DNA of 64,000 nucleotides from Cryptosporangium phraense (GTDB lineage: Bacteria > Actinomycetota > Actinomycetes > Mycobacteriales > Cryptosporangiaceae): contig NZ_VIRS01000022.1 of NCBI RefSeq assembly GCF_006912135.1, positions 1 through 64,000 on the forward strand, read 5' to 3'. Shown here piece by piece: positions 1 to 64,000 of this stretch. The notes beneath the pieces were generated by a model. That model was not told the origin of the DNA and ran no database searches. It was given only the letters and a program-made list of their open reading frames with translations. Within the stretch, counting starts at the first letter, position 1. Each line of letters opens with the position of its first letter. The translations under genes and the position numbers were made by a program.

Positions 1-12
1 TACGTGAAGAAG

Positions 13-46
13 AGGGCCGCTACCCGCACCGGGTAGCGGCCCTTTT
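13..46 (+). terminator. Intrinsic terminator
   Basis: A perfect 13-bp stem (13-25 with 31-43) closes a 5-nt loop and runs into TTTT at 43-46. It probably ends a gene that lies left of the window. The stem also works on the minus strand, but no T-run follows there. Confidence 0.85.
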
Positions 47-1226
47 CGCATGCCCGGATTCGGTCGGCCGGTTGGGATGCGACCCATGGAATCCGAGGGC
101 CGGCGTGAGCGCAGGTAGGTCGAACGCCAACATCCATAGGCTTTCGCGCCAGCATCGTCACCGACCCTTTGCCGGCGCCGTTGTCTGCACCTCGGGGTCG
201 GCTGCCGCGACCAGGGCCGCTCCAGGCATCTTCTAATCTGCAGCCCCACGGTCACGCGCTCTGTCGGTCAGGAGGCGCTTCGGGACCTCGCGCACTCGAC
301 GCGACCGCGCGCAGCGCCACCCGCGGTGCCGCAATCATCAGGCCCTTCACGAGGCCGCCGGATCTCGGTCGAGCATGCGCATCAGCATGCCGCTGGGGCT
401 CGCACCCTCAGGCGGCGAAAGCGGCTCCGCCGATCACCCCGGCGCCGCGCATGTCGACATCGCGGCCCCCGGGGTCGGGGGTGAGGCGACGTGCTGTCTC
501 GCGGCGGGCTGGCAGCAAGAGCCACCTCGCCGTGAAAGGCCGCAGCCGGCCGATGTCCATTCGACTGCTCGCCGGGCAGGCCGGCGATGGCCCGCAGTTC
601 CTGCCGCTACTGGAGGAGGTTGCGCTGCCCCGGCCGGGGCTGGGCCGACCGCGGAAGCGGCGCTCTATCGGTCTCGTCCCGAGCCAGCCCAGATAGATGT
701 CGACGCTGGGGGGAAAGATCCACGCGATGCTGTTTGCGGTCCAGCCGCTCCAAGGGCGGTCTTCCACGACCTCCCATCGCCTAGGGATGTCGCGTCACGG
801 CGCGCCCGTTTGGTCGGCGTCCCGCCGCACTCAAGCCGCATCTCGGCGCTTGCGGAAACCTTGGTGATCAGGGAATCGGGGGAAGGGGCAGTCGGACACC
901 TGGGCTATCAGGACCCATATTTGAACCAGGTTCAGAAGTCACTTCAAGAAATCGATCGCGCCGACCGGGCATTCTCGCGGATTCCGCAATCGATCCAGTC
1001 GCCTTCCCGTGAGACGAAATTCGGAACAGGCGCGGCGGATGATCACGCATGGGTTCGATGGGGCGATTCCGTCCCACCTTGCGGGACGACCATCCGAAGT
1101 GAGGCAACTCTTTGTCACTCCGCTGCACGCATCCTGTAATGGCGTCTACCCTGGTGGTTAGAGCAGAGAGTTACGCGGGCATCGAATCCGCACCAGGAAA
1201 TTCTCGGCTGTCGGGAGGAGGGCTGC
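47..1226. other. Long region without a convincing gene
   Basis: Open frames exist on both strands, but their products are low-complexity Arg/Pro/Ser-rich strings without domains, and no frame shows the strong third-position G+C bias of the real genes nearby. The part around 860-1130 is visibly AT-richer. It looks like decayed or intergenic DNA. A tRNA-like relic sits near its right end at 1151-1196. Confidence 0.5.
1151..1196 (+). other. tRNA-like relic
   Basis: CTGGTG (1151-1156) is fully complementary to CACCAG (1191-1196). Between them are a D-arm-like GGTTAGAGCAG segment (overlapping the first arm) and a T-arm-like hairpin GCGG...CCGC (1175-1178 with 1188-1191) whose loop contains TCGAAT. 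No anticodon arm is left and the element is only 46 nt, so it is not a working tRNA. It could be a deleted tRNA gene or chance. Confidence 0.25.
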
Positions 1227-1688
1227 ATGGCCCACATCGACATGACCGTGGCTTCGTCGGAGGTCGGTCCGGACGCGGTGCCGTCGTTACGACTCGTCGA
1301 CAGCGTCCGGCCCCTTGAAACCTGGCTCCAGGCCGTCGAAGAGGCCGAGGAACCCTGCCTCCTGCTCGACCGGGACGGGGTCGTCGTCGCCGCTTCCTCC
1401 AGCTGCCACGCGGCCCTCGGGCTACCGACCGTGGGCGGGAGCCTGGTCGGGCGGGGCCTCCTGGAAGACGTCATCGAGCTCGTCGACTTCAGCGCCTCGC
1501 GGCTGCGGCTTCGTCCGGACGAGGTCGAGCGCATTCCTCCGCTGTTCGCTCTCTCCACCGCCTCCCTGGCCCGCGGGCTGATGCGCATCCGGGCCGGCGG
1601 GAGCACCTGGACGCTCGACGCGGTGGCGACCCCCCTCCGGGTCGGTGGCGCGGTCCTGGGCTCCCTGACGTTCTTCCATCGCGTCTGA
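1227..1688 (+). CDS. PAS-fold-like protein
   Basis: A protein of 153 residues. Residues about 40-75 (EEAEEPCLLLDRDGVVVAA, then SCHAALGL) look like the N-terminal half of a PAS sensor domain, and the C-terminal part (residues 125-150, WTLDAVATPLRVGGAVLGSL) like its last beta strands. There is no effector domain, so it would act as a stand-alone ligand or partner-binding module. The start is supported by a GGAGG at 1215-1221. It is followed 27 bp later by pheA, which has its own promoter-like hexamer. The PAS assignment rests on motif pattern and fold-like spacing only. Confidence 0.6.
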   Translation: MAHIDMTVASSEVGPDAVPSLRLVDSVRPLETWLQAVEEAEEPCLLLDRDGVVVAASSSCHAALGLPTVGGSLVGRGLLEDVIELVDFSASRLRLRPDEVERIPPLFALSTASLARGLMRIRAGGSTWTLDAVATPLRVGGAVLGSLTFFHRV

Positions 1689-1703
1689 GCTGACGCGGAC
1701 GGT

Positions 1704-1709
1704 TAGGCT
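1704..1709 (+). promoter_or_regulatory. -10 element TAGGCT for leaderless pheA
   Basis: TAnnnT hexamer ending 6 nt before the pheA ATG, with no Shine-Dalgarno sequence between. This is the arrangement of leaderless actinobacterial transcripts. Inferred from spacing only. Confidence 0.45.
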
Positions 1710-1715
1710 CCGGGC

Positions 1716-2639
1716 ATGTTGCGCTATGCCTACCTCGGCCCGGCCGGGACGTTTACCGAACAGGCGCTCCGCTCGATCCCCGAGGCAGCCGACGCCGAGT
1801 TGCTGCCGATGGTCACGGTCCCCGAGGCGCTGTCGGCCGTCCGCACCGGTACCGCCGACGCGGCCCTGGTTCCGCTCGAGAACTCGGTCGAAGGCGCGGT
1901 TCCCCCCACGCTCGACGGGCTGGCCAGCGGCGAGCGGCTGATGATCAACCGGGAGGTCCTGCTCCCGGTCACGTTCAACCTCTACGCCGCTCCGGGCGCC
2001 GATCTCGGGTCGATCAAGACCGTCGCGTCGCACCCGCACGGGCTGGCTCAGTGCCGGGGTTGGCTCCGGACGAACGTCCCGGACGCCGAGCTCATCACCT
2101 CACCCTCGACCGCCGACGCAGCGGAGGGCGTCGTCCGGGGTGACTGGGACGCGGCCGTGTGTGCTCCGGTCGCCGGGCAGCGGTACGACCTGGCCGAGCT
2201 GGCCGTGAACGTCGCCGACAACGCGGCCGCGGTGACGCGGTTCATCCTGGTGACCCGGCCGGCGCCCCCGCCGGCCCGCACCGGGGCCGACGTCACGTCG
2301 CTGGTCGCGTTCATCCACCACGACCGCACCGGGGCGCTCCTCGAGGTCCTCACCGAGTTCGCGGTGCGGGACATCAACCTGACCCGGATCGAGTCGCGTC
2401 CGATGAAGGAGCGGATCGGGCGGTACTGCTTCTTCCTCGACTGCGACGGGCACATCGAGGACGACCGGGTCGGTGAGGCGCTGATGGGCCTGCGCCGGGT
2501 GTGCGAGGACGTCCGGTTCCTCGGCTCGTATCCCCGGGCGAACGCCGACCACGAGGGCGACGGTCGGGCCAAGCCCTCCGACGACGACTTCGCCGACGCC
2601 GCCGCCTGGCTCGAGCGCGTCCGCGCCGGCGGCGCCTGA
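1716..2639 (+). CDS. pheA: Prephenate dehydratase
   Basis: Converts prephenate to phenylpyruvate, the committed step of phenylalanine synthesis, in the cytoplasm. The 307-residue protein is the usual length for the monofunctional enzyme. The N-terminal type-2 periplasmic-binding-like catalytic region begins YLGPAGTFTEQAL and contains VPLENSVEG. The catalytic TRF motif is at about residues 174-176. A C-terminal ACT domain (about 194-270) carries the phenylalanine-binding signatures GALLEVL and ESRP, so feedback inhibition by phenylalanine is expected. The ATG lies 6 nt after a TAGGCT hexamer, and a strong hairpin follows the stop, so it is probably a monocistronic unit. Confidence 0.95.
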   Translation: MLRYAYLGPAGTFTEQALRSIPEAADAELLPMVTVPEALSAVRTGTADAALVPLENSVEGAVPPTLDGLASGERLMINREVLLPVTFNLYAAPGADLGSIKTVASHPHGLAQCRGWLRTNVPDAELITSPSTADAAEGVVRGDWDAAVCAPVAGQRYDLAELAVNVADNAAAVTRFILVTRPAPPPARTGADVTSLVAFIHHDRTGALLEVLTEFAVRDINLTRIESRPMKERIGRYCFFLDCDGHIEDDRVGEALMGLRRVCEDVRFLGSYPRANADHEGDGRAKPSDDDFADAAAWLERVRAGGA

Positions 2640-2689
2640 GAGCCACCGGGCCTGAGATCAGCACCAGCTGGGTAGGACCCGATTAGACA

Positions 2690-2726
2690 TGTCCGGCCGG
2701 GCGGGGCTGAGTCGCCCGGCCGGACA
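2690..2726 (+). terminator. Hairpin terminator after pheA
   Basis: A perfect 14-bp stem (2690-2703 with 2713-2726) with a 9-nt loop and no T-run, a form common in actinomycetes. It separates pheA from the iron-regulated gene downstream. Confidence 0.75.
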
Positions 2727-2786
2727 ACACCAAAGATGACAAGCTAGGTTACGGCTCCCCTCGTACCCCAGTCGTTCCCTCTCTGG

Positions 2787-2805
2787 TGCGGTTAGGCTAA
2801 CCTAA
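2787..2805 (+). promoter_or_regulatory. IdeR/DtxR-type iron box
   Basis: The 19 bases match 17 of 19 positions of the IdeR consensus palindrome; the only mismatches are at positions 2 and 3. A TAGGCT -10-like hexamer (2793-2798) sits inside the box, so a bound iron-loaded repressor would block the promoter. The next gene begins 30 bp downstream. This is the clearest operator in the window. Confidence 0.85.
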
Positions 2806-2835
2806 CCCTATGACGAGGTCTAGAGGGGCTGGGCG

Positions 2836-3582
2836 ATGACGCTCCCGCCGTCCACCGCGCGTCGGCCGGCCGCCGATCTCCTCGCCGACCGGAGCGCGCT
2901 GCGCGACTGGATCACCCGGTACGGGGAGCAGCACGGCAGCGACCGGTTCCCGGTCGCGTCGGCTCTCGCGTTCAAGGCCTACACCTGGGCGCTCATCGAG
3001 GTCGCGATCGGCGCCTGGGTCTCCGAACTCCGGGTGCTCGACGTGTCCTCGTCGCGCGTCGCCGTCTCGATCGATCCGAGCGGTGAGCCCCTCGCCGAAT
3101 TCCTCGAAGTGCACTTCACGGTTCTGCCCGACGACCCGATGGCCGGGCAGCCCGGCGTCGCGGTCGTCGAGACCGAGGCGGAGCTGCTCGCGGTGCTGCG
3201 CCGGACCCTGGTCGAGGAGCACCTGGCCCCGGCCGTCCAGGCCTTCCAGGCTCTCCGGGGTGGTGGGCCGCGTCCGCTGTGGGGGACCGTCGCCCAGTCG
3301 ATGGGTTACCCGGCCGCGACCGCCGACCCGGCCCTGCTGCCCGATCGCGCGGCCGCGGTGCGGTCGCTGCTCTCGATCCTTCCGGACGGCGTCGCCTCGC
3401 TGATCGAGATCGCCGAGCTGGACGACGGGCGCGGGTGGCGTCCGCTGTTGCTGCGTCGGACCTGCTGCTACGCGTACACGCTGCCGGCGTACCAGCAGCC
3501 CTGCCTCACCTGCTGCCTGCTCGACGACGCCGGCCGGGACGAGGTCGCCGCCGCCGACCAGGTGTCTTGGCGTCGCTGCTGA
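2836..3582 (+). CDS. FhuF-like [2Fe-2S] ferric-siderophore reductase
   Basis: A protein of 248 residues. The C-terminal segment at about 210-227 has the cysteine pattern CC-x11-C-x2-CC, which resembles the CC-x10-C-x2-C [2Fe-2S] site of FhuF-family ferric siderophore reductases. The rest (residues 20-200) is a moderately hydrophobic globular domain without membrane spans. FhuF proteins release iron from imported siderophores by reduction in the cytoplasm. The iron box directly upstream supports the role, since expression would rise when iron is low. A purine-rich AGAGGGG precedes the ATG. No siderophore transport gene is adjacent, so the substrate is unknown. Confidence 0.85.
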   Translation: MTLPPSTARRPAADLLADRSALRDWITRYGEQHGSDRFPVASALAFKAYTWALIEVAIGAWVSELRVLDVSSSRVAVSIDPSGEPLAEFLEVHFTVLPDDPMAGQPGVAVVETEAELLAVLRRTLVEEHLAPAVQAFQALRGGGPRPLWGTVAQSMGYPAATADPALLPDRAAAVRSLLSILPDGVASLIEIAELDDGRGWRPLLLRRTCCYAYTLPAYQQPCLTCCLLDDAGRDEVAAADQVSWRRC

Positions 3583-3589
3583 GAACAGA

Positions 3590-3629
3590 ACAACGGCGGG
3601 CCACCCCCCGAGGGGTGGCCCGCCGTTGT
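3590..3629. terminator. Bidirectional terminator
   Basis: A perfect 18-bp stem (3590-3607 with 3612-3629) with a 4-nt loop lies between two convergent genes (stops at 3582 on plus and 3635 on minus). It can end transcription from both sides. Confidence 0.85.
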
Positions 3630-3634
3630 CGTTC

Positions 3635-4372
3635 CTACTGGAAGAGACCGCCGAGGACGCCACCCTGCTGCTGCTGGTGGCCCCCGCCGCCGCCCGCGCC
3701 GAGGCCGGCGGGCATCTCGGACGGCTGGACGACGACGAAGCCCTGGCCGGCGAAGCTCATCGTGAACGCCTCACCGGTCGTGCGGCCGATCAGCGTGCCC
3801 AGGCCGAGCTGGTCGGCCCGGTGGTAGCCGGTCTGCAGCGAGGCCGACCAGCACACCGCGGCCTGCGGGTCGGCGTAGGTCGGCTGGTCGACCTTGAGGA
3901 CGACCGGCGTGCCCTTGCAGGTCACCGCGATGCGGCCCTGACCGGAGAAGACCGTGTTGAATGCGCCCTGGGCGGAGAACATGCCCGCGCCCTGCACCAT
4001 CTTGATGTCCCACTGCAGCGTCGGCTCGAACGCGAGCACGTTGGCGCCGTTGATCGTCAGGCCGTCGTGCGGGCCCTCGAGGTCGATCAGGTAGATGTCC
4101 GCAGCGTTGTCGGCGAGGAACACGTCACCCTGGCCGACCGCCTTCATCAGCGGGACGCCCTCGCCGGTGAGCTTCTGCTTCAGGAACTTGCCCAAACCGC
4201 CCGAGCCCTGAGCCTGGAACTGCACGTTTCCCTGGTAGGCGACCATCGAGCCGACGCGAGCGAAGACCTCGCCGCGCAGCTCGACCTTGAGGAGTTTCGA
4301 ATTCTGCAGACGCAGGCCCGGCTGCGCCGACTCCTGCTCCATGTTCGAGGCGGCGAACAGTTCTGAGCGCAT
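3635..4372 (-). CDS. AIM24 family protein (DUF124)
   Basis: 245 residues matching the AIM24/TIGR00266 family of beta-sandwich proteins. It is rich in short glycine-bounded strands, with recognisable stretches such as GEVFARVGSMVAYQGNV near the start and GEAFTMSFAGQGFVVVQPSE near the end. It ends in a low-complexity Gly/Gln tail. The bacterial function is unknown; yeast Aim24 is mitochondrial. No signal peptide or membrane helix is seen. A GGAGGG lies before the ATG. It is a single gene bounded by the bidirectional terminator. Confidence 0.85.
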   Translation of the reverse strand: MRSELFAASNMEQESAQPGLRLQNSKLLKVELRGEVFARVGSMVAYQGNVQFQAQGSGGLGKFLKQKLTGEGVPLMKAVGQGDVFLADNAADIYLIDLEGPHDGLTINGANVLAFEPTLQWDIKMVQGAGMFSAQGAFNTVFSGQGRIAVTCKGTPVVLKVDQPTYADPQAAVCWSASLQTGYHRADQLGLGTLIGRTTGEAFTMSFAGQGFVVVQPSEMPAGLGAGGGGGHQQQQGGVLGGLFQ

Positions 4373-4450
4373 GGTTTTCCCTCCGCGTAACAGTGGCTAC
4401 AGGGTAGGACCTACGGGCCACAGCAGGTGTGCGGAGTGCACAGCAAATGC

Positions 4451-4795
4451 TCAGCCCCAGCCCAGTTCGTGGAGCCGCGCATCCGGAATGCCGAAATGAT
4501 GAGCAATTTCGTGGACGACCGTGATTGCCACTTCGTCGACGACTTCTTGTTCGGACGAACACATTGCGAGCGTCGGGTTACGGAAAATGGTGATCCGATC
4601 GGGGAGCACGCCCGAATAGTCCCAGCCGCGGTTGGTCAGCGCGTGTCCCTCGTACAGCCCCAGCAACCCCGGCTCGGGCGGATCGTCCTCGACCAGCACG
4701 ACGACGTTGCTCATCCGGCGGAGGAGCTCCTCCGGGATCGCGTCCAGGGCATCGCCGACGAGTTCCTCGAACCGCTCCCGGCTCATGACGACCAT
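4451..4795 (-). CDS. Zincin-like metallopeptidase family protein
   Basis: 114 residues. The zinc-binding helix HEIAHHFGIPD at about 95-105 carries the HExxH motif of the short bacterial Zincin_1 metallopeptidase family. Family members are small cytoplasmic proteins of about this size with no known substrate. The ATG at 4795 is chosen because the open frame upstream runs into the preceding gene in another frame and lacks family similarity. It starts 2 nt after the stop of the AlkD-like gene, so the two are probably co-transcribed and translationally coupled. Confidence 0.85.
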   Translation of the reverse strand: MVVMSRERFEELVGDALDAIPEELLRRMSNVVVLVEDDPPEPGLLGLYEGHALTNRGWDYSGVLPDRITIFRNPTLAMCSSEQEVVDEVAITVVHEIAHHFGIPDARLHELGWG

Positions 4796-4797
4796 GT

Positions 4798-5484
4798 CTA
4801 CAGATTCTTCATCGCTTCCCGGCGGGAGAGCGGGGAAAGCCGGCTCTCGTGGGCGTCCACGTAGGCCCGGACCCACTCCGGGTCGGTCCAGGCGTACTGG
4901 CGCAGCGCCCAGCCGATCGCCTTGCGCAGGAAGAAGCCCTTCTCGGCCAGGTTCGGCTCGATGACGTCGGCGAGCAGGCCGAGGTCGGTGTCGGTCTTGA
5001 AGCTGAGCTGGGTCAGGATCGCCGTCCGGCGCAGCCACGGGTCAGGGTCGGTGCTCCAGGCCCGGATGGTCGGCGTGACCCCGTCCCGGTCGGCGTGCAG
5101 GATCGGGCCGACGCGACGGTTCGCGATCTCGTCGACGTAGTCCCACCAGGCCCCGTCGACGATCAGCTCGCGGTAGAGCGTCAGCGTCTCCGCGTCCTGG
5201 AACGGCTGGTACGCGCGGTGACCGGTGAGGTCGATCGCCGCGTAGCGCTCCTCGCGGTGCGTCGCGTCGTGCCAGAGCGCCAGGACCGCCTGCTCCCAGG
5301 CGGCCCGGTCGGGCAGCGGGTGGTCCTTGAAGACCGCCTTCAGCGCCTTCGCCCGCTCGGGTTTTCCGACGCCGAGGTACGGCATCGTCGACTTCATGTA
5401 CGCCTGCATGGGGGCCGCCTTGTCCGGATCGGCGGCCCCAGCGAGCGCGGTGCGGACCGCGGCGACGAGCTCCTCGACGGGCAT
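4798..5484 (-). CDS. DNA alkylation repair protein, AlkD-like
   Basis: 228 residues, the usual size for AlkD, a HEAT-like-repeat DNA glycosylase that excises 3- and 7-alkyl purines without base flipping. Visible family signatures are MPYLGV near residue 35, WWDYVDEIA at about 112-120 with the catalytic aspartate, RTAILTQLSFK and FFLRKAIGWALRQY near 155-195. It is the first gene of a two-gene unit with the metallopeptidase. Its ATG lies 11 bp from the divergent SDR gene, so both promoters are packed in a very short interval. Confidence 0.9.
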   Translation of the reverse strand: MPVEELVAAVRTALAGAADPDKAAPMQAYMKSTMPYLGVGKPERAKALKAVFKDHPLPDRAAWEQAVLALWHDATHREERYAAIDLTGHRAYQPFQDAETLTLYRELIVDGAWWDYVDEIANRRVGPILHADRDGVTPTIRAWSTDPDPWLRRTAILTQLSFKTDTDLGLLADVIEPNLAEKGFFLRKAIGWALRQYAWTDPEWVRAYVDAHESRLSPLSRREAMKNL

Positions 5485-5489
5485 AGGGT
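5484..5489 (+). promoter_or_regulatory. -10 element TAGGGT for leaderless SDR gene
   Basis: TAnnnT hexamer ending 6 nt before the ATG at 5496. It overlaps the first base of the divergent AlkD-like start codon, so the two promoters must interfere or the minus-strand promoter lies inside the SDR gene. Confidence 0.4.
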
Positions 5490-5495
5490 CGAAGT

Positions 5496-7730
<2,235 letters not shown>

Positions 7731-7796
7731 TCACGGCACGGGGACGGGTCATCCTTCTGGAACGATCCGGAAATCCTGGCCCCGCACGATGGCCCT

Positions 7797-8786
7797 ATGA
7801 CTCTGTGGCAGATCCGAACGGTCGTCGACGACGAGCCGGGCCGGTTGGCCGCGCTCGCGAGCAGCCTGGCCGACCTGTCGGTGAACATCCTGTCCGTGCA
7901 GGTGCACCCGGTCGTGGCGGGCGCGGTCGACGACTTCGTCGCGGACGCGCCGGCGTCGCTGACCGCCGAGGACCTGACCGCGGCGGTGGCGGCCGGAGGC
8001 GGGCGCCGCGCGGTGGTTCGTCCGGCGGACGTGCACGGGCTGGCCGATCCGCCGACCCGGGCGCTGCAGCTGGCGGCCCGGTTGGTGCGGGATCCCGAGT
8101 GCCTGCCGCTCGCGATGTCGGAGCTGTTGGACGGCAGCGCGGTGCAGTGGAAACCGGCTCCGGGAGGCGGTGGTGACCTCGAGCTTCGCGATCCCCGCGG
8201 TGGTTCGCTGCACATCGTCCGCATGGATGGACGACTGACGCCGTCGGAGGCGGCTCGGGCGCACGCCCTCGCGGACCTGGCGATGGTCCTCAGCGCGCCG
8301 GAGGCGGACGCGGTCCGCTGGCGTCGGCCGGAGGCGGCCGACCTCGGAGCGATCGCCGCGATGCACGACCGGTGCTCGGACTCCTCGCGGTACCGGCGGT
8401 ACAACTCCGGGATGGCGCGCCCGAGCGCGCGGCAGCTGGCCAAGCTGATCAATCCGCGCCTGGGGGTGTCGCTGGTCGGCGTGGCGCCGGACGGGCAGAT
8501 CGTCGCGCTCGGGAACCTGATGTGGTGCACGGACGAGGCGACGCCGGCCGAGCTCGGGCTGCTGGTCGAGGACGCGTGGCAGGCGCACGGGCTGGGCACG
8601 GCGCTGACCCGACGGCTGCTCGCCGCGGCCGCCGACTCCGAGTGCGAGCAGGTGCACGCGGTCGTGCGGCCCGACAACCAGCCGATGCTGCGACTGCTGG
8701 CCGGGCTCGGCCTGCCGCTGCACCGGGCCTGGGACGACGGCATGCTCACGGTGACGGTGGACCTAATGGATTTGGCCCGTCTGTAG
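7797..8786 (+). CDS. ACT-GNAT acetyltransferase (AAPatA-like)
   Basis: 329 residues. Residues 1-70 (WQIRTVVDDEPGRLAALAS) form an ACT amino-acid-binding domain. A poorly defined linker follows, and residues about 180-325 form a GNAT domain with the acetyl-CoA loop QAHGLGTA near 260. The ACT-plus-GNAT layout is that of actinobacterial amino-acid-sensing lysine acetyltransferases such as Micromonospora Micau_1670, which acetylates acetyl-CoA synthetase. Amino-acid control of a protein acetyltransferase is therefore inferred. The ATG is the first in frame after the divergent guaB1. serS starts 9 bp after the stop. Confidence 0.8.
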   Translation: MTLWQIRTVVDDEPGRLAALASSLADLSVNILSVQVHPVVAGAVDDFVADAPASLTAEDLTAAVAAGGGRRAVVRPADVHGLADPPTRALQLAARLVRDPECLPLAMSELLDGSAVQWKPAPGGGGDLELRDPRGGSLHIVRMDGRLTPSEAARAHALADLAMVLSAPEADAVRWRRPEAADLGAIAAMHDRCSDSSRYRRYNSGMARPSARQLAKLINPRLGVSLVGVAPDGQIVALGNLMWCTDEATPAELGLLVEDAWQAHGLGTALTRRLLAAAADSECEQVHAVVRPDNQPMLRLLAGLGLPLHRAWDDGMLTVTVDLMDLARL

Positions 8787-8789
8787 GCT
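8784..8789 (+). promoter_or_regulatory. -10 element TAGGCT for leaderless serS
   Basis: TAnnnT hexamer ending 6 nt before the serS GTG. It overlaps the stop codon region of the acetyltransferase gene, so serS would have its own start site. Confidence 0.45.
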
Positions 8790-8795
8790 TGGCGG

Positions 8796-10052
8796 GTGAT
8801 CGATCTTCGCTTCCTCAGGGACAATCCGGACGCCGTTCGCGCTAGCCAGCGTGCCCGGGGCGAGTCGGAATCCCGGGTGGACGACCTGCTGGCCGCGGAC
8901 GAGGCCCGGCGGGCCGCGGTGGCCAAGGCCGACGCGCTGCGCGGGGAGCAGAAGGCGGTCTCGAACAAGGTCAAGGCGGCTTCGAAGGAGGAGCGGCCCG
9001 CGTTGGTGGCCGCGGCTCGGGAGCTGGCGGCGACGGTGAAGGCGGCCGAGGCCGACCAGGCTTCTTCGGATGCCGCACTTCGCGAGGCGCACCTGGCTAT
9101 TCCGAACGTCGTCGAGGAGGGCGCGCCTCCCGGGGGTGAGGACGACTACGTCGTCGTGCGTGAGGTCGGGACGATTCCTTCGTTGGACGCTCCACTGGAC
9201 CACCTGGAGCTGGGCGAGAAGCTCGGCGCTATCGACATGGAGCGCGGGAGCAAGGTCAGCGGGTCGCGGTTCTTCTTCCTGACCGGCGTCGGCGCGCTGC
9301 TGGAGCTCGCGCTGCTCAACATGGCGATCGCCCAGGCGGTCGAGTACGGCTTCACGCCGGTGATCACGCCGACGCTGGTGAAGCCCGAGATCATGGGTGG
9401 CACCGGGTTCCTCGGCGCGCACGCGGACGAGATCTACCGGCTCGAGGCCGACGACCTCTACCTGGTCGGTACGAGCGAGGTGCCGCTGGCCGGCTTCCAC
9501 TCGGACGAGATCCTCGACCTGTCGGGCGGCGCGAAGCGGTATGCGGGCTGGTCGACGTGTTACCGCCGGGAGGCCGGCTCGTACGGCAAGGACACCCGCG
9601 GGATCATTCGCGTCCACCAGTTCGACAAGGTGGAGATGTTCTCCTACACGACGCTGGACCAGGCGCACGAGGAGCACCAGCGTCTGCTCGCGTGGGAGGA
9701 GGAGATGTTGGCCAAGGTGGAGATCCCGTACCGGGTGATCGACGTCGCCGCCGGTGATCTCGGGTCGTCGGCCGCGCGGAAGTTCGACTGCGAGGCCTGG
9801 GTGCCGACGCAGGGCCGGTACCGCGAGGTCACGTCGACGTCGAACTGCACCGACTTTCAGGCCCGGCGGCTGAACATCCGGCATCGCGGGGCGTCGGGGC
9901 GGCCGGAGCCGGTGGCGACGCTGAACGGGACGCTGGCGACCACCCGGTGGATCGTCGCGATCCTGGAGAACCACCAGCAGCCGGACGGGTCGGTGGTGGT
10001 GCCGGCCGCGCTGCGCCCGTTCCTCGGCGGCCGGGACGTGCTCGCGCCGTGA
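8796..10052 (+). CDS. serS: Seryl-tRNA synthetase
   Basis: 418 residues, full length for a bacterial class II SerRS that charges tRNA-Ser. The N-terminal 100 residues are the Lys/Ala/Glu-rich tRNA-binding coiled coil. The catalytic domain shows [11 protein letters not shown], motif 2 around [20 protein letters not shown] near 255, and motif 3 [18 protein letters not shown] near 385. GTG start. The stop overlaps the GTG of the next gene (GTGA), so the HAD gene is translationally coupled. A cognate tRNA-Ser(UGA) lies at 39457 in this window. Confidence 0.97.
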
Positions 10053-10852
10053 GACCTGGTTGGCGTCCCAAGCTCGTTGCGCTCGACCTGGACGGCACCG
10101 TCGTGCCGTACGGGCGGGCGGGTACCCGGCCGAGCCTCGCGGTGGCCGCGGCGGTCGGCCGGGTGATCGACGCCGGCGTGCCGGTGGTGGTGGCGACCGG
10201 TCGGGCCGTTCCCGACGCTGTGGATACCGCGGTGGCGCTGGGGATCCGAGGCGTCGAGTTGGTGTGTACGAACGGCGCGGTCGTGTACGACGCCGGAACG
10301 GCGTCGGTTATCCACAGCGTGACTGTGGACGTGGCGCCGGCGGCCAAGGCGCTCGCCGCCCGGATCCCCGAGGCGGTGTTCGCGGCCGAGCGCGCTCCGG
10401 GCGGGTTCGTCGTGACGGATGGGTTCCACCGGGAGTTCACGGTCGGGCGGGAACGGGTCGTCGACCTGGAGACGCTGGTGGCCGAACCGACCGTTCGTCT
10501 CGTGTGCGTGGCGCCCGGGTGGGACGTGACGCGGATGGGTGCGGTCGCGGCCGAGGTCCTGGATCCGGCCGAGTACAGCTGGGACCTCGGGTTCTCGGCC
10601 TGGCTCGACGTCCAGGCGCCGGGCGTCTCGAAGGCGACCGGCACCGCGATGGTCTGCGCCGACCTGGGCATCGACCCGTCGGACGTGCTGGCGATCGGCG
10701 ACGGAACGAACGACATCGAGCTGTTCAAGTGGGTCGGCTGGGCGGTGGCGATGGGCCAGGCGCCCGAGGTCGTCCAGTCCTTCGCCGACGAGGTGACCGA
10801 CCCGGTCGAGCTGGACGGCTGCGCCACGGTGCTGAGCCGGTGGTTCCCGTAA
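10049..10852 (+). CDS. HAD-superfamily (Cof-type) phosphatase
   Basis: 267 residues. HAD motif I is LDLDGTVVP at about 12-20, motif II is in VVVATGR near 50, and the C-terminal motif IV region is [11 protein letters not shown] near 215. The cap between is the type-IIB kind of Cof/sugar-phosphate phosphatases, so a small phosphorylated metabolite is the likely substrate. The GTG start overlaps the serS stop by 4 nt; longer frames upstream are serS read out of frame. It is one of three HAD paralogues in the window (also 10873 and 19111). Confidence 0.85.
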
Positions 10853-10872
10853 GTTCCGGGTGGCCCGCGCCG

Positions 10873-11688
10873 ATGGGAGCGGGTGTGCTGCCGAGGCTCG
10901 TCGCGACCGACCTCGACGGGACGCTGATCCGGTCGGACGGGACGGTGTCTTCGTACACCCACGACGTCCTGCGCCGGGTGCGGTCGTCGGGCGTCGAGGT
11001 GGTCGGGGTGACCGGGCGCGGGCCCCGGCTGCGCACGCTCTCGGCCGCCGCGGTGGACGTCTCGCGGTACCTGGTGTGCGCGCAGGGCGGGTTCGTCCTC
11101 GACCTGGAGACCGGGGGCGTGCTGAAGGCGACGCGGATCGCCGGTGCGGTCGCCGCGCAGGCGGTTGCGCTGATCGAGGAGCGGGTCGGGCCGGTGCTGG
11201 TCACCGTCGAGGCGGAAGAGTCGGATTCGGCGCCGCTGCACGGGGACGCGGGGTTCGCGTGGCCGTATCCGGATCCGTGGGAGCCGCTGGATCGTGCGGC
11301 GATGTTCTCGGGTGACCTGCTGAAGCTGTTCGTGCTGGCGCCTGAGCTGGACGTCGACGAGTTCTTCGCGGTGGCTCGGTCGGTGGTGCCGCCTTCGGTG
11401 GGGGAGGTGACGTACGCCGGGCAGGGGTTCGTGGAGATCTGTCCGACCGGGGTGACGAAGGCGGCGGGGTTGGCCGTGGTGTGCGACACGCTCGGGGTGG
11501 CGGCGGCGGACGTGCTGGCGTTCGGCGACATGCCCAATGACATTCCGATGCTGGAGTGGGCCGGGCGGGGGGTCGCGGTGGCGAATGCCCACCCGTCGTT
11601 GAAGGCGGTGGCCGAGGAGGTCGCCCGCTCCAACGACGACGACGGGGTCGCCGGGTACCTCGAGCACCTGCTCGAGGGCGAGGGCTGA
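10873..11688 (+). CDS. HAD-superfamily (Cof-type) phosphatase
   Basis: 271 residues. Motif I is ATDLDGTLIRSDG at about 11-23, motif II is in GVTGRGP, and the C-terminal motif is FGDMPNDIPMLEWAGRGVAV near 220. It is nearly the same length as the preceding HAD gene and closer in its C-terminal motif to the one at 19111. The ATG is 21 bp after the previous stop; a GTG four codons later is also possible. Probably the third gene of the serS operon. The substrate is unknown. Confidence 0.85.
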   Translation: MGAGVLPRLVATDLDGTLIRSDGTVSSYTHDVLRRVRSSGVEVVGVTGRGPRLRTLSAAAVDVSRYLVCAQGGFVLDLETGGVLKATRIAGAVAAQAVALIEERVGPVLVTVEAEESDSAPLHGDAGFAWPYPDPWEPLDRAAMFSGDLLKLFVLAPELDVDEFFAVARSVVPPSVGEVTYAGQGFVEICPTGVTKAAGLAVVCDTLGVAAADVLAFGDMPNDIPMLEWAGRGVAVANAHPSLKAVAEEVARSNDDDGVAGYLEHLLEGEG

Positions 11689-11692
11689 CCGG

Positions 11693-12352
11693 TCAGCGCG
11701 GCCGGCCGCCGACCATACACGTCGGGCCGGGAGCGGGGAGCAGGTAGAGAGCCCCGTAGGCTCCCCGGCTCTGGTGGCCGAGGGCGTCCATGACGACGAC
11801 GACCGCGACCTGGCTCGGCGGTATCGCGGCGGGGTCGATCGTCAGCTCGTTCCGGGTCTGCCTGGCGATGCGCCGATCAGGGGTTCCGCGGTCGGCAAAG
11901 AAGTAGGCCAACGGCTCCCCTCCGTCCACCCCCGTCAGGACGCCCCACGGAGCGATGGCCGGATCGGTCCCGCCGACGGCCCTCCCGATGCCGGTTCGGG
12001 CACCCGGTCGGGCCGGTGCGGTGGCCGAGCACGCCGGCAGCTCGTCGACGCCGATCGCTCGTACCCGACCCGCACCGTGGGCGCGCAGATCACGGTTGAG
12101 TGCCTCGGCGTCGGTCAGGTCGTGGAACGTGATCGTGATGGTTCCGTCGGGGTCCTCGGTCAAGGCGTAGGCCGCGCTCGGCGTCAGCCAGGCACTCAGC
12201 CCGGCCAGCAACGCGGCGATCACCGTGGTCACGGCGACAGTTGCCACCCCGCGTCGAACGCGGGAGGTCCGGCGCGGGGAGGGCACGTCATCGGCCCGTG
12301 TTTCGACGTGGGTGACGAGCTCGGCGAGGAGCGCGTCCTGGAATCGGCTCAC
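11693..12352 (-). CDS. Membrane-anchored partner of ECF sigma factor
   Basis: 219 residues of unknown family. A short cytoplasmic N-terminus (1-33) is followed by one hydrophobic helix at about 34-52 and an extracytoplasmic part with two Cys (about residues 110 and 213). The GTG start overlaps the sigma factor stop (GTGA), so the two are coupled. This is the position and topology of an anti-sigma or sensor partner, but no zinc-binding HxxxCxxC anti-sigma motif is present, so direct sigma binding is only inferred. It ends 4 bp from the convergent HAD gene. Confidence 0.65.
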   Translation of the reverse strand: MSRFQDALLAELVTHVETRADDVPSPRRTSRVRRGVATVAVTTVIAALLAGLSAWLTPSAAYALTEDPDGTITITFHDLTDAEALNRDLRAHGAGRVRAIGVDELPACSATAPARPGARTGIGRAVGGTDPAIAPWGVLTGVDGGEPLAYFFADRGTPDRRIARQTRNELTIDPAAIPPSQVAVVVVMDALGHQSRGAYGALYLLPAPGPTCMVGGRPR

Positions 12353-12966
12353 TGGTGCTCCTCGGAGTTCGTGAGGGCTGCGCGCAGCGCGGTGCGGCCG
12401 CGGTGGAGACGGACGTAGACGAGGCCGGCCCCGACGCCGGTCACCCGGGCGGCCTCGGCCGGGGTCAACCCGTGGACGTCGACGAGTTCAACCACCTGGC
12501 GCTGGGACTCGGGTAAGGCCGCGAGCAGGCCGACTGCTCCGGCACCACGCCGCTCGGCGTCGATCCGGGCCTCGAGGTCGGCGACGTCGTCCGGCTCCAG
12601 TAACCGCCGTCCGATGATGCGGCCCATCGTTCGGTGGTCGCTGGTGCGGTCGCGGTGGAACCGCCGGAGGCGGTTGTGGGCGATGCCGATCAGCCACGGC
12701 AGCGGCCGGCCCCGACGTGGGTCGAACGTGCTCGCGCTCTCGACGGCAGCGAGGAACGTATCTGCGACCAGGTCGGCCACGTCGTGCGGATCGGTGAGCC
12801 GCCGGGAGAAATACCGGACGATCTCGTCGTAGTGCGCCCGATAGAACCGCTCCAGTGCGGCCGCGTCGTGCCCGATCCGGCGCGTGTCGACGTCGGGAGG
12901 CGGCCCGGCGGAGGCGGCCGGTGGTCGGGCCGGGGGTCGGACCTCGGCCCGGAGCGTGTCGGTCAT
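12349..12966 (-). CDS. ECF RNA polymerase sigma factor
   Basis: 205 residues. Region 2 (FYRAHYDEIVRYFSRRL and DVADLVADTFLAAVES, about 40-85) and region 4 (LPESQRQVVELVDVHGLTP then AARVTGV, about 145-185) are both clear. They are joined by a linker without region 3, as in extracytoplasmic-function sigma factors. A TTG codon 18 nt upstream is a possible earlier start; the ATG is preferred. It is co-translated with the membrane protein downstream, which probably controls its activity. The regulon is unknown. Confidence 0.9.
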   Translation of the reverse strand: MTDTLRAEVRPPARPPAASAGPPPDVDTRRIGHDAAALERFYRAHYDEIVRYFSRRLTDPHDVADLVADTFLAAVESASTFDPRRGRPLPWLIGIAHNRLRRFHRDRTSDHRTMGRIIGRRLLEPDDVADLEARIDAERRGAGAVGLLAALPESQRQVVELVDVHGLTPAEAARVTGVGAGLVYVRLHRGRTALRAALTNSEEHQ

Positions 12967-13011
12967 ACCTGTTCTTGCCACCAACGCCGCTCCGTCTTAC
13001 CGGGCCAGCAC

Positions 13012-14139
13012 TCAGTCGTCCTCGGGGAAGGCTTGCCACCTCGGTTCGGGGCTGGATTCGCCGACTCGGCGGGCGGCCCGGGCCTCGGCGGACTCGGACA
13101 GGCGGCCGGCGCGAGGACCGTCGGTGGGTGCCTCGTCCGGCTCGGCCGGGAGCGGGGGCATCGTCAGGGCGACCGCGGCCGCGGTCAGGAGCGCACTGCT
13201 GACCAGGCCGCAGGCGATCGCCGCCGTCCACGGCACCGCTACCCCCGCCACCCGCTCGGTACCGAACGCCACGTCCGCGTAGAACGACTCCCAGAGGGTC
13301 ACGACCCAGTCGACCGACCCGACTACGACCAGCGCGCCCAGGCCCGCGTAGCGGAACGTCAGGCGGGCGGGGCGGGCCAGCGCGGTCAGGCCGGCCGCGA
13401 CCAGTGCGGCCACGGCGAGAAACCCGGTCAGCAGGGCCAGTAGCGACCACTCGCTCGGCAGGTGCCCCTCGTCGCCGACCGGGCGCACCCAGGCGACCGG
13501 CACCACCAACGCGATCGCCGTTCCGGTCAACGCCAGGATCTTGCCAGCGTTCAACGCTGAGGCCGGCGGCCCTAGCGGCCCCGCCGCCACGGGGCCTGGC
13601 GGGCCCTCCCAGTGGTCGGGCGCGGGCCGGAACCAGCGCACGACGGCCGCGCCGATCAGCACCAGCAGCGTCGCGACCACCGCCACCGCGCCGATCCCCC
13701 CGCCGATGATCTGGCCGAAGATGTGACCCCGGTACGCCGCGTCGCGGGTCTCCGGCGGCATCGCGTCGACGTACTCCTGGTACCGGATGTACGCGGCCAG
13801 GAACGCCAGCAACGTGGCCGGCAGCAGGGCCGGAACCGCGGCCCGCAGCAGCGGCGCCCCTAGCGACGAGGCCCGCAGGATCAGGATCGCCACCGCGGCG
13901 AACAGCAGCGCGAAGCCGACCGCGTAACCGCCCAGGACGTACACCGTCGGCAGCGCGGTGCCGGGATCGATGTTCTCGACCGTGTCGTCGCCGGCGCGCA
14001 GCGCCCGGTGGAGCAGCGCGATCTCGCCGAGGAAGTGGTAGGCGGCGAACAGCCCGCCGAGCGCTCCGATCGCCAGCAAGCCGGCCACGACCCGGTCGAG
14101 CAACCGTTCAGTGCGTACCAGTTGCCGCGCAGAAGCCAT
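13012..14139 (-). CDS. Multi-spanning membrane protein of unknown function
   Basis: 375 residues with about eight hydrophobic helices, at roughly 17-40, 66-88, 95-112, 145-170, 200-218, 232-255, 262-285 and 305-330. The N-terminus is basic and the C-terminal tail (about 335-375) is charged and Pro/Glu-rich. No transporter or enzyme motif is recognised. The ATG at 14139 is preferred over a frame start 36 nt upstream because the first helix follows at a normal distance. It lies upstream of the sigma factor on the same strand, 45 bp away, and could belong to its unit. Confidence 0.75.
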   Translation of the reverse strand: MASARQLVRTERLLDRVVAGLLAIGALGGLFAAYHFLGEIALLHRALRAGDDTVENIDPGTALPTVYVLGGYAVGFALLFAAVAILILRASSLGAPLLRAAVPALLPATLLAFLAAYIRYQEYVDAMPPETRDAAYRGHIFGQIIGGGIGAVAVVATLLVLIGAAVVRWFRPAPDHWEGPPGPVAAGPLGPPASALNAGKILALTGTAIALVVPVAWVRPVGDEGHLPSEWSLLALLTGFLAVAALVAAGLTALARPARLTFRYAGLGALVVVGSVDWVVTLWESFYADVAFGTERVAGVAVPWTAAIACGLVSSALLTAAAVALTMPPLPAEPDEAPTDGPRAGRLSESAEARAARRVGESSPEPRWQAFPEDD

Positions 14140-14177
14140 GCCGCATTGTCGCCGGACCGCACCGGGCCCCTGCACGC

Positions 14178-14213
14178 GACCGGCCGGATGCTCATCCGAG
14201 CATCCGGCCGGTC
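14178..14213 (-). terminator. Terminator after the helicase gene
   Basis: A perfect 16-bp stem (14178-14193 with 14198-14213) with a 4-nt loop lies just after the helicase stop on the minus strand and before the membrane protein gene. Confidence 0.8.
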
Positions 14214-14225
14214 ACTATCTACTAC

Positions 14226-15857
14226 TCAGCTGTCGCTGCGGTTTCCGCCGCTGCGGGACGCGCGCTGCTCCGGCGTCCACCGCGGACGGCGCGGGTCCCG
14301 GTCGGACCGCTCCCGGTAGGAACGGTCTCCCCGGTCCGACCGGTAGCCGCGGTCGTCGCCCGACCGCTGCGTCGGCCGGCCCTCGCCGCCGGTGGGCCGC
14401 TCGCCGCGGTCCGGCCGCTCGCCGCGCGGGTAACGGTCGCCGCCCTCCGGGCGGTCGCTCCGCTCGGACCAGCGCGGCCGGTCCGACCGGCGCGGTCCGC
14501 CGCGGTAGCCGCCTTCGCGGCGATCCGGCGAATTCCGACGGAACCCGCCGCTGCGTCCGCGCTCACCGTCGAACTCACGATTGCGACGACGACGGGACTC
14601 AGCCGCGGCCAGTTCCTCCTCGGTCGGCGGCGGCGGAGCCGGCGGCAGCTTGTCGGTCAGCACGCTGGGCAGCGGTGCCTCGGGCGCGATCGTCGACCGG
14701 ATCGGGTTGATGCCGGCCAGCTTCGCGAGCCGGTGCGCGGTCTTCCGGCTGTACGGCGCGACCAGGGTCGCCACCACGCCGGACGCCCCGGCGCGAGCCG
14801 TGCGACCGGCCCGGTGCAGGTACGACTTCGGGTCGGTCGGCGGCTCGAAGTGCACCACCAGCCCGACGCCGTCGACGTGGACGCCACGCGCGGCCACGTC
14901 GGTCGCGACCAGAACCGGCGAGCGCCCGTTCTTGAAGTTCGCGAGCACGCGGTTGCGCTGGCCCTGCGTCCGGCCGCCGTGCAGGGGCTCGGAGAAGATG
15001 CCGCGCTCGGTGAGCTGCTCGGCCAGCCGGTCGGCGCCGGCCTGGGTCTTCACGAACACGATCGTGCGGCCGGTGGACCGGACGAGGTCGGCGACGACAC
15101 GCACCTTGTCGGCGTGGATCACGTGGAGCATGTGGTGCTCCATCGTGTCGACCGACGCCGTGGCCGGGGCCAGGGAGTGCGTGACCGGGTCGTGGAGGTA
15201 CTCGCGTACCAGCGTGTCGACGTCGTTGTCGAGCGTCGCCGAGAACAGCAGGCGCTGGCCGTCCGGCCGGACCTGGTCGAGCAGGCCGCGGACGACCGGC
15301 AGGAAGCCCATGTCGGCCATCTGGTCGGCCTCGTCGATCGCGGTGATCTCGACGTCGTCGAGCACCGCGCTACCGCGGCGGATGTGGTCTTCCAGCCGGC
15401 CCGGAGTGGCCACGATCACGTGGACGCCCCGCCGGAGGTCTTCCAGCTGCCGGGACATGGCCGCGCCGCCCACGATCGGGCGAACACGCACGCCGACCGC
15501 CCGGCCCAGCGGGGCCAGCGCGTCGGTGACCTGCAGAGCCAGCTCCCGGGTGGGCACCAGCACCAGGCCGAGCGGGTGACCGGGACGAACCCGGGCCCCG
15601 GCCAGCTTGGCGACCAGCGGCAGCCCGAAGGCCAGCGTCTTTCCGGAGCCGGTGGCCCCACGGCCGAGAACGTCTCGACCGGCCAGGACCTCGGGAATCG
15701 TCGCCGACTGGATCGGGAACGCGTCGGTCAGCCCCTGCCGGCCGAGCGCAGTCACGATCGCGGACGGCAGGCCGAGGTCGGAGAACGGGATCAGAGCCGG
15801 AGCGGTGTCGGGCTCCAAACTCTCCAGAATTGCATCTTCCGATGCGAAATCAGGCAT
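14226..15857 (-). CDS. DEAD-box ATP-dependent RNA helicase
   Basis: 543 residues from the ATG at 15857. All core motifs are visible: Q-motif region around FPIQSATIP, Walker A GATGSGKT, PTRELA, ATPGRL, Walker B DEAD in AIDEADQM, SAT, then VATDVAARG and HRAGRTARAG of the second RecA domain. The last 120 residues are a disordered Arg/Gly/Asp/Ser tail, as in RhlE/CsdA-type cold-shock helicases that remodel rRNA or mRNA. In-frame starts at 15923 and 15995 would add up to 46 residues without similarity, so the N-terminus is uncertain. Confidence 0.93.
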   Translation of the reverse strand: MPDFASEDAILESLEPDTAPALIPFSDLGLPSAIVTALGRQGLTDAFPIQSATIPEVLAGRDVLGRGATGSGKTLAFGLPLVAKLAGARVRPGHPLGLVLVPTRELALQVTDALAPLGRAVGVRVRPIVGGAAMSRQLEDLRRGVHVIVATPGRLEDHIRRGSAVLDDVEITAIDEADQMADMGFLPVVRGLLDQVRPDGQRLLFSATLDNDVDTLVREYLHDPVTHSLAPATASVDTMEHHMLHVIHADKVRVVADLVRSTGRTIVFVKTQAGADRLAEQLTERGIFSEPLHGGRTQGQRNRVLANFKNGRSPVLVATDVAARGVHVDGVGLVVHFEPPTDPKSYLHRAGRTARAGASGVVATLVAPYSRKTAHRLAKLAGINPIRSTIAPEAPLPSVLTDKLPPAPPPPTEEELAAAESRRRRNREFDGERGRSGGFRRNSPDRREGGYRGGPRRSDRPRWSERSDRPEGGDRYPRGERPDRGERPTGGEGRPTQRSGDDRGYRSDRGDRSYRERSDRDPRRPRWTPEQRASRSGGNRSDS

Positions 15858-16033
15858 TTCAGAAACAGCAGACAGCGTTGGCACAGAACAGCTTTCCGGG
15901 CGGACGACAGCAGCTATGGCCATCCACCCCGGTCGGGGTAACAGGGGATCTCCGATACACGGATCGGTACGCCGAACCCACACACCACCGGACACGGGTT
16001 CGCGTCGCCTAGAAGGAACAGTCTTACGAGGTC

Positions 16034-16219
16034 GTGGATTCCCCTGAGCTGCTGGAGGGCCCCCGCGAGGTCTCGTTGATTACAAGAATACCTGGTCCGG
16101 ACGACACTCCCGCCGACGGCGCTGATCAGCCTTACGGACCCTCAGTTGAGCCAACAGGCCACATCTTTCTCACAGCGGGTCGGCTGGTCTCGGTGGACGG
16201 GGATGCCTACCGTCTCTAA
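16034..16219 (+). CDS. Possible small protein
   Basis: A 61-codon frame with a GTG start, acidic and proline-rich, ending LFxxGRLVSVDGDAYRL-like residues. It has no recognised family. It lies between the divergent helicase and the small zinc-finger protein, where a leader would also be expected. Coding is uncertain. Confidence 0.25.
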   Translation: MDSPELLEGPREVSLITRIPGPDDTPADGADQPYGPSVEPTGHIFLTAGRLVSVDGDAYRL

Positions 16220-16299
16220 GCATGGGAACAGGTGGTCCCGGCACAGCACCGGGGAACAGCCAGCTCGCCGAGGCGGGCCGTCGCATGAGAGGAACCGCG

Positions 16300-16473
16300 A
16301 TGTACCGGCTGCACTGCCCAGAGTGCGCACGGCCCGGCGTCACGCGAACGAACCGTCGCGAGGTACAGGCGCTGGCCAACACGCACAACCAGATGCTCCA
16401 CCGCGGCCAGCCGGTAGCAATTGTCCGGATGGCCGGTTGGAACCTTTTTCGGAGGGTGACCCGTCAGTCCTGA
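16300..16473 (+). CDS. Small CxxC/HxxxxH putative zinc-binding protein
   Basis: 57 residues. CPEC at 6-9 and HNQMLH at 29-34 give a C-x2-C ... H-x4-H arrangement typical of a mini zinc finger, followed by a basic tail. The ATG at 16300 is chosen because a GAGAGGA stands at the right distance before it; a longer frame from 16222 has no ribosome-binding site. The target is unknown. A terminator follows at 16511. Confidence 0.6.
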   Translation: MYRLHCPECARPGVTRTNRREVQALANTHNQMLHRGQPVAIVRMAGWNLFRRVTRQS

Positions 16474-16510
16474 TCGGTAGTTAGTTCCCCCAGTAAACCC
16501 AATGATCGAC

Positions 16511-16543
16511 CGGGGCCTCGCGCGAGCGCGCGGGGCCCCGCTT
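16511..16543 (+). terminator. Terminator between small protein and quinone reductase
   Basis: A 13-bp GC-rich stem with one G-T pair (16511-16523 with 16528-16540) and a 4-nt loop, followed by CTT. Confidence 0.75.
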
Positions 16544-16550
16544 CGTTCAA

Positions 16551-16556
16551 TAGGCT
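16551..16556 (+). promoter_or_regulatory. -10 element TAGGCT for leaderless quinone reductase gene
   Basis: TAnnnT hexamer ending 7 nt before the ATG at 16564 and directly after a terminator, so transcription of the gene should start here. Confidence 0.45.
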
Positions 16557-16563
16557 GGCGACC

Positions 16564-17529
16564 ATGCACGCGATCACGATCACCGAGCCGGGCGGACCCG
16601 AGGTACTGCGCTGGACCGAGGTCCCCGATCCGGAACCCGGGCCCGGCGAGGTCCTGATCGACGTCGTCGCGTCCGCGGTGAACCGGGCCGACATCATGCA
16701 GCGCCAGGGCTTCTACCCGCCGCCGCCGGGGGCGTCCGAGTACCCGGGCCTGGAGTGCTCGGGCCGGATCGTCGCGCTCGGGGCCGGCGTCGAGGGCTGG
16801 AGCGCCGGCGACGAGGTGTGTGCGCTGCTGGCCGGCGGCGGCTACGCGGAGAAGGTGGCCGTCCCGGCCGGGCAGGTGCTGCCGGTCCCGGAGGGCGTCT
16901 CGCTGGCCGAGGCGGCCGGCCTGCCCGAGGTGTACTGCACGGTCTGGGCCAACGTCTTCGCGGTCGGGCGGCTCGCCCCCGGCGACACGTTCCTGGTGCA
17001 CGGCGGGGCCGGCGGCATCGGCACCGCGGCGATCCAGCTGGCCTCGGCCTACGGCGCCCGCGTGTTCACGACGGCCAGCGCGGCCAAGCACAACCGCTGC
17101 CTCGCGCTCGGCGCCGAACGGGCGATCGACTACCGCACCGAGGACTTCGTCGAGGTGCTCGACGAGGTCGGGGGCGCCGATGTGATCCTCGACAACATGG
17201 GCGCGAAGTACCTCGAGCGGAACGTCTCGGCACTGGCCACGAACGGGCGGCTGCTCGTGATCGGAATGCAGGGCGGCGTCAAGGGCGAGGTGAACCTGAG
17301 TGCGCTGATGTCCAAGCGCGCCTCGATCACCGCCACGTCGCTGCGCGCGCGTCCGGCCGAGGAGAAGGCCGAGATCGTCGCGGACGTGAAGGCGCACGTC
17401 TGGCCGCTGCTGGAGTTCGGCAAGATCCGCCCGGTCATCGACCGCGCGGTCGCACTCCCGGACGCCGCCGAGGCCCACCGCGCGGCCGACTCCGGCGACG
17501 TCATCGGCAAGGTGCTGCTGGTCCGCTAA
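16564..17529 (+). CDS. Zinc-independent NAD(P)H-quinone oxidoreductase
   Basis: 321 residues of the medium-chain dehydrogenase fold, matching the PIG3/TIGR02824 quinone oxidoreductase group. Signatures are NRADIMQRQGFYPPPPG near 40, YPGLECSGRI near 60, and the nucleotide-binding loop VHGGAGGIGTAAIQ at about 145-158. The structural and catalytic zinc ligands of alcohol dehydrogenases are absent, as expected. It reduces quinones or other electrophiles with NADPH. Its stop codon overlaps the stop of the convergent acetyltransferase gene. Confidence 0.92.
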   Translation: MHAITITEPGGPEVLRWTEVPDPEPGPGEVLIDVVASAVNRADIMQRQGFYPPPPGASEYPGLECSGRIVALGAGVEGWSAGDEVCALLAGGGYAEKVAVPAGQVLPVPEGVSLAEAAGLPEVYCTVWANVFAVGRLAPGDTFLVHGGAGGIGTAAIQLASAYGARVFTTASAAKHNRCLALGAERAIDYRTEDFVEVLDEVGGADVILDNMGAKYLERNVSALATNGRLLVIGMQGGVKGEVNLSALMSKRASITATSLRARPAEEKAEIVADVKAHVWPLLEFGKIRPVIDRAVALPDAAEAHRAADSGDVIGKVLLVR

Positions 17530-18485
17530 GGCGCGGGCACCACCAGGCGCCAGGTGTCGGCGGCGAACTGGAGCTGGAAGCCCAGGCCGGTGTAGAAGTG
17601 CAGCGCGTTGTGGGCGTTCTCGGTGTCGACGCCCAGGCCGACCGCGCTGCGTCCGCGGGCGGCGAACTCGACGAACGACGTCCGTAGGAGCGCGGTGGCG
17701 ATGCCACCGCCCCGGGCCGCGGCGACCGTCCCGAGGTTCTGCACCCAGCCGGTCGCCTCCCGGTCGTTGTGCCCGATCAGCACTCCGACGTCGGTCGACC
17801 CCCGGGACGCGATCCAGGTCAGCGTCCAGTCGCGGTGGTCGGCGTCCATCCGCTTGCGCCACTCGTCGTACGACGTCGGCTCGAAGCCGAAGTGCCCGGC
17901 GAACGTCTCCTGGACGAGCCGGTACGCGGTCTCCTGGTCGTCGGGCGACGTCGCGACCCGGATCGTGACGTCGGCCGGGAGCGCGGGCTCAGCGTCGTCG
18001 GAAGGAGAGACCGGACGGGTGAGCACGTGGTGGCGCCGCACGGCGCGCCACCCGCGCACCGGGAGCGCGTGAACGGCGAGGACCGACTCGGGCGTGAGCG
18101 CCAGATGCAGGTCGGCGGCCTCGACGCCGGTCGCCGCGGCGATCTCGGCGGCCCGGGCCGTGAGCAGGTCGAGCAGGAGCGAACCGGCCGACACCGCGTC
18201 GCGGAGCACGTAGTGGTCGACGTCGAGCCGGCCGCTCGCGGAGGCCGGCCAGAGGACCGCGTAGGCGACCAGGCGGTCGCCGTCGTAGGCGAGCCAGGAG
18301 TCCCGGGCCAGGTCCCCGGCCCGGCGGAGGTCGCCCTCGACCTCGTCGACGGCGTAGCCACCCTCTCCGGTGTCGACGAGATCCACGACGTTGATCAGGT
18401 CGCGGATGGCGGGCGCGTCGGCGATCTCCGCGGGTCGGACCGTCAACTCAGCAGTAGCAGGAGTACTCAGGGGTTGAGAGGGCAT
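17526..18485 (-). CDS. Double-GNAT N-acetyltransferase
   Basis: 319 residues. There are two GNAT-like halves: a divergent N-terminal one (about 15-150) and a C-terminal one (about 172-315) with the acetyl-CoA loop VAAARGGGIATALL near 254-267 and LGVDTENAHNALHFYTGLGF near 284-303. The tandem design resembles mycothiol synthase MshD, but without family-specific residues I do not assign MshD. The ATG at 18485 has a GCAGGG nearby. It is divergent from the proteasome activator gene, 60 bp apart. Confidence 0.8.
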   Translation of the reverse strand: MPSQPLSTPATAELTVRPAEIADAPAIRDLINVVDLVDTGEGGYAVDEVEGDLRRAGDLARDSWLAYDGDRLVAYAVLWPASASGRLDVDHYVLRDAVSAGSLLLDLLTARAAEIAAATGVEAADLHLALTPESVLAVHALPVRGWRAVRRHHVLTRPVSPSDDAEPALPADVTIRVATSPDDQETAYRLVQETFAGHFGFEPTSYDEWRKRMDADHRDWTLTWIASRGSTDVGVLIGHNDREATGWVQNLGTVAAARGGGIATALLRTSFVEFAARGRSAVGLGVDTENAHNALHFYTGLGFQLQFAADTWRLVVPAP

Positions 18486-18545
18486 ACCCTGCACCCTCCG
18501 CCACCGGCGTCCGCAAGCACAAGAAGATTGGGAGAGGATGGTCCC

Positions 18546-19109
18546 ATGACCGAACCTCAGTCCCCTGATGAGCGCCCCGACTCGCCCGGTCAGACCGTGA
18601 TGGTGATGGGTCCGGACGGCTCGCCGGTCGGCGCAATGCCGGTTGAATTGGGCAAAGAAGACAGCGACAACGACCCGGCGCGCCTGATCGAGCAGCCGGG
18701 CAAGGTCATGCGGATCGGCAGCATGATCAAGCAGCTCCTCGAGGAGGTGCGGGCGGCGCCTCTGGACGAAGCGAGCCGGGCCCGGCTCAAGGAGATCCAC
18801 GCGCGGTCGATCTCCGAGCTGGAAGACGGGCTGGCGCCCGAGCTGCGGGACGAGCTGGAGCGGCTCTCGCTGCCGTTCACCGACGACGTGACGCCGACCG
18901 AGCCGGAGCTCCGGATCGCCCAGGCGCAGCTGGTCGGCTGGCTGGAGGGCCTGTTCCACGGCATCCAGGCCGCGCTGGTCGCGCAGCAGATGGCGGCCCG
19001 CATGCAGCTCGAGCAGATGCGCGGACGCCCGGCGCTCCCGCCCGGGCTCGGGGGCATCGTTTCTCCCGAGGGCGGCCCGACCGGCCACGGCACCGGCCAG
19101 TACCTGTAG
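18546..19109 (+). CDS. bpa: Bacterial proteasome activator Bpa/PafE
   Basis: 187 residues of the DUF2587 family. The long helical middle (about 45-160; KVMRIGSMIKQLLEEVRAA at the start) builds the ring-forming four-helix bundle. The protein ends in GQYL, the C-terminal motif that docks on the 20S core and opens its gate. Bpa recruits partly unfolded proteins, for example the heat-shock repressor HspR, for ATP- and Pup-independent degradation. Its presence implies the organism has a 20S proteasome. The start is preceded by GGGAGAGGA. The flanking genes are unrelated. Confidence 0.93.
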   Translation: MTEPQSPDERPDSPGQTVMVMGPDGSPVGAMPVELGKEDSDNDPARLIEQPGKVMRIGSMIKQLLEEVRAAPLDEASRARLKEIHARSISELEDGLAPELRDELERLSLPFTDDVTPTEPELRIAQAQLVGWLEGLFHGIQAALVAQQMAARMQLEQMRGRPALPPGLGGIVSPEGGPTGHGTGQYL

Positions 19110-19110
19110 G

Positions 19111-19929
19111 TCAGCGCGGGGTGGTGGCTTCGACCTCGTCCAGCAGGGCGTCGAGGTAGGTCGCCACCCCGTCGGCGTCGTTGCCGGTCGTCACCGTGTG
19201 CGCGACCGCGGCCGCCTCCGGGTGGGCGTCGGCGACGACCACGCCGCGCCCGGCCCACGTCAGCATCGGGATGTCGTTCGGCATGTCGCCGAAGGCGACG
19301 ATGTCCTGCGGGTCGACGCCGCAGCGCTGGGCGACCCATTCCAGGCCGGTGGCCTTGGTGACGCCGCCGGCCGACACCTCGATCAGGCCGCGGAAGCCCG
19401 AGTGGGTCGGGGTGACCCGACCGTCGAAGACCCGGGTGCAGCGCGTCCAGAGCTCGGCCGCCTCCACGCTGGGCGCGCGGATCAGCAGTTTCTCCACCGG
19501 CTCAGCGACCAGCTCGTCGTAGGAGACCTGGTTCTCGTCTCGGCGGCCGAGGTCGTGCCGGACCGGGTACTCGGGTTCGTGCAGCATCCGGCGGCCGCGT
19601 TCGACCGCGAAGATCGCGTCGGGGAACGTGTCGCGGACCGATTCGGTGACCGCTCGTAGCGTGTCGGCCGGGATCGTCCAGTTCTGCAGCACCTGGCCGG
19701 AGGCGCCGTCGAGGACAACCGCTCCGTTGGCGCAGACGACCCGGCCGCGCCGGCCGGTCTGGGCGAGGACCGGGTCCATCCAGCGCCAGGGCCGGCCGGT
19801 GACGAAGACCAGCGTGATGCCGCTGCGCTCGAGGCGTTCGAAGGTGGCGAGCGTGCGCTCCGAGACGGTCAGGTCCGATCTGAGCAGGGTTCCGTCGAGA
19901 TCGGTGGCGACCAGCTTGGGCACGAACAC
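19111..19929 (-). CDS. HAD-superfamily (Cof-type) phosphatase
   Basis: 272 residues. Motif I is ATDLDGTLLRSDL at about 8-20, motif II is VFVTGRPWRW near 40, and the C-terminal motif is VAFGDMPNDIPMLTWAGRGV near 215. It is clearly paralogous to the HAD gene at 10873. GTG start; a second GTG two codons in is also possible. It ends 1 bp from the stop of the proteasome activator gene on the other strand. Likely a sugar- or nucleotide-phosphate phosphatase. Confidence 0.85.
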   Translation of the reverse strand: MFVPKLVATDLDGTLLRSDLTVSERTLATFERLERSGITLVFVTGRPWRWMDPVLAQTGRRGRVVCANGAVVLDGASGQVLQNWTIPADTLRAVTESVRDTFPDAIFAVERGRRMLHEPEYPVRHDLGRRDENQVSYDELVAEPVEKLLIRAPSVEAAELWTRCTRVFDGRVTPTHSGFRGLIEVSAGGVTKATGLEWVAQRCGVDPQDIVAFGDMPNDIPMLTWAGRGVVVADAHPEAAAVAHTVTTGNDADGVATYLDALLDEVEATTPR

Positions 19930-19999
19930 ACGTCCAGCCTTACACGCGGCGGCGCAATGTACCCGTCGGATGTCGGGTTTGGTTACGCCGGATTGTGGT

Positions 20000-20005
20000 T
20001 ACGCT
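20000..20005 (+). promoter_or_regulatory. -10 element TACGCT for leaderless oxidoreductase gene
   Basis: TAnnnT hexamer ending 6 nt before the GTG at 20012. The sequence GGTTACGC occurs twice here (19981-19988 and 19997-20004), which could also be a repeated binding site. Confidence 0.4.
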
Positions 20006-20011
20006 GCGTAG

Positions 20012-20476
20012 GTGCCGAACTACGCGACCTCGAACGTCGTGGACCGGACCGCACTGCTGGCGTTCCTGCGCCCTCGTCACCACGGGTTGCTGGCCACCAC
20101 CCGGAAAGACGGGCGGCCCCAGCTCTCGCCGGTGACCTGCGGGGTGGACGACGCCGGCCGGATCGTCGTCGCGACGTACCCCGAGCGGGCGAAGGCCTGC
20201 AACGCCCGGCGCGACGAGCGGGCCAGCATCTGCGTGCTCTCGTCCGACTGGGACGGGCCGTGGGTGCAGATCGACGGGGTGGCCGAGGTACTCGATCTGC
20301 CGGGGGCGCTGGAGCCGTTGGTCGAGTACTACCGGGTCATCGCCGGTGAGCATCCGGACTGGGACGGGTACCGGGCGGCGATGGAGCGGCAGGGGAAGGC
20401 GTTGATCCGGATTTCGATCGAGCGGTGGGGACCGATCGCTACCGGGGGCTTCCCGCCGCGGCTCGCGGGAGCCTGA
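20012..20476 (+). CDS. PPOX-class F420-dependent oxidoreductase
   Basis: 154 residues of the pyridoxamine-phosphate-oxidase-like split barrel, matching the Rv1155-type group. Key segments are HHGLLATTRKDGRPQLSPV at about 23-41 and VVATYPERAKACNARRDERA at about 52-71. Family members bind the deazaflavin F420 rather than FMN and reduce small organic substrates. No membrane or export signal. GTG start with no Shine-Dalgarno, consistent with leaderless translation. The downstream kinase has its own ribosome-binding site. Confidence 0.88.
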   Translation: MPNYATSNVVDRTALLAFLRPRHHGLLATTRKDGRPQLSPVTCGVDDAGRIVVATYPERAKACNARRDERASICVLSSDWDGPWVQIDGVAEVLDLPGALEPLVEYYRVIAGEHPDWDGYRAAMERQGKALIRISIERWGPIATGGFPPRLAGA

Positions 20477-20544
20477 CGGGGATCCGACACGGGTCGCTTC
20501 CTCCCTGGTCCTATCCTGGCCTGCAGAGGGCGAGGGGAGGTCGG

Positions 20545-23500
20545 GTGACACCTGCGGGCACCGGGCCTCGACTCGGAGACCGATATGTCCTCGGCGAGGT
20601 GTTGGGGCGCGGGGCGACCGGTGCGGTCTACGCCGCGCACGACGTCCACCTCGACCGGCCCGTCGCGGTCAAGGTCCTGATCCAGGCCGGCGACACGCTG
20701 ACGACGCCGGAACGCTTCCAGCGCGAGGCCCGCACGACCGCCCGGCTCAACCACGCGAACATCGTCGCGGTCTACGACGTCGGCCGGGTGACCGAGCGCG
20801 ACACGGTCGACGCCGCTCCGGGGACGCCGTTCCTGGTCATGGAGCTGCTGACCGGCGGGAGCTGGAAGGACACGCTGTCGCGGGGCAACCCGTCGCCGCC
20901 GCGGGTGGCGTCCGCGCTCGCCGGGGTCGCTCGGGCGTTGGCGGCCGCGCACGCGGTCGGCGTGACGCACCGGGACATCAAGCCGGCGAACGTGCTGATC
21001 AGCGCGGACGGCTCGGCCAAGCTCGCGGATTTCGGGATCGCGAAGTCGGTGGAGTCGACCGGGCTGACGAAGCAGGGGGAGATCGTCGGGACGTTGGCTT
21101 ACACGGCGCCCGAGTGTCTCGAGGGGCAGGCGGCCGGGCCGGCCGCGGACGTGTGGTCGTTCGGGGTCTTGCTGTACGAGAGTTTGTCGGGGCGGCGGCC
21201 GTTCGAGCAGGAGACGCTCGGGGCGTTGATCACGGCTATTCAGTCGGGTCGGTATCGGTCGTTGGCTTATGACTTACCGGCGTTGCCGCACAGTTTGTCG
21301 GCGACCGTGGATCGGTGTCTTGACCCGGATCCTCCGCATCGGCCTTCGGCGGCGGAGTTGGCTCGGGTTCTGGGTGAGGCTGCGGCGGCTGGGGAGTCTT
21401 CGGCGCCAGTGACTACGGTTACGCCGTTCTTGGGGCCGGTGGAGTTTCCGGTGTCTGGTCCTCCGGTGTCTGGGGGGCCGGTGTCTGGGCCTCCAGGCTC
21501 TTGGCGGGGTGGGGCGCCGCCGGCGCCTCCCACGTCTGGGGGGCCTAGCTGGGGGCGGCCGGTTTCGGGGCCGCCAGTGTCTGGGGGACCGGTGTCCGGG
21601 GGGCCGGTGTCTGGGCCGCCTCGGGGTGGGTCGGGGACCAGTCCGGTGCCGATTCCTGGGCTGCGTAGCAGCGGGCAGTTGCCGGTTCCGCCGCGGGGTG
21701 GGGCCGGGGCGGGTGGGGCGCCGCCGCCGTCGGGGCGGCCGGTGGCCGGGCCGGGGCGGCCGGTGGCCGGGCCGCCGCCCGAGCCTCCGCGTAAGAGGCG
21801 CCGCTGGCTGGTTCCGGTCGCCGGGGTCGTCGCGTTCGTGGTGCTTGCCGGGGGCGTCCTCGGCTCCCGGGCCCTGATCGACAGCGTCTCGGGCTGCAGT
21901 GGCGAGCTCCCGCTGGTCGTCGCCGCCTCGCCGGAGAAGTCCGGCATCGTCAGCGCGCTCGCCGATCGCTTCAATGCCGATCCGAGCGACGTCGACGGGC
22001 GGTGCATCAAGGTCCGGATCGTCACCGTGAAGTCGGGTGAGGCCGTCGACGCGCTGGCCAAGGGCTGGCCGACCGACGACTATGGCGACCGGCCGGACGT
22101 CTGGTCACCCGCCTCCAGCGTCTGGGTCGGCCTCGTCGGCCAGCGCGTCGGTGCGATCGGGACGCCCGCCAAGGCGCCCAGCCTGGCCCGGTCCCCGCTG
22201 GTCATCGCCGCCCCGGAAGCCACCGCCAAGGCCCTGGGCTGGCCCGACCGGCAACCCAGCTGGCAGGACATCGCCCGCTACGCCGGTAACGACGCCGCCT
22301 GGAAGGCCGCCAGCCACTCGAACACCCCGTTCGTGTTCGCGCGCACCAACCCGCTCGTCTCGACGTCCGGATTGCACGCGACGCTCGCCGCGTACCTGGC
22401 CGCACCCGGCCACACCGGGGACGTCCAACAAGATCTGGAGCGGAACAGCGTCAAACTCTTCCTCAGGACCCTGGAGCGGTCGACCGACCGCTACGGAGAC
22501 ACGACGCTGACGTTCCTCGACACGCTGCGGCAGCAGCAGGAGGAGCAGGCCGCGACGACGGTCTCGGCGCTCGCGGTCGAGGAGCAGACGGTCTGGGCGT
22601 ACAACCAGGGCGAGCCGCTGAGCGCGGGGGCCAGCCATCTGCCGCCGCCGAAGGAGAAGCTCGTCGCGCTGCACCCGAGCGACGGAACGCTGGTCTCCGA
22701 CCATCCGTACGTCACCGTCGACAGCGTGATCGACGCGCCGTGGGTGACGCCCGCCAAGCGGACCGCGGCCGACAAATTCCTCAGCTTCCTGCTGGCCGGT
22801 CCGCAGCAGGAGACGTTCCGCGCCGCGGGGTTCCGCGGTGCGGACGACAAGCTCGATCCGGACGTGGTGGCCAAGTCGAACGGCCTGATCAGTGCGGACG
22901 CCCCGACCGCGTTCGCGCCGCCGCAGCCGGCCGCCGTGCAGGCGCTGCTCGGAGCCTGGCGGAACCTCAACAAGCCGGCGAACGTGCTGATCGTGCTGGA
23001 CACGTCGGGGTCGATGAACGAGAAGGTGCCGGGGACCAGTACGACGCGGTTGCAGTTGGCGACCCGGGCGGCGAAGGAGTCGCTGTCGTATTTCGGGTCG
23101 AACGATTCGGTGGGGCTGTGGGAGTTCTCGACGCACCTGTCGGGGTCGGTCGATCATCGGCAGATCGTGGCGCTGGGTCCGAAGGACGAGGCTGCGCTCA
23201 GCCGAGGGCTGGACAGTCTGAAGGCGAAGAACGACACCGGGCTGTACGACACGGCGCGGGATGCGGTCGATACCGTGCGGGAGTCCGCGGATGCGGACGG
23301 CATCAACGCGGTCGTGCTGCTGACGGACGGGGATAATCAGGATCCGGGGAGCATCTCGCCGGGGGCGTTGTTGACGTCGCTGAAGAAGGCGCCGAGGGTG
23401 CACGTGTATCCGGTGGCGTTCGGGAGTGAGTTGACGCCGGCCGGGAAGAGGGTGTTGTCGCAGATAGCGGCGGCGACCGGGGGGCAGTATTACGAGTCGA

Positions 23501-23553
23501 ACGATCCGCGCAATATCGAGTCGGTACTGGGCGATGTGATGTCGAACTTCTGA
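20545..23553 (+). CDS. Ser/Thr kinase fused to solute-binding and VWA domains
   Basis: 1002 residues with an unusual domain order. Residues 10-285 form a PknB-type kinase with GRGATG loop (about 20), VAVKVL lysine (about 43), HRDIKPANV (142-150), DFG (162-164) and APE. Residues 290-420 are a Pro/Gly/Ser linker with seven PVSG repeats. Residues 422-445 are one membrane helix. Residues 450-800 resemble an ABC-type extracytoplasmic solute-binding protein (LPLVVAASPEKSGIVSALAD...). Residues 810-1002 are a von Willebrand A domain with MIDAS motif DTSGSMN at 819-825. The outer part would bind a ligand and a divalent-metal-dependent partner, and the inner part would signal. GTG start with GAGGGGAGG upstream. 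Confidence 0.88.
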   Translation: MTPAGTGPRLGDRYVLGEVLGRGATGAVYAAHDVHLDRPVAVKVLIQAGDTLTTPERFQREARTTARLNHANIVAVYDVGRVTERDTVDAAPGTPFLVMELLTGGSWKDTLSRGNPSPPRVASALAGVARALAAAHAVGVTHRDIKPANVLISADGSAKLADFGIAKSVESTGLTKQGEIVGTLAYTAPECLEGQAAGPAADVWSFGVLLYESLSGRRPFEQETLGALITAIQSGRYRSLAYDLPALPHSLSATVDRCLDPDPPHRPSAAELARVLGEAAAAGESSAPVTTVTPFLGPVEFPVSGPPVSGGPVSGPPGSWRGGAPPAPPTSGGPSWGRPVSGPPVSGGPVSGGPVSGPPRGGSGTSPVPIPGLRSSGQLPVPPRGGAGAGGAPPPSGRPVAGPGRPVAGPPPEPPRKRRRWLVPVAGVVAFVVLAGGVLGSRALIDSVSGCSGELPLVVAASPEKSGIVSALADRFNADPSDVDGRCIKVRIVTVKSGEAVDALAKGWPTDDYGDRPDVWSPASSVWVGLVGQRVGAIGTPAKAPSLARSPLVIAAPEATAKALGWPDRQPSWQDIARYAGNDAAWKAASHSNTPFVFARTNPLVSTSGLHATLAAYLAAPGHTGDVQQDLERNSVKLFLRTLERSTDRYGDTTLTFLDTLRQQQEEQAATTVSALAVEEQTVWAYNQGEPLSAGASHLPPPKEKLVALHPSDGTLVSDHPYVTVDSVIDAPWVTPAKRTAADKFLSFLLAGPQQETFRAAGFRGADDKLDPDVVAKSNGLISADAPTAFAPPQPAAVQALLGAWRNLNKPANVLIVLDTSGSMNEKVPGTSTTRLQLATRAAKESLSYFGSNDSVGLWEFSTHLSGSVDHRQIVALGPKDEAALSRGLDSLKAKNDTGLYDTARDAVDTVRESADADGINAVVLLTDGDNQDPGSISPGALLTSLKKAPRVHVYPVAFGSELTPAGKRVLSQIAAATGGQYYESNDPRNIESVLGDVMSNF

Positions 23554-23592
23554 GGCCGCCGTTCAGACTTCCAATTCCAGCTCGTTGCCGAA

Positions 23593-24396
23593 TTACTCGT
23601 ACGGCTGGGACGGCGTCGGGATGCCGTTGACGGTGGCGGCTTTGAGGACGGGCACGGCCTGCCAGGGGTCTTTCGACTTGCTTGGTTCCCAGGTGCCGGT
23701 CACCTTCACCCAGGCGTCTCTGGTCACTCGGATCGGGGAGTCGACTACCTGCACCTGGAACGGGCGGGCATCCGCGGCGCAGCAGTTCACCTTCATTCGG
23801 GTGAGGTACCACGTGTCACCGGTGTGTGGGGTGACGAATCCGGTCAGTTCCACGGTGTGACCCTCCAGGGTCTTGCCGTCGTCCCAGACTGCTCGGCGGG
23901 CATAGTCCACGATCTTGAGCTGGACCGGGTCCGCGCCGGTCAGCGCTGGGTAGGTGACCGACCTCGGGGGTTTGGGCACGGTCACCGCGCCTCGTTCGGC
24001 GGCGAAGGAGCCCAGAGCCGGGGGTGGCACCAGCACCAGGACGAACACCGGCAGGATCCACAGCCAACCGACGCCATGTCCGTCCGAGCCGTGTGAGTGG
24101 CCTTCCTCCGCGTCCGCGTGGGAAACGTCGGCCTGGGGAGCGTCCGTATTGGCGCCTGGGCCGTGAGTTCGGACTCTGGCCTCAGCCCACCGCTCCTCGG
24201 AGCGTTCGGCCGCCTCGCGGCCGCGCCAGTCCTTCAGGAAGCCGAGGACGCCGAACGCCATCAGCAACACACCGGTCGCGACCAAGGGGATCGTGAGCAC
24301 GCCGCGGACGTAGTTCAGGTACTCGCCGGAGATGACCAGCTTCAGCAGGACCGCACCGAGCAGGACGAAGACGATCGCTTGGACCTCGCGCCGCAT
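23593..24396 (-). CDS. TIGR03943 (YcgQ/DUF1980) family membrane protein
   Basis: 267 residues. Two N-terminal membrane helices (about 7-25 and 33-56), a His/Asp-rich loop (HADAEEGHSHGSDGHG, about 93-108), a third helix (about 111-130), then an outer domain with the conserved NCCAADARP near 204-212. The family always goes with a YraQ/DUF318 permease, and here its ATG overlaps the permease stop (TGATG), so they are one unit. The His-rich loop suggests metal handling. The transported substrate is unknown. Confidence 0.85.
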   Translation of the reverse strand: MRREVQAIVFVLLGAVLLKLVISGEYLNYVRGVLTIPLVATGVLLMAFGVLGFLKDWRGREAAERSEERWAEARVRTHGPGANTDAPQADVSHADAEEGHSHGSDGHGVGWLWILPVFVLVLVPPPALGSFAAERGAVTVPKPPRSVTYPALTGADPVQLKIVDYARRAVWDDGKTLEGHTVELTGFVTPHTGDTWYLTRMKVNCCAADARPFQVQVVDSPIRVTRDAWVKVTGTWEPSKSKDPWQAVPVLKAATVNGIPTPSQPYE

Positions 24397-25412
24397 CAGG
24401 CGACTCCGATCAGCAGCAGGCCGGTGGTGACCGAGGCCGCGACCGCGACGACGAACGTCAGCGGCGCGAATCTGGTGGCGAAGGCTCGGCCGAACGTTCC
24501 CGTCTGCAGGGCGATGAGCTTGAGGTCGACGACCGGTCCGACGACCATGAACGCCAGCTGCGCCGGCACGGGAAACCCGGTCAGGCTGGCCGCCACGAAG
24601 GCGTCCGCCTCCGAACAGATCGAGAGGACGACGGCGAGCAGGGCCAGCACCAGGATCGAGAGCACCGAGACGCCGGCGACGGCGGTGATCCAGCTCGGCG
24701 GGACGACGACGTTCATCGTGGCGGCGGCCGCGGCCCCGATCACCAGGAAGCCGCCGGCCTCGAAGAAGTCATGGGCCACGGCCAGGCGGAAGGCCTCGAA
24801 CCTCGGCGTGCCGTCGGACGCGGCCGGCAGCCGCCGGGCGACCACGCGGCCCAGCCACTCCGGGCGCCCGAAGCGGGCCCAGATCCAGCCGACGATCACC
24901 GCGGTGGCCAGCGAGGCGACGAACCGCCCGACGACCATCATCGGCTGGCCGGGGAACGCGACAGCGGTCGCGACCAGCACGATCGGGTTGATCGACGGCG
25001 CCGAGAGCAGGAACGCGAGCGCGGCCGCGGGCACGACACCGCGCTCCACCAGCCGGCCGGCGACCGGGACCGACGCGCACTCGCAGCCGGGCAGCAGCGC
25101 ACCGGCCGCGCCGGCGACCGGCACCGCCAGCGAGGCCCGCTTGGGCAGGATCGCCGAGAACACCCGGGCGGGCACGAATGCGGTGATCGCGCCGGAGAGC
25201 ACCACACCGAGCAGCAGGAACGGCAGCGCCTGGACGACGATCGCGCTGAACACCGTGGTCCAGGTCGCGACCGCGCCGCGGCCACCGATCAGGAACGAGA
25301 GCACCTGGCGGCCGATGAGCACCGCGATGATCGCCGTTACGAGCAGCGCGATGACGCCGGTGTGCGACTCGGGATCGGCGGCCTTCGACCGGACCTCGGA
25401 ACGCGACGACAT
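24396..25412 (-). CDS. YraQ/DUF318-family permease
   Basis: 338 residues with eight to ten hydrophobic helices spread over the whole length. Family features are GVVLSGAITAFVP near 90, PGCECASVPVAGRLV near 130-144 with a Cys pair, and SAPSINPIVLVATAVAFPG near 160-178. Relatives include ArsP, which exports trivalent organoarsenicals, and YcgR, but no arsenic genes are adjacent. It is translated first, and the TIGR03943 partner is coupled by a 1-nt stop/start overlap. A 211-bp gap separates it from the divergent small gene. Confidence 0.85.
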   Translation of the reverse strand: MSSRSEVRSKAADPESHTGVIALLVTAIIAVLIGRQVLSFLIGGRGAVATWTTVFSAIVVQALPFLLLGVVLSGAITAFVPARVFSAILPKRASLAVPVAGAAGALLPGCECASVPVAGRLVERGVVPAAALAFLLSAPSINPIVLVATAVAFPGQPMMVVGRFVASLATAVIVGWIWARFGRPEWLGRVVARRLPAASDGTPRFEAFRLAVAHDFFEAGGFLVIGAAAAATMNVVVPPSWITAVAGVSVLSILVLALLAVVLSICSEADAFVAASLTGFPVPAQLAFMVVGPVVDLKLIALQTGTFGRAFATRFAPLTFVVAVAASVTTGLLLIGVA

Positions 25413-25623
25413 GAGCCGACGCTAACTCACGGGGGCCATGAGCCCGGTGAGCATCGATTTCTCATGTTTTCATGATCTCAAGTGGACACTGAACCGATCC
25501 ACCCCGGGATACGTACTACCTGACGAAGATTCGTGTTTGAGAACCGTCCGTAAACGGCACTAATACAGCACCGGAGCGTTACCGCCCGAGGTCACCACCG
25601 TACTGGGAGCGAGGTGTTCGACG

Positions 25624-25806
25624 ATGTCCCCTTCACATCTCACCGTTTACTACTCCGACGGGTCGGATACATCGTTCGACAACGTGACCTACCGAGTGTC
25701 CGATGAGTACCTGTACGTCGAACCCTCCAGTGGTGCGGCGGCGACGCCGATCGAGCTGTTCTCGGTTTACAGCTGGGTAGCGAAGACGGCACCGATGGCG
25801 GCCTGA
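25624..25806 (+). CDS. Small protein of unknown function
   Basis: 60 residues, acidic and aromatic, predicted beta-rich (HLTVYYSDGSDTSFDNVTYR then EYLYVEP). The start is supported by GGGAGCGAGG upstream and the end by a strong terminator, so it looks like a real monocistronic gene. No family recognised. It is close in size and strand pattern to small regulators or lid-like proteins, but no function can be given. Confidence 0.6.
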   Translation: MSPSHLTVYYSDGSDTSFDNVTYRVSDEYLYVEPSSGAAATPIELFSVYSWVAKTAPMAA

Positions 25807-25820
25807 GCAACCGCCGGATC

Positions 25821-25858
25821 TGATCAGCCCTACCGACTTCAGTCGGTAGGGCTGATCA
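25821..25858 (+). terminator. Terminator after the small gene
   Basis: A near-perfect stem of about 17-18 bp (25821-25838 with 25841-25858) with a very short loop, followed by AATTTG. The sequence is perfectly symmetric, so it works in both directions. Confidence 0.85.
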
Positions 25859-25888
25859 ATTTGTGAGCGCCGACACGTTACCCGCGAG

Positions 25889-25894
25889 TAAAGT
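25889..25894 (+). promoter_or_regulatory. -10 element TAAAGT for hydrolase gene
   Basis: TAnnnT hexamer ending 8 nt before the ATG at 25903 with no clear Shine-Dalgarno sequence, consistent with a leaderless or very short-leader transcript. Confidence 0.4.
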
Positions 25895-25902
25895 GCCCGG
25901 CC

Positions 25903-26898
25903 ATGGGAGCGAAGCGGACGGCGATCCTGGTGGGTGCGGCCGCGGCCGCAGCGGTGGTTCTCGCTCGACGGTCGGCCCGGGCGCACGCGCTCACCGACCC
26001 GCGGCTGGACGCGCTGGCGCCGGTTGCGCCGCGGTCCGAGCGGATGGTGCGGTCGGCGGACGGCACCGAGATCCACGTGGCCGAGTACGGGCCCGAGGGC
26101 GCGCCGATCGTGGTGCTGGCCCACGGCTGGACCTGCGGCATCGGCTTCTTCACGAACCAGATCCGGGCGCTCTCCTCAGACCTGCACGTGGTCGCGTACG
26201 ACTTACGTGGGCACGGCGGTAGCGCGATCCCGAGCCCGGGGCGGTACACGACCGATGAATTGGCCGACGATCTGGCCGCGGTGCTGCGGGCCACCGTGCC
26301 GGACGGGCAGAAGGCCGTGCTGTTCGGGCACAGCATGGGCGCGATGAGCATCGTCGCGCTGGCGGCCCGGCACTCGGCGCTGCTCAACGACAAGGCGGCT
26401 GCGACCCTGCTCGCGAACACCGGCGTGACGAGCCTGGTCACCGACTCGCGGCTGCAGCCCGGGCCGGACGTCCTGCGTCGGCTGACCGCCCCGCTGAACC
26501 GGGCCGTGCTGGCCGCGCCGCTGCCGCTGGGCCCGGTGACGTCGGCGACGTTGCCGCTGATCCGCTACATCGCGCTGGCGCCGGGCGCGACGCGCGAGAA
26601 CGTCGCGTTCTGCGCGCACGTGATCCTGGACACGCCCCGAACGGTGCGCGGCGGGTTCGGGGCGACGCTCGGGACGCTCGATCTGCGGCTCGCGGTGCCG
26701 CACCTGGGCCTGCCGACGACGGTCGTGACCGGGGAGTTCGACATCCTGACGCCGCCGGCGATGGGGCAGCGACTGGCCGCCGATCTGCCGAACGCGCGGT
26801 TGGTCGAGATCCCCGGGGTCGGGCACATGACGCCGGTGGAGGCGCCCGAGGTGCTCGAGCGAGAGATCCGGGCGCTGGTGCCGGCGATCGTGAACTAG
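25903..26898 (+). CDS. Alpha/beta-fold hydrolase, probably membrane-anchored or exported
   Basis: 331 residues. The N-terminus (MGAKRTAILVGAAAAAAVVL) is a basic-hydrophobic segment that could be a signal anchor. The hydrolase core shows the oxyanion HGW near 72, the nucleophile elbow FGHSMG near 144-149, an acid in GEFDIL near 282, and the His in GVGHMTPVEAP near 306. The serine triad is complete. The substrate is unknown; relatives include esterases and haloperoxidase-like enzymes. The stop lies in a CTAG shared with the stop of the convergent kinase. Confidence 0.85.
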   Translation: MGAKRTAILVGAAAAAAVVLARRSARAHALTDPRLDALAPVAPRSERMVRSADGTEIHVAEYGPEGAPIVVLAHGWTCGIGFFTNQIRALSSDLHVVAYDLRGHGGSAIPSPGRYTTDELADDLAAVLRATVPDGQKAVLFGHSMGAMSIVALAARHSALLNDKAAATLLANTGVTSLVTDSRLQPGPDVLRRLTAPLNRAVLAAPLPLGPVTSATLPLIRYIALAPGATRENVAFCAHVILDTPRTVRGGFGATLGTLDLRLAVPHLGLPTTVVTGEFDILTPPAMGQRLAADLPNARLVEIPGVGHMTPVEAPEVLEREIRALVPAIVN

Positions 26899-28892
26899 GC
26901 GGCCGGCGTCGACGGGGGGTCGTTGACCTGGGGGGACGGGCAGATGACCTGGACGTCGACCGGCGTCGGGCGGAAGGTGCCCGGCGTCGTGATCAGGCCG
27001 CTGATCGAGATCGTGCCGGTGGCCGGGTTGGCGATCGTGATCGCCATGTTCGGCGAGAACGTGTCGGCCGCGGTCGTCGTGTTGACGCCGAGATCGCTCT
27101 CGCCCGAGCTGGCCGTCACCTTGTAGACGACGCGTGTCGCCGCCGAGACCGAGATCGTGAACCTGACGTTGACCGTCAGCGGGGCCGTGCAGTCCTTGGG
27201 CTGCAGCGGCGTGGACGAGGCGAGTGACGCGCTGACCACGGTGGCCGATGGGGGGACGTCCGGGTCGGGATCCGGGTCCGGGCTCGGCGTCGTGGGCGAC
27301 GGGCTGAGGGTCGACTGGCTCGGTGAGGGCTGGGCTTCGGTCGGCGACGGGACCGGGGTGGTGGGGGTCGGTATCGGCGCCGGGTTGCTCTGACCTGGGT
27401 CTTCGATGGTGCTGGCGCGGGTTGCGCGGTCGGTGCGGCCGGAGGTGGCGACCATGTTGGCGATCGCGCCGGCGGCCAGGGCGAGGATCAGGATCGCGAC
27501 GACGGCGAGGACCCGTTTTCCGCGGTTGCCGGGCGGGGGAGAGTCCGGGGTGAAGCTCGGGGGGTCGGTGGGGGGCGGGCCGCCGCCGACGTTGCCCGGG
27601 CCCCAGGCGAGTTCGCGGGCTCCGGAGACGGGTGGGGCGGCGTGATACGAGTCGTACCGAGGCCCGGAGACGGGCGGCGCTCCGGAGACCGGCCGGCCAT
27701 AAACAGCTCCGCCGGAGATGGGTGCACCAGAGACCGGCCGCCCGTAGACAGCCCCGCCCGAGACCGGCGCGGCGCCGGACACCGGAACCCCGGAGATCGG
27801 TCGGCCATGAACAGCGCCCCCGGAGACCGGGAAGTCTCCCGAGTCGCGGCGGAACTCGCCCGTGTACGGCAGCGGCTCGCTCGGCAGCGGCTCGGCACCC
27901 GGACCCGACTGCCACGACAACGGCCGTAACTGCTCCGCCGGCCGCAACACCGCGAACACCGCGGTACTGAAATTGCTCGGCTCGTCCCCCTGCACGTTCG
28001 CCCGCTCGTCCGTGTCGACCCGTCCGGGCGGCGGCGGCACGAACTCGCCCGACCGCGTCGCCGACTCCTCCGACTCGTTGTCGGCGATGCTCTTCAGCAT
28101 GGCCCGGGCCCGGGCGTGCTCGAGCCGGTTCTCCGGCGTCTTCTCCAGCAGCCCGTCGATGATCGGCGTCAGGCGCGCGCCGGCCCGCTTCGGGCGCGGG
28201 TGCGGCTGCGTCGCGCTGGCGAACAGCCCGACGATCGTCTCCTTGGCGGTGAACGGGCTGATGCCCTCGACCGCGAAGAACAGCGTGGCGCCGAGCGCGA
28301 ACAGGTCGCCGGCCGGCGTCGTCTCGCCCTTCATCAGCCGCTCGGGCGCGATGTAGCCCGGCGACCCGAGCAGCGCGCCGGTCTTCGTCAACGTCTCGGT
28401 GCCGAACACCGACGCGATCGAGAAGTCGGTCAGCTGGGCCGTGCCGTCCCGCTGGATCAGCACGTTGTGCGGCTTCACGTCCCGGTGGATGACGTTCGAC
28501 GCGTGCGCCGCGGACAGCGCGTCGAGCAGCTCGACGCCGATCCGGGCGACCTCGCGCGGGGTCAGCGGCCCGTCGGCGGCGACGACGCGGTCGAGCGAGC
28601 GCCCGTCGACGAACCGCATGATGATGAACGGCTGCTCGTCGTGCAGGATCACGTCGTGCACCGGCACGATGTTGGGGTGGTCGAGCCGCCCGGCGCTCTG
28701 GGCCTCGAGTAACGCGCGCTTGGTCAGCGTCTCGCGTTCGTCGGCGTTGATCGTAGAGGGGAAGCGGACCTCTTTGACGGCGACCGTGCGGTTGAGCCGC
28801 AGGTCGTAGGCGCGCCACACCACGCCCATGCCGCCCGAGCCGACCACTGCGTCGAGGCGGTACCGGCCATCGACTGCCCTCTGCTCAGCCAT
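26895..28892 (-). CDS. Transmembrane Ser/Thr protein kinase (DFS type) with PVSG linker
   Basis: 665 residues. Kinase domain about 10-270: GSGGMG loop, VAVKEV lysine, HRDVKPHNV near 134-142, but LTDFSIAS where DFG is usual, and APE. A long linker (270-460) carries repeated PVSG/PISG and AVYGR units. One membrane helix lies at about 461-483, then a Pro/Ser/Thr-rich stalk and a C-terminal beta-sandwich-like outer domain (about 545-660) with two Cys. The outer domain resembles that of the neighbouring kinase. The ATG at 28892 directly follows GGAGGA. Likely an envelope or stress sensor; targets unknown. Confidence 0.88.
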   Translation of the reverse strand: MAEQRAVDGRYRLDAVVGSGGMGVVWRAYDLRLNRTVAVKEVRFPSTINADERETLTKRALLEAQSAGRLDHPNIVPVHDVILHDEQPFIIMRFVDGRSLDRVVAADGPLTPREVARIGVELLDALSAAHASNVIHRDVKPHNVLIQRDGTAQLTDFSIASVFGTETLTKTGALLGSPGYIAPERLMKGETTPAGDLFALGATLFFAVEGISPFTAKETIVGLFASATQPHPRPKRAGARLTPIIDGLLEKTPENRLEHARARAMLKSIADNESEESATRSGEFVPPPPGRVDTDERANVQGDEPSNFSTAVFAVLRPAEQLRPLSWQSGPGAEPLPSEPLPYTGEFRRDSGDFPVSGGAVHGRPISGVPVSGAAPVSGGAVYGRPVSGAPISGGAVYGRPVSGAPPVSGPRYDSYHAAPPVSGARELAWGPGNVGGGPPPTDPPSFTPDSPPPGNRGKRVLAVVAILILALAAGAIANMVATSGRTDRATRASTIEDPGQSNPAPIPTPTTPVPSPTEAQPSPSQSTLSPSPTTPSPDPDPDPDVPPSATVVSASLASSTPLQPKDCTAPLTVNVRFTISVSAATRVVYKVTASSGESDLGVNTTTAADTFSPNMAITIANPATGTISISGLITTPGTFRPTPVDVQVICPSPQVNDPPSTPAA

Positions 28893-28988
28893 TCCTCCGC
28901 CATCTGTCGCCCCGACCGACGGTAGCCTCCCCGTGCACGTTGCACCGACGGTCCGATCGGATACCGGACAAGGGTGCAACCGCGAGCG

Positions 28989-30674
28989 TCAGCCCAGGCA
29001 GACGACGTTGATTTGCACCGGAACGGGAGAGAACCGGGTCGGCGATTCAACCACCGCCTGCACCGCATACTTGCCGCTGCCCTGGGCGAACAGCAAGCCC
29101 ACCGAGTCCGTGCTCGTGAACGTCCGGTCGTCGTCGGTGACCGTGCCGCCACCCCCGGCGACCTCGCTGTCTCCCGGTGCGAGCGAGACGCGATAGCGGA
29201 CGTCGGTCGGCACGTCGCTCACCGTTACCGAAAGGTTCACGGTGAAGGTCACCTCGTTCGCGCACGAGCCGAAGTAGCTCTTCGGTGAGACGTCGAGGTC
29301 GGCCGAGGTCACCTGCCCGACCGGCGCGGCCGGGGCGTCGCTGGGCCCGGGCGGGGCGGCCGAGGCCGACGGCGAGGACGACGCGGACGGTGACGCCGAG
29401 CCGCTCGGGCTCGCGCTGCCGCTGGGCGACGCGCTCGTGCTCGCCGACGCGGATCCGTCGGCCGACGGTGCCTCGGCCGACTCGGCCGGCCCGAGCGACG
29501 TCGTCACCGAGGTGGATCCGTCCCGGTCGTCGGTGCCGCCGCGGAGGGCGACCGCGGCCACGACCGCCACCGCGACGAGCAGGACGGCGAGCCCGCCGAT
29601 CAACGCGCGCCTCCGACGCCGGCTGCTCGGATCGACGTGCGACGCCACGTCTGCCCGCGATGGCGGCCCCTCGCGTGACGCCGACGCCGCCGGAGCGCCG
29701 CCGTGCGAGATCGTCGGCGAATCGGTGCCCGCCGCGAATTCGTCCCACGCATCGGGCTCGGACGCCACGGCGACGCGCTGCGTAGCGTCCGTATCGAGTT
29801 CTTGGGTCAGCGCGTCGGAGACGGACGGGCGCGGGGCGCGGGCCACCGCGACGAGCGTCGCGCGGATCGACACCAGGTCGGGCCGGGCCGATGGGTCCTT
29901 GACCAGCAACGAGTTCAGCAGCGGGCCCAGCGGGCCGGCGCGCTCGGGCGCCGGATGCGGGTGGGTCGCGGTGGCGAGCAGCGCGGCGAGCGGGTCGGGG
30001 CGGTCGAACGGACCGTGACCCTCGACCGCGCAGAACAGCGTGGCGCCGAGGCCGAACAGGTCCGCCTCGGGACCGGTCTGCAGTCCGTTGAGCCGCTCGG
30101 GGGCGATGTAGCCGGGCGAGCCGAGCGCTCCGCTGCCGGCCGACATCGTGCCGCGGAGCGAGTCGGTGGCGATCGAGAAGTCGGTGAGCAGGACCTCGCC
30201 GTCGTCGGTGACCAGCACGTTCGACGGTTTGACGTCCCGGTGGACGACGCCGTTGCGGTGGGCCGCGGACAGCGCGTCGGTGAGCGCGATGCCGATCTGC
30301 GCGACCCGGGCCGGGCTCATCGGCCCTTCTTCGCGCACGATCTGGCTCAGCGAGCGGCCCTCGACCAGCCGCATCACCAGGCAGGGCATGCCCCGGTCGG
30401 CGACGACGTCGTGCACCGCGACGATGTTGGGGTGCGACACCCGGGCCGCGTGCCGGGCCTCGGACATCGCCCGGCGGACCAGGATCGTCCGCTGGTCGTC
30501 GGTGACGGCGTCGGGTAAGTGGACTTCCTTGACCGCGACCGGACGCCGTAGCCGCGTGTCGTAGCCCCGCCAGACCGTGCCCATGGCGCCGGTGCCGACC
30601 ACGTCATCCACCCGGTAGCGCCCAGCGATCATCCGCACCGGGTCTCGGCCCGGCGCTCGCGTGGGTTCTGTCAT
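28989..30674 (-). CDS. Transmembrane Ser/Thr protein kinase (DFS type)
   Basis: 561 residues. Kinase domain about 15-275 with GTGAMG, VAVKEV, HRDVKPSNV and LTDFSIAT (DFS in place of DFG), then APE. A juxtamembrane linker follows, with a membrane helix at about 355-378, a low-complexity Ser/Ala/Pro stalk (about 385-440) and a C-terminal outer domain ending FSPVPVQINVVCLG. Its end parallels FRPTPVDVQVICPSP of the kinase downstream, so the pair arose by tandem duplication. The ATG at 30674 is used; a GTG 9 nt earlier is possible. 96 bp separate the two kinase genes. Confidence 0.88.
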   Translation of the reverse strand: MTEPTRAPGRDPVRMIAGRYRVDDVVGTGAMGTVWRGYDTRLRRPVAVKEVHLPDAVTDDQRTILVRRAMSEARHAARVSHPNIVAVHDVVADRGMPCLVMRLVEGRSLSQIVREEGPMSPARVAQIGIALTDALSAAHRNGVVHRDVKPSNVLVTDDGEVLLTDFSIATDSLRGTMSAGSGALGSPGYIAPERLNGLQTGPEADLFGLGATLFCAVEGHGPFDRPDPLAALLATATHPHPAPERAGPLGPLLNSLLVKDPSARPDLVSIRATLVAVARAPRPSVSDALTQELDTDATQRVAVASEPDAWDEFAAGTDSPTISHGGAPAASASREGPPSRADVASHVDPSSRRRRRALIGGLAVLLVAVAVVAAVALRGGTDDRDGSTSVTTSLGPAESAEAPSADGSASASTSASPSGSASPSGSASPSASSSPSASAAPPGPSDAPAAPVGQVTSADLDVSPKSYFGSCANEVTFTVNLSVTVSDVPTDVRYRVSLAPGDSEVAGGGGTVTDDDRTFTSTDSVGLLFAQGSGKYAVQAVVESPTRFSPVPVQINVVCLG

Positions 30675-30750
30675 CTCAGACACCAGTAGTCACCGTAGCC
30701 GCACGACCCTGGGTGCGCGGTGGGCGCCCGGTATTAGGCACGATGAACCA

Positions 30751-33588
30751 GTGACGACCACTCTTGAGCGACGGTTGCGTACCGAAATCGCCGGCGACGT
30801 CGCGTTCGACGCCGGTGCTCGCGCGCTCTACTCCGCCGACGCGTCCAACCACCGCCGGGTTCCGGCCGGGGTGGTGCTCCCGCGCAGCGTCGACGACGTG
30901 CTGGCCACGCTGGCGATCTGCGCCGCGGACGGCGTGGCGGTCACCATGCGTGGTGGCGGCACCACGATCGCGGGCAACGCGATCGGCCCGGGGATCGTGC
31001 TCGACACGTCCCGGTACCTGAACCGGATCCTCGACGTCTCCGGGAATCAGGCGGTCGTCGAGCCCGGTGTCGTCCTCGACGTGCTGCGTCGCCGGATCGC
31101 CCCGGACGGCCTGGACTTCGGCCCCGACCCGTCGACGCACAGCCGCTGCACGATCGGCGGGATGCTCGGCAACGACGCCTGCGGCTCGCACTCGGTCGCC
31201 TGGGGTACGACGTCTGACAACACCGACGCGCTGGACGTCGTACTGGCCGACGGGACGCGTCTCCAGCTGGGCGCGAACACCGCGGAGGAGTGGCGGCAGA
31301 AGGCCGCCGCCCCCACCCGCGAGGGACGGCTGTACGCCGACCTGGGGGCGATCGTCGACCCCAACCTGGCGCTCATCCGCACCACGTTCGGGCAGTTCAG
31401 CCGTCAGATCTCGGGTTACCCACTGCATCGCCTGCTGCCGGAGAACGGCCGTCACCTGGCCCGTGCGCTGGTGGGAACCGAGGGCACCTGCGCGGTGATC
31501 CTCGGCGCGACCCTGCACCTCAACCGGGCTCCGCGCTTCCGCGCGCTGGTGGTCCTCGGTTATGCGGACGCCGTAGCCGCGGCCGCCGCCGCGCCGGAGA
31601 TCATCCCGCACCGACCGCTGACGATCGAGGGCATCGATCTGGCGCTGGTGAACGCCCTGCGGGCGCGGGGCCGGAGGCCGGCCGAGCTGCCGGCCGGTGA
31701 GGCCTGGCTGCTGGTCGAGGTCGGCGGTTCCACGCCGGCCGAGGCGGCGGACGCGGCGGCCTCGCTGGCGCGGCTCGTCCCGGGTGCCCCCCGGGTAGTG
31801 ACCGACGCCGCCGAGATGCGCTCGTTCTGGCGCGTGCGCGAAGAGGGCGCCGGGCTGGCCACCCGGCTGGCCGACGGCTCCGAGGCCTGGCCCGGCTGGG
31901 AGGACTCGGCCGTGCCCCCGGCCCGGCTCGCCGACTACCTGCGCGAGTTCGCCGACCTCACCGAGCGGTACGGCTACCAGGGCGTCACCTACGGGCACTT
32001 CGGCGAGGGCTGCGTGCACGTCCGGCTCGACTTCGACCTGGTGTCGGTGGCCGGGCGCGACAAGTACGGGCTGTTCGTGCACGAGGCCGCGCAGCTCATC
32101 GTGAAGCACGGTGGGTCGCCGTCGGGCGAGCACGGCGACGGCATCGCCCGGTCGGCGCTGCTGGCCGACGTCTACAGCCCGGAGGCGGTGGCGCTGATGG
32201 GCGGGTTCAAGCGCGCCTTCGACCCGGCGGCGGCGCTGAACCCCGGCGTCATCGTCGATCCGCCGGCCGTCAACGACCTGATCCGGATCGCCTACACGCC
32301 CACCGTGCTGCCGGTGAACGGCTTCGCCTACGCCGACGACGGCGGGGAGTTCGACCGGGCCGTGCGTCGGTGCGTCGGGGTCGGCAAGTGCCGGAACGAC
32401 CACACGCCCGGCGGTGTGATGTGCCCGAGCTACCAGGTGACCGGGGAGGAGAAGCACTCCACCCGGGGCCGGTCCCGGCTGCTGCTGGAGATGCTGCGCG
32501 GCGAGGTGATCACCGACGGCTGGCAGTCCGACGAGGTCGCCGAGGCGCTGGACGGCTGTTTCTCGTGCAAGGGCTGTCTCACCGACTGCCCGGTGAACGT
32601 CGACATGGCGACGTACAAGTCGGAGTTCCTGTACCAGCGCTACAAGGGCAAGCTCCGGCCGGCCGTGCACTACGCGATGGGGTGGTTGCCGGTGGCGCTG
32701 CGGGGAGCCGCACTGGCCCCGCGGGTCGCCAACGCGGTGACGGCGTTCGAGCCGGCGGCCCGCCTGATGAAGAAGGTCGCCGGGATCGCGCAGGAGCGGT
32801 CGGTGCCCCGGTTCGCGACCGGCGGGACTTTGAAGCAACGCCTCCGCCGTCGCCGAGGTTCAGCCCCGAAACAGCCCAGGACCGTGCTGCTCTGGCCGGA
32901 CACGTTCACGAACTTCTTCGACCCACAGATCGGTGAGGCCGCCGTCGAGGTGCTCAACGCGGCCGGCTTCGCCGTCCGCGTCCCCTCGGGGGAGCTCTGC
33001 TGCGGTCTGACCTGGATCTCCACCGGTCAGTTGGACGTCGCCCGGACGGTGGCCCGTCGGACGCTGGATGCGCTCGAGCCGCACCTGGACGCGGGCATCC
33101 CGATCGTCGGGCTGGAGCCGAGCTGCCTGGCCAACTTCAAGCACGACCTGCCCGCGCTGCTACCCGACGACCCGCGGGCGAAGAAGCTCGCGGAACTCTC
33201 GATCACGCTGGCCGGAGTGCTGGAGCGGGACGCGCCCGACTGGGAGCCGCCGCAGACCGACCGGCCGGCGATCACCCAGGTCCACTGTCACCAGCACGCG
33301 GTCCTCGGCGACAAGCCCGACCGGGCGCTGGCCGCGGCGGCCGGCGTCGACCTGACCGTGCTGGACTCGGGCTGCTGCGGGGTCGCCGGGAACTTCGGCT
33401 TCGAGGCCGGGCACTACGAGATGGCCCAAGCCGCGGGCGAACGCGTGCTGCTGCCGGCCGTGCGGGCGGCCGATCAGGACACGATCGTGCTGGCCGACGG
33501 CTTCAGCTGCCGGACCCAGATCCGCCAGAACACCGACCGTGACGCTCACCACCTCGCCGAGGTGCTGGCCGGGCGACTGCGAAAGTAA
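30751..33588 (+). CDS. FAD-binding and (Fe-S)-binding oxidoreductase (D-2-hydroxyacid dehydrogenase type)
   Basis: 945 residues. The N-terminal half is a GlcD/DLD-type FAD domain (VTMRGGGTTIAGNAIGPG at about 70-87, later GHFGEGCVHVRLDFDL and PSGEHGDGIARS). The C-terminal half has two Fe-S cluster segments (CVGVGKC...MCPSY near 540 and CFSCKGCLTDCP near 605) and two CCG domains (ELCCGLTW and SGCCGVAGNFG). This GlcD-GlpC-like fusion oxidises 2-hydroxy acids such as D-lactate and passes electrons to the quinone pool. GTG start; about 75 bp from the divergent kinase gene. Confidence 0.9.
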   Translation: MTTTLERRLRTEIAGDVAFDAGARALYSADASNHRRVPAGVVLPRSVDDVLATLAICAADGVAVTMRGGGTTIAGNAIGPGIVLDTSRYLNRILDVSGNQAVVEPGVVLDVLRRRIAPDGLDFGPDPSTHSRCTIGGMLGNDACGSHSVAWGTTSDNTDALDVVLADGTRLQLGANTAEEWRQKAAAPTREGRLYADLGAIVDPNLALIRTTFGQFSRQISGYPLHRLLPENGRHLARALVGTEGTCAVILGATLHLNRAPRFRALVVLGYADAVAAAAAAPEIIPHRPLTIEGIDLALVNALRARGRRPAELPAGEAWLLVEVGGSTPAEAADAAASLARLVPGAPRVVTDAAEMRSFWRVREEGAGLATRLADGSEAWPGWEDSAVPPARLADYLREFADLTERYGYQGVTYGHFGEGCVHVRLDFDLVSVAGRDKYGLFVHEAAQLIVKHGGSPSGEHGDGIARSALLADVYSPEAVALMGGFKRAFDPAAALNPGVIVDPPAVNDLIRIAYTPTVLPVNGFAYADDGGEFDRAVRRCVGVGKCRNDHTPGGVMCPSYQVTGEEKHSTRGRSRLLLEMLRGEVITDGWQSDEVAEALDGCFSCKGCLTDCPVNVDMATYKSEFLYQRYKGKLRPAVHYAMGWLPVALRGAALAPRVANAVTAFEPAARLMKKVAGIAQERSVPRFATGGTLKQRLRRRRGSAPKQPRTVLLWPDTFTNFFDPQIGEAAVEVLNAAGFAVRVPSGELCCGLTWISTGQLDVARTVARRTLDALEPHLDAGIPIVGLEPSCLANFKHDLPALLPDDPRAKKLAELSITLAGVLERDAPDWEPPQTDRPAITQVHCHQHAVLGDKPDRALAAAAGVDLTVLDSGCCGVAGNFGFEAGHYEMAQAAGERVLLPAVRAADQDTIVLADGFSCRTQIRQNTDRDAHHLAEVLAGRLRK

Positions 33589-33692
33589 TCGTCCCAATTG
33601 TTCGTTTTGGCCGCGCATAACTGACCTGACACCCGGTTCCCTGCGGTGGCATAGTCGGTGCCGTTACCAACTATCGCCGGAGGTGCTGCATC

Positions 33693-34460
33693 GTGCGCGG
33701 GCGTTGGGCGAGCTACGTGGCGATCGGTGACAGCTTCACCGAGGGAATGGACGACCCGTACGGCGACGGTACGTACCGCGGCTGGGCCGATCTCGTCGCC
33801 GGGTGTCTGGCCGCGGAGTCGGACGGCTTCCGGTACGCGAATCTGGCCGTGCGCGGGCGGTTGCTGCCGGCGGTCGTCGACGCACAGGTGCCGCTGGCGG
33901 CGGCGATGAGGCCCGACCTCGTGTCGTTCGTGGCCGGGGGCAACGACGCGCTGCGCCGGCGGTTCGATCCGGTGCGGCTGGCCGAGGCCTACGAGGGCGC
34001 GGTCAAGCGGCTGGTCGCGAGCGGCGCGACCGTCGTGCTGTTCACTCCGGCCGACATCACGACGAACTACCCCGCGGCCCGGCGGTACCTGTTGCCGCGG
34101 ATCGAGTTCTTCCTCGAGCTGATCCGGGAGACCGTCGAGAAGTACGACGCGTACCTGGTCGACCTGTGGGCCGACGACGGGTTCCGCGACCGCCGGCTGT
34201 GGAGCATCGACCGGCTGCACCTCAACGAGAGCGGGCACCGCCGGGTCGCGCACAACGTGCTCGAGACGCTGGGGCTGGACTGCGACCCGGATTGGGTGGC
34301 CGCACTGCCGGCGGCCTCGCCGGAGAAGTGGTTCGCGGCGAGGCGCGCCGATCTGCAGTGGGCTCGCGTGCACTTGGCGCCGTGGATAGGGCGCCGCCTC
34401 ACCGGCCGCTCCAGCGGTGACACCGTCACCGCGAAGCGGCCGGATCTGGCCGAGATCTAG
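33693..34460 (+). CDS. SGNH/GDSL hydrolase
   Basis: 255 residues. Block I GDSFTEG at about 11-17 with the nucleophile Ser, the block II glycine region, block III GGND near 84, and block V DRLHLNESGH near 174-183 with catalytic Asp and His. All four conserved blocks of the SGNH esterase family are present. No signal peptide, so it probably acts inside on an acyl or acetyl ester. GTG start with GGAGGTGC upstream. It ends in a CTAG stop shared with the convergent gene. Confidence 0.92.
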   Translation: MRGRWASYVAIGDSFTEGMDDPYGDGTYRGWADLVAGCLAAESDGFRYANLAVRGRLLPAVVDAQVPLAAAMRPDLVSFVAGGNDALRRRFDPVRLAEAYEGAVKRLVASGATVVLFTPADITTNYPAARRYLLPRIEFFLELIRETVEKYDAYLVDLWADDGFRDRRLWSIDRLHLNESGHRRVAHNVLETLGLDCDPDWVAALPAASPEKWFAARRADLQWARVHLAPWIGRRLTGRSSGDTVTAKRPDLAEI

Positions 34461-35074
34461 TCTTCTTCGTCGCCGAGGCCTAGGTCGCATTCGCCGGGCT
34501 CGTGCTCCGGCTTGGTCGGGGGTTCGAGGCCGTAGCGATCGAGCAGGTCGTTGACGCGGTCCATGGCCGCGTCCGGATCCGGCAGTTCGAGCAGCAGCGA
34601 GGCGAACGGCTCGTCCGAATCGGCCCGCACCAGGTGCAGGATCAGATCGGCCTCGATGCCCACGTCTGGGCAGTACAGCGGCTCGTAACCGACCGCTACC
34701 CGGGCGTCCAGATCGACGACCAGGCTGGCCGGCACGTCGGTGCCGTGGATCCGGGAGAGGGCCGACCGGAGGTCGTCCCAGAGTTCCACGGCGGTGGCCC
34801 ACCGCTCGTCGTCGGAAGGGGTGAAGTTCACCACCCCGGCGTCGGACGCGAACGAGGCCGCGACCAGGTCCTCACGCTCTTCCCAGGCCTCGCCGTCGAG
34901 AGCAGGCCGCACCGCGGCCTCGAACGACGCAAGCCGGTTGACTCCATTGATCCGCAGTTGGTCGACCAGTTGATCAATGCTTTCGACGACGGCATCCTGC
35001 CAGTCCAAGGCAGCTCGCTCGGCCGCAGCCCTGGCGGCCGTACGGCGAGCCCGCGCCTTTTCCAGCACGTCCAT
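34457..35074 (-). CDS. Hypothetical acidic protein
   Basis: 205 residues, strongly acidic at the C-terminus (GECDLGLGDEED). The N-terminal 40 residues form a charged Ala/Arg/Glu helix. A central segment (VVDLDARVAVGYEPLYCPDVGIEADLILHLVRAD, read in two parts about 119-135 and 136-152) looks like beta strands. No family recognised. The ATG at 35074 has GGAGGCGGGG before it. It is divergent from the FIST gene, with a 163-bp gap that must hold both promoters. Confidence 0.7.
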   Translation of the reverse strand: MDVLEKARARRTAARAAAERAALDWQDAVVESIDQLVDQLRINGVNRLASFEAAVRPALDGEAWEEREDLVAASFASDAGVVNFTPSDDERWATAVELWDDLRSALSRIHGTDVPASLVVDLDARVAVGYEPLYCPDVGIEADLILHLVRADSDEPFASLLLELPDPDAAMDRVNDLLDRYGLEPPTKPEHEPGECDLGLGDEED

Positions 35075-35237
35075 CCCCGCCTCCACTGACGTTGAGGTAC
35101 CAGCCGGTCGGGAGCTCGCCGGGGACGACGACAACCGGCCTTCCCTGAATCCTCTCACCTTCGGCGCGACACGCCCTTCATCTCCTCGTTCAGGTGCCGA
35201 TAGGAGCTGAAGTAGGGCCGGTCGAGCAGGAGGCCGC

Positions 35238-36398
35238 GTGGCGGATACATGGGTGAACGTGGGGTGCTCGGCCGACGTCGATTCGCGGATCGCCGGCACG
35301 GAGGCGGCCCGCGTGGCTCTCTCGGGCGACCCGCGGCTGGTGGTCGCGTTCTTCGCCACCACCCACGATCCGGACGCCGTCTCGGCCGGGATCCGCTCGG
35401 TCAGCGGGAACGTCCCGCTGATCGGATGTCAGACCGCCGGGGAGATCGCCGACGGCTGGGCCGGCGACGGCGCGGTGGTCGTGACCGCGCTGGGCGGGCC
35501 CGGGCTGGCGGTGGAGGTCCGCGGGACCGAGATCGATTCGGCCTCGCCGCGGGACGTCGGCGCGCGGGTGGTGGCGCCGCTGGCTTCCTTGGCCGGCGGG
35601 GACCACCGGTTCGCGCTGGTGCTCACCGATGGGCAGGCCGGTCACCAGCAGGACATCATCCGGGGCGCGTACGGGGCCGTCGGCGCGGCGGTGCCGCTGG
35701 TCGGGGGGTGCGGCGCGAGCCCGACCGTGGGGGCGTTCGCGGCCGCGCCCCTGCTCTGCAACGACCGGGTGCTGCGCAACGGCGTGGTCGCGGCCTCGGT
35801 CGCCAGCGACAACCCGTTCGGGATCGGGATCAGGCACGGCTGGGAGCGCACCGGCGACGCGGTCGAGATCACCGCGACCGACAAGAACGAGGTGCTCGAG
35901 CTCGACCACCGACCGGCGCTCGACACGTACCTCTCGCTGCTCGGGGCGCCCGAGGAGTGCTGGACCGACGAACGCGCGTTCCAGGAGTTCTCGTTCCTGC
36001 ACCCGTTCGCGATCCGGCGCCCGAACGGTGACGAGATCCGCGTCGTCGCGTACCCGAACTACGGGAACCGGTCGTTCTCGTCGGCCGCGGACGTGCCCGC
36101 GGACAGCGTCGCCTGGCTGATGCGCGGCGACGCCGACGCGCTGCTGACCGCGACCGACGAGGCCTTCGACGCGGCGATCGCCGGCCTCGGTGACCGGTCG
36201 GCCTCCGGGTTGCTCGCGTTCGACTGCGTCGGCCGGCGCGGGGTCCTCGCTCCGCGCGGGCTGACCGACGTCACCCGGATGGCGTCCCGGGCCGACGGTG
36301 CGCCGTTCGCGGGCTTCTACTGCCACGGCGAGATCGCCCGGACCAAGGGTGCGGCCGGCTATCACAACCAGGCGCTCGTCGTGCTGGCGCTGAGCTGA
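35238..36398 (+). CDS. FIST domain sensory protein
   Basis: 386 residues covering FIST-N (about 25-215; VVAFFATTHDPDAVSAGIR, IGCQTAGEI, LVLTDGQAG, LVGGCGASP) and FIST-C (about 220-370; ending in the conserved FAGFYCHGEI). FIST domains are predicted to bind small ligands such as amino acids and to feed signalling proteins. The next gene, a GAF-GGDEF-EAL protein, starts 2 nt after the stop, so ligand sensing is probably tied to cyclic-di-GMP turnover. GTG start with AGGAGG. Confidence 0.92.
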   Translation: MADTWVNVGCSADVDSRIAGTEAARVALSGDPRLVVAFFATTHDPDAVSAGIRSVSGNVPLIGCQTAGEIADGWAGDGAVVVTALGGPGLAVEVRGTEIDSASPRDVGARVVAPLASLAGGDHRFALVLTDGQAGHQQDIIRGAYGAVGAAVPLVGGCGASPTVGAFAAAPLLCNDRVLRNGVVAASVASDNPFGIGIRHGWERTGDAVEITATDKNEVLELDHRPALDTYLSLLGAPEECWTDERAFQEFSFLHPFAIRRPNGDEIRVVAYPNYGNRSFSSAADVPADSVAWLMRGDADALLTATDEAFDAAIAGLGDRSASGLLAFDCVGRRGVLAPRGLTDVTRMASRADGAPFAGFYCHGEIARTKGAAGYHNQALVVLALS

Positions 36399-36400
36399 GC

Positions 36401-38791
36401 GTGACGGATCCCGGAGCGGGAGCGAACTGGGCTGCACAGCAGCTGCCGGAGTACCTGGCGGTGGTCTCGTCGCGTCCGGACGTGCGTTCGGCGGCCGGTG
36501 TTGCTGCGGAATGGGCCGCCGAGCTGATGGAGGCCGAGGTCGGCGCGGTGATCCTGGGTTCGGAGCTGCAGGCCCAGGTCGGTTTCCCGCGTGGGGCCGC
36601 GCCGGACGAACTGCTGGTCGCGGCGGCCGTCGACCGGCCCACGACGATCGACGTCCCGGGTGTCGGGCCGTGCTTCTGCACGGTCGTCGTGCTCGGTGCG
36701 GACACCGCCGGGCACCTCCTCGTCGCCCGCGGCGACCGCGCCTTCGGCGCCGAGGAGCTCAGCCTGCTGCGCGGGATGGGCCGCGTCCTGGGGTTGCAAC
36801 TGCGTCAGATTCAGACGTTGGCCAGCGAGCGGACTCTCGTCGAGACGCTGCAGCGGCGCCAGCGGTTGCTCGAGGAGTTCGGCCGGGTCCAGCGCGCGCT
36901 GCTCACCCGGGCGCCGCTGCAGGAGATCCTGGACGCGATCACCGCGGGCGCGAACGCGCTGTTCGAGGGCGACATGGTGTCGCTGCGGCTGGTCGACCCG
37001 GACGATTCGGGGCAGATGCTGCTGGCCTCGCGCAGCGGGATTCCGGACCGGTTCGCGGCGAAGTCCTGGCGACTGCCGATCTCGCCCGGACTCCAACGCG
37101 CGATGGACACCGGGGAGATCGTCGTCGCCGACCGGGCCCGCCTGGCGTCGGCCGGCTACTCGAAGGACGTCGTCGAACCGATCGAGGCGGTGATGGCCGC
37201 GCCGGTCAGCGAGGACGGCGAGCGGGTCGGGTGCCTGATCGTGGCGTCCTCGGAACCGGGCCGGAGCTACGGCGAGAGCGACCAGGAGACGCTGCAGGGG
37301 TTCGCCGACCACGTCAGCATGGCGCTGACCGACGCCCGGGGCGTCCAGGCGCTGCACCAGGCCTACCACGACGGGCTCACCGGCCTGCCGAACCGGGCGC
37401 TGCTGAAGGAGCGGCTCGGCCACGCCCTGCGACGCGGGCCGTGCGGGCTGCTGTTCGTCGACCTCGACCGGTTCAAGCTGGTGAACGACAGCCTGGGCCA
37501 CGAGGCCGGTGACCAGCTGCTGATCGAGACCGCGGAACGGCTGCGCGAGGCTGCCGGCCCGGGGAACACCGTGGCTCGGTACGGCGGCGACGAGTTCGTC
37601 GTCCTCGTCGACCGGGTGATCGACTCGGTCGCCGAGGCGACCGAGGTCGGAGACCGGATGCTGGCCGCGATGCAGTCGCCGTTCCTGATCATGGGCCGGG
37701 AGTGCTCGGTCGGCGCGAGCATCGGGGTGACGGTGGCGGCCGGGGATCGGGCCCCGGACGAGGTCCTGCGGGATGCGGACGTGGCGATGTACCGGGCCAA
37801 GCAGGGAGGCCGGGGCCGGGTCGAGGTGTTCAAGCCGGAGATGCACGCGGTGCTGATGGAGCGGCTGGATCTGGAGGCCGATCTGCGCCGGGCGATCGAG
37901 CAGGACGAGCTGTTCCTCGTCTACCAGCCGATCGTCGACCTCGCGACGATGCGACCGGCCAGCCTGGAGGCGCTGGTGCGCTGGAACCACCCGACGCGAG
38001 GCGTCCTCCCGCCGTCGCACTTCATCCCGATGGCCGAGGAGACCGGGCTGATCGCGTCGATCGGGAGGTGGGTGGTGTCCGAGGCGGCGGCCGCCGCCCG
38101 GCGGTGGGGCGTCTCCGACCTCGGTATCAACGTCAACCTGGCCGTGTCGCACCTGCGGTTGCCGGGGGCAGCGGACGAGGTCGCCGCGCTGGTGCGGGAG
38201 GCCGGGGTCTCGCCGGAGCGGCTGACGGTCGAGGTGACCGAGAACGAGATCGTGCGGGAGCACGACGAGGCGCTGGACGCGCTGTTCACGCTGCGGGAGC
38301 TGGGCATGACGATCGCCGTGGACGACTTCGGCACGGGGTTCTCGTCGCTGCGATATTTGCGTCAGTTGCCGGTGAACGCGGTGAAGGTCGACCGGTCGTT
38401 TCTCGCCGACATCGACCTGTCGCCGGAGGCGCTGGCGTTCGCGCAGTCGATCGTGGGGCTGGGGACCGCGCTGTCGTTGCACACGGTGGCGGAGGGGATC
38501 GAGCGGCCGGCTCAGCTGGTTGAGTTGCAGCGGATGGGGTGTGGGTACGGGCAGGGGTTTTATCTGTCCCGGCCGCTGCCGGAGGACGGTGTGGTGGCGT
38601 GGCTGAGTTCGGCGTCTCGGGCTCAGCCCGGCGCGGCGTCTCTCGCGCAGCCTGGCACGGCGTCTCTCGCGCAGCCCGGCTCGGTGGGAAACGCGCATCC
38701 CGGCTCGGCGGGGAACGCCGAGCTAGGCGGGGAGGGAGACGCCGATTCCGCCCTTGGTGTGGGCGCCGAAGCGGGCCACCTCGGCGGCTAG
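36401..38791 (+). CDS. GAF-GGDEF-EAL cyclic-di-GMP protein
   Basis: 796 residues. Two GAF-like regions come first (about 30-140 and 165-310), then GGDEF (about 325-480; intact YGGDEF near 394) and EAL (about 490-740; SLEALVRW near 522, EVTENE, DDFGTGFSSLRYL, VKVDRSFL). Both catalytic signatures look intact, so it may make and break cyclic-di-GMP depending on signals. It is coupled to the FIST gene. The last 55 residues are Ala/Gln/Pro/Gly-rich repeats (AQPG units) and overlap by 69 bp the end of the opposite VOC gene. Confidence 0.93.
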   Translation: MTDPGAGANWAAQQLPEYLAVVSSRPDVRSAAGVAAEWAAELMEAEVGAVILGSELQAQVGFPRGAAPDELLVAAAVDRPTTIDVPGVGPCFCTVVVLGADTAGHLLVARGDRAFGAEELSLLRGMGRVLGLQLRQIQTLASERTLVETLQRRQRLLEEFGRVQRALLTRAPLQEILDAITAGANALFEGDMVSLRLVDPDDSGQMLLASRSGIPDRFAAKSWRLPISPGLQRAMDTGEIVVADRARLASAGYSKDVVEPIEAVMAAPVSEDGERVGCLIVASSEPGRSYGESDQETLQGFADHVSMALTDARGVQALHQAYHDGLTGLPNRALLKERLGHALRRGPCGLLFVDLDRFKLVNDSLGHEAGDQLLIETAERLREAAGPGNTVARYGGDEFVVLVDRVIDSVAEATEVGDRMLAAMQSPFLIMGRECSVGASIGVTVAAGDRAPDEVLRDADVAMYRAKQGGRGRVEVFKPEMHAVLMERLDLEADLRRAIEQDELFLVYQPIVDLATMRPASLEALVRWNHPTRGVLPPSHFIPMAEETGLIASIGRWVVSEAAAAARRWGVSDLGINVNLAVSHLRLPGAADEVAALVREAGVSPERLTVEVTENEIVREHDEALDALFTLRELGMTIAVDDFGTGFSSLRYLRQLPVNAVKVDRSFLADIDLSPEALAFAQSIVGLGTALSLHTVAEGIERPAQLVELQRMGCGYGQGFYLSRPLPEDGVVAWLSSASRAQPGAASLAQPGTASLAQPGSVGNAHPGSAGNAELGGEGDADSALGVGAEAGHLGG

Positions 38792-39241
38792 GTCGAGCCG
38801 GTGGATCTCGTTGCGCTTGGACTTGATCTCGTCGGTGAGGAGGTCGGCCGGGACGAGCCAGGAGACCTCGAACTCGATGCCGTCGGGGTCCTTGGCGTAG
38901 AGGGCCTTGGTGGTGGAGTGGTCGCTGGCGCCGACGAGGGCGTTGAGCTCTTGCAGTTTCTCTTCGATGCGCTGCAGTTCGGCGAGAGTGTCGACTTCCC
39001 AGGCCAGGTGGTAGAGCCCGACCGTGCTCCGGCCGGCCCCGGACGGGCCGGCCTGGTCGCCGATCTGGAACAGCCCGAGGTCGTGGTCGTTGCTCGAGCC
39101 GCCGGCCCGGAGGAAGGCCGCGCCCGGGAACACGTCGCCGCCGTCGATGACCGAGAAGCCCAGGGCGGCGCGGTAGAACGCGACGCTGCGGGCGACGTCA
39201 CGGACGTACAGCACCGCGTGGTTCAGACGCTGGATCGGCAT
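38723..39241 (-). CDS. VOC (glyoxalase/bleomycin-resistance) family protein
   Basis: 172 residues. It begins MPIQRLNHAVLYVRDV with a metal-ligand His at residue 8. The second half carries GLYHLAWEV near 76-84 and a Glu in DPDGIEFEVSW near 118-128, together the usual 2-His-1-Glu metal-site pattern of VOC enzymes. The extended length resembles ring-cleavage dioxygenase-like members. The substrate is unknown. Its 3' end lies inside the repeat-coding tail of the GGDEF-EAL gene. Confidence 0.88.
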   Translation of the reverse strand: MPIQRLNHAVLYVRDVARSVAFYRAALGFSVIDGGDVFPGAAFLRAGGSSNDHDLGLFQIGDQAGPSGAGRSTVGLYHLAWEVDTLAELQRIEEKLQELNALVGASDHSTTKALYAKDPDGIEFEVSWLVPADLLTDEIKSKRNEIHRLDLAAEVARFGAHTKGGIGVSLPA

Positions 39242-39456
39242 CGGTGGAGCCTCCGGAGGTGTCGCCGACCTCCTACGATAGCCAGACTTTGTTTAGCGTT
39301 CAACGATGCCGACCTGGGCTACCGTTCGCCTCTGCTGCCGAGGCCGGCCGTCACGGTGGAAGACATTTCCCGCCGATCGCCGGGGAACCCGCCGTCGTGG
39401 AGCGGGCCGGAGGGGCGTGCCACACTAGGCGATGGTCGACGGCGTGCCGACGGCTG

Positions 39457-39545
39457 GGAGGGCTCGCCTAGTGGCCGATGGCGGCAGTCTTGAAAACTGC
39501 TATGGGGCGGAAGTCTCATCGTGGGTTCGAATCCCACGCCCTCCG
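39457..39545 (+). tRNA. tRNA-Ser (UGA anticodon)
   Basis: Complete class II tRNA. The 7-bp acceptor stem GGAGGGC (39457-39463) pairs with 39538-39544, followed by discriminator G. The D region is GCCTAGTGGCCGATGGC. The anticodon stem GCAGT/ACTGC closes the loop CTTGAAA with anticodon TGA at 39491-39493. There is a long variable arm (39501-39520) and T-arm GTGGGTTCGAATCCCAC. CCA is not encoded. It reads UCA/UCG-type serine codons and is charged by SerS. Its 3' end is repeated at 41242. Confidence 0.97.
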
Positions 39546-39546
39546 C
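39515..39546 (+). repeat. attL-like copy of tRNA-Ser 3' end
   Basis: 32 bp that match 41242-41273 with one difference (C to T in the T stem). It includes the whole T-arm and the 3' acceptor strand, the typical integration target of tRNA-specific elements. Confidence 0.8.
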
Positions 39547-40126
39547 ACTGACCGGGACGGTTGCTGCGCTGACCTGCTGCGATCGGATTGATTCGGGCGC
39601 GCGCTCTCCTTCTTGTTTGCCCAGGTCGTCTAAGCCATGCCCTCGATTGCGGTCATTGTGCTCGGCTTCATCCCGTCTGCCGTCGACCCACCCACCGGGG
39701 AGCGGGGCGGCATCGGGGTCGCCATATATTCCGACATCCGATCCTGTGCCTCCAGTCGCTGGCGACCCCGGTGACGGTCTGCTCGGCTCGTCCTGGGGCG
39801 ACGGTGGGCGGGATGTCCCATCCCCTGAGCTAGAGCGCTCGCCTGTAGAAGTTGGCGCGTGCCGCAACGGCGGCCCGCTCGCCCGCAGTGGCCACCCGCA
39901 TGTCGTCTGCGACGCCGTGGCGGTGCGGCCGGTGACCGGCCGGAGCCGCATGCTCCGGACGCGAAGCGCCGACGGCGCCACCAGACGCGGACGTCGGCGC
40001 GCTGGCGGCCGGCCTTGATCTAATAGGGCACAATTCGGCAAGTAGGTCGAGTTATGAAGGTGGCTTGAATTGCTTTGTTCCTGAGCTAACCCACGAGGCT
40101 GGATCCTCACACGGAAGAGGACGTTG
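39547..40126. other. Stretch without a clear gene inside the islet
   Basis: Several short frames exist on both strands. The most protein-like one is a 45-codon plus-strand frame at 39637-39774 that reads like a fragment (SIAVIVLGFIPSAVDPPTG). It has no ribosome-binding site and no family that I can name. The segment is probably decayed element DNA plus the promoter of the next gene. Confidence 0.45.
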
Positions 40127-40849
40127 ATGCAGCTCGGTACCCTGGCCGACGTAGCAGAGGTATTTTCTGCCCTGGGAAGCCTGGCGGCAGTTGTTGTTGC
40201 GGCATTAGTGGCAAATAAGACCCTTAGAGAGGTCAGGATAGATCGGAAGTTGCGGGTCCGTCCTTTTGTTGCTTTTCAAATGGGTGGCGAGCAAATTTTA
40301 ATTGGTTCCAGGACTTTCCGGTGGCGAATTGGCGGCCTCGACCCCGACTGGGTGGAGAAGAATTTCGCTCATATCCCAGAGGATGCCGAGGTTCTAGACC
40401 TTGAGTCTGCCCACCTCTATGGTGAGCTGGAAAATCTGGGTGGCGGCGTCGCGATCGGAATTCAGACGGTCTGGACTCCCGATGAGATGGGCATAGCTGG
40501 CGAGATGTTCTCATTGGGTAGCGACAAGCTTGAGCAGCTTAAATATGCTAAGCATGTGAATACGATAGCGCCCATACCTGCGATCCTGAAGGGTGGGGAA
40601 AGTGCGCAGTTGGGTCGGCTACCGACGTTCTTAGTTCTCGACCTTGAGAAGCAGCTAACTGAAATAAATGGGCACGTTGAGCTGCTATATAAAGATCTAG
40701 AAGGCGACACGTTCTCTACCCGGCAGCGATTTCATTTCTGGCGACACGAACCGAAGGATGGGGGAACTGTCTACGGAGTGACATTTTACGAAATAGCGGC
40801 CGACTCTCTTTCTTTGCGTTCCAGCGGAAAATCTCGAAAGTCGGGCTAG
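40127..40849 (+). CDS. Membrane-anchored protein of unknown function (islet)
   Basis: 240 residues. An N-terminal helix (about 5-28, VAEVFSALGSLAAVVVAALV) anchors a soluble domain with beta-strand-like segments (FVAFQMG..., FRWRIGGLDPDW, FLVLDLEKQLTEI). Codon use is far less G+C-rich than the neighbours, which marks horizontal origin. GGAAGAGGA precedes an adjacent TTG/ATG pair; the ATG is used. The topology, a single N-terminal helix plus a globular domain, is common for proteins encoded in small islands, but no defence or phage family is recognisable. Confidence 0.75.
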   Translation: MQLGTLADVAEVFSALGSLAAVVVAALVANKTLREVRIDRKLRVRPFVAFQMGGEQILIGSRTFRWRIGGLDPDWVEKNFAHIPEDAEVLDLESAHLYGELENLGGGVAIGIQTVWTPDEMGIAGEMFSLGSDKLEQLKYAKHVNTIAPIPAILKGGESAQLGRLPTFLVLDLEKQLTEINGHVELLYKDLEGDTFSTRQRFHFWRHEPKDGGTVYGVTFYEIAADSLSLRSSGKSRKSG

Positions 40850-40932
40850 TTCATATCTTAAAGTGATCTGACTTCGACCGGTGCTCGGCCCGGACCGCGC
40901 GGCGACCCTGGGTGAGCTGAACCGTGCCCATC

Positions 40933-40965
40933 AAGCCCTCGCCCCATTGACCGGGGCGAGGGCTT
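40933..40965. terminator. Bidirectional terminator inside the islet
   Basis: A perfect 13-bp stem (40933-40945 with 40953-40965) with a 7-nt loop lies between the two convergent islet genes. Confidence 0.85.
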
Positions 40966-40981
40966 CGAGCCCGGTTGAGCA

Positions 40982-41233
40982 TCACTTCTTGGTCTGAAGG
41001 CCCTCATTCTCGATGTCGTCTGCCGCCTTGTTCAACCCGGATACCGCAACCGACAGGTCTAGGTACCGCTTGTTCTCATTGCTCTTTGGTTCACAAGTAC
41101 GGGTCCGGATCGCGCGGACCTCGTCGGCCATCTGGCGCAGTCTCGCTACGTCGTCCATCTGCTTAGGGTCGACCGATCTACAGGCCGACGCCAGCAGTCC
41201 GCGCGAATTACAGATCGGGCACGCAACGGGCAC
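40982..41233 (-). CDS. Small CxxC protein of the islet
   Basis: 83 residues. The N-terminus CPICNSRGLLASAC (about 5-18) looks like a half zinc ribbon; the rest is a charged helix (LRQMADEVRAIRTRTC and onward to a Lys-rich end). GTG start; the GAGG that could bind the ribosome lies inside the tRNA-derived repeat, 8 bp upstream of the gene. No known family. It could be a regulator or a structural remnant. Confidence 0.55.
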   Translation of the reverse strand: MPVACPICNSRGLLASACRSVDPKQMDDVARLRQMADEVRAIRTRTCEPKSNENKRYLDLSVAVSGLNKAADDIENEGLQTKK

Positions 41234-41241
41234 GAGGAATC

Positions 41242-41273
41242 CTCATCGTGGGTTCGAATCCCATGCCCTCCGC
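41242..41273 (+). repeat. attR-like copy of tRNA-Ser 3' end
   Basis: Direct repeat of 39515-39546 with 31 of 32 bases identical. Not part of a complete tRNA, because no 5' half precedes it. Marks the right end of the islet. Confidence 0.8.
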
Positions 41274-41457
41274 TCGACCTGCGCGAACGTGCTCTGAGGG
41301 GCCGACTCGGCCGTAGCTGTTCGGGTGTCAGGGCGCCGATTGCTCACGGACTGCTCACGTGAGTGGAGCCGGATAACGGGCAGCTCGACCTCGATGCCTA
41401 GCGCCTTGAACCGGCGGCCGGCCTGCTCGTCGTCGGCGCATGGGATAGGGATGAGGC

Positions 41458-42090
41458 ATGCGCTTCCAAAAGTTCGGCCACGCCTGCCTCCTCGTCGAAG
41501 ACGCCGGTGCCCGGGTGCTCATCGACCCCGGGGCGTTCGCGCCCGGGTGGGAGGACCTGCGCGACCTGACCGCGGTGCTCGTCACCCACCAGCACTTCGA
41601 CCACCTCGACCTCGATCGCCTGCCCGCCCTGCTCGACGCGAACCCGGACGCGTCCGTGCACACCGACCAGGCCACCGCCGGGATCCTGGCCGAGAAGGGG
41701 CTGCGGGCCACGAGCGTCGCGGCCGGGGCGACGTTCGAGCTCGACGGCCTCTCGGTCGAGGCGATCGGCCAGGATCACGCCACGATCCACCCCGACATCC
41801 CGATCATCCCCAACGTCGGATTCCTGCTCGGCGGCCGCTTCTTCCACCCCGGCGACGCGCTCACCGTGCCGACGGTCCCGGTCGAGATTCTCGGCGCCCC
41901 GACCGCAGCACCCTGGCTCAAGCTCTGGGAAGCGATCGACTACGTCCGCGCGGTCGCCCCCAGGATCGCGATCCCGATCCACGAGAAGGCCGCCGCCGCG
42001 CCCGGAATGTACTACCAGAACATGTCCTCGCTCGCGCCGGAGAGCACGGCCGTCGAGGTCATCGACGACGGCGAACCCCGGGAGTACTGA
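41458..42090 (+). CDS. MBL-fold metal-dependent hydrolase
   Basis: 210 residues. The metallo-beta-lactamase signature THQHFDHLD is at about 43-51 (HxHxDH); further ligands are the His in GQDHATIH near 105, the Asp in FFHPGDAL near 130 and the late His in IPIHEKA near 180. It resembles UlaG/YtnP-like short hydrolases of unknown substrate. The start has ATGAGG just before it. The stop overlaps the ATG of the next gene (TGATG), so they form a pair. Confidence 0.9.
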   Translation: MRFQKFGHACLLVEDAGARVLIDPGAFAPGWEDLRDLTAVLVTHQHFDHLDLDRLPALLDANPDASVHTDQATAGILAEKGLRATSVAAGATFELDGLSVEAIGQDHATIHPDIPIIPNVGFLLGGRFFHPGDALTVPTVPVEILGAPTAAPWLKLWEAIDYVRAVAPRIAIPIHEKAAAAPGMYYQNMSSLAPESTAVEVIDDGEPREY

Positions 42091-43130
42091 TGCTCCGGGT
42101 GGCCCTCCTCGGATACGGCACCGGCGGTGCCTACTTCCACGCGCCGCTGATCGCGGCGGTCGAGGGACTGCAACTGTCCGCGGTGGTGACCGCCAACCCG
42201 TCCCGCCGTGCTCAGGTTCACTGTGACCATCCGGACGTCCGGGTGCTGGCCGCACCGGCCGACGTCTGGGCCGATCCGGACGCCTTCGACCTGGTCGTCA
42301 TCACCACGCCGAACGCGACGCACGTCGAGCTGGCGGCGGCGGCGATCGACGCCGGGCTGGCCACCGTGGTCGACAAGCCGCTGGCGGCCACCGCGGCCGA
42401 GGCCCAGGAGCTGGTCGACCGCGCCGAAGCGGCGAACGTGCCGCTCACGACCTACCAGAACCGCCGCTGGGACGGCGACTTCCGGACGCTGCGCCGGCTG
42501 ATCTCCGACGGATCGATCGGGCGCCCGGTGCGGCTGGAGAGCCGGTTCGACCGTTGGCGTCCGACCGTCCCCGAAGGGGCCTGGAAGGAGAAGCCGGACA
42601 ACGCCGGCGGGATCCTGCTCGACCTCGGCACCCACCTCGTCGACCAGGCGCTGGTGTTGTTCGGGCCGGTCCGCTCGGTGTACGCCGAGATCGAGGCCCG
42701 GCGGCCGGGCGCCGTCGTCGACGACGACGTGTTCCTGGCCCTGACCCACGAGTCCGGCGTCCACAGCCACCTCTGGGCCTCGACGCTGGCCGGGCAGCTC
42801 GCGCCCCGGTTCCGCCTGCTCGGCGACACCGCGGCCTTCGTCAGCTGGGGGATGGACCCGCAGGAGGCGGCGCTGCGCGCGGGCCGGAAACCCGGCTCCC
42901 CGGGCTTCGGCGAGCGCCCCGCGGCCGAGTGGGGGACGCTCGGAGCGGGCGACGCGGTGCGGCCGTACCGCACGCTGAGCGGCGAATACGCACGGTTCTA
43001 CGAGGGGGTGGTGGCCGCACTCACGACCGGAGCGCCGCTGCCGGTCGATCCACGCGACGCCGTCCACACGCTCACGGTCCTGGACGCGGCCCGGCACAGC
43101 GCAATGGAGCGCCGGATTGTGGATATCTGA
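42090..43130 (+). CDS. Gfo/Idh/MocA family oxidoreductase
   Basis: 346 residues. The N-terminal Rossmann fold starts LRVALLGYGTGGAYFHAPLI (2-21). Next come VVITTPNATHVELAAAAIDAG near 65-85 and the signature DKPLAATAAEAQELV near 91-105, where the Lys is the catalytic residue. The C-terminal beta domain contains GGILLDLGTHLVDQALVLFG near 173-192 with the conserved His. Probably uses NAD(P) to oxidise a sugar or cyclitol. It is co-translated with the MBL protein. The first DnaA-box-like 9-mer overlaps its last codons. Confidence 0.92.
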   Translation: MLRVALLGYGTGGAYFHAPLIAAVEGLQLSAVVTANPSRRAQVHCDHPDVRVLAAPADVWADPDAFDLVVITTPNATHVELAAAAIDAGLATVVDKPLAATAAEAQELVDRAEAANVPLTTYQNRRWDGDFRTLRRLISDGSIGRPVRLESRFDRWRPTVPEGAWKEKPDNAGGILLDLGTHLVDQALVLFGPVRSVYAEIEARRPGAVVDDDVFLALTHESGVHSHLWASTLAGQLAPRFRLLGDTAAFVSWGMDPQEAALRAGRKPGSPGFGERPAAEWGTLGAGDAVRPYRTLSGEYARFYEGVVAALTTGAPLPVDPRDAVHTLTVLDAARHSAMERRIVDI

Positions 43131-43263
43131 GTTATCCACAAAATCCACAGCCTGTGGATGACGCTGTGCACAGTTGTGGACGAGTCCTGTGCACAGCTGT
43201 GGATTACAGGGTCGAATGGCGTCTTCGGAGCGCGACCGAGCGTCCTCATTGCGTTGTGGACAT
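43118..43263. promoter_or_regulatory. Cluster of seven DnaA-box-like 9-mers
   Basis: Nine-base sites at 43118 (-), 43132 (+, TTATCCACA, a perfect consensus box), 43141 (+), 43153 (-), 43175 (-), 43198 (-) and 43255 (-) all contain TCCACA. Between them are two copies of the palindrome CTGTGCACAG (43164-43173 and 43187-43196), each followed by nTGTGGA, so 43164-43180 and 43187-43203 form a direct repeat. The cluster fills the gap before an acyl-CoA dehydrogenase gene; there is no dnaA or dnaN nearby. Confidence 0.75.
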
Positions 43264-43333
43264 CAGCCGTCGCAGGCGTCACGAAGAACGGCCGGAGCAC
43301 CGGCCGTACACCGGTCCGTACACAGGAGGGCAC

Positions 43334-44494
43334 ATGTTCAACCCGCTGGACCCGATCGGGCTCGACGACCTGCTGACCGACGACGAGAAGACGATCCGGG
43401 AGGCGGTCCGTACTCGCTGTGATGCTGTAGTAACGCCGCACATCGCGGAGTGGTTCGAAGAGGGCCGGATTCCGGCCCGCGAGCTGGCCAAGGAGTTCGG
43501 TGAGCTGGGCGTGCTCGGCATGCACCTGACCGGCTACGGGTGCGCCGGGATGAGCGCGGTCGAGTACGGCCTGGCCTGCCGGGAACTGGAGGCGGCCGAC
43601 TCCGGGCTGCGCTCGCTGGTCTCGGTGCAGGGCTCGCTGGCGATGTTCGCGATCTGGAAGTTCGGCACCGAGGAGCAGAAGGAACACTGGCTGCCGCGGA
43701 TGGCGGCCGGCGAGGCGATCGGCTGCTTCGGCCTGACCGAGCCCGACCACGGCTCGGACCCGGCCGGCATGCGCACCCGGGCCCGCCGGGACGGCGACGA
43801 CTGGGTGCTGGACGGCCGCAAGATGTGGATCACGAACGGCTCGGTGGCCGACGTCGCGGTGGTCTGGGCCGGCACCGACGACGGCGTCCGCGGGTTCGTG
43901 GTGCCGACCGACACGAAGGGCTTCAGCGCGCCCGAGATCACCCGCAAGCTGTCGCTGCGGGCCTCGGTGACCAGCGAACTCGTTCTCGACGGGGTTCGGC
44001 TGCCCGCTGCGGCCGCGCTCGACGTGCAGGGACTGAAAGGCCCGCTCTCGTGCCTGAACGAGGCCCGCTACGGGATCGTCTGGGGCGCGATGGGCGCCGG
44101 ACGCTCGGCGTTCGAGACCGCGCTGGCCTACGCGAAGGACCGCGAGCAGTTCGGCAAGCCGATCGCCGGGTTCCAGCTGACCCAGCAGAAGCTCGCCGAC
44201 ATGGCCCTCGAGCTGATCAAGGGCGAGCTCCTCGCACTCCACCTGGGTCGGCGGAAGGACGCCGGCACGCTACTTCCGCAGCAGGTGAGCGTCGGAAAGT
44301 TGAACAACGTGCGGGAGGCGCTCGAGATCTGCCGGACCTCGCGGACGATCCTCGGCGCGAACGGGATCTCGGGCGAGTACCCGATCATGCGGCACGCCGC
44401 GAACCTGGAGTCGGTCCTGACCTACGAGGGCACGGTCGAGATGCACACGCTCGTGCTCGGCCAGGCACTCACCGGCGAATCGGCCTTCCGATGA
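43334..44494 (+). CDS. Acyl-CoA dehydrogenase, glutaryl-CoA dehydrogenase-like
   Basis: 386 residues of the FAD-dependent acyl-CoA dehydrogenase family. The stretch ELEAADSGLRSLVSVQGSL at about 86-104 with Arg and Ser in glutaryl-CoA dehydrogenase positions, GCFGLTEPDHGSDP near 135-148, WITNGSVADVAVVWA near 165-179 and the catalytic Glu in TYEGTVEMH near 365-373 support the GCDH subgroup. That enzyme converts glutaryl-CoA to crotonyl-CoA in lysine/tryptophan breakdown. AGGAGGG gives a strong ribosome-binding site. The upstream region is the DnaA-box cluster. Confidence 0.9.
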   Translation: MFNPLDPIGLDDLLTDDEKTIREAVRTRCDAVVTPHIAEWFEEGRIPARELAKEFGELGVLGMHLTGYGCAGMSAVEYGLACRELEAADSGLRSLVSVQGSLAMFAIWKFGTEEQKEHWLPRMAAGEAIGCFGLTEPDHGSDPAGMRTRARRDGDDWVLDGRKMWITNGSVADVAVVWAGTDDGVRGFVVPTDTKGFSAPEITRKLSLRASVTSELVLDGVRLPAAAALDVQGLKGPLSCLNEARYGIVWGAMGAGRSAFETALAYAKDREQFGKPIAGFQLTQQKLADMALELIKGELLALHLGRRKDAGTLLPQQVSVGKLNNVREALEICRTSRTILGANGISGEYPIMRHAANLESVLTYEGTVEMHTLVLGQALTGESAFR

Positions 44495-44532
44495 CTACTT
44501 AAACGCACCGGATCTGCGCCGATGTCGACTAT

Positions 44533-46479
44533 GTGCTGAGTCGGTTGACCGCCAGCTTCTGGCAGCGCGTCCCCCGGGGGCGTCCGCCGGGCGATCCCAC
44601 CTGGGCTTCTCGCCACCGGACGATCGTGGTGGTGTTGGTCGGCCACGTCGTCGGGCTGCCGATCTACGGCTGGATCCGCGACATCCCGTTCGCTCAGTGC
44701 ATGTTCTCGGTCGCGCCGCTCGTGTTGCTGACCGCGCTCGCCGCCTCGGACCACCTGCCCCGGCGGCTGCGTGCCGTGGCGGCGACGCTGGGCACGGTCG
44801 TGTCGTCGGCGGTCGTCGTGTCGTTCTCGGGCGGCTACATCGAGGCGCACTTCCACTTCTTCGTCATGCTGTTCGTGATCATGCTGTACCAGGACTGGCT
44901 GACCTTCTTCCTGGCCATCGCGTTCGTCGGGGTGGAGCACGCGGTCGTCGGGGTGCTGACGCCCGGCGACGTCTACGGCGAGCACACCCACCAGGCCGCC
45001 GACCCGGTGAAGTTCGCGCTCATCCACGCCGCCTACGTCGGGGCGGCCGCGCTCGCCGCGATCGGCAACTGGCGGCTGACCGACCGGGCCCAGGCGGCCA
45101 CCGAGGAGATCGCCGAGCAGCTCGAGTTCGAGGTCAGCCACGACCCGCTGACCGGCGCGCTCAACCGCCGCGAGTTCGAGACCCGGATCACCGACGTGCT
45201 GACCCGGGTCGAGGAGACCGACGCGAACGTCGTCTGCGTGCTCGACCTCGACCGCTTCAAGATCGTCAACGACACCTGCGGCCATCCGGCCGGCGACCGG
45301 CTGCTGGTCGAGGTCTGCGAGGTCCTCAAGAACGTGCTCGCGCCCGGCGACACGCTCGCCCGGCTCGGTGGTGACGAGTTCGGCATCCTGGTCGAGCGTC
45401 CGACGGTCGAGGAGGCGGTCGCGCTGGCCGAGGCCGCCTGCGCGGCCCTGGCGGCTCATCGGTACAAGGCCGACGGACGGACGTTCGCGGCCAGCGCGAG
45501 CATCGGCGTGCTGCCGTTGTTCGGGCAGGTCCGGTACGTCGAAGAGGTCATGCAGCTCGCCGACGCGGCCCTGTACGGCGCCAAGGAGGCCGGACGCGGC
45601 CGGGTACACGTCCACCAGCAGGGAGACGTCGAACTCAACCGGAGGCAGAGCGATTCGATCTGGGCCGGAGCCCTGCTGGACGCGCTGCACGAGGACCGCC
45701 TCGAGTTGGTGTACCAGCCGATCGTGCCGACGGCGCAGCCGGAGGCGCAGACCGGCGGGAGGATCGGCGAGATCCTGGTCCGGCTGCGAGAGGCCGACGG
45801 GTCGCTGATCTCGCCCGGGCTGTTCTTCCCAGCGGCCGAGCGGTACGACCTGCTGCCCGCGCTCGACCGGCAGGTGGTCGCGAAGGCGATCTCGATGATC
45901 GCCGCGCACTACCGCCCGGGCGAGCCGACGAACGACGACCTGTACACGATCAACCTGGCCGGCCCGTCGATCGGCGACGAGACGTTCCGGACGTTCGTCC
46001 AGACGCAGCTCGACGAGCACAAGCTGTCGCCCAGCCTGATCTGCTTCGAGATCACCGAGACGGTCGCGATCACGAACCTCGGGGTCGCGCGCCGGTTCAT
46101 CACCGAGCTGCGGTCCACCGGCTGCCGGTTCGCGCTGGACGACTTCGGCAGCGGGCTCTCGTCGTTCGCGTACCTGAAGAACCTGCCGGTCGACTTCCTG
46201 AAGATTGACGGGAACTTCGTCAAGACGATCACCCACGACTCGATCGACCGCACGATGGTGGCCGCGGTGAACAAGATCGGCCACGAGATGGGGCTGCGCA
46301 CGGTCGCCGAGTTCGTCGAGGACGACGAGACGCTGGCCATCCTGCGCGAGATCGGCGTCGACTACGGCCAGGGCTACGGCCTCGGCCGGCCCGGGCCGCT
46401 GACGAGCTGGCTGACCGATCGGCGTCCCCCGACGGGCTCACCGAGCCGGTCGGCCGGAACGACGGCCGCCGTGGCCTGA
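44533..46479 (+). CDS. Membrane GGDEF-EAL cyclic-di-GMP protein
   Basis: 648 residues. Residues 28-190 hold about six membrane helices with conserved His residues (EAHFHFFVMLFVIMLYQDW near 109-127 and VEHAVVGV). GGDEF is at about 200-360 with intact LGGDEF near 278. EAL is at about 380-630 with GEILVRLR (E-I-L variant near 412), TETVAI and DDFGSGLSSFAYL. Both catalytic centres could be active. The His-rich membrane sensor may bind a metal or gas. GTG start 38 bp after the acyl-CoA dehydrogenase stop. Confidence 0.92.
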   Translation: MLSRLTASFWQRVPRGRPPGDPTWASRHRTIVVVLVGHVVGLPIYGWIRDIPFAQCMFSVAPLVLLTALAASDHLPRRLRAVAATLGTVVSSAVVVSFSGGYIEAHFHFFVMLFVIMLYQDWLTFFLAIAFVGVEHAVVGVLTPGDVYGEHTHQAADPVKFALIHAAYVGAAALAAIGNWRLTDRAQAATEEIAEQLEFEVSHDPLTGALNRREFETRITDVLTRVEETDANVVCVLDLDRFKIVNDTCGHPAGDRLLVEVCEVLKNVLAPGDTLARLGGDEFGILVERPTVEEAVALAEAACAALAAHRYKADGRTFAASASIGVLPLFGQVRYVEEVMQLADAALYGAKEAGRGRVHVHQQGDVELNRRQSDSIWAGALLDALHEDRLELVYQPIVPTAQPEAQTGGRIGEILVRLREADGSLISPGLFFPAAERYDLLPALDRQVVAKAISMIAAHYRPGEPTNDDLYTINLAGPSIGDETFRTFVQTQLDEHKLSPSLICFEITETVAITNLGVARRFITELRSTGCRFALDDFGSGLSSFAYLKNLPVDFLKIDGNFVKTITHDSIDRTMVAAVNKIGHEMGLRTVAEFVEDDETLAILREIGVDYGQGYGLGRPGPLTSWLTDRRPPTGSPSRSAGTTAAVA

Positions 46480-46564
46480 AGCTTCCTCGCAGACCTCGGG
46501 ATCGTTACACCGTCTGAGGGTGGGATACTCGCTCACGGCGCCGGATGAAAGGGGAGTCCCTGGT

Positions 46565-47389
46565 ATGGCGGGCCGTCCAGAGACCGAGCAGGCCGGCGAG
46601 TACCGGATCAACGACCTGGCGCGCGAGTCCGGCATCCCGGTGCGCAATATCCGGCTCTACCAGGAGCGGCGCATCCTTCCGCCGCCGGAGCGCCGCGGCC
46701 GGGTCGGCTGGTACAGCGAGGCGCACCTGGCGCGGCTCCGGCTGATCGCGCGCCTGCTCGATCGCGGGTACTCGCTCGCGCACATCGGCGAGCTGATCTC
46801 GGCCTGGGAGCGCGGGCGCGACCTGGCCGACGTGCTGGGGCTCGAAGCGGCGCTGACCAGCCCCTGGACCGAGGAGCCGCAGACCGTCATCTCGGCCGGC
46901 GACCTGCAGCGCATGTTCGGCAAGCAGGAGGAGCGGGGGACGCTCGACCGGGCGATCTCGTCCGGGATGCTGGTGCCCGACGGCCCGCGCTTCCGCGTCG
47001 CGAGCCCGCAGCTGCTCGACATCGCGGTGCAGCTCGTCCAGGCCGGGTATCCGCTCTCGGTCGTGATGAAGCTGGCCGAAGACAGCATGCACGACGTCGA
47101 ACGGGTGGCCGAACGGTACGTCTCGCTGGTCAAGGCCACGATCACGCCGAGCCTGTCGCCGGGCGAGCACGGCGAGGCGACGGAGATCGACGACCCCGCC
47201 GCCGCCGCTGAGCTGGTGCAGCGGCTGCGGCCGCTGGCGCGCAAGAGCGTCGACGCGATGCTCGCGATCGCGATGGAGAACGCGGTGAACCAGGTGCTCG
47301 GTGACGCGGTGAGCGCGCTCGCCAAGGGCGAGGGGGTTCCTGTCGAAGGCGCTCTTGCCGAAGGCGCCCTTGCTGAACGCAAGGGCTAG
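46565..47389 (+). CDS. MerR-family transcriptional regulator
   Basis: 274 residues. The N-terminal winged helix (about 12-85) reads YRINDLARESGIPVRNIRLYQ then LARLRLIARLLDRGYSLAHI, the classic MerR pattern. The large C-terminal part (90-260) is helical, without Cys clusters, so it senses an organic ligand or protein rather than a metal. A repeat of EGALA units ends the protein. The start is chosen at 46565, after AAAGGGGAG. The stop lies in a CTAG shared with the stop of the convergent gene. Confidence 0.88.
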   Translation: MAGRPETEQAGEYRINDLARESGIPVRNIRLYQERRILPPPERRGRVGWYSEAHLARLRLIARLLDRGYSLAHIGELISAWERGRDLADVLGLEAALTSPWTEEPQTVISAGDLQRMFGKQEERGTLDRAISSGMLVPDGPRFRVASPQLLDIAVQLVQAGYPLSVVMKLAEDSMHDVERVAERYVSLVKATITPSLSPGEHGEATEIDDPAAAAELVQRLRPLARKSVDAMLAIAMENAVNQVLGDAVSALAKGEGVPVEGALAEGALAERKG

Positions 47390-47634
47390 CTCGTCGGTAG
47401 GTTCGCGATTCGGTCGGCGTACTCGTTGAGTTCGCGGACGTTGGGGACGACGCCCATCCGGCGTAAGCGTCCGTGCAGTTCCTGGGCGATCTCGTCGGCC
47501 GGAGCGCCGGCCTTCTGCCGCGCCACCTGACTGACGACGAATTCGACGCGCTGCGCGATCTGCCAGCCCAATCGGGTGGCCGAGCTGTCGGAGGCGTTGA
47601 AACTTAACCCGCTGATCGAGAATCGTGAGCTCAT
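47386..47634 (-). CDS. Hypothetical protein
   Basis: 82 residues from the ATG at 47634; a GTG at 47721 would give 111. A predicted helix (WQIAQRVEFVVSQVARQK, about 28-45) and a second (PADEIAQELHGRLRRMG, about 49-65) dominate. No family known. It converges on the MerR gene with a 4-bp stop overlap. The N-terminus is uncertain because no clear ribosome-binding site precedes either start. Confidence 0.5.
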   Translation of the reverse strand: MSSRFSISGLSFNASDSSATRLGWQIAQRVEFVVSQVARQKAGAPADEIAQELHGRLRRMGVVPNVRELNEYADRIANLPTS

Positions 47635-47732
47635 GCCCGGGATATCGGCGCGCGGTACCTCGGGTTGAGCCCCCACCGGCTCCGTCACTCCGGGGTAGGA
47701 GCGACGGAGCCGGCGACTCACCTTGGGAAGAG

Positions 47733-47771
47733 GGCGCGATCCCGCCTACCGGGTAGCGACAGGATCGCGCC
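47733..47771. repeat. Inverted repeat, possible terminator or operator
   Basis: GGCGCGATCC (47733-47742) and GGATCGCGCC (47762-47771) are perfect inverted copies around a 19-nt loop that itself contains CTACCGGGTAG. It lies between two small minus-strand genes. No T-run. Confidence 0.5.
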
Positions 47772-47845
47772 ACCAGAAGCGTCGCTCACCGGGGCCGCCG
47801 TACTGATACCTCGGTGCATGGCCCCTATTCGGCGGGGTTGGGGGT

Positions 47846-48016
47846 TCAGTATTGGATCGAGGTATCGGCGTGCGTGACGCCGAATGCCCGGGTGATCTTC
47901 GGGTCGCGTGTCTGTTCGTGCAGCCAGAGCGCCAGGCTCGCCAACTCGTCCGGGTCGGCGTCGGGCGCCTCGACCTCCACCTCGTGTGCTGCGGTGCTGA
48001 TCCGGACTCGCGTCAT
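47846..48016 (-). CDS. Small acidic protein
   Basis: 56 residues: MTRVRISTAAHEVEVEAP, an Asp-rich turn, then the helix DELASLALWLHEQTRD and the end HADTSIQY. The composition and alternating beta/helix pattern look like a real mini-protein rather than noise, and codon use is normal for this genome. No ribosome-binding site is obvious. Unknown family; it may belong to the type of small partner proteins encoded beside signalling enzymes. Confidence 0.5.
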   Translation of the reverse strand: MTRVRISTAAHEVEVEAPDADPDELASLALWLHEQTRDPKITRAFGVTHADTSIQY

Positions 48017-48108
48017 TGGCTGAAAATACCTGGGGTGGGGATCAGGGGCTGGCTAGTGCCTCGGTCGTCACCCGGCCTGGCGCGGGCGGTGGGTCGAGGT
48101 CGAGGTCG

Positions 48109-48784
<676 letters not shown>

Positions 48785-48795
48785 ACGATGGGGGT

Positions 48796-49323
48796 ATGCC
48801 GAGTCGCGTCAATGCCCGCCACGGGCTGGCCGACGCGCCGAACGGGCTGCTGACCGTTCAGGAGCTGCTCAATACGGTCGCGCTCCGGACTTGGGATGCG
48901 CCGGACGACCTGCTCGAACGCGTGGAGAGCGCGTCGGAGTGGCTCGGCGAGGAGATTTCGGAAGCCGAGCTCGGTGAGTTGAAGGCGCTCCGCGATTCCG
49001 TGCGGGAACTGCTGCACGGAGCGGCCGCGCCTCTCTCCGGTGCGGTCTCGCTTCAGGTGGACGAGGACGGTCACGCTTCGGCTGGGGTGACTCCCGGAGC
49101 GACGCCGGCGGAGGCCCTGCGCGGGAGGGTTTTGGCCGAGGTCCTGCTGGCGCAGGCGCGCGGTGACTGGGATCGCCTCAAGCTGTGCGGGTTCGGGCCG
49201 TGCGATTTGGCGTTCTACGACCAGTCGAAGAACCGCTCGGCGCGCTGGTGCTCGGCGCGCTGCGCGAACCGGGTCAATCTTCCCCGCTCGCGGGAGCGCC
49301 GGGCGGTTGCGCGGGAGTCCTAA
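48796..49323 (+). CDS. CGNR zinc-finger protein
   Basis: 175 residues. The N-terminal ABATE-like region (about 10-130) begins LADAPNGLLTVQELLNTV. The C-terminal zinc finger (about 130-165) has C-x4-C (CGFGPC), then WCSARCANR with CANR replacing the usual CGNR. These are putative DNA-binding stress regulators of actinobacteria. The ATG follows GATGGGGGT. It begins just beyond the truncated hydrolase relic, so its upstream region may have been rearranged. Confidence 0.88.
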   Translation: MPSRVNARHGLADAPNGLLTVQELLNTVALRTWDAPDDLLERVESASEWLGEEISEAELGELKALRDSVRELLHGAAAPLSGAVSLQVDEDGHASAGVTPGATPAEALRGRVLAEVLLAQARGDWDRLKLCGFGPCDLAFYDQSKNRSARWCSARCANRVNLPRSRERRAVARES

Positions 49324-49335
49324 GCTCCCCGAACC

Positions 49336-49449
49336 ATGGGCGCACTCAAACCGTGGCACGTCTTGTCCCTGCTCTGCTGCCTCCTGGTGGTCACGGGTGG
49401 CGCGGCCGGTGTGATCGCGCTGGTGCGGTACTCGAGCGGCAAGCGCTGA
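49336..49449 (+). CDS. Small single-span membrane protein
   Basis: 37 residues: a short N-terminus, a hydrophobic helix (about 9-31, VLSLLCCLLVVTGGAAGVIA) and a basic end. The pattern of a conserved Cys pair within the helix occurs in short actinobacterial membrane proteins. It starts 12 bp after the CGNR gene stop, with CCCCGAACC rather than a clear ribosome-binding site before it, so translation may be coupled. The role is unknown. Confidence 0.55.
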   Translation: MGALKPWHVLSLLCCLLVVTGGAAGVIALVRYSSGKR

Positions 49450-50310
49450 CCACTGAGGTGGTCGTGTTCGAGCGCGTCCGCGGCGGCGACTACCACGGCC
49501 GGGTGCTCTCGATCCGCGCCGATGACCTGCGCACGCTCCCGCGCCAGCGCGCAGATTGACGGGTTCCCGGGCCTTCGAGCGGTCGGAGAACCCCGAAAAG
49601 TCGCGAATCCGCGTTCGACTGGGGGTTGGCGCGGGTCTACCGGCCGAAGCGGCGGGAATCAGCCGCGCTTAGGTGCACACTGCGGCAGCCCGCCGTGGCG
49701 CAGGCCGCCGGCCCTGACCGCCGCATGGCTGCGCTGACTAACTCCATAGACAGACGCTGGTCGGGTCGTCGGATCCAAGACGCCATGTCGCCGCAATCGG
49801 GTCCGCGCGCGGGGTGGCTTCCAGATTGAGCGAGTGGCCGCTGGGTTCTCACGCCACCGTTCTGAGCGAATTCGCTGGACCGCGGGTACCTCGATGCCAT
49901 TGGTCGGCGTCATTGACTGACGACGTCCTGTGCGGGAGAACGGCGAGGGGCTCCGCCGCCGCGGCGACCGCGGTCGCGGATTCCGAGCGCCGGAGGGCTG
50001 TTACGCGACTGCTTCCGACTGGTCGGGATCGGCGGATGGCGGCGCCGTTCCGATCGCCACCCGCTGAGGTTCCTCGCCGGTCCGTTGGTGCGCGCGACGG
50101 TCCAGGCGGCCGGCCAGCGACCCGCCCCCGGCCTCACCAACGGCCGGGCGGCGGGCCGCCCTGGGCTGGCACAGGTCGATCACGAGGGCGGCGCACTTCG
50201 TCCGGACGGTCACCAGTACCGGCGGCCGTCGCGGGGCGGGGGCGAGGGGCGCGTCGTGGGCCACTGATGGAGGAGCGGGCGTGCCTGCGGTGGTTCGCCG
50301 GGCGGCGTAA
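49450..50310. other. Region without a convincing gene
   Basis: About 860 bp. A short frame at 49459-49559 (VVFERVRGGDYHGRVLSIRA) looks like the end of a lost gene. Beyond it, frames on both strands are Arg/Gly/Pro-rich and domain-free. No terminator, tRNA or repeat was found. Probably decayed DNA continuous with the relics at 48109-48784. Confidence 0.5.
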
Positions 50311-51573
50311 TCAAAAGACGCGGGCCGAACGAGGGGTGGGCGGACCGCCTAGGGGACCACCCTCGGTCGGGTCGGGGAGCGTGAACCAGGCGACGGTGCC
50401 GCCGGACGGGCTGGCATCCAGGCCGATCTGGCCGCCGTGGGCGGTGATGATCCGGCGCGCGGTGGCGAGCCCGATGCCGGCGCCCTCGGCGCTGGAGTCG
50501 TGCGGGTCGTGGACGCGGGTCAGGGGGCTGAAAGCCTCCTCGCGACGGTCGCGCGGGACGCCGATCCCATTGTCCACGACCTCGATCCGCCACGCGTGGT
50601 CCTGACGCGCGCTGTGGACGGCGATCAGCGGCGGGCGCTCGGGGTGCCGGTACTTGGCCGCGTTGGAGATCAGATTTTGCAAGACGGCGCGGATCTGGGT
50701 GGCATCCACGCGGACGGTGGGGAGGGGGCCGACGTCGAGGTGGGCGCCGACCGCGGTCAGCGCGGGCGCGAGGTCGTGGCGGACCTCCTCGACCAGGTTA
50801 CGGAGCATGACCGGCTCCCGGCGGAGCTCGCCGCCGAGCTTGGCGAAGCCGAGCAGGTCGGTGATCAGGTCGCTCATCCGGTGGGTGGACGACAGCGCCC
50901 GGGCGACGTACTCCGACGACGGGGTGTCGTGCGGGACGTTGTACTGCAGTTCCTCGAGGAAGCCGTTGATCGCGGTGAGCGGGTTGCGCAGGTCGTGGCT
51001 GACCTGGCCGGCGAACGCGTGCAGGGCCTCGTTGGAGCGGGTCAGCTCGGCGCGCACCTCGGCCAGCTCGGCGACCGCGTCGACCAGCTTCGACGTGCGC
51101 CTGCGCAGCTCCAGGGCGTCGTCGACCTGGCGGGCGAGCAGACCCAGGCCACGGATGCGGCGGTCGTCGAGGCTGCGGGCCTCGTCGTCGAACACGCAGA
51201 GCGTGCCGAGGACCTGGCCCTGTGGATTGCGCAGGTGGGTGGCCGCGTAGAAGCGGAAGTTCGCGCGCTCGCCGGTGACGTACGGGTTGTCGGCGAAGCG
51301 CGGGTCGTCGAGCGTGTCGTTGATGATGACCTGGCCGGGCTCGTCCAGGATCACGTTGCACATCGAGTCGCTGCGGTTGCAGACGCCCGGCTCGAAGCGG
51401 CCGTAGGTCGCGACCGAGTGCTGCTTGCTCTCGCCCATCAGGTTGACGATCGCGGTCGGCGTGCCGGACAGGTCGGCGGCGAGTTCGGCCAGGGCGGTCA
51501 GGTCAGGGGCCGGCGGATGTCCCACGACGTCGTAGGGCGCGATCAGCGCGTCCCGGTCGATCCGGCCCGCCAT
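50311..51573 (-). CDS. GAF-domain sensor histidine kinase
   Basis: 420 residues, no membrane helix. GAF domain at about 20-155. The DHp helix has the phospho-accepting His in QVSHDLRNPLTAI near 190. The HATPase domain follows, with NLISNAAKY (N-box), VVDNGIGVP (G1) and GAGIGLATARRIITAHGG (G2) near 290-385. The layout resembles the GAF-HisKA phytochrome-like soluble kinases. No response regulator is encoded next to it, so it is an orphan here. The ATG is preceded by GGGGGCGTGG. Confidence 0.93.
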   Translation of the reverse strand: MAGRIDRDALIAPYDVVGHPPAPDLTALAELAADLSGTPTAIVNLMGESKQHSVATYGRFEPGVCNRSDSMCNVILDEPGQVIINDTLDDPRFADNPYVTGERANFRFYAATHLRNPQGQVLGTLCVFDDEARSLDDRRIRGLGLLARQVDDALELRRRTSKLVDAVAELAEVRAELTRSNEALHAFAGQVSHDLRNPLTAINGFLEELQYNVPHDTPSSEYVARALSSTHRMSDLITDLLGFAKLGGELRREPVMLRNLVEEVRHDLAPALTAVGAHLDVGPLPTVRVDATQIRAVLQNLISNAAKYRHPERPPLIAVHSARQDHAWRIEVVDNGIGVPRDRREEAFSPLTRVHDPHDSSAEGAGIGLATARRIITAHGGQIGLDASPSGGTVAWFTLPDPTEGGPLGGPPTPRSARVF

Positions 51574-51621
51574 CCACGCCCCCTGACGCCTGAATACCGC
51601 TAAGCGCCCATTATAGGGTAT

Positions 51622-52188
51622 TTAGGTAGTTTGCGGAGTTGCGCCGTTCGGACGGTGCAGCTTCGCGAGGCGGTTCTCCAGGTTGAGGACGACGGCCGGG
51701 CGGGCGGCGTGTGCGCGCTCGTAGGCCAGCAGCGTCAGGATGTCGCGGTCGTCGAGGTTGCGGGTGCGCTGGCGGATCGCCGCGATCGTGAGGCCGTCCC
51801 AGTTCTTGACCGGCAGCTCGTCGGCGGGGGTGGAAGCCGCGGCCGGCGTCACCTCGGAGAGCAGGCTGGCCGCCTCGGCGTGGGCGGCGGCCGGGGTGGG
51901 CGCGCCACCGGCGGTCGGCACCGTGGCGACGTGCGGCGGCCGGACGATCTTCGGAGCGGGAGGCTCGGGCGTCACCGGGGGCCGACGGCCCGGGAGCAGC
52001 CCCCACAGGGCCTCGGCGGCGCCCGGGCTGAGCCTTCCCAGCGTCTGGACGACCGGGCGGCCGGCCGCTCCGGCCAGCTTGAACACGGGACCTGCGGCGC
52101 GTCCGACCACCCACCCGGCGAACCGGAACGACTGGGTGAGCAGCTTCTCCGCCGGGTCCGCCACGCGGCGGGCGACGTCGGTCAGCAC
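51622..52188 (-). CDS. Lipid-droplet-associated-type protein
   Basis: 188 residues. An amphipathic Ala/Gly/Val-rich N-terminal region (about 15-65), a Pro-rich linker (65-110), and a C-terminal helical part LPVKNWDGLTIAAIRQR then LLAYERAHAARPAVVLNLENRL (about 125-177). The last block matches actinobacterial proteins annotated as lipid-droplet-associated, related to Rhodococcus MLDS. These coat triacylglycerol droplets. GTG start with GGAGG 8 nt upstream. Family identification is from memory of the C-terminal block. Confidence 0.7.
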   Translation of the reverse strand: MLTDVARRVADPAEKLLTQSFRFAGWVVGRAAGPVFKLAGAAGRPVVQTLGRLSPGAAEALWGLLPGRRPPVTPEPPAPKIVRPPHVATVPTAGGAPTPAAAHAEAASLLSEVTPAAASTPADELPVKNWDGLTIAAIRQRTRNLDDRDILTLLAYERAHAARPAVVLNLENRLAKLHRPNGATPQTT

Positions 52189-52338
52189 GGGAACCTCCGG
52201 GGTCGGTGAATTGCTGCTTCGCAGTACCCCGGGGCGGGGCGGCGAAAACTCCATCGTGCCCGGCGCGCGCCATTGTCGTAGCGGCGTGGCAGGGTTTCTG
52301 CGGATCCACCGACGGGATCCATCGACGAGGAGGAATCC

Positions 52339-52875
52339 ATGCCGCTTGACCGTCCGCAGGCGCCCGATCCGTACGAGTTGCTGCCCGCGGTCCCGTCGTT
52401 CACGGTGACGAGCACCGACGTCACCGCCGACACTCAGCTCGACCTCGCCCAGGTGGCCGGCGACGCCGGAGGGCAAGACGTCTCCCCGCAGCTCTCCTGG
52501 TCGGGCTTCCCGGCCGAGACCAAGAGCTTCGTCGTCACGTGCTTCGACCCGGACGCCCCGACGCCGTCCGGGTTCTGGCACTGGCTCGCGGTGAACCTGC
52601 CGGCGTCGACGACGTCGCTGCCGACCGGTGCGGGTGCGAGCGACGACAGCCTGCCCGGGGCCGCGTTCCACGTCCGCAACGACTACGGGACGAAGAACTA
52701 CGGCGGTGCGGCTCCGCCGCCCGGAGACCAGGTGCACCGCTACTACTTCGTCGTCCACGCGGTCGACGTCGAGGCGCTCGACGTGAACTCGGACGCCACT
52801 CCGGCCGTAGTGTCTTTCAACCTCGCATTCCACACGCTGGCGCGGGCCCTGGTGGTTCCGACCTATCAGCACTGA
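52339..52875 (+). CDS. YbhB/YbcL-type PEBP (Raf-kinase-inhibitor-like) protein
   Basis: 178 residues. The PEBP ligand-site motifs are present: [10 protein letters not shown] near 49-58, [15 protein letters not shown] near 68-82, [20 protein letters not shown] near 111-130 and [11 protein letters not shown] near 133-143. Bacterial members bind phospho- or phospholipid-type ligands and their role is mostly unknown. No signal peptide. GAGGAGG precedes the ATG. A UUCG-loop terminator follows the stop. Confidence 0.93.
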
Positions 52876-52885
52876 TTGTCCTGAG

Positions 52886-52913
52886 TGGGGCCTGGCCTTC
52901 GGGCCGGGCCCCA
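52886..52913 (+). terminator. UUCG-tetraloop terminator
   Basis: A 12-bp stem (one G-T pair) at 52886-52897 with 52902-52913, capped by the extra-stable TTCG loop at 52898-52901. Confidence 0.85.
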
Positions 52914-53028
52914 GATGCGAGCGCTTTCCGAGGGGTCCTAGGATCGTCCAGAGAGGACTGTGAGCCGCCGTTGTGTAATAGTGAGGCTGGCAGCGTCCAT
53001 TCCTGACGTCTTTCCCCGACGAGGAGCG

Positions 53029-53811
53029 ATGGTCCCTGAACAGCGCCGCCAACAGATCGTGACCGCACTGGGCACGAAGGGCATGGTCCGGGCGGACGAT
53101 CTGGCCAACCAGCTCGGTGTTTCGCTGGAAACCATCCGGCGTGATCTGAACGAGTTGGAACGCCGTGGCGAGCTCACCCGGGTCTACGGCGGCGCTACGC
53201 GGGCGCCGAAACGGTCGGAGAGCTGGGACCGGCGGGTCGGTTCACAGGTGGCGGCGAAGCGGGCGATCGCCCGGTACGCGATCCGGTTGCTGCGGCCGCA
53301 GCAGACCGTCGTCTTCGACATGGGCACCACGTTGCTGGAGGCCGCGAAGGCGTTACCGGGCGACTGGTCCGGTTCGGTGCTGACGGCGTCCCGGCACGTC
53401 GCCGACCACCTCGCCGACTACCCGGGCGTCCGGGTCCAGATGGCCCCGGGCCAGCCCCGGGAGGGTGAGCTGGCGGTCTCCGGGCCCGAGGCCGAGCGGA
53501 TGTTCGCCGGCGGGTTCGCGGACGTGGCCCTCGTCTCCGCCGGCGGGGTGCACCCGCAGGCCGGCCTCACCGGGTCGCACGAGGACGAGGCCGCGGTCCG
53601 GCGGCAGATGATCGCGCGCAGCTTCGAGCGCTACGTGCTCGCCGACTCGACGAAGCTCGGCCGGGTGTCGACGTACCGGGTCACCGACCTGAGCTCGATC
53701 ACCGCGGTGATCACCGACTCGGACGTGACCAAGGACGTGCTGGACGCGCTGGTCGCGAGGGGTCTGCGGGTGCACATCGCGCCTCCGGTGCCGGTGGATC
53801 AGCTCGCCTGA
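53029..53811 (+). CDS. DeoR/GlpR-family transcriptional regulator
   Basis: 260 residues. The N-terminal DeoR winged helix (VRADDLANQLGVSLETIRRD at about 20-39, GELTRVYGGA near 46-55) is followed by a sugar-phosphate-binding DeoRC domain (about 80-235) with VFDMGTTLLEAAKAL and LVSAGGVHPQAGLTGSHE. Such repressors respond to phosphorylated sugars or polyols. No sugar operon is adjacent, so the regulon is not visible. GAGGAG precedes the ATG at 53029; frames further upstream overlap the terminator region. Confidence 0.9.
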   Translation: MVPEQRRQQIVTALGTKGMVRADDLANQLGVSLETIRRDLNELERRGELTRVYGGATRAPKRSESWDRRVGSQVAAKRAIARYAIRLLRPQQTVVFDMGTTLLEAAKALPGDWSGSVLTASRHVADHLADYPGVRVQMAPGQPREGELAVSGPEAERMFAGGFADVALVSAGGVHPQAGLTGSHEDEAAVRRQMIARSFERYVLADSTKLGRVSTYRVTDLSSITAVITDSDVTKDVLDALVARGLRVHIAPPVPVDQLA

Positions 53812-53926
53812 TTTCGCCCCTTTTGGGTACACTCTGCGTGTTACCCGATGAGAGGCGGCGTCCACGGACCAGCACCGTTCCGCGTGGACCGCGACCCTGG
53901 CCGGACTGGTCTGTGGTTGCTGCTCG

Positions 53927-56764
53927 GTGGTGCTTCCAGGCTCGGCTGCTCAGGCTGACGTCACCCCGGCGGTGATGCACATCGTGTCGTTGAGCGATGA
54001 GCCCATCGCGGCGTATCCGGGTGGGCGCGAGGGGCTCGCGGGGACGCGGCCTCGCCGGGGGGAGCGGGTCGGGCTCTCCTCGGAGGCGGTGCGGAAGTAC
54101 GGCGAGTACCTGGATCGGCGGCGCCGCGAGGTGCTGGCCGCTCTGCCCGGCGTGCGCCCGGTGTACTCGTACCGGTGGACGGTGAACGGGTTCGCGGCCG
54201 AGCTGACCCCGGAGCAGGTGGCGGCCCTGCGGAAGTTGCCCGGGGTCCGGTCGGTGGTGCGGGATTCGGTCCATACGTTGGACGCGGTGTCGCCCGCCGG
54301 AACCGGGGAGTTCCTGGGGCTGCCCGGGGTCGGGGGTGCGTGGGCTTCGGCCGGTGGGGTGCCCCGGGCCGGGGCCGGCGTCGTGATCGGGGTCGTGGAT
54401 ACCGGGGTGGCGGCCGGGAGCCCGAGTTTTGCCGGCGGGCGGCCGGGAGCGGCTCGGTACCGGGGGATCTGCGACAGCGGGCGGATCGTCGACGGGTTCC
54501 GGTGTCGGGGGGCTCTGAGCGGTGGGCGCTGGTACCTGCGCGGGCTGGGGATGAAGACGGCGGACGCATCGGATCCTCGATCGCCGGCGGACGCCGACGG
54601 GCACGGCACGCACGCGGCCGCGGTGGCTGCGGGGGGCGCCGACGTGCCGGCGGATCTGGGGGCGGTGTCGGGCGTGGCGCCGGCGGCCCGGGTGGCGTCG
54701 TACAAAGCCTGCTGGCGCGTGAAGGGCGAGGCGACCTGTGCCACGTCCGACACGGTGGCCGCGGTCGACCAGGCCGTCTCCGACGGCGTCGACGTACTGA
54801 ACGTCTCGATCGACGGGGCCGCCGCGGCCCCGGTCGGCGAGGACCCCCTGTCGACGTCGCTCTACCGGGCGGCCCAGGCCGGCGTGTTCGTGGCCGCGTC
54901 GGCCGGGAACGACGGCCCGGCGGCCGGGACCGCGCACGGACGTCCGTGGATCACGACCGTCGGCGCGGGCACGTACGACCGGCATCCGGCCGCGGCCGTG
55001 CGGCTCGGGGACGGAACCCGCCTCACCGGGGCCGGGCTGGGCGCCGGGGTGCCGGACCGTCCGCTGGTGGCCGGGTCCGAGTGCCGGAAGCTGGACCCCG
55101 CCGACGTGCGCGGGAAGATCGTCGTCTGCCTGCGCGGCGGCAACTCCCGGCTCGACAAGAGCGAGGAGGTGTCGCGGGCCGGTGGCGTCGGCATGGTGCT
55201 GGCGAACCCGGGGGTCGAGGCGGTCGCCGCCGACCGGCACTCGGTACCGACCGTGCACATCGACTCCCGGACGTACCAGCGGCTCCGCGCGTACCTGCGG
55301 TCGGCGTCCGCCCCGACGGCCCGGCTCGAACCGGCCCGGATGCTCTCGAACGGCGCCACCCGGCCCGAGGTCGCGGAGTTCTCGGCCCGCGGCCCGGACG
55401 GCGACGCGCTCGCGCCGGACCTGCTGGCTCCCGGCGTCGACGTGCTCGCCGCCGACGGTGAGGACTCGTTCGGGTTGCGCTCGGGGACGTCGGTCGCGAC
55501 GCCGCAGGTCGCCGGGGCGGCGGCGCTGATTCGGGCCGAGCACCCGGAATGGTCCCCGGCCGCCGTGAAGTCGGCGCTGGTCACGACCGCTGACCCGACG
55601 TCGATCAGTACCCAGGGTGGCGAGATCGCCGGTCCGGCGGAGTACGGCGCGGGTGCGCTGTCGGTGTCGGCCGCGCTCGATCCCGGCCTCGTCTTCGACT
55701 CGGCCGCGGCCGCTACCGCGCCCTACAGCGCTCAGAACACTCCGTCGATCACGATCGGCTCGCTGGCCGGCGTCCGCATGGTGCGACGGACGGTGACGAA
55801 CGTCGGGGACGCGGAAGAGACGTATCGGGTGCAGGTCGACGAACCGGCCGGGGTCGAGGTCGCGGTGGAGCCGCGGACGCTGACGTTGAGGCCGGGGGAG
55901 CGGGCGTCGTTCACGGTTGCGTTGCGGCGGGTGTCGGCGCCGTACGACCAGTTGGCGGCAGGGTCTTTGACGTGGGTGAGCGGTTCGGCCGGCCGGGAGG
56001 CCGGGAGTGGGGCGGGCCGGGAGGCCGGGAGTGGGGTGGGCCGGGAGGCCGGGAGTGGGGTGGGCCGGGAGGCCGGGAGTGGGGTGGGCCGGGAGGCCGG
56101 GAGTGGGGCGGGCCGGGAGGCCGGGAGTGGGGCGGGCCGGGAGGCCGGGAGTGGGCACACGGTGCGGGTTCCGGTCGCGGTGACTCCTGTTGTGGTGGCG
56201 GCGCCGGCGCAGGTGCCGTTGGGGCGGGAGCTGACCGTCGTGCCGGGGTTCACCGGGCGGCTGTCGGCGCGGATGGTCGGGCCGGTGCCGGCGGTCGGGC
56301 ATTTCGCGCGGCTGACCCGAGGCGCGGCGGCGCACTTCACCGTGAGAGTGCCGAAGGACAGTGCGCTGGCCCGGTTCGCGCTCGATCCGGCGGATTATCC
56401 GGTGGGGACCGACGTCGATCTGGCGGTCTATCGGCGGGGCGTGCGCGTGGGGCGCAGTGGCGGTCCGGCGGCCCGCGAGCGGGTCGATTTGTCGACACCG
56501 GGCGCGGGGACGTACGACGTGTACGTGCGGCTGGTGGCGGCGCCAGGGACGGAGCCGGTGGCGGTACGGATGGATTCGTATCTGGTGTCGGCGGCGTACT
56601 CGGACGGCGAGGCGAGCGCGGAGCGGACGGTGACGTCGGGCCGGCCGCTGCGGATGAACAGCCCGGGACCGGCTACGCCGGGGCGGTGGCTGGGGCGGAT
56701 CGAGTGGTCGGATGGGGGTACGGGCCAGGCGACGACGCTGATCAGCGGGTCGGACGCCGAGTAG
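53927..56764 (+). CDS. Secreted subtilisin-family (S8) serine protease
   Basis: 945 residues from the first in-frame GTG. I9 propeptide at about 15-115, S8 catalytic core with Asp in VVDTGV (near 157), His in DGHGTHAAA (near 225) and Ser in GTSVATPQVAG (near 525), PA domain inserted at about 360-450, then a fibronectin-III-like part and seven 8-residue GREAGSG repeats (688-743). The frame extends upstream to 53852 and encodes a hydrophobic signal peptide (LAGLVCGCCSVVLPGSAAQA) but has no ATG/GTG/TTG before it. ACG at 53864 or CTG at 53897 are the only candidates. Confidence 0.88.
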   Translation: MVLPGSAAQADVTPAVMHIVSLSDEPIAAYPGGREGLAGTRPRRGERVGLSSEAVRKYGEYLDRRRREVLAALPGVRPVYSYRWTVNGFAAELTPEQVAALRKLPGVRSVVRDSVHTLDAVSPAGTGEFLGLPGVGGAWASAGGVPRAGAGVVIGVVDTGVAAGSPSFAGGRPGAARYRGICDSGRIVDGFRCRGALSGGRWYLRGLGMKTADASDPRSPADADGHGTHAAAVAAGGADVPADLGAVSGVAPAARVASYKACWRVKGEATCATSDTVAAVDQAVSDGVDVLNVSIDGAAAAPVGEDPLSTSLYRAAQAGVFVAASAGNDGPAAGTAHGRPWITTVGAGTYDRHPAAAVRLGDGTRLTGAGLGAGVPDRPLVAGSECRKLDPADVRGKIVVCLRGGNSRLDKSEEVSRAGGVGMVLANPGVEAVAADRHSVPTVHIDSRTYQRLRAYLRSASAPTARLEPARMLSNGATRPEVAEFSARGPDGDALAPDLLAPGVDVLAADGEDSFGLRSGTSVATPQVAGAAALIRAEHPEWSPAAVKSALVTTADPTSISTQGGEIAGPAEYGAGALSVSAALDPGLVFDSAAAATAPYSAQNTPSITIGSLAGVRMVRRTVTNVGDAEETYRVQVDEPAGVEVAVEPRTLTLRPGERASFTVALRRVSAPYDQLAAGSLTWVSGSAGREAGSGAGREAGSGVGREAGSGVGREAGSGVGREAGSGAGREAGSGAGREAGSGHTVRVPVAVTPVVVAAPAQVPLGRELTVVPGFTGRLSARMVGPVPAVGHFARLTRGAAAHFTVRVPKDSALARFALDPADYPVGTDVDLAVYRRGVRVGRSGGPAARERVDLSTPGAGTYDVYVRLVAAPGTEPVAVRMDSYLVSAAYSDGEASAERTVTSGRPLRMNSPGPATPGRWLGRIEWSDGGTGQATTLISGSDAE
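55991..56158 (+). repeat. 24-bp tandem repeat, seven copies, in the protease gene
   Basis: The unit begins GGCCGGGAGGCCGGGAGTGG and codes for GREAGSGA or GREAGSGV. Seven units (the last with a different final codon) differ only at the eighth codon. Being in phase with the reading frame, copy changes would lengthen or shorten the linker without breaking the gene. Confidence 0.95.
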
Positions 56765-56795
56765 GAGGTCGATTACCTCTCAGCCTGGCCGCCGG

Positions 56796-57239
56796 ATGCC
56801 GATACCGCGTTCCTGTACGGGACGGGGTGGGCGCCCGCGTCGCTGGGCCTACGCCGCGAGCCACGACTCGCTCACCGGCCTGGTGAACCGGGCCGAGTTC
56901 GGCCGGGCGCTCGACGCGGCCTGCGCGGACGGCCGGGCCGCGACGCCCGCTGGTGGCGTACCGGGCCGCTTCGGCGGCGACGAGTTCGGCGTCGTGCTGA
57001 CCGATCCAGCCGGAGCGGTTCCGCTGGCCGAGGGGATCCTGGAGCGCATGGAGACGCCGGTGCCGACCGGCGCCGGCCCGCTCCTGCTGCGGGCCAGCAT
57101 CGGCGTCGCGACGCTCGACGAGGACGGTTCGCTGGGCGCCGGGGGCCTGCTGGGGGCCGCCGATCTGGCGATGTACCGCGCCAAGCGGAGCGGCACGCAC
57201 CGGTACCAGGTGGCCGCCCCGGCCTCGGCGGCCGCGTGA
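56796..57239 (+). pseudogene. Truncated GGDEF-domain relic
   Basis: The frame reads ASHDSLTGLVNRAEFGRALD, then jumps to RFGGDEFGVVLTD, RASIGVATL and DLAMYRAKRSG. The central GGDEF segment with the DLDxFKxxND and GHxxGD motifs, which binds GTP, is missing, and there is no sensory domain in front. The residues before it come from an unrelated frame. It is therefore a deleted diguanylate cyclase gene that is unlikely to be active. Confidence 0.75.
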
Positions 57240-57259
57240 TTACGCTCGACGGGAAAGAC

Positions 57260-57295
57260 AGAGGCCCCGCGCCGGAGTAGGGCTGCGGGGCCTCT
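57260..57295 (+). terminator. Hairpin after the GGDEF relic
   Basis: An 11-bp stem (57260-57270 with 57285-57295) with a 14-nt loop and no T-run. Lies just left of the tRNA-Arg fragment. Confidence 0.6.
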
Positions 57296-57314
57296 GACCT
57301 GTCTCAACCAGACG

Positions 57315-57356
57315 CGCGCTCGGAGGGACTCGAACCCCCAACCTCTTGATCCGTAG
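57315..57356 (-). repeat. attachment-site copy: 3' half of tRNA-Arg(ACG)
   Basis: On the minus strand the sequence runs CTACGGATCAAG (anticodon loop with ACG, and the 3' stem strand), variable loop, T-arm GGGGGTTCGAGTCCC, and the acceptor strand CGAGCGC plus discriminator. The 5' half is absent: the stem partner CTTGA is replaced. It is the displaced 3' half left when an element integrates into tRNA-Arg; the intact tRNA should be at the other end, outside the window. Confidence 0.8.
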
Positions 57357-57476
57357 ACGCCATTTGCCGTTAGAAATGTCCACTGGAGACTCTCGGAATT
57401 TCGATTAAACTCCTGTTCAGAGGCCTACTGATATGCCGCTTCGTGATTTTCGGTGACGGCCTATGGTTCCGGGTCC

Positions 57477-57496
57477 ACGGTCAAATGACGGTCAAA
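57477..57496 (+). repeat. Direct repeat ACGGTCAAA x2 before the integrase
   Basis: Two 9-bp copies at 57477-57485 and 57488-57496, 11 bp apart (one helical turn). They lie 15 bp before the integrase start and are likely arm-type integrase or excisionase sites. Confidence 0.55.
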
Positions 57497-57511
57497 CCAG
57501 TGGAGTAAGAC

Positions 57512-58640
57512 GTGGGGTTCTCACGGAAACGGATCGGCGCGAACGGCAAGCCGCGGTACACAGCCTTCTACTGGGACGTACGCGGGAAGGAACGGTCAGC
57601 CGGCACGTTCAGCACCAAGAAGGCAGCCGACGACGCCTGGCAGCGCGCCGAAGTCGAGATCGCCGCCGGGAAGGTCGGCGACCGCCGACGCGGGCGACAG
57701 ACGTTCCGCCGGTACGTCGAGCAGGAGTGGTTCCCGAACCACGTCATGGAGGCGACGACACGGCAGAGCTACGCCTACCAGCTCAACAAGTACATCCTGC
57801 CGGAGCTGGGCCCGATGCGGATGGCGGAGATCCTGCCCGTGCACATCCGCGAGTGGGTGCTCAAGCTCGAGAAGGAAGACGGCGCGGGCGCCGCCGCGAT
57901 CCGCTACAGCAAGGTCATCGCTGACTCGATCTTCACGACTGCGCTCAACGATCAGATCATCGCTCTGCACCCCGGCAAGGGCGTCAAGACGCCGCCGGTC
58001 CCTCGCAAGCCCCGGCAGATCGTCACGCCGGAGCAGTTCGACACCTTCTACGCGGCCCTAGACGGCGACGCGATTCGCCTCCTGGTGAGGACCGAGATCG
58101 AGACCGGCATGCGCTGGGGTGAGCTGACCGAGGTTCGCATCAAGGATCTGGATCTGAGCCTGCCCTAAGGACTGCTCACGGTCTCCCGCGCGGTGGTGCT
58201 CCTCAACCCCAAGTTCCACCCCGACGGTGGGCGCTTCCTGGTGAAGAACTACCCGAAGGACAAGGAGACCCGTCCGATCCGGCTGGCCCGCCACCTGACG
58301 GCGAAGCTGGTCGCCTTCATCAAGGCAAACGACCTCGGTCCGGACGACCTCCTATTCTCGTACAAACCACCGACGGAATCCCGCCGACGGATCCCGGACG
58401 TGCTGCCAGACCCGGCCACCCTCGGATGGACCGAACCGAACGCTCAGGGTCGCACCTATCGGCATGGCACTCCGACTGCGTACGGGATGGCTCGCTGCCG
58501 GTGCCGCCACTGCAAGGACGCCGTCGCCGCTTACCGGGCTACCCGCCGCGCTGCGGGGAAGGATTCGCCCCGCACTCCGCGTGCGGTGGCCACCGACGCC
58601 GATGGGCACATCAGCCGGGACTGGTTCCGTCGCCGGCTCC
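57512..58640 (+). pseudogene. Tyrosine recombinase (integrase) with in-frame stop and lost C-terminus
   Basis: Residues 1-55 (GFSRKRIGANGKPRYTAFYW, AGTFSTKKAADDAW) form the arm-binding domain and 60-165 the SAM-like core-binding domain. The catalytic domain starts near 175 with the first Arg in ETGMRWGELTEVR. TAA at 58166-58168 interrupts the frame, yet the same frame continues GLLTVSRAVVLLNPKFHP and onwards through a typical actinobacterial insertion (YRHGTPTAYGMARCRCRHC) to SRDWFRRRL. The HxxR and Tyr residues are lost at a junction near 58640. GTG start. Confidence 0.85.
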
Positions 58641-59168
58641 CGCCAGCTACGGCATCTGCTCGGGGTCAACCAGTTCTTCGCCGACCTGATCGGCCACGCC
58701 CGCACCCACCCCGGCGTACGCCTGAACCGATGGTGGTCCGAGCAGCACGCCACTGACGTGCACGACCTCGCCGGCATCCGCCCCGACGGGCACGGCGTCT
58801 GGACAGCGGACGGCCGCACCGTCGGGTTCTTCCTCGAGCACGACAACGGCACCGAACCTCTCAGCGTCGTGCGACGCAAACTCGGCGCCTACACCCGCCT
58901 GGCCAACGGCGGACCCCGATACCCAGTCCTGTTCCGCGTGCCCAGCGCCGCTCGCGAAGCCAATCTCCTTGATGCCCTTGCCGACGAGCGCCCGACCCCG
59001 ATGCCGGTCGCCACGTCCACCCACGACCGGCATCCCGCCGAACAGTCCTGGTTGCTGGCCGCCAACCCCCACCATCGCTGGGCTCTCCACGAATTGCCCA
59101 GCGACCACGGTCCCGTCGGCTCCGTCCTCAACCAGGGCCGTTATGCCGATACGGAGGCCGACCGGTAG
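58641..59168 (+). pseudogene. Replication-relaxation family protein, N-terminally truncated
   Basis: From 58641 one frame reads RQLRHLLGVNQFFADLIGHA, VRLNRWWSEQHA, then PDGHGVWTADGRTVGFFLEHDNGTEPLSVVRRKLGAY in pieces, and PVLFRVPSAAREANLLDAL. This is the C-terminal half of the Replic_Relax family found on actinomycete plasmids and integrative elements. Its N-terminus is replaced by integrase sequence in another frame, so a deletion fused the two genes. Confidence 0.8.
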
Positions 59169-60060
59169 AGCCCAGCCCGCCGTCGCGAGCCGCCGGCTGT
59201 GCTCTCACTCCCATCCCGCACTTGCCCGGTTCCTTACACCGCAGGTCAACGGGGGGTCGGAGAGATTTGTCCGGGCGATCGTGAGAGAGCACCGAGCTAA
59301 CGTTCTGTCACCACCAAACCAACTCACACGCATCACCCGGTCCCGCTGCCCGGACTACCTCGCCGATCCGGCACCTCACACGGTGGACCCGTCCACCCGC
59401 CCTAACCAGGGCCGGTCGACTCTCACCTCCCGGCGAAGCCTCCGCACGGCCGCACCGGCCCTTCCCTGACCGACCAGCAACTCGGCGCATCGAACCTGTA
59501 CTCAGTCGCCGACCGCGACGCCCTCACCCCATCCACGCCACTGGCCAACCCGCCACCTGACGCCTCGACTGTGCCGCGATGCGATTCCGCCTGACGCTGG
59601 ACGCAATTCCGCCAGCGTGAAGCCCGCCTGCACCGCTGTCGAAGCCCGCGATTCCGCTCACTCTCGTAACCAGCCTTGTCATGTGCGCTGTGCTCCTCGC
59701 ACCGACGATGAGCGGCGACGTGCTGAGCCAGGTCTCGGCTGCTCAATTCGGTTCGCCGTGCGCCCCGGGCCGGGGCACCGAACGCCGGTGCGGCCCGCAA
59801 AGAGCCGCCCTTTCCCTCTTCGGCGACCCGGCCAGGAGGCACTACGTGGCATCCCGCGCGCCCCGCCGCGCGCCTCGTCGGCAGCGTCCCTTACTTCAGT
59901 GCCTCATCCGTCTCGCGCGGGCGAGTCCCTCTGCGCGACTTGATCCATCGCCGAAGTCGAGCGTCCATGCCTCCCACCGCTCCGAACCGACCGCCTCCCC
60001 GTTCCTGGGCGGCGCATCTGGGCGGACGGCACCTGCTCCCGCCGATCGGAGGCGCACCTA
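59169..60060. other. Decayed stretch of the element without a clear gene
   Basis: About 890 bp. Frames on both strands are short or rich in Arg, Pro and Ser with no recognisable domain, and codon bias is weak. Probably remnants of transfer or replication genes. A GGAGG near 60049 belongs to the next gene. Confidence 0.5.
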
Positions 60061-60678
60061 ATGGACCAGCACCCACGCGCACGCCCCAGCGACACCGCAG
60101 AGCTCCCGGCCGGCGTCGCCGACCCACTGCTCTGGAGGGTCGCCTACGACGTCGCTGCCGCCCATCAACCAGGAGCCGACGGCCGCTGTCTCAACTGGCA
60201 GTGCACCAACCTGGCCCCTGGCGAGTGCGCGGTCGCCGCCGATGCCCACCGCGCTCTACAACTCGCCTGCCCTGGTTGGTCCCCTCATCCCGAACCGAAA
60301 CCAGCTCCCGCGAGCCCCTCTACACCTGTTTACGCAGGCCAACGGCAGGTACCCAAGGCCGCCGACCTGCCCGGAACTCGCGACTGGGCCAACCGCTTTC
60401 CCGGTTGGTTCACCCCACGCTCCGCGGAAGCACCGACTGCGTCCGGCGAATCCGTCCGCTGGCCGGGGCCCGAGCAGCGGAACCTCACATCCTCCGGGCG
60501 CCGAGCCTTTCCCCCTGCAGGTACCAAGCCTGCAAACACCGAAGCGCAGCATCGAACTGGAGCCCGTACTTTCGTGTGGCTTCCCTACCGGCCACCCTGC
60601 TCGACTCCACAGCGCCGTGAACGTGCGGAAAGGCCGCCTGGGCCGCGAGCCCACGCCGCCTATGCGCAGTCGGCGTGA
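60061..60678 (+). CDS. AICE-associated hypothetical protein
   Basis: 205 residues. The first 75 residues (LLWRVAYDVAAAHQPGADG, then CLNWQC...PGECAVAADAHRALQLA) match a small Cys-containing protein type recurrent on actinomycete integrative elements. The rest is Pro/Arg-rich and may be read-through after a lost stop, since the usual protein is shorter. The two Cys could bind metal. GGAGG stands before the ATG. No known function. It converges on the phosphotransferase gene with a 54-bp gap. Confidence 0.55.
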   Translation: MDQHPRARPSDTAELPAGVADPLLWRVAYDVAAAHQPGADGRCLNWQCTNLAPGECAVAADAHRALQLACPGWSPHPEPKPAPASPSTPVYAGQRQVPKAADLPGTRDWANRFPGWFTPRSAEAPTASGESVRWPGPEQRNLTSSGRRAFPPAGTKPANTEAQHRTGARTFVWLPYRPPCSTPQRRERAERPPGPRAHAAYAQSA

Positions 60679-60732
60679 TCCATTCCCGCAACTTCGGCCA
60701 GCTCAGCCACCTATCGGGCCTCAGGAAGAACG

Positions 60733-61545
60733 CTATTGAAGGGATACCGAGCGCGCCTCTGAGTGCCGGACGGTGCCGGTCAGCCTGTCCAACGGGATGC
60801 AATGGGCGATGACCTCGCGATCGCGCTCGTCCAGTGCCCCATACCCCGCGAGAAAGGCCTCTTCAAGGTCCGGCCGCTCCGGCCACACGCGGTCCGCGAG
60901 GCGCACGACGTCGCGAGCTGCAAGGTCGTATCGGGAGTGCTCGAAGTCGATCACCGCTACTCCACCACCCGGACGAACCAGCAGGTTGCGCGGCATGAAG
61001 TCGAGGTGGCACGGCACGGCCTCGATCGGCGCGAGTTCCGTCAGCGCGTGAAGGTGCGCCCGGACGTCTGCGATCTCGGCAGCGGTTATGACGTCCCGGC
61101 CCCGGTTGAGCCAATATTCGCCCCGTTCCGCCAGCCGTATGGAGATGTCCGGCTCGAGCCGGGGTGGACCCGCGTCGTGGAACAGCCGCAGCAGCGCGCC
61201 TGCCCGGGAGTACGCGGAAGCCTCCTCCTCGCAATCGAGTGAGGCTTCGCTCAGTTGCTGGCCGGCGATCGCGGCGACGATGATTGCTGGAGGGTCGGTG
61301 CTGACTGCCACGATCTCGGGCGCGCCATCCCCGAGCACACCCACCCAGTTCCGGTAGGCGTGGACCTCCTGGTGGTGACGCTCGGGACTTCGATGCGCCT
61401 TGACGATGACCTCGCCGGCGGAGGTCGACGCCCGTAACACCGCTGTTCCGTCGTGGCCAGGATGCAGCGCCACCTGGTGGGCGTCGGGATCGACCAGTTG
61501 GCGGCAGAGGGTGAGGAGTTCGTCTGCGGGCGCTGCTACGCGCAT
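60733..61545 (-). CDS. APH-family phosphotransferase
   Basis: 270 residues of the aminoglycoside/choline phosphotransferase fold. The catalytic loop HLDFMPRNLL near 180-189 (HxDxxxxN) and the metal-binding VIDFEHSRYD near 198-207 are complete, and VIVKAH near 46 holds the ATP-binding Lys. The substrate cannot be told from the motifs; the neighbours do not look like an antibiotic pathway. The ATG overlaps the end of the histidine phosphatase gene by 10 bp, so it is the last, coupled gene of the cassette. Confidence 0.88.
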   Translation of the reverse strand: MRVAAPADELLTLCRQLVDPDAHQVALHPGHDGTAVLRASTSAGEVIVKAHRSPERHHQEVHAYRNWVGVLGDGAPEIVAVSTDPPAIIVAAIAGQQLSEASLDCEEEASAYSRAGALLRLFHDAGPPRLEPDISIRLAERGEYWLNRGRDVITAAEIADVRAHLHALTELAPIEAVPCHLDFMPRNLLVRPGGGVAVIDFEHSRYDLAARDVVRLADRVWPERPDLEEAFLAGYGALDERDREVIAHCIPLDRLTGTVRHSEARSVSLQ

Positions 61546-62189
61546 GGCTCCGCCAGGTGGCGGGTGTCGTTGTGCGCAGTGAGCATCCAGGTCTCCCGAT
61601 CGAAGCGGTTGACGTGCCGCTCCCAGCGGCTGATGCCGGTGTGATCAGTGACGTATCCGGTGGTCACTCGCACCTCGGAGGGAACGCAGAGCAGCAGGGT
61701 GTGGGCCGCCTCGATGGTCTCGCCGTGCGCGACGACAAGGATGCGGTCGCCGACGTGTTCGTCCAGCAGCGACCGCAAGGTGCGATGGGCTCGGTCGAGA
61801 TAGACGTTCCATGGTTCGGCTCCGGGCGCGTACGGCTCGTCGGGCCGATGCTGAGGCGGGCCGCCGAACACCGTCTTCATCTCGCTCCAGAGCTGGCCGT
61901 CGGCCTCGCCGTGGTCCGGACCGCGCAGGTCATCGACGATGGTCGGCTGGCTGGACAACGCGAACGCCACGGTGGCGACGGTCTCTCGTACGCGTTGGCG
62001 GGGCGTGCCGTAGATCGCGCAGAACGGCCGATCTCGATGTTCGGCGGCGAGGCGGGCGGCGAGCCTCCGCGCCTGCTCGTGACCGCGAGGGCTGAGCCCG
62101 GTGCATCCACGGTCGCCGCCGACGGTGCCGGTGACGTTGCAGCTGGCTTCGCCGTGTCGGACGACGACGAGTTCGGTGGTCACTGCCAC
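61536..62189 (-). CDS. Histidine phosphatase superfamily protein
   Basis: 217 residues from the GTG at 62189, chosen because GAAGGAG stands 9 nt before it; the longer frame lacks such a site. The phosphohistidine loop VVVRHGEASCN is at about 8-18. Further active-site pieces are the Arg in YGTPRQRVRETV and the second His in VVAHGETIE near 150-158. It removes a phosphate from a small molecule or protein. It sits between two phosphotransferases, which suggests action on the same phosphorylated compound. Confidence 0.87.
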   Translation of the reverse strand: MAVTTELVVVRHGEASCNVTGTVGGDRGCTGLSPRGHEQARRLAARLAAEHRDRPFCAIYGTPRQRVRETVATVAFALSSQPTIVDDLRGPDHGEADGQLWSEMKTVFGGPPQHRPDEPYAPGAEPWNVYLDRAHRTLRSLLDEHVGDRILVVAHGETIEAAHTLLLCVPSEVRVTTGYVTDHTGISRWERHVNRFDRETWMLTAHNDTRHLAEPCA

Positions 62190-62218
62190 GGTGGCGCGCT
62201 CCTTCGGGAAGCAGCAGG

Positions 62219-62920
62219 TCAGATTGGTATCGGCCACGGCCGCGTGTCGGCCCACGAGTGCTCGTAGCCGTTGCGGTGCAGGTAGCGCGCGGTGAGGACG
62301 TGGTGGATCTCGGCGTAGAGCGCGAGGTCGTACGCGGTGGCGGACGACGCCGGGCCACCTGCGTGCACGACCGCGGTGTTGTATGCGTCAAGCGCCTCGT
62401 GGATCGCCGAAGCCGCGATCGAGCCGTAGGTCATGACGAGGGAGACGACGAGCTTGGCGAGGTCGTAGCCGAACGGCGCGAGGGTGAGGTCGTCGAAGTC
62501 GACGACTGCGGGCCCGTCGGTGGTGATGAGGAAGTTGCGGAGATTGGCGTCCTTGTAGAAGGCGACGTCGCCGCCGACCGGAACGTCGAAGCGCGCGAGC
62601 ACCTGCTGCCGGCAAGCGCAGAAGTCAGGAATCGTCAGCGCGGGCGTCGCGGTGAATGGATCGTCGAGCTGCGCGGCGTGCAGGTGCTGTTGGTAGGCGG
62701 TGCCATGGAGTCTGCCGAGCACGATCGCGAGGTCGACCAGGTCCCGAATCTCTGGCTGGCGTCCTTCGATGCGTTCGAGGATTTGAAGCGTGCCGGTTCC
62801 GGGGTGGGCGTGCGGGAGCCGGATACCGCTTCCGAGTTGCTCCAGCCAGTCGCGGTGGCGCCGGGCGGCGAGCACGCAGGCGGCGTCCGGGTGGCGCTTG
62901 ACGAAGACCGGCGAGGTCAT
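62219..62920 (-). CDS. APH-like phosphotransferase with variant catalytic loop
   Basis: 233 residues. Residues 1-30 hold the ATP-lobe strand (FVKRHPDAA with a Lys). The catalytic loop is YKDANLRNFLI near 122-132, which keeps the Asp and Asn but has Tyr-Lys where the family usually has His. The metal motif VVDFDDLTLAPFGYDLAKLV near 139-158 is intact. The ATG overlaps the methyltransferase stop (ATGA). Shorter than the classic enzymes because the N-terminal lobe is reduced. Could be a specialised kinase. Confidence 0.82.
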   Translation of the reverse strand: MTSPVFVKRHPDAACVLAARRHRDWLEQLGSGIRLPHAHPGTGTLQILERIEGRQPEIRDLVDLAIVLGRLHGTAYQQHLHAAQLDDPFTATPALTIPDFCACRQQVLARFDVPVGGDVAFYKDANLRNFLITTDGPAVVDFDDLTLAPFGYDLAKLVVSLVMTYGSIAASAIHEALDAYNTAVVHAGGPASSATAYDLALYAEIHHVLTARYLHRNGYEHSWADTRPWPIPI

Positions 62921-63726
62921 GGACGCGCTGCTAATAGATAGGTGACGGTCGAGAAAGTGGTCAGCCCGTACTCAGGCATCTCGGCGCGAAGCGCCTCCAC
63001 GAGATCGTCGGTGCGCACCTGGTACTTGGGGCTTGTACCGGCGTATTCGGCTAGGTGCTCGGCGTCGCTAAATCGGAAGGTGTGGCATTCGTCGATGCGC
63101 CCGCGGACCATGAGGCCAGCGCTCTCGATCGCGTTCTCCGCGTTCGCGGAGTGGAAGCTCTGATAGAGGCTCGGCCGTCGCGTCGCATCCGGGTCCATCC
63201 CGCTGGCGACCATGACCTCGTCGATCTCGCGATAGCTGTCGGCGGACTTGGTCACAGCCACGATGACGCCGTCCGGTCGGAGGCAGCGAGCGATCTCTGT
63301 GAGCACACTGTCGGGCTGGCTGGAGTGATAGAGACAGAAGGCGGCCACTGCGAGATCCACGGTTCCAGTGGCGACCCGCAGTTGGTGGAAGTCGGCGACC
63401 ACGACGTCGGGATGGTGGCCGGCCGACCGCAGGCGTTCAGCGGCCACGTCGAGGAGCGCCTTCGACTGGTCAATCGCGACGAGGTGCGCTTCGGGGTAGC
63501 GGTTCGCCAACTGGACTGTACTGGTCCCGCGTCCGCATCCGATGTCAAGGATGCATTGCGCATGCGGCGCCGCCTCGACCGCTAGATCGACGATCGTCGC
63601 TGTGGCGTCGGCGCCTTCGATCTTCGCCCGGTGGAGGGCACCGGTCCGTTGTTGGAGCCGAGCCGGTGCGGCGTAGAGCGCACCCCGAACGAGACCTTTG
63701 TCAGTGAACGGACTGTCGGTCGGCAC
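62917..63726 (-). CDS. Class I SAM-dependent methyltransferase
   Basis: 269 residues. Motif I ILDIGCGRGTSTVQLA is at about 59-74, motif II region VAIDQSKALLDVAA near 83-96, VVVADFHQLRVATG near 108-121, and LAVAAFCLYHSSQPDSVLTE near 125-144. A Rossmann methyltransferase of the ubiE/Methyltransf_25 type with a short extra C-terminal domain. The acceptor is unknown. It begins 3 bp after the stop of the upstream P-loop gene and overlaps the next gene, so it belongs to a coupled operon. Confidence 0.9.
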   Translation of the reverse strand: MPTDSPFTDKGLVRGALYAAPARLQQRTGALHRAKIEGADATATIVDLAVEAAPHAQCILDIGCGRGTSTVQLANRYPEAHLVAIDQSKALLDVAAERLRSAGHHPDVVVADFHQLRVATGTVDLAVAAFCLYHSSQPDSVLTEIARCLRPDGVIVAVTKSADSYREIDEVMVASGMDPDATRRPSLYQSFHSANAENAIESAGLMVRGRIDECHTFRFSDAEHLAEYAGTSPKYQVRTDDLVEALRAEMPEYGLTTFSTVTYLLAARP

Positions 63727-63729
63727 GGC

Positions 63730-64000
63730 TCACCTCTCCGAGTCTCCGTCGTCGAGGCGCTGCAGGAACTGGTTCGCGCGGCGTCGGCTGGTGAGGCGGA
63801 CGTAGGTCGCGTGCTGGCCGTGCTCGGCGATCAGCGCGTCCACCCGGGGCCGCATCGTCTTGCGGTAGCCGAGGATGTATTTGACGAACGACCAGGTGAT
63901 CCGGTCGTAGACCCCGTCGGCATGCTGGCCACCCCGGTAGCGCCAGCGGCGTTGCGCGATCCCCCAGAGGCAGGCCCAGGCGGGCAGATCGAGGAAGATC
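63730..64000 (-). CDS. P-loop nucleoside/nucleotide-kinase-like protein (5' part outside)
   Basis: Only the last 90 codons are in the window. They read [19 protein letters not shown], then a segment with [18 protein letters not shown] and [16 protein letters not shown], and the basic end. The LDLP strand followed by a WxxxRR helix matches the C-terminal half of adenylate-kinase-like topology-modulation (FlaR) proteins. The Walker A motif would lie beyond 64000. First visible gene of the cassette; its stop is 3 bp before the methyltransferase start. Confidence 0.75.

Follow-up and report, generated by a model that had tools for sequence, protein, structure and literature searches.

A single-span Ser/Thr kinase of Cryptosporangium phraense and its solute-binding/von Willebrand A ectodomain, a probable interchangeable receptor head of actinobacteria

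The gene at positions 20545 to 23553 of the DNA that we analysed (a stretch of 64,000 nucleotides from Cryptosporangium phraense, hereafter the window) most probably encodes a single-span receptor Ser/Thr kinase, whose outer part, a solute-binding domain (SBP) followed by a von Willebrand A (VWA) domain, is an interchangeable head of actinobacteria; we give this reading a probability of about 0.7. Judging from sequence, a receptor role is favoured for the window protein because several lineages carry its ectodomain either in one chain with a signalling output or in a gene next to one, and this agrees with what an earlier note, made from the letters alone, had proposed. That the head is interchangeable is suggested because the same sensor is joined to quite different inner parts in related bacteria. 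The features to which we refer are the following.

19940 to 20551, reverse strand: divergent neighbour of 203 residues, with no Pfam family at E 0.01, kept beside the receptor gene in three other genomes of the genus
20533 to 20540, forward strand: Shine-Dalgarno-like AGGGGAGG, 4 bases ahead of the GTG start at 20545, read directly
20545 to 23553, forward strand: kinase-TM-SBP-VWA receptor gene (predicted role), 1002 residues, from the open frame, Pfam and the same chain in genus genomes
20584 to 21360, forward strand: Ser/Thr kinase domain, residues 14-272, PknA/PknB-like (Pfam PF00069 Pkinase, 1.4e-49)
21400 to 21792, forward strand: proline/glycine repeat linker, about residues 286-416 (alignment of genus copies)
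21805 to 21870, forward strand: the one membrane span, which follows KRRR, about residues 421-442 (hydropathy)
21913 to 22836, forward strand: solute-binding domain SBP_bac_11, residues 457-764 (Pfam, 1.7e-16; AlphaFold2 model; Foldseek)
22981 to 23526, forward strand: VWA domain, residues 813-994 (Pfam PF00092, 4.5e-9; profile and fold matches)
22999 to 23013, forward strand: MIDAS motif DTSGS, residues 819-823, completed by T898 (23236-23238) and D928 (23326-23328)

The earlier note had described one 1002-residue chain with a complete kinase, a repeat linker, one span, a 'ModA-like' region and a VWA domain with an intact DTSGS MIDAS. Pfam, hydropathy and the structural model bear out this layout. 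The Pkinase, SBP_bac_11, VWA and VWA_2 matches are all above the Pfam gathering cut-off; SBP_bac_11 scores 61.2 bits against a cut-off of 25, and VWA_2 is matched at 1.4e-8, with the VWA and VWA_2 matches beginning at residues 813 and 814. The kinase is indeed complete, its motifs K43, H142-R143-D144, N149 and D162-F163-G164 being intact and identical in all four copies of the genus, and its nearest solved structures in a PDB sequence comparison are PknA and PknB. The MIDAS residues D819, S821, S823, T898 and D928 are likewise identical in the four copies and conform to the DxSxS, T, D pattern, from which binding of a divalent metal and a partner is predicted. By profile the VWA domain matches BatB and ITIH chains, by fold BatB and TFIIH VWA chains. 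The linker is a (PPxSG)n-type repeat, the length of which differs strongly between species of the genus in the alignment. As hydropathy finds one strongly hydrophobic stretch in the chain, and by the positive-inside rule, the kinase would lie inside the membrane and the C-terminus outside.

The whole chain aligns in three other genomes of the genus with 76-77% identity to the window copy, so that the search for the same architecture elsewhere, which the note had proposed, found it in all four genus genomes (the window's included) that the relatives searches recovered. Conservation among the four copies sets in at about the GTG start at 20545. An assembly artefact is ruled out by the same layout in these three genomes: the chain is genuine, and a join of two genes is excluded. 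Conserved neighbours, the other proposed check, gave a divided answer: the upstream side (a DEAD helicase, a GNAT protein, a HAD phosphatase and the divergent 203-residue protein) is kept in the three other genomes, but no operon partner is evident in the genus, the neighbours being HAD phosphatases and others, divergent or convergent. On the other side of the receptor gene these three genomes have a second, convergent HAD phosphatase; the window has a DUF1980/ArsP_1 pair.

For the ectodomain, AlphaFold2 was run on residues 452-1002 with the window sequence and 48 relatives, hand-picked from 80 loci, as input. The result was a confident model of a solute-binding plus a VWA fold, as the note had expected, with a mean pLDDT of 91.2, a pTM of 0.88 and no residue below 50. 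The top Foldseek match in the PDB was the sulfate-binding protein 1sbp (E 2.3e-11, TM-score 0.67 on target length, rmsd 5.5), and the other leading matches were VWA proteins (TFIIH subunits, BatB) and the solute-binding proteins AfuA and MalE. With SBP_bac_11 as the family by sequence and 1sbp as the top fold match, 'ModA-like' is a fair label of class. The profile match above cut-off and the SBP fold together identify a solute-binding domain, for which binding of a solute is predicted.

Six SBP residues (S462, S497, G498, S606, G609 and E680) and the five MIDAS residues are invariant in all 49 sequences of the alignment (A3). In the secondary structure of the model the six lie immediately behind the ends of strands or where helices begin, and it is at such places that the solute-binding fold binds its ligand. 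In a wider set of 51 ectodomain rows all eleven residues are kept in 46, namely 23 of the 24 lone ectodomains and 23 rows that have an output: every complete row in which this is a kinase, whether fused or adjacent, an HTH or a PNP domain. The five exceptions are L064, two caspase rows (different at 497, 498 and 609), the EAD1 row (different at 497) and L221, the SBP part of which lies outside the piece compared. All 51 rows retain the D, S and S of the MIDAS, and 50 of the 51 its T and D. Both the cleft and the MIDAS look to be under selection. As the caspase and EAD1 relatives depart from the other rows at part of the cleft, one common ligand should not be assumed for all forms.

The same counts bear on a different explanation, by which the protein is a sensor of adhesion or envelope strain: the VWA domain would sense by holding a surface ligand, and the SBP would be a mere spacer that has lost solute binding. 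Such a sensor would suit the long repeat linker of variable length and the retention of the MIDAS D, S and S even in rows where the cleft residues differ. A spacer, however, needs none of the cleft residues that are invariant in A3 and kept together in the great majority of the wider set, and a separate solute-binding protein gene is present in three neighbourhoods of relatives (L307, L308 and L309). We therefore regard a purely adhesive sensor as quite unlikely.

The ectodomain is a widespread actinobacterial module, mostly found in frames of about 600-700 residues. With the window ectodomain as query and its own genome included in the counts, 37 of 61 genomes of near relatives had a match at E <= 0.001. 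At E <= 1e-60 this was so for 74 of 397 genomes in the order, and at E <= 1e-30 for 119 of 394 in the class and 21 of 296 in the phylum. The window's own genome holds seven matches, the window gene among them. Two more are in G004, the single genome from another genus of this family, and no kinase was seen in the 1.5 kb around the one that was examined (L036). Of 234 frames, among which one gene may recur across loci, two with fewer than 30 residues ahead of the ectodomain were omitted; in 226 of the other 232 a span directly precedes it. We did not take a long open frame alone as a sign of fusion because many extensions carry no Pfam domain.

Among 186 distinct ectodomains, a set that omits matches below about 300 residues, is biased to good matches and contains counts that are not independent within a lineage, seven are in kinase fusions, 15 have a kinase gene of the same strand directly upstream, one has a divergent kinase and for 163 none was found beside the gene. 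This majority weighs against the receptor-kinase reading, although for many of the 163 the available flank was no more than about 1.5 kb, and for four it was less than 1 kb upstream. When L006, a truncated duplicate of the window gene, is dropped, kinase fusions number 6 of 185, of which four come from the genus and two (L222 and L223; Pfam) from family f14. In that family 35 of 297 genomes have a match at 1e-80, and at least four more kinase fusions (L259-L262) occur among the loci listed. The 15 adjacent kinases comprise 13 of family f15 and those of two Actinomadura strains, where the upstream kinase itself bears an SBP_bac_5 domain. No adjacent kinase was found for other f15 ectodomain genes (L194, L204, L039-L041 and the second tandem copy in L196). 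All paired kinases examined keep the K, the catalytic D and the D of DFG; HCD replaces HRD in 12 of the 13 f15 kinases.

The head is also joined to other outputs. HTH_31 is fused behind one span in L177, L179, L211, L220, L221, L265, L266 and L273, six of them distinct (in the ectodomain tree L265 looks the same as L179, and L273 the same as L177); this assignment comes from Pfam for L177, L179, L211 and L220, above cut-off in L211 only, and from similarity to these for the rest. A PNP_UDP_1 nucleosidase is fused in L087 and L214, which are the same gene of one genome (G165), a caspase-like Peptidase_C14 domain in L292 and, by similarity, in a second copy, L307, and an EAD1 adaptor in L296, which reads EAD1-TM-SBP-VWA. 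In its neighbourhood (L308) the L292 gene, caspase-TM-SBP-VWA, directly follows an EACC1 gene (26.2 bits, cut-off 23.6), and in L309 the L296 gene directly follows an EAD1-TIR gene; in both cases the next gene encodes a separate SBP_bac_8 protein.

These last neighbourhoods raise the question of whether signalling damage to the envelope or the presence of an invader is the main task of the heads, in which case the kinase arm would share a defence logic with the caspase, EAD1-TIR and nucleosidase arms and the protein would be a conflict or cell-death receptor. EADs have been described (PMC7159879, PMC8195603), and some instances of the EACC1-caspase System 4 are reported to have TM helices and extracellular periplasmic-binding domains (PMC7159879). 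The L308 pair, with its EACC1 gene 5' of the caspase gene, fits that system, and the place of the EAD1 fusion directly after an EAD1-TIR gene points the same way. The window protein resembles System 4 in having an inner signalling domain, a span and an extracellular periplasmic-binding domain, the last of which System 4 has only sometimes (PMC7159879), but it has a kinase as its inner domain, and a neighbouring EACC1 gene was not detected: the neighbour at 19940-20551 is without a Pfam match, and no similarity to the L292 caspase was seen in the window. Moreover, the caspase and EAD1 ectodomains are distant, scoring 180 and 271 bits with the family profile (528-817 for the set of rows that includes L259-L262), and they differ at cleft positions. 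No EACC1, EAD, TIR or caspase family is present among the nine window proteins scanned with Pfam, nor did the window match the caspase, EAD1 or TIR domains of the relatives at E 1e-5. The PADLOC matches of the window chain (the best 25 of 33) say nothing specific because they fall in the kinase region, and a defence annotation of the gene from this source was dropped. A conflict receptor is, in our judgement, an unlikely identity for the window protein, albeit one to keep in view.

Returning to the receptor kinase with an interchangeable head, we infer that it might work as follows. Outside the membrane, the solute-binding domain would close on a small ligand, and the metal site of the VWA domain would hold a second partner, which may be a component of the cell envelope, a soluble protein or another receptor. 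Binding of ligand and partner would shift the dimeric or clustered state of the ectodomain, and this change, passed on by the span and the repeat linker, would draw the inner PknB-type kinase domains together, so that each could phosphorylate the activation loop of the other before they act on inner targets. In evolution the same head would have been joined to a kinase on at least two occasions; its other outputs would be a DNA-binding domain, a nucleosidase, a caspase-like peptidase and the EAD1 adaptor. As a bolder and more tentative proposal, for which the odds are somewhat adverse, SBP-VWA could be a shared plug-in ectodomain of transmembrane receptors in actinobacteria, functionally like those of animal receptor kinases and of death and Toll receptors: one head for a solute and a metal-dependent partner, shuffled onto kinase, DNA-binding, nucleosidase, caspase and EAD1-TIR outputs, of which the window gene would be the PknB-type kinase version. 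The stimuli that activate bacterial Ser/Thr kinases are an outstanding question (PMC6069109), and an outer domain that is confidently modelled and recurs, with shared cleft and metal-site residues, on kinases, regulators and death-type effectors is an object for ligand screening. If one class of ligand were shared, many receptors would be explained at once.

The earlier note knew of no described receptor kinase of this layout, which agrees with the literature searched as to the full chain but is too broad for its general kind. Kinases with an SBP ectodomain are in print (PMC6069109, PMC1262709): MSMEG_1200 is accompanied by 'a further 260 SBP kinases' according to InterPro (PMC6069109), and S. 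coelicolor has a protein with a kinase and a solute-binding domain, apart from which the kinase-VWA protein PpkA is mentioned (PMC1262709). A kinase-SBP-VWA chain was not found in the literature searched, which excluded subscription papers and InterPro. The window chain, with kinase, span and solute-binding domain in one polypeptide, is thus a genuine and conserved receptor kinase of a known general kind, the SBP kinases, and is distinguished by its VWA-bearing ectodomain. Like MSMEG_1200/StpK7, it is an actinobacterial kinase with a solute-binding domain in the same polypeptide, but a VWA domain is not mentioned in the passages on that protein (PMC6069109), and membership of StpK7 was rejected (NF052427, 153 of 900 bits, residues 13-231 of the kinase part only). 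Mycobacterial GlnH-GlnX-PknG is a precedent for the mechanism, as an outer solute-binding protein controls an inner Ser/Thr kinase; there, however, three separate proteins are involved, PknG is without a TM domain, the SBP is one for amino acids and the passages concerned do not mention VWA (PMC6069109). PpkA of Pseudomonas aeruginosa has a kinase and a VWA domain in one chain, but about 300 residues of unknown function lie between them and no solute-binding domain is reported in the account of it (PMC1262709).

With AfsK and the PASTA kinases the window protein shares an inner kinase, a single span and an outer sensor. The outer domain of AfsK is a beta-propeller, unlike the SBP-VWA of the window chain, and PASTA kinases carry PASTA repeats outside in its place. 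A PASTA-kinase model, NF033483, is the best NCBIfam fit of the window kinase, and K, HRD and DFG of a complete PknB (Stk1) kinase domain are all present, but the score (237 of 450 bits, residues 7-279 only) is below cut-off and Pfam finds no PASTA match, so membership of this group was rejected.

How often the head was joined to a kinase was examined with trees. The kinase tree had 51 domains, 30 of which belong to other kinases of the window's genome, and in it the fusion kinases of the genus form their own clade (100/100). Those of f14, f15 and Actinomadura fall in another (99/96) together with two other kinases of the window's genome, one of which is a kinase-SBP_bac_5 protein. Placing the genus kinases in one clade with those of f15 was rejected (p-AU 8.4e-11), as was one clade with the f14 fusion kinases (p-AU 0.00023); on the kinase trees, a single origin of both kinase pairings is rejected. 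Grouping f14, f15 and Actinomadura without the two window-genome kinases was weakly rejected (p-AU 0.036), so that these pairings may also be separate events. The ectodomain trees, from which the caspase and EAD1 relatives were left out, are more permissive in part. With 71 rows, one clade of the six kinase-fused ectodomains was not rejected (p-AU 0.49); with 48 rows, one clade of ten kinase fusions was rejected (p-AU 0.009), and 15 rows (the f14 kinase fusions, HTH and PNP) formed one clade (100/100) apart from the genus fusions. Because one clade of all output-carrying rows in the 48-row tree was not rejected (p-AU 0.32), the history may also have been one early fusion followed by exchanges of the inner domain.

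It might finally be supposed that the fusion is incidental to the genus, the kinase reading a cue of its own with the ectodomain as a passenger. Among the fusions found, this kinase lineage is in fact confined to the window's genus. A passenger ectodomain would nevertheless hardly have stayed 77-79% identical to the window copy across the three other genomes while the linker varies, nor be paired again with another kinase lineage, and we consider this explanation very improbable. On NCBIfam profile fits, that other lineage, which occurs both as fusions and as upstream genes, is AfsK-like: the one protein tested for each family, L223 (f14) and L063 (f15), fitted AfsK best, with 195 and 202 bits, below cut-off. 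As a side observation, the L223 frame possibly has two further spans ahead of its kinase.

The extracellular solute-binding and von Willebrand A (SBP-VWA) module is also joined across the membrane to domains other than kinases, and several of these genes lie beside a separate SBP_bac_8 gene.

L214:3277-6570 (genome G165), PNP_UDP_1 nucleosidase domain joined to SBP-VWA across one span
L309:2875-8190 (G234), EAD1-TIR gene, then EAD1-TM-SBP-VWA gene (TM, membrane span), then separate SBP_bac_8 gene
L308:5197-9565 (G047), caspase-TM-SBP-VWA gene adjoining an EACC1 gene and an SBP_bac_8 gene

The G234 gene set resembles a bacterial membrane receptor whose TIR effector is linked to it via an adaptor. 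Locus L307 (G055) likewise has a caspase-TM-SBP-VWA gene with an SBP_bac_8 gene alongside, and both caspase loci resemble System 4, the EACC1 and caspase conflict system (PMC7159879), the EACC1 gene being found in G047. In G620, a frame weakly similar to the G047 caspase (L204:2967-4196, 41.6 bits) is convergent with an SBP-VWA gene, 7 bases apart. Open frames in L216 (G170) and L228 (G405) extend more than 700 residues ahead of SBP-VWA; no Pfam domain was found in these extensions.

Among the 13 kinases that family f15 encodes directly upstream of SBP-VWA, 12 have HCD rather than HRD in the catalytic loop (L192-L193, L196-L203, L205 and L063), which makes them non-RD kinases.

The window's genome encodes further kinases, and the window itself also holds a permease pair.

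L253:4839-7556 (contig C34), second SBP receptor kinase, Pkinase and SBP_bac_5, 905 aa
Window 26898-30689 (-), two tandem Ser/Thr kinase genes
Window 23593-25412 (-), TIGR03943/DUF1980 and ArsP_1 permease pair

In the kinase-domain tree the tandem kinases, both with DFS replacing DFG, form one small clade with that of locus L249. On contig C46 (L047), a kinase-AAA-GAF-GGDEF frame of 1865 residues is divergent from a lone SBP-VWA gene. The place of the permease pair is taken by a second HAD phosphatase in the three relatives from the genus.
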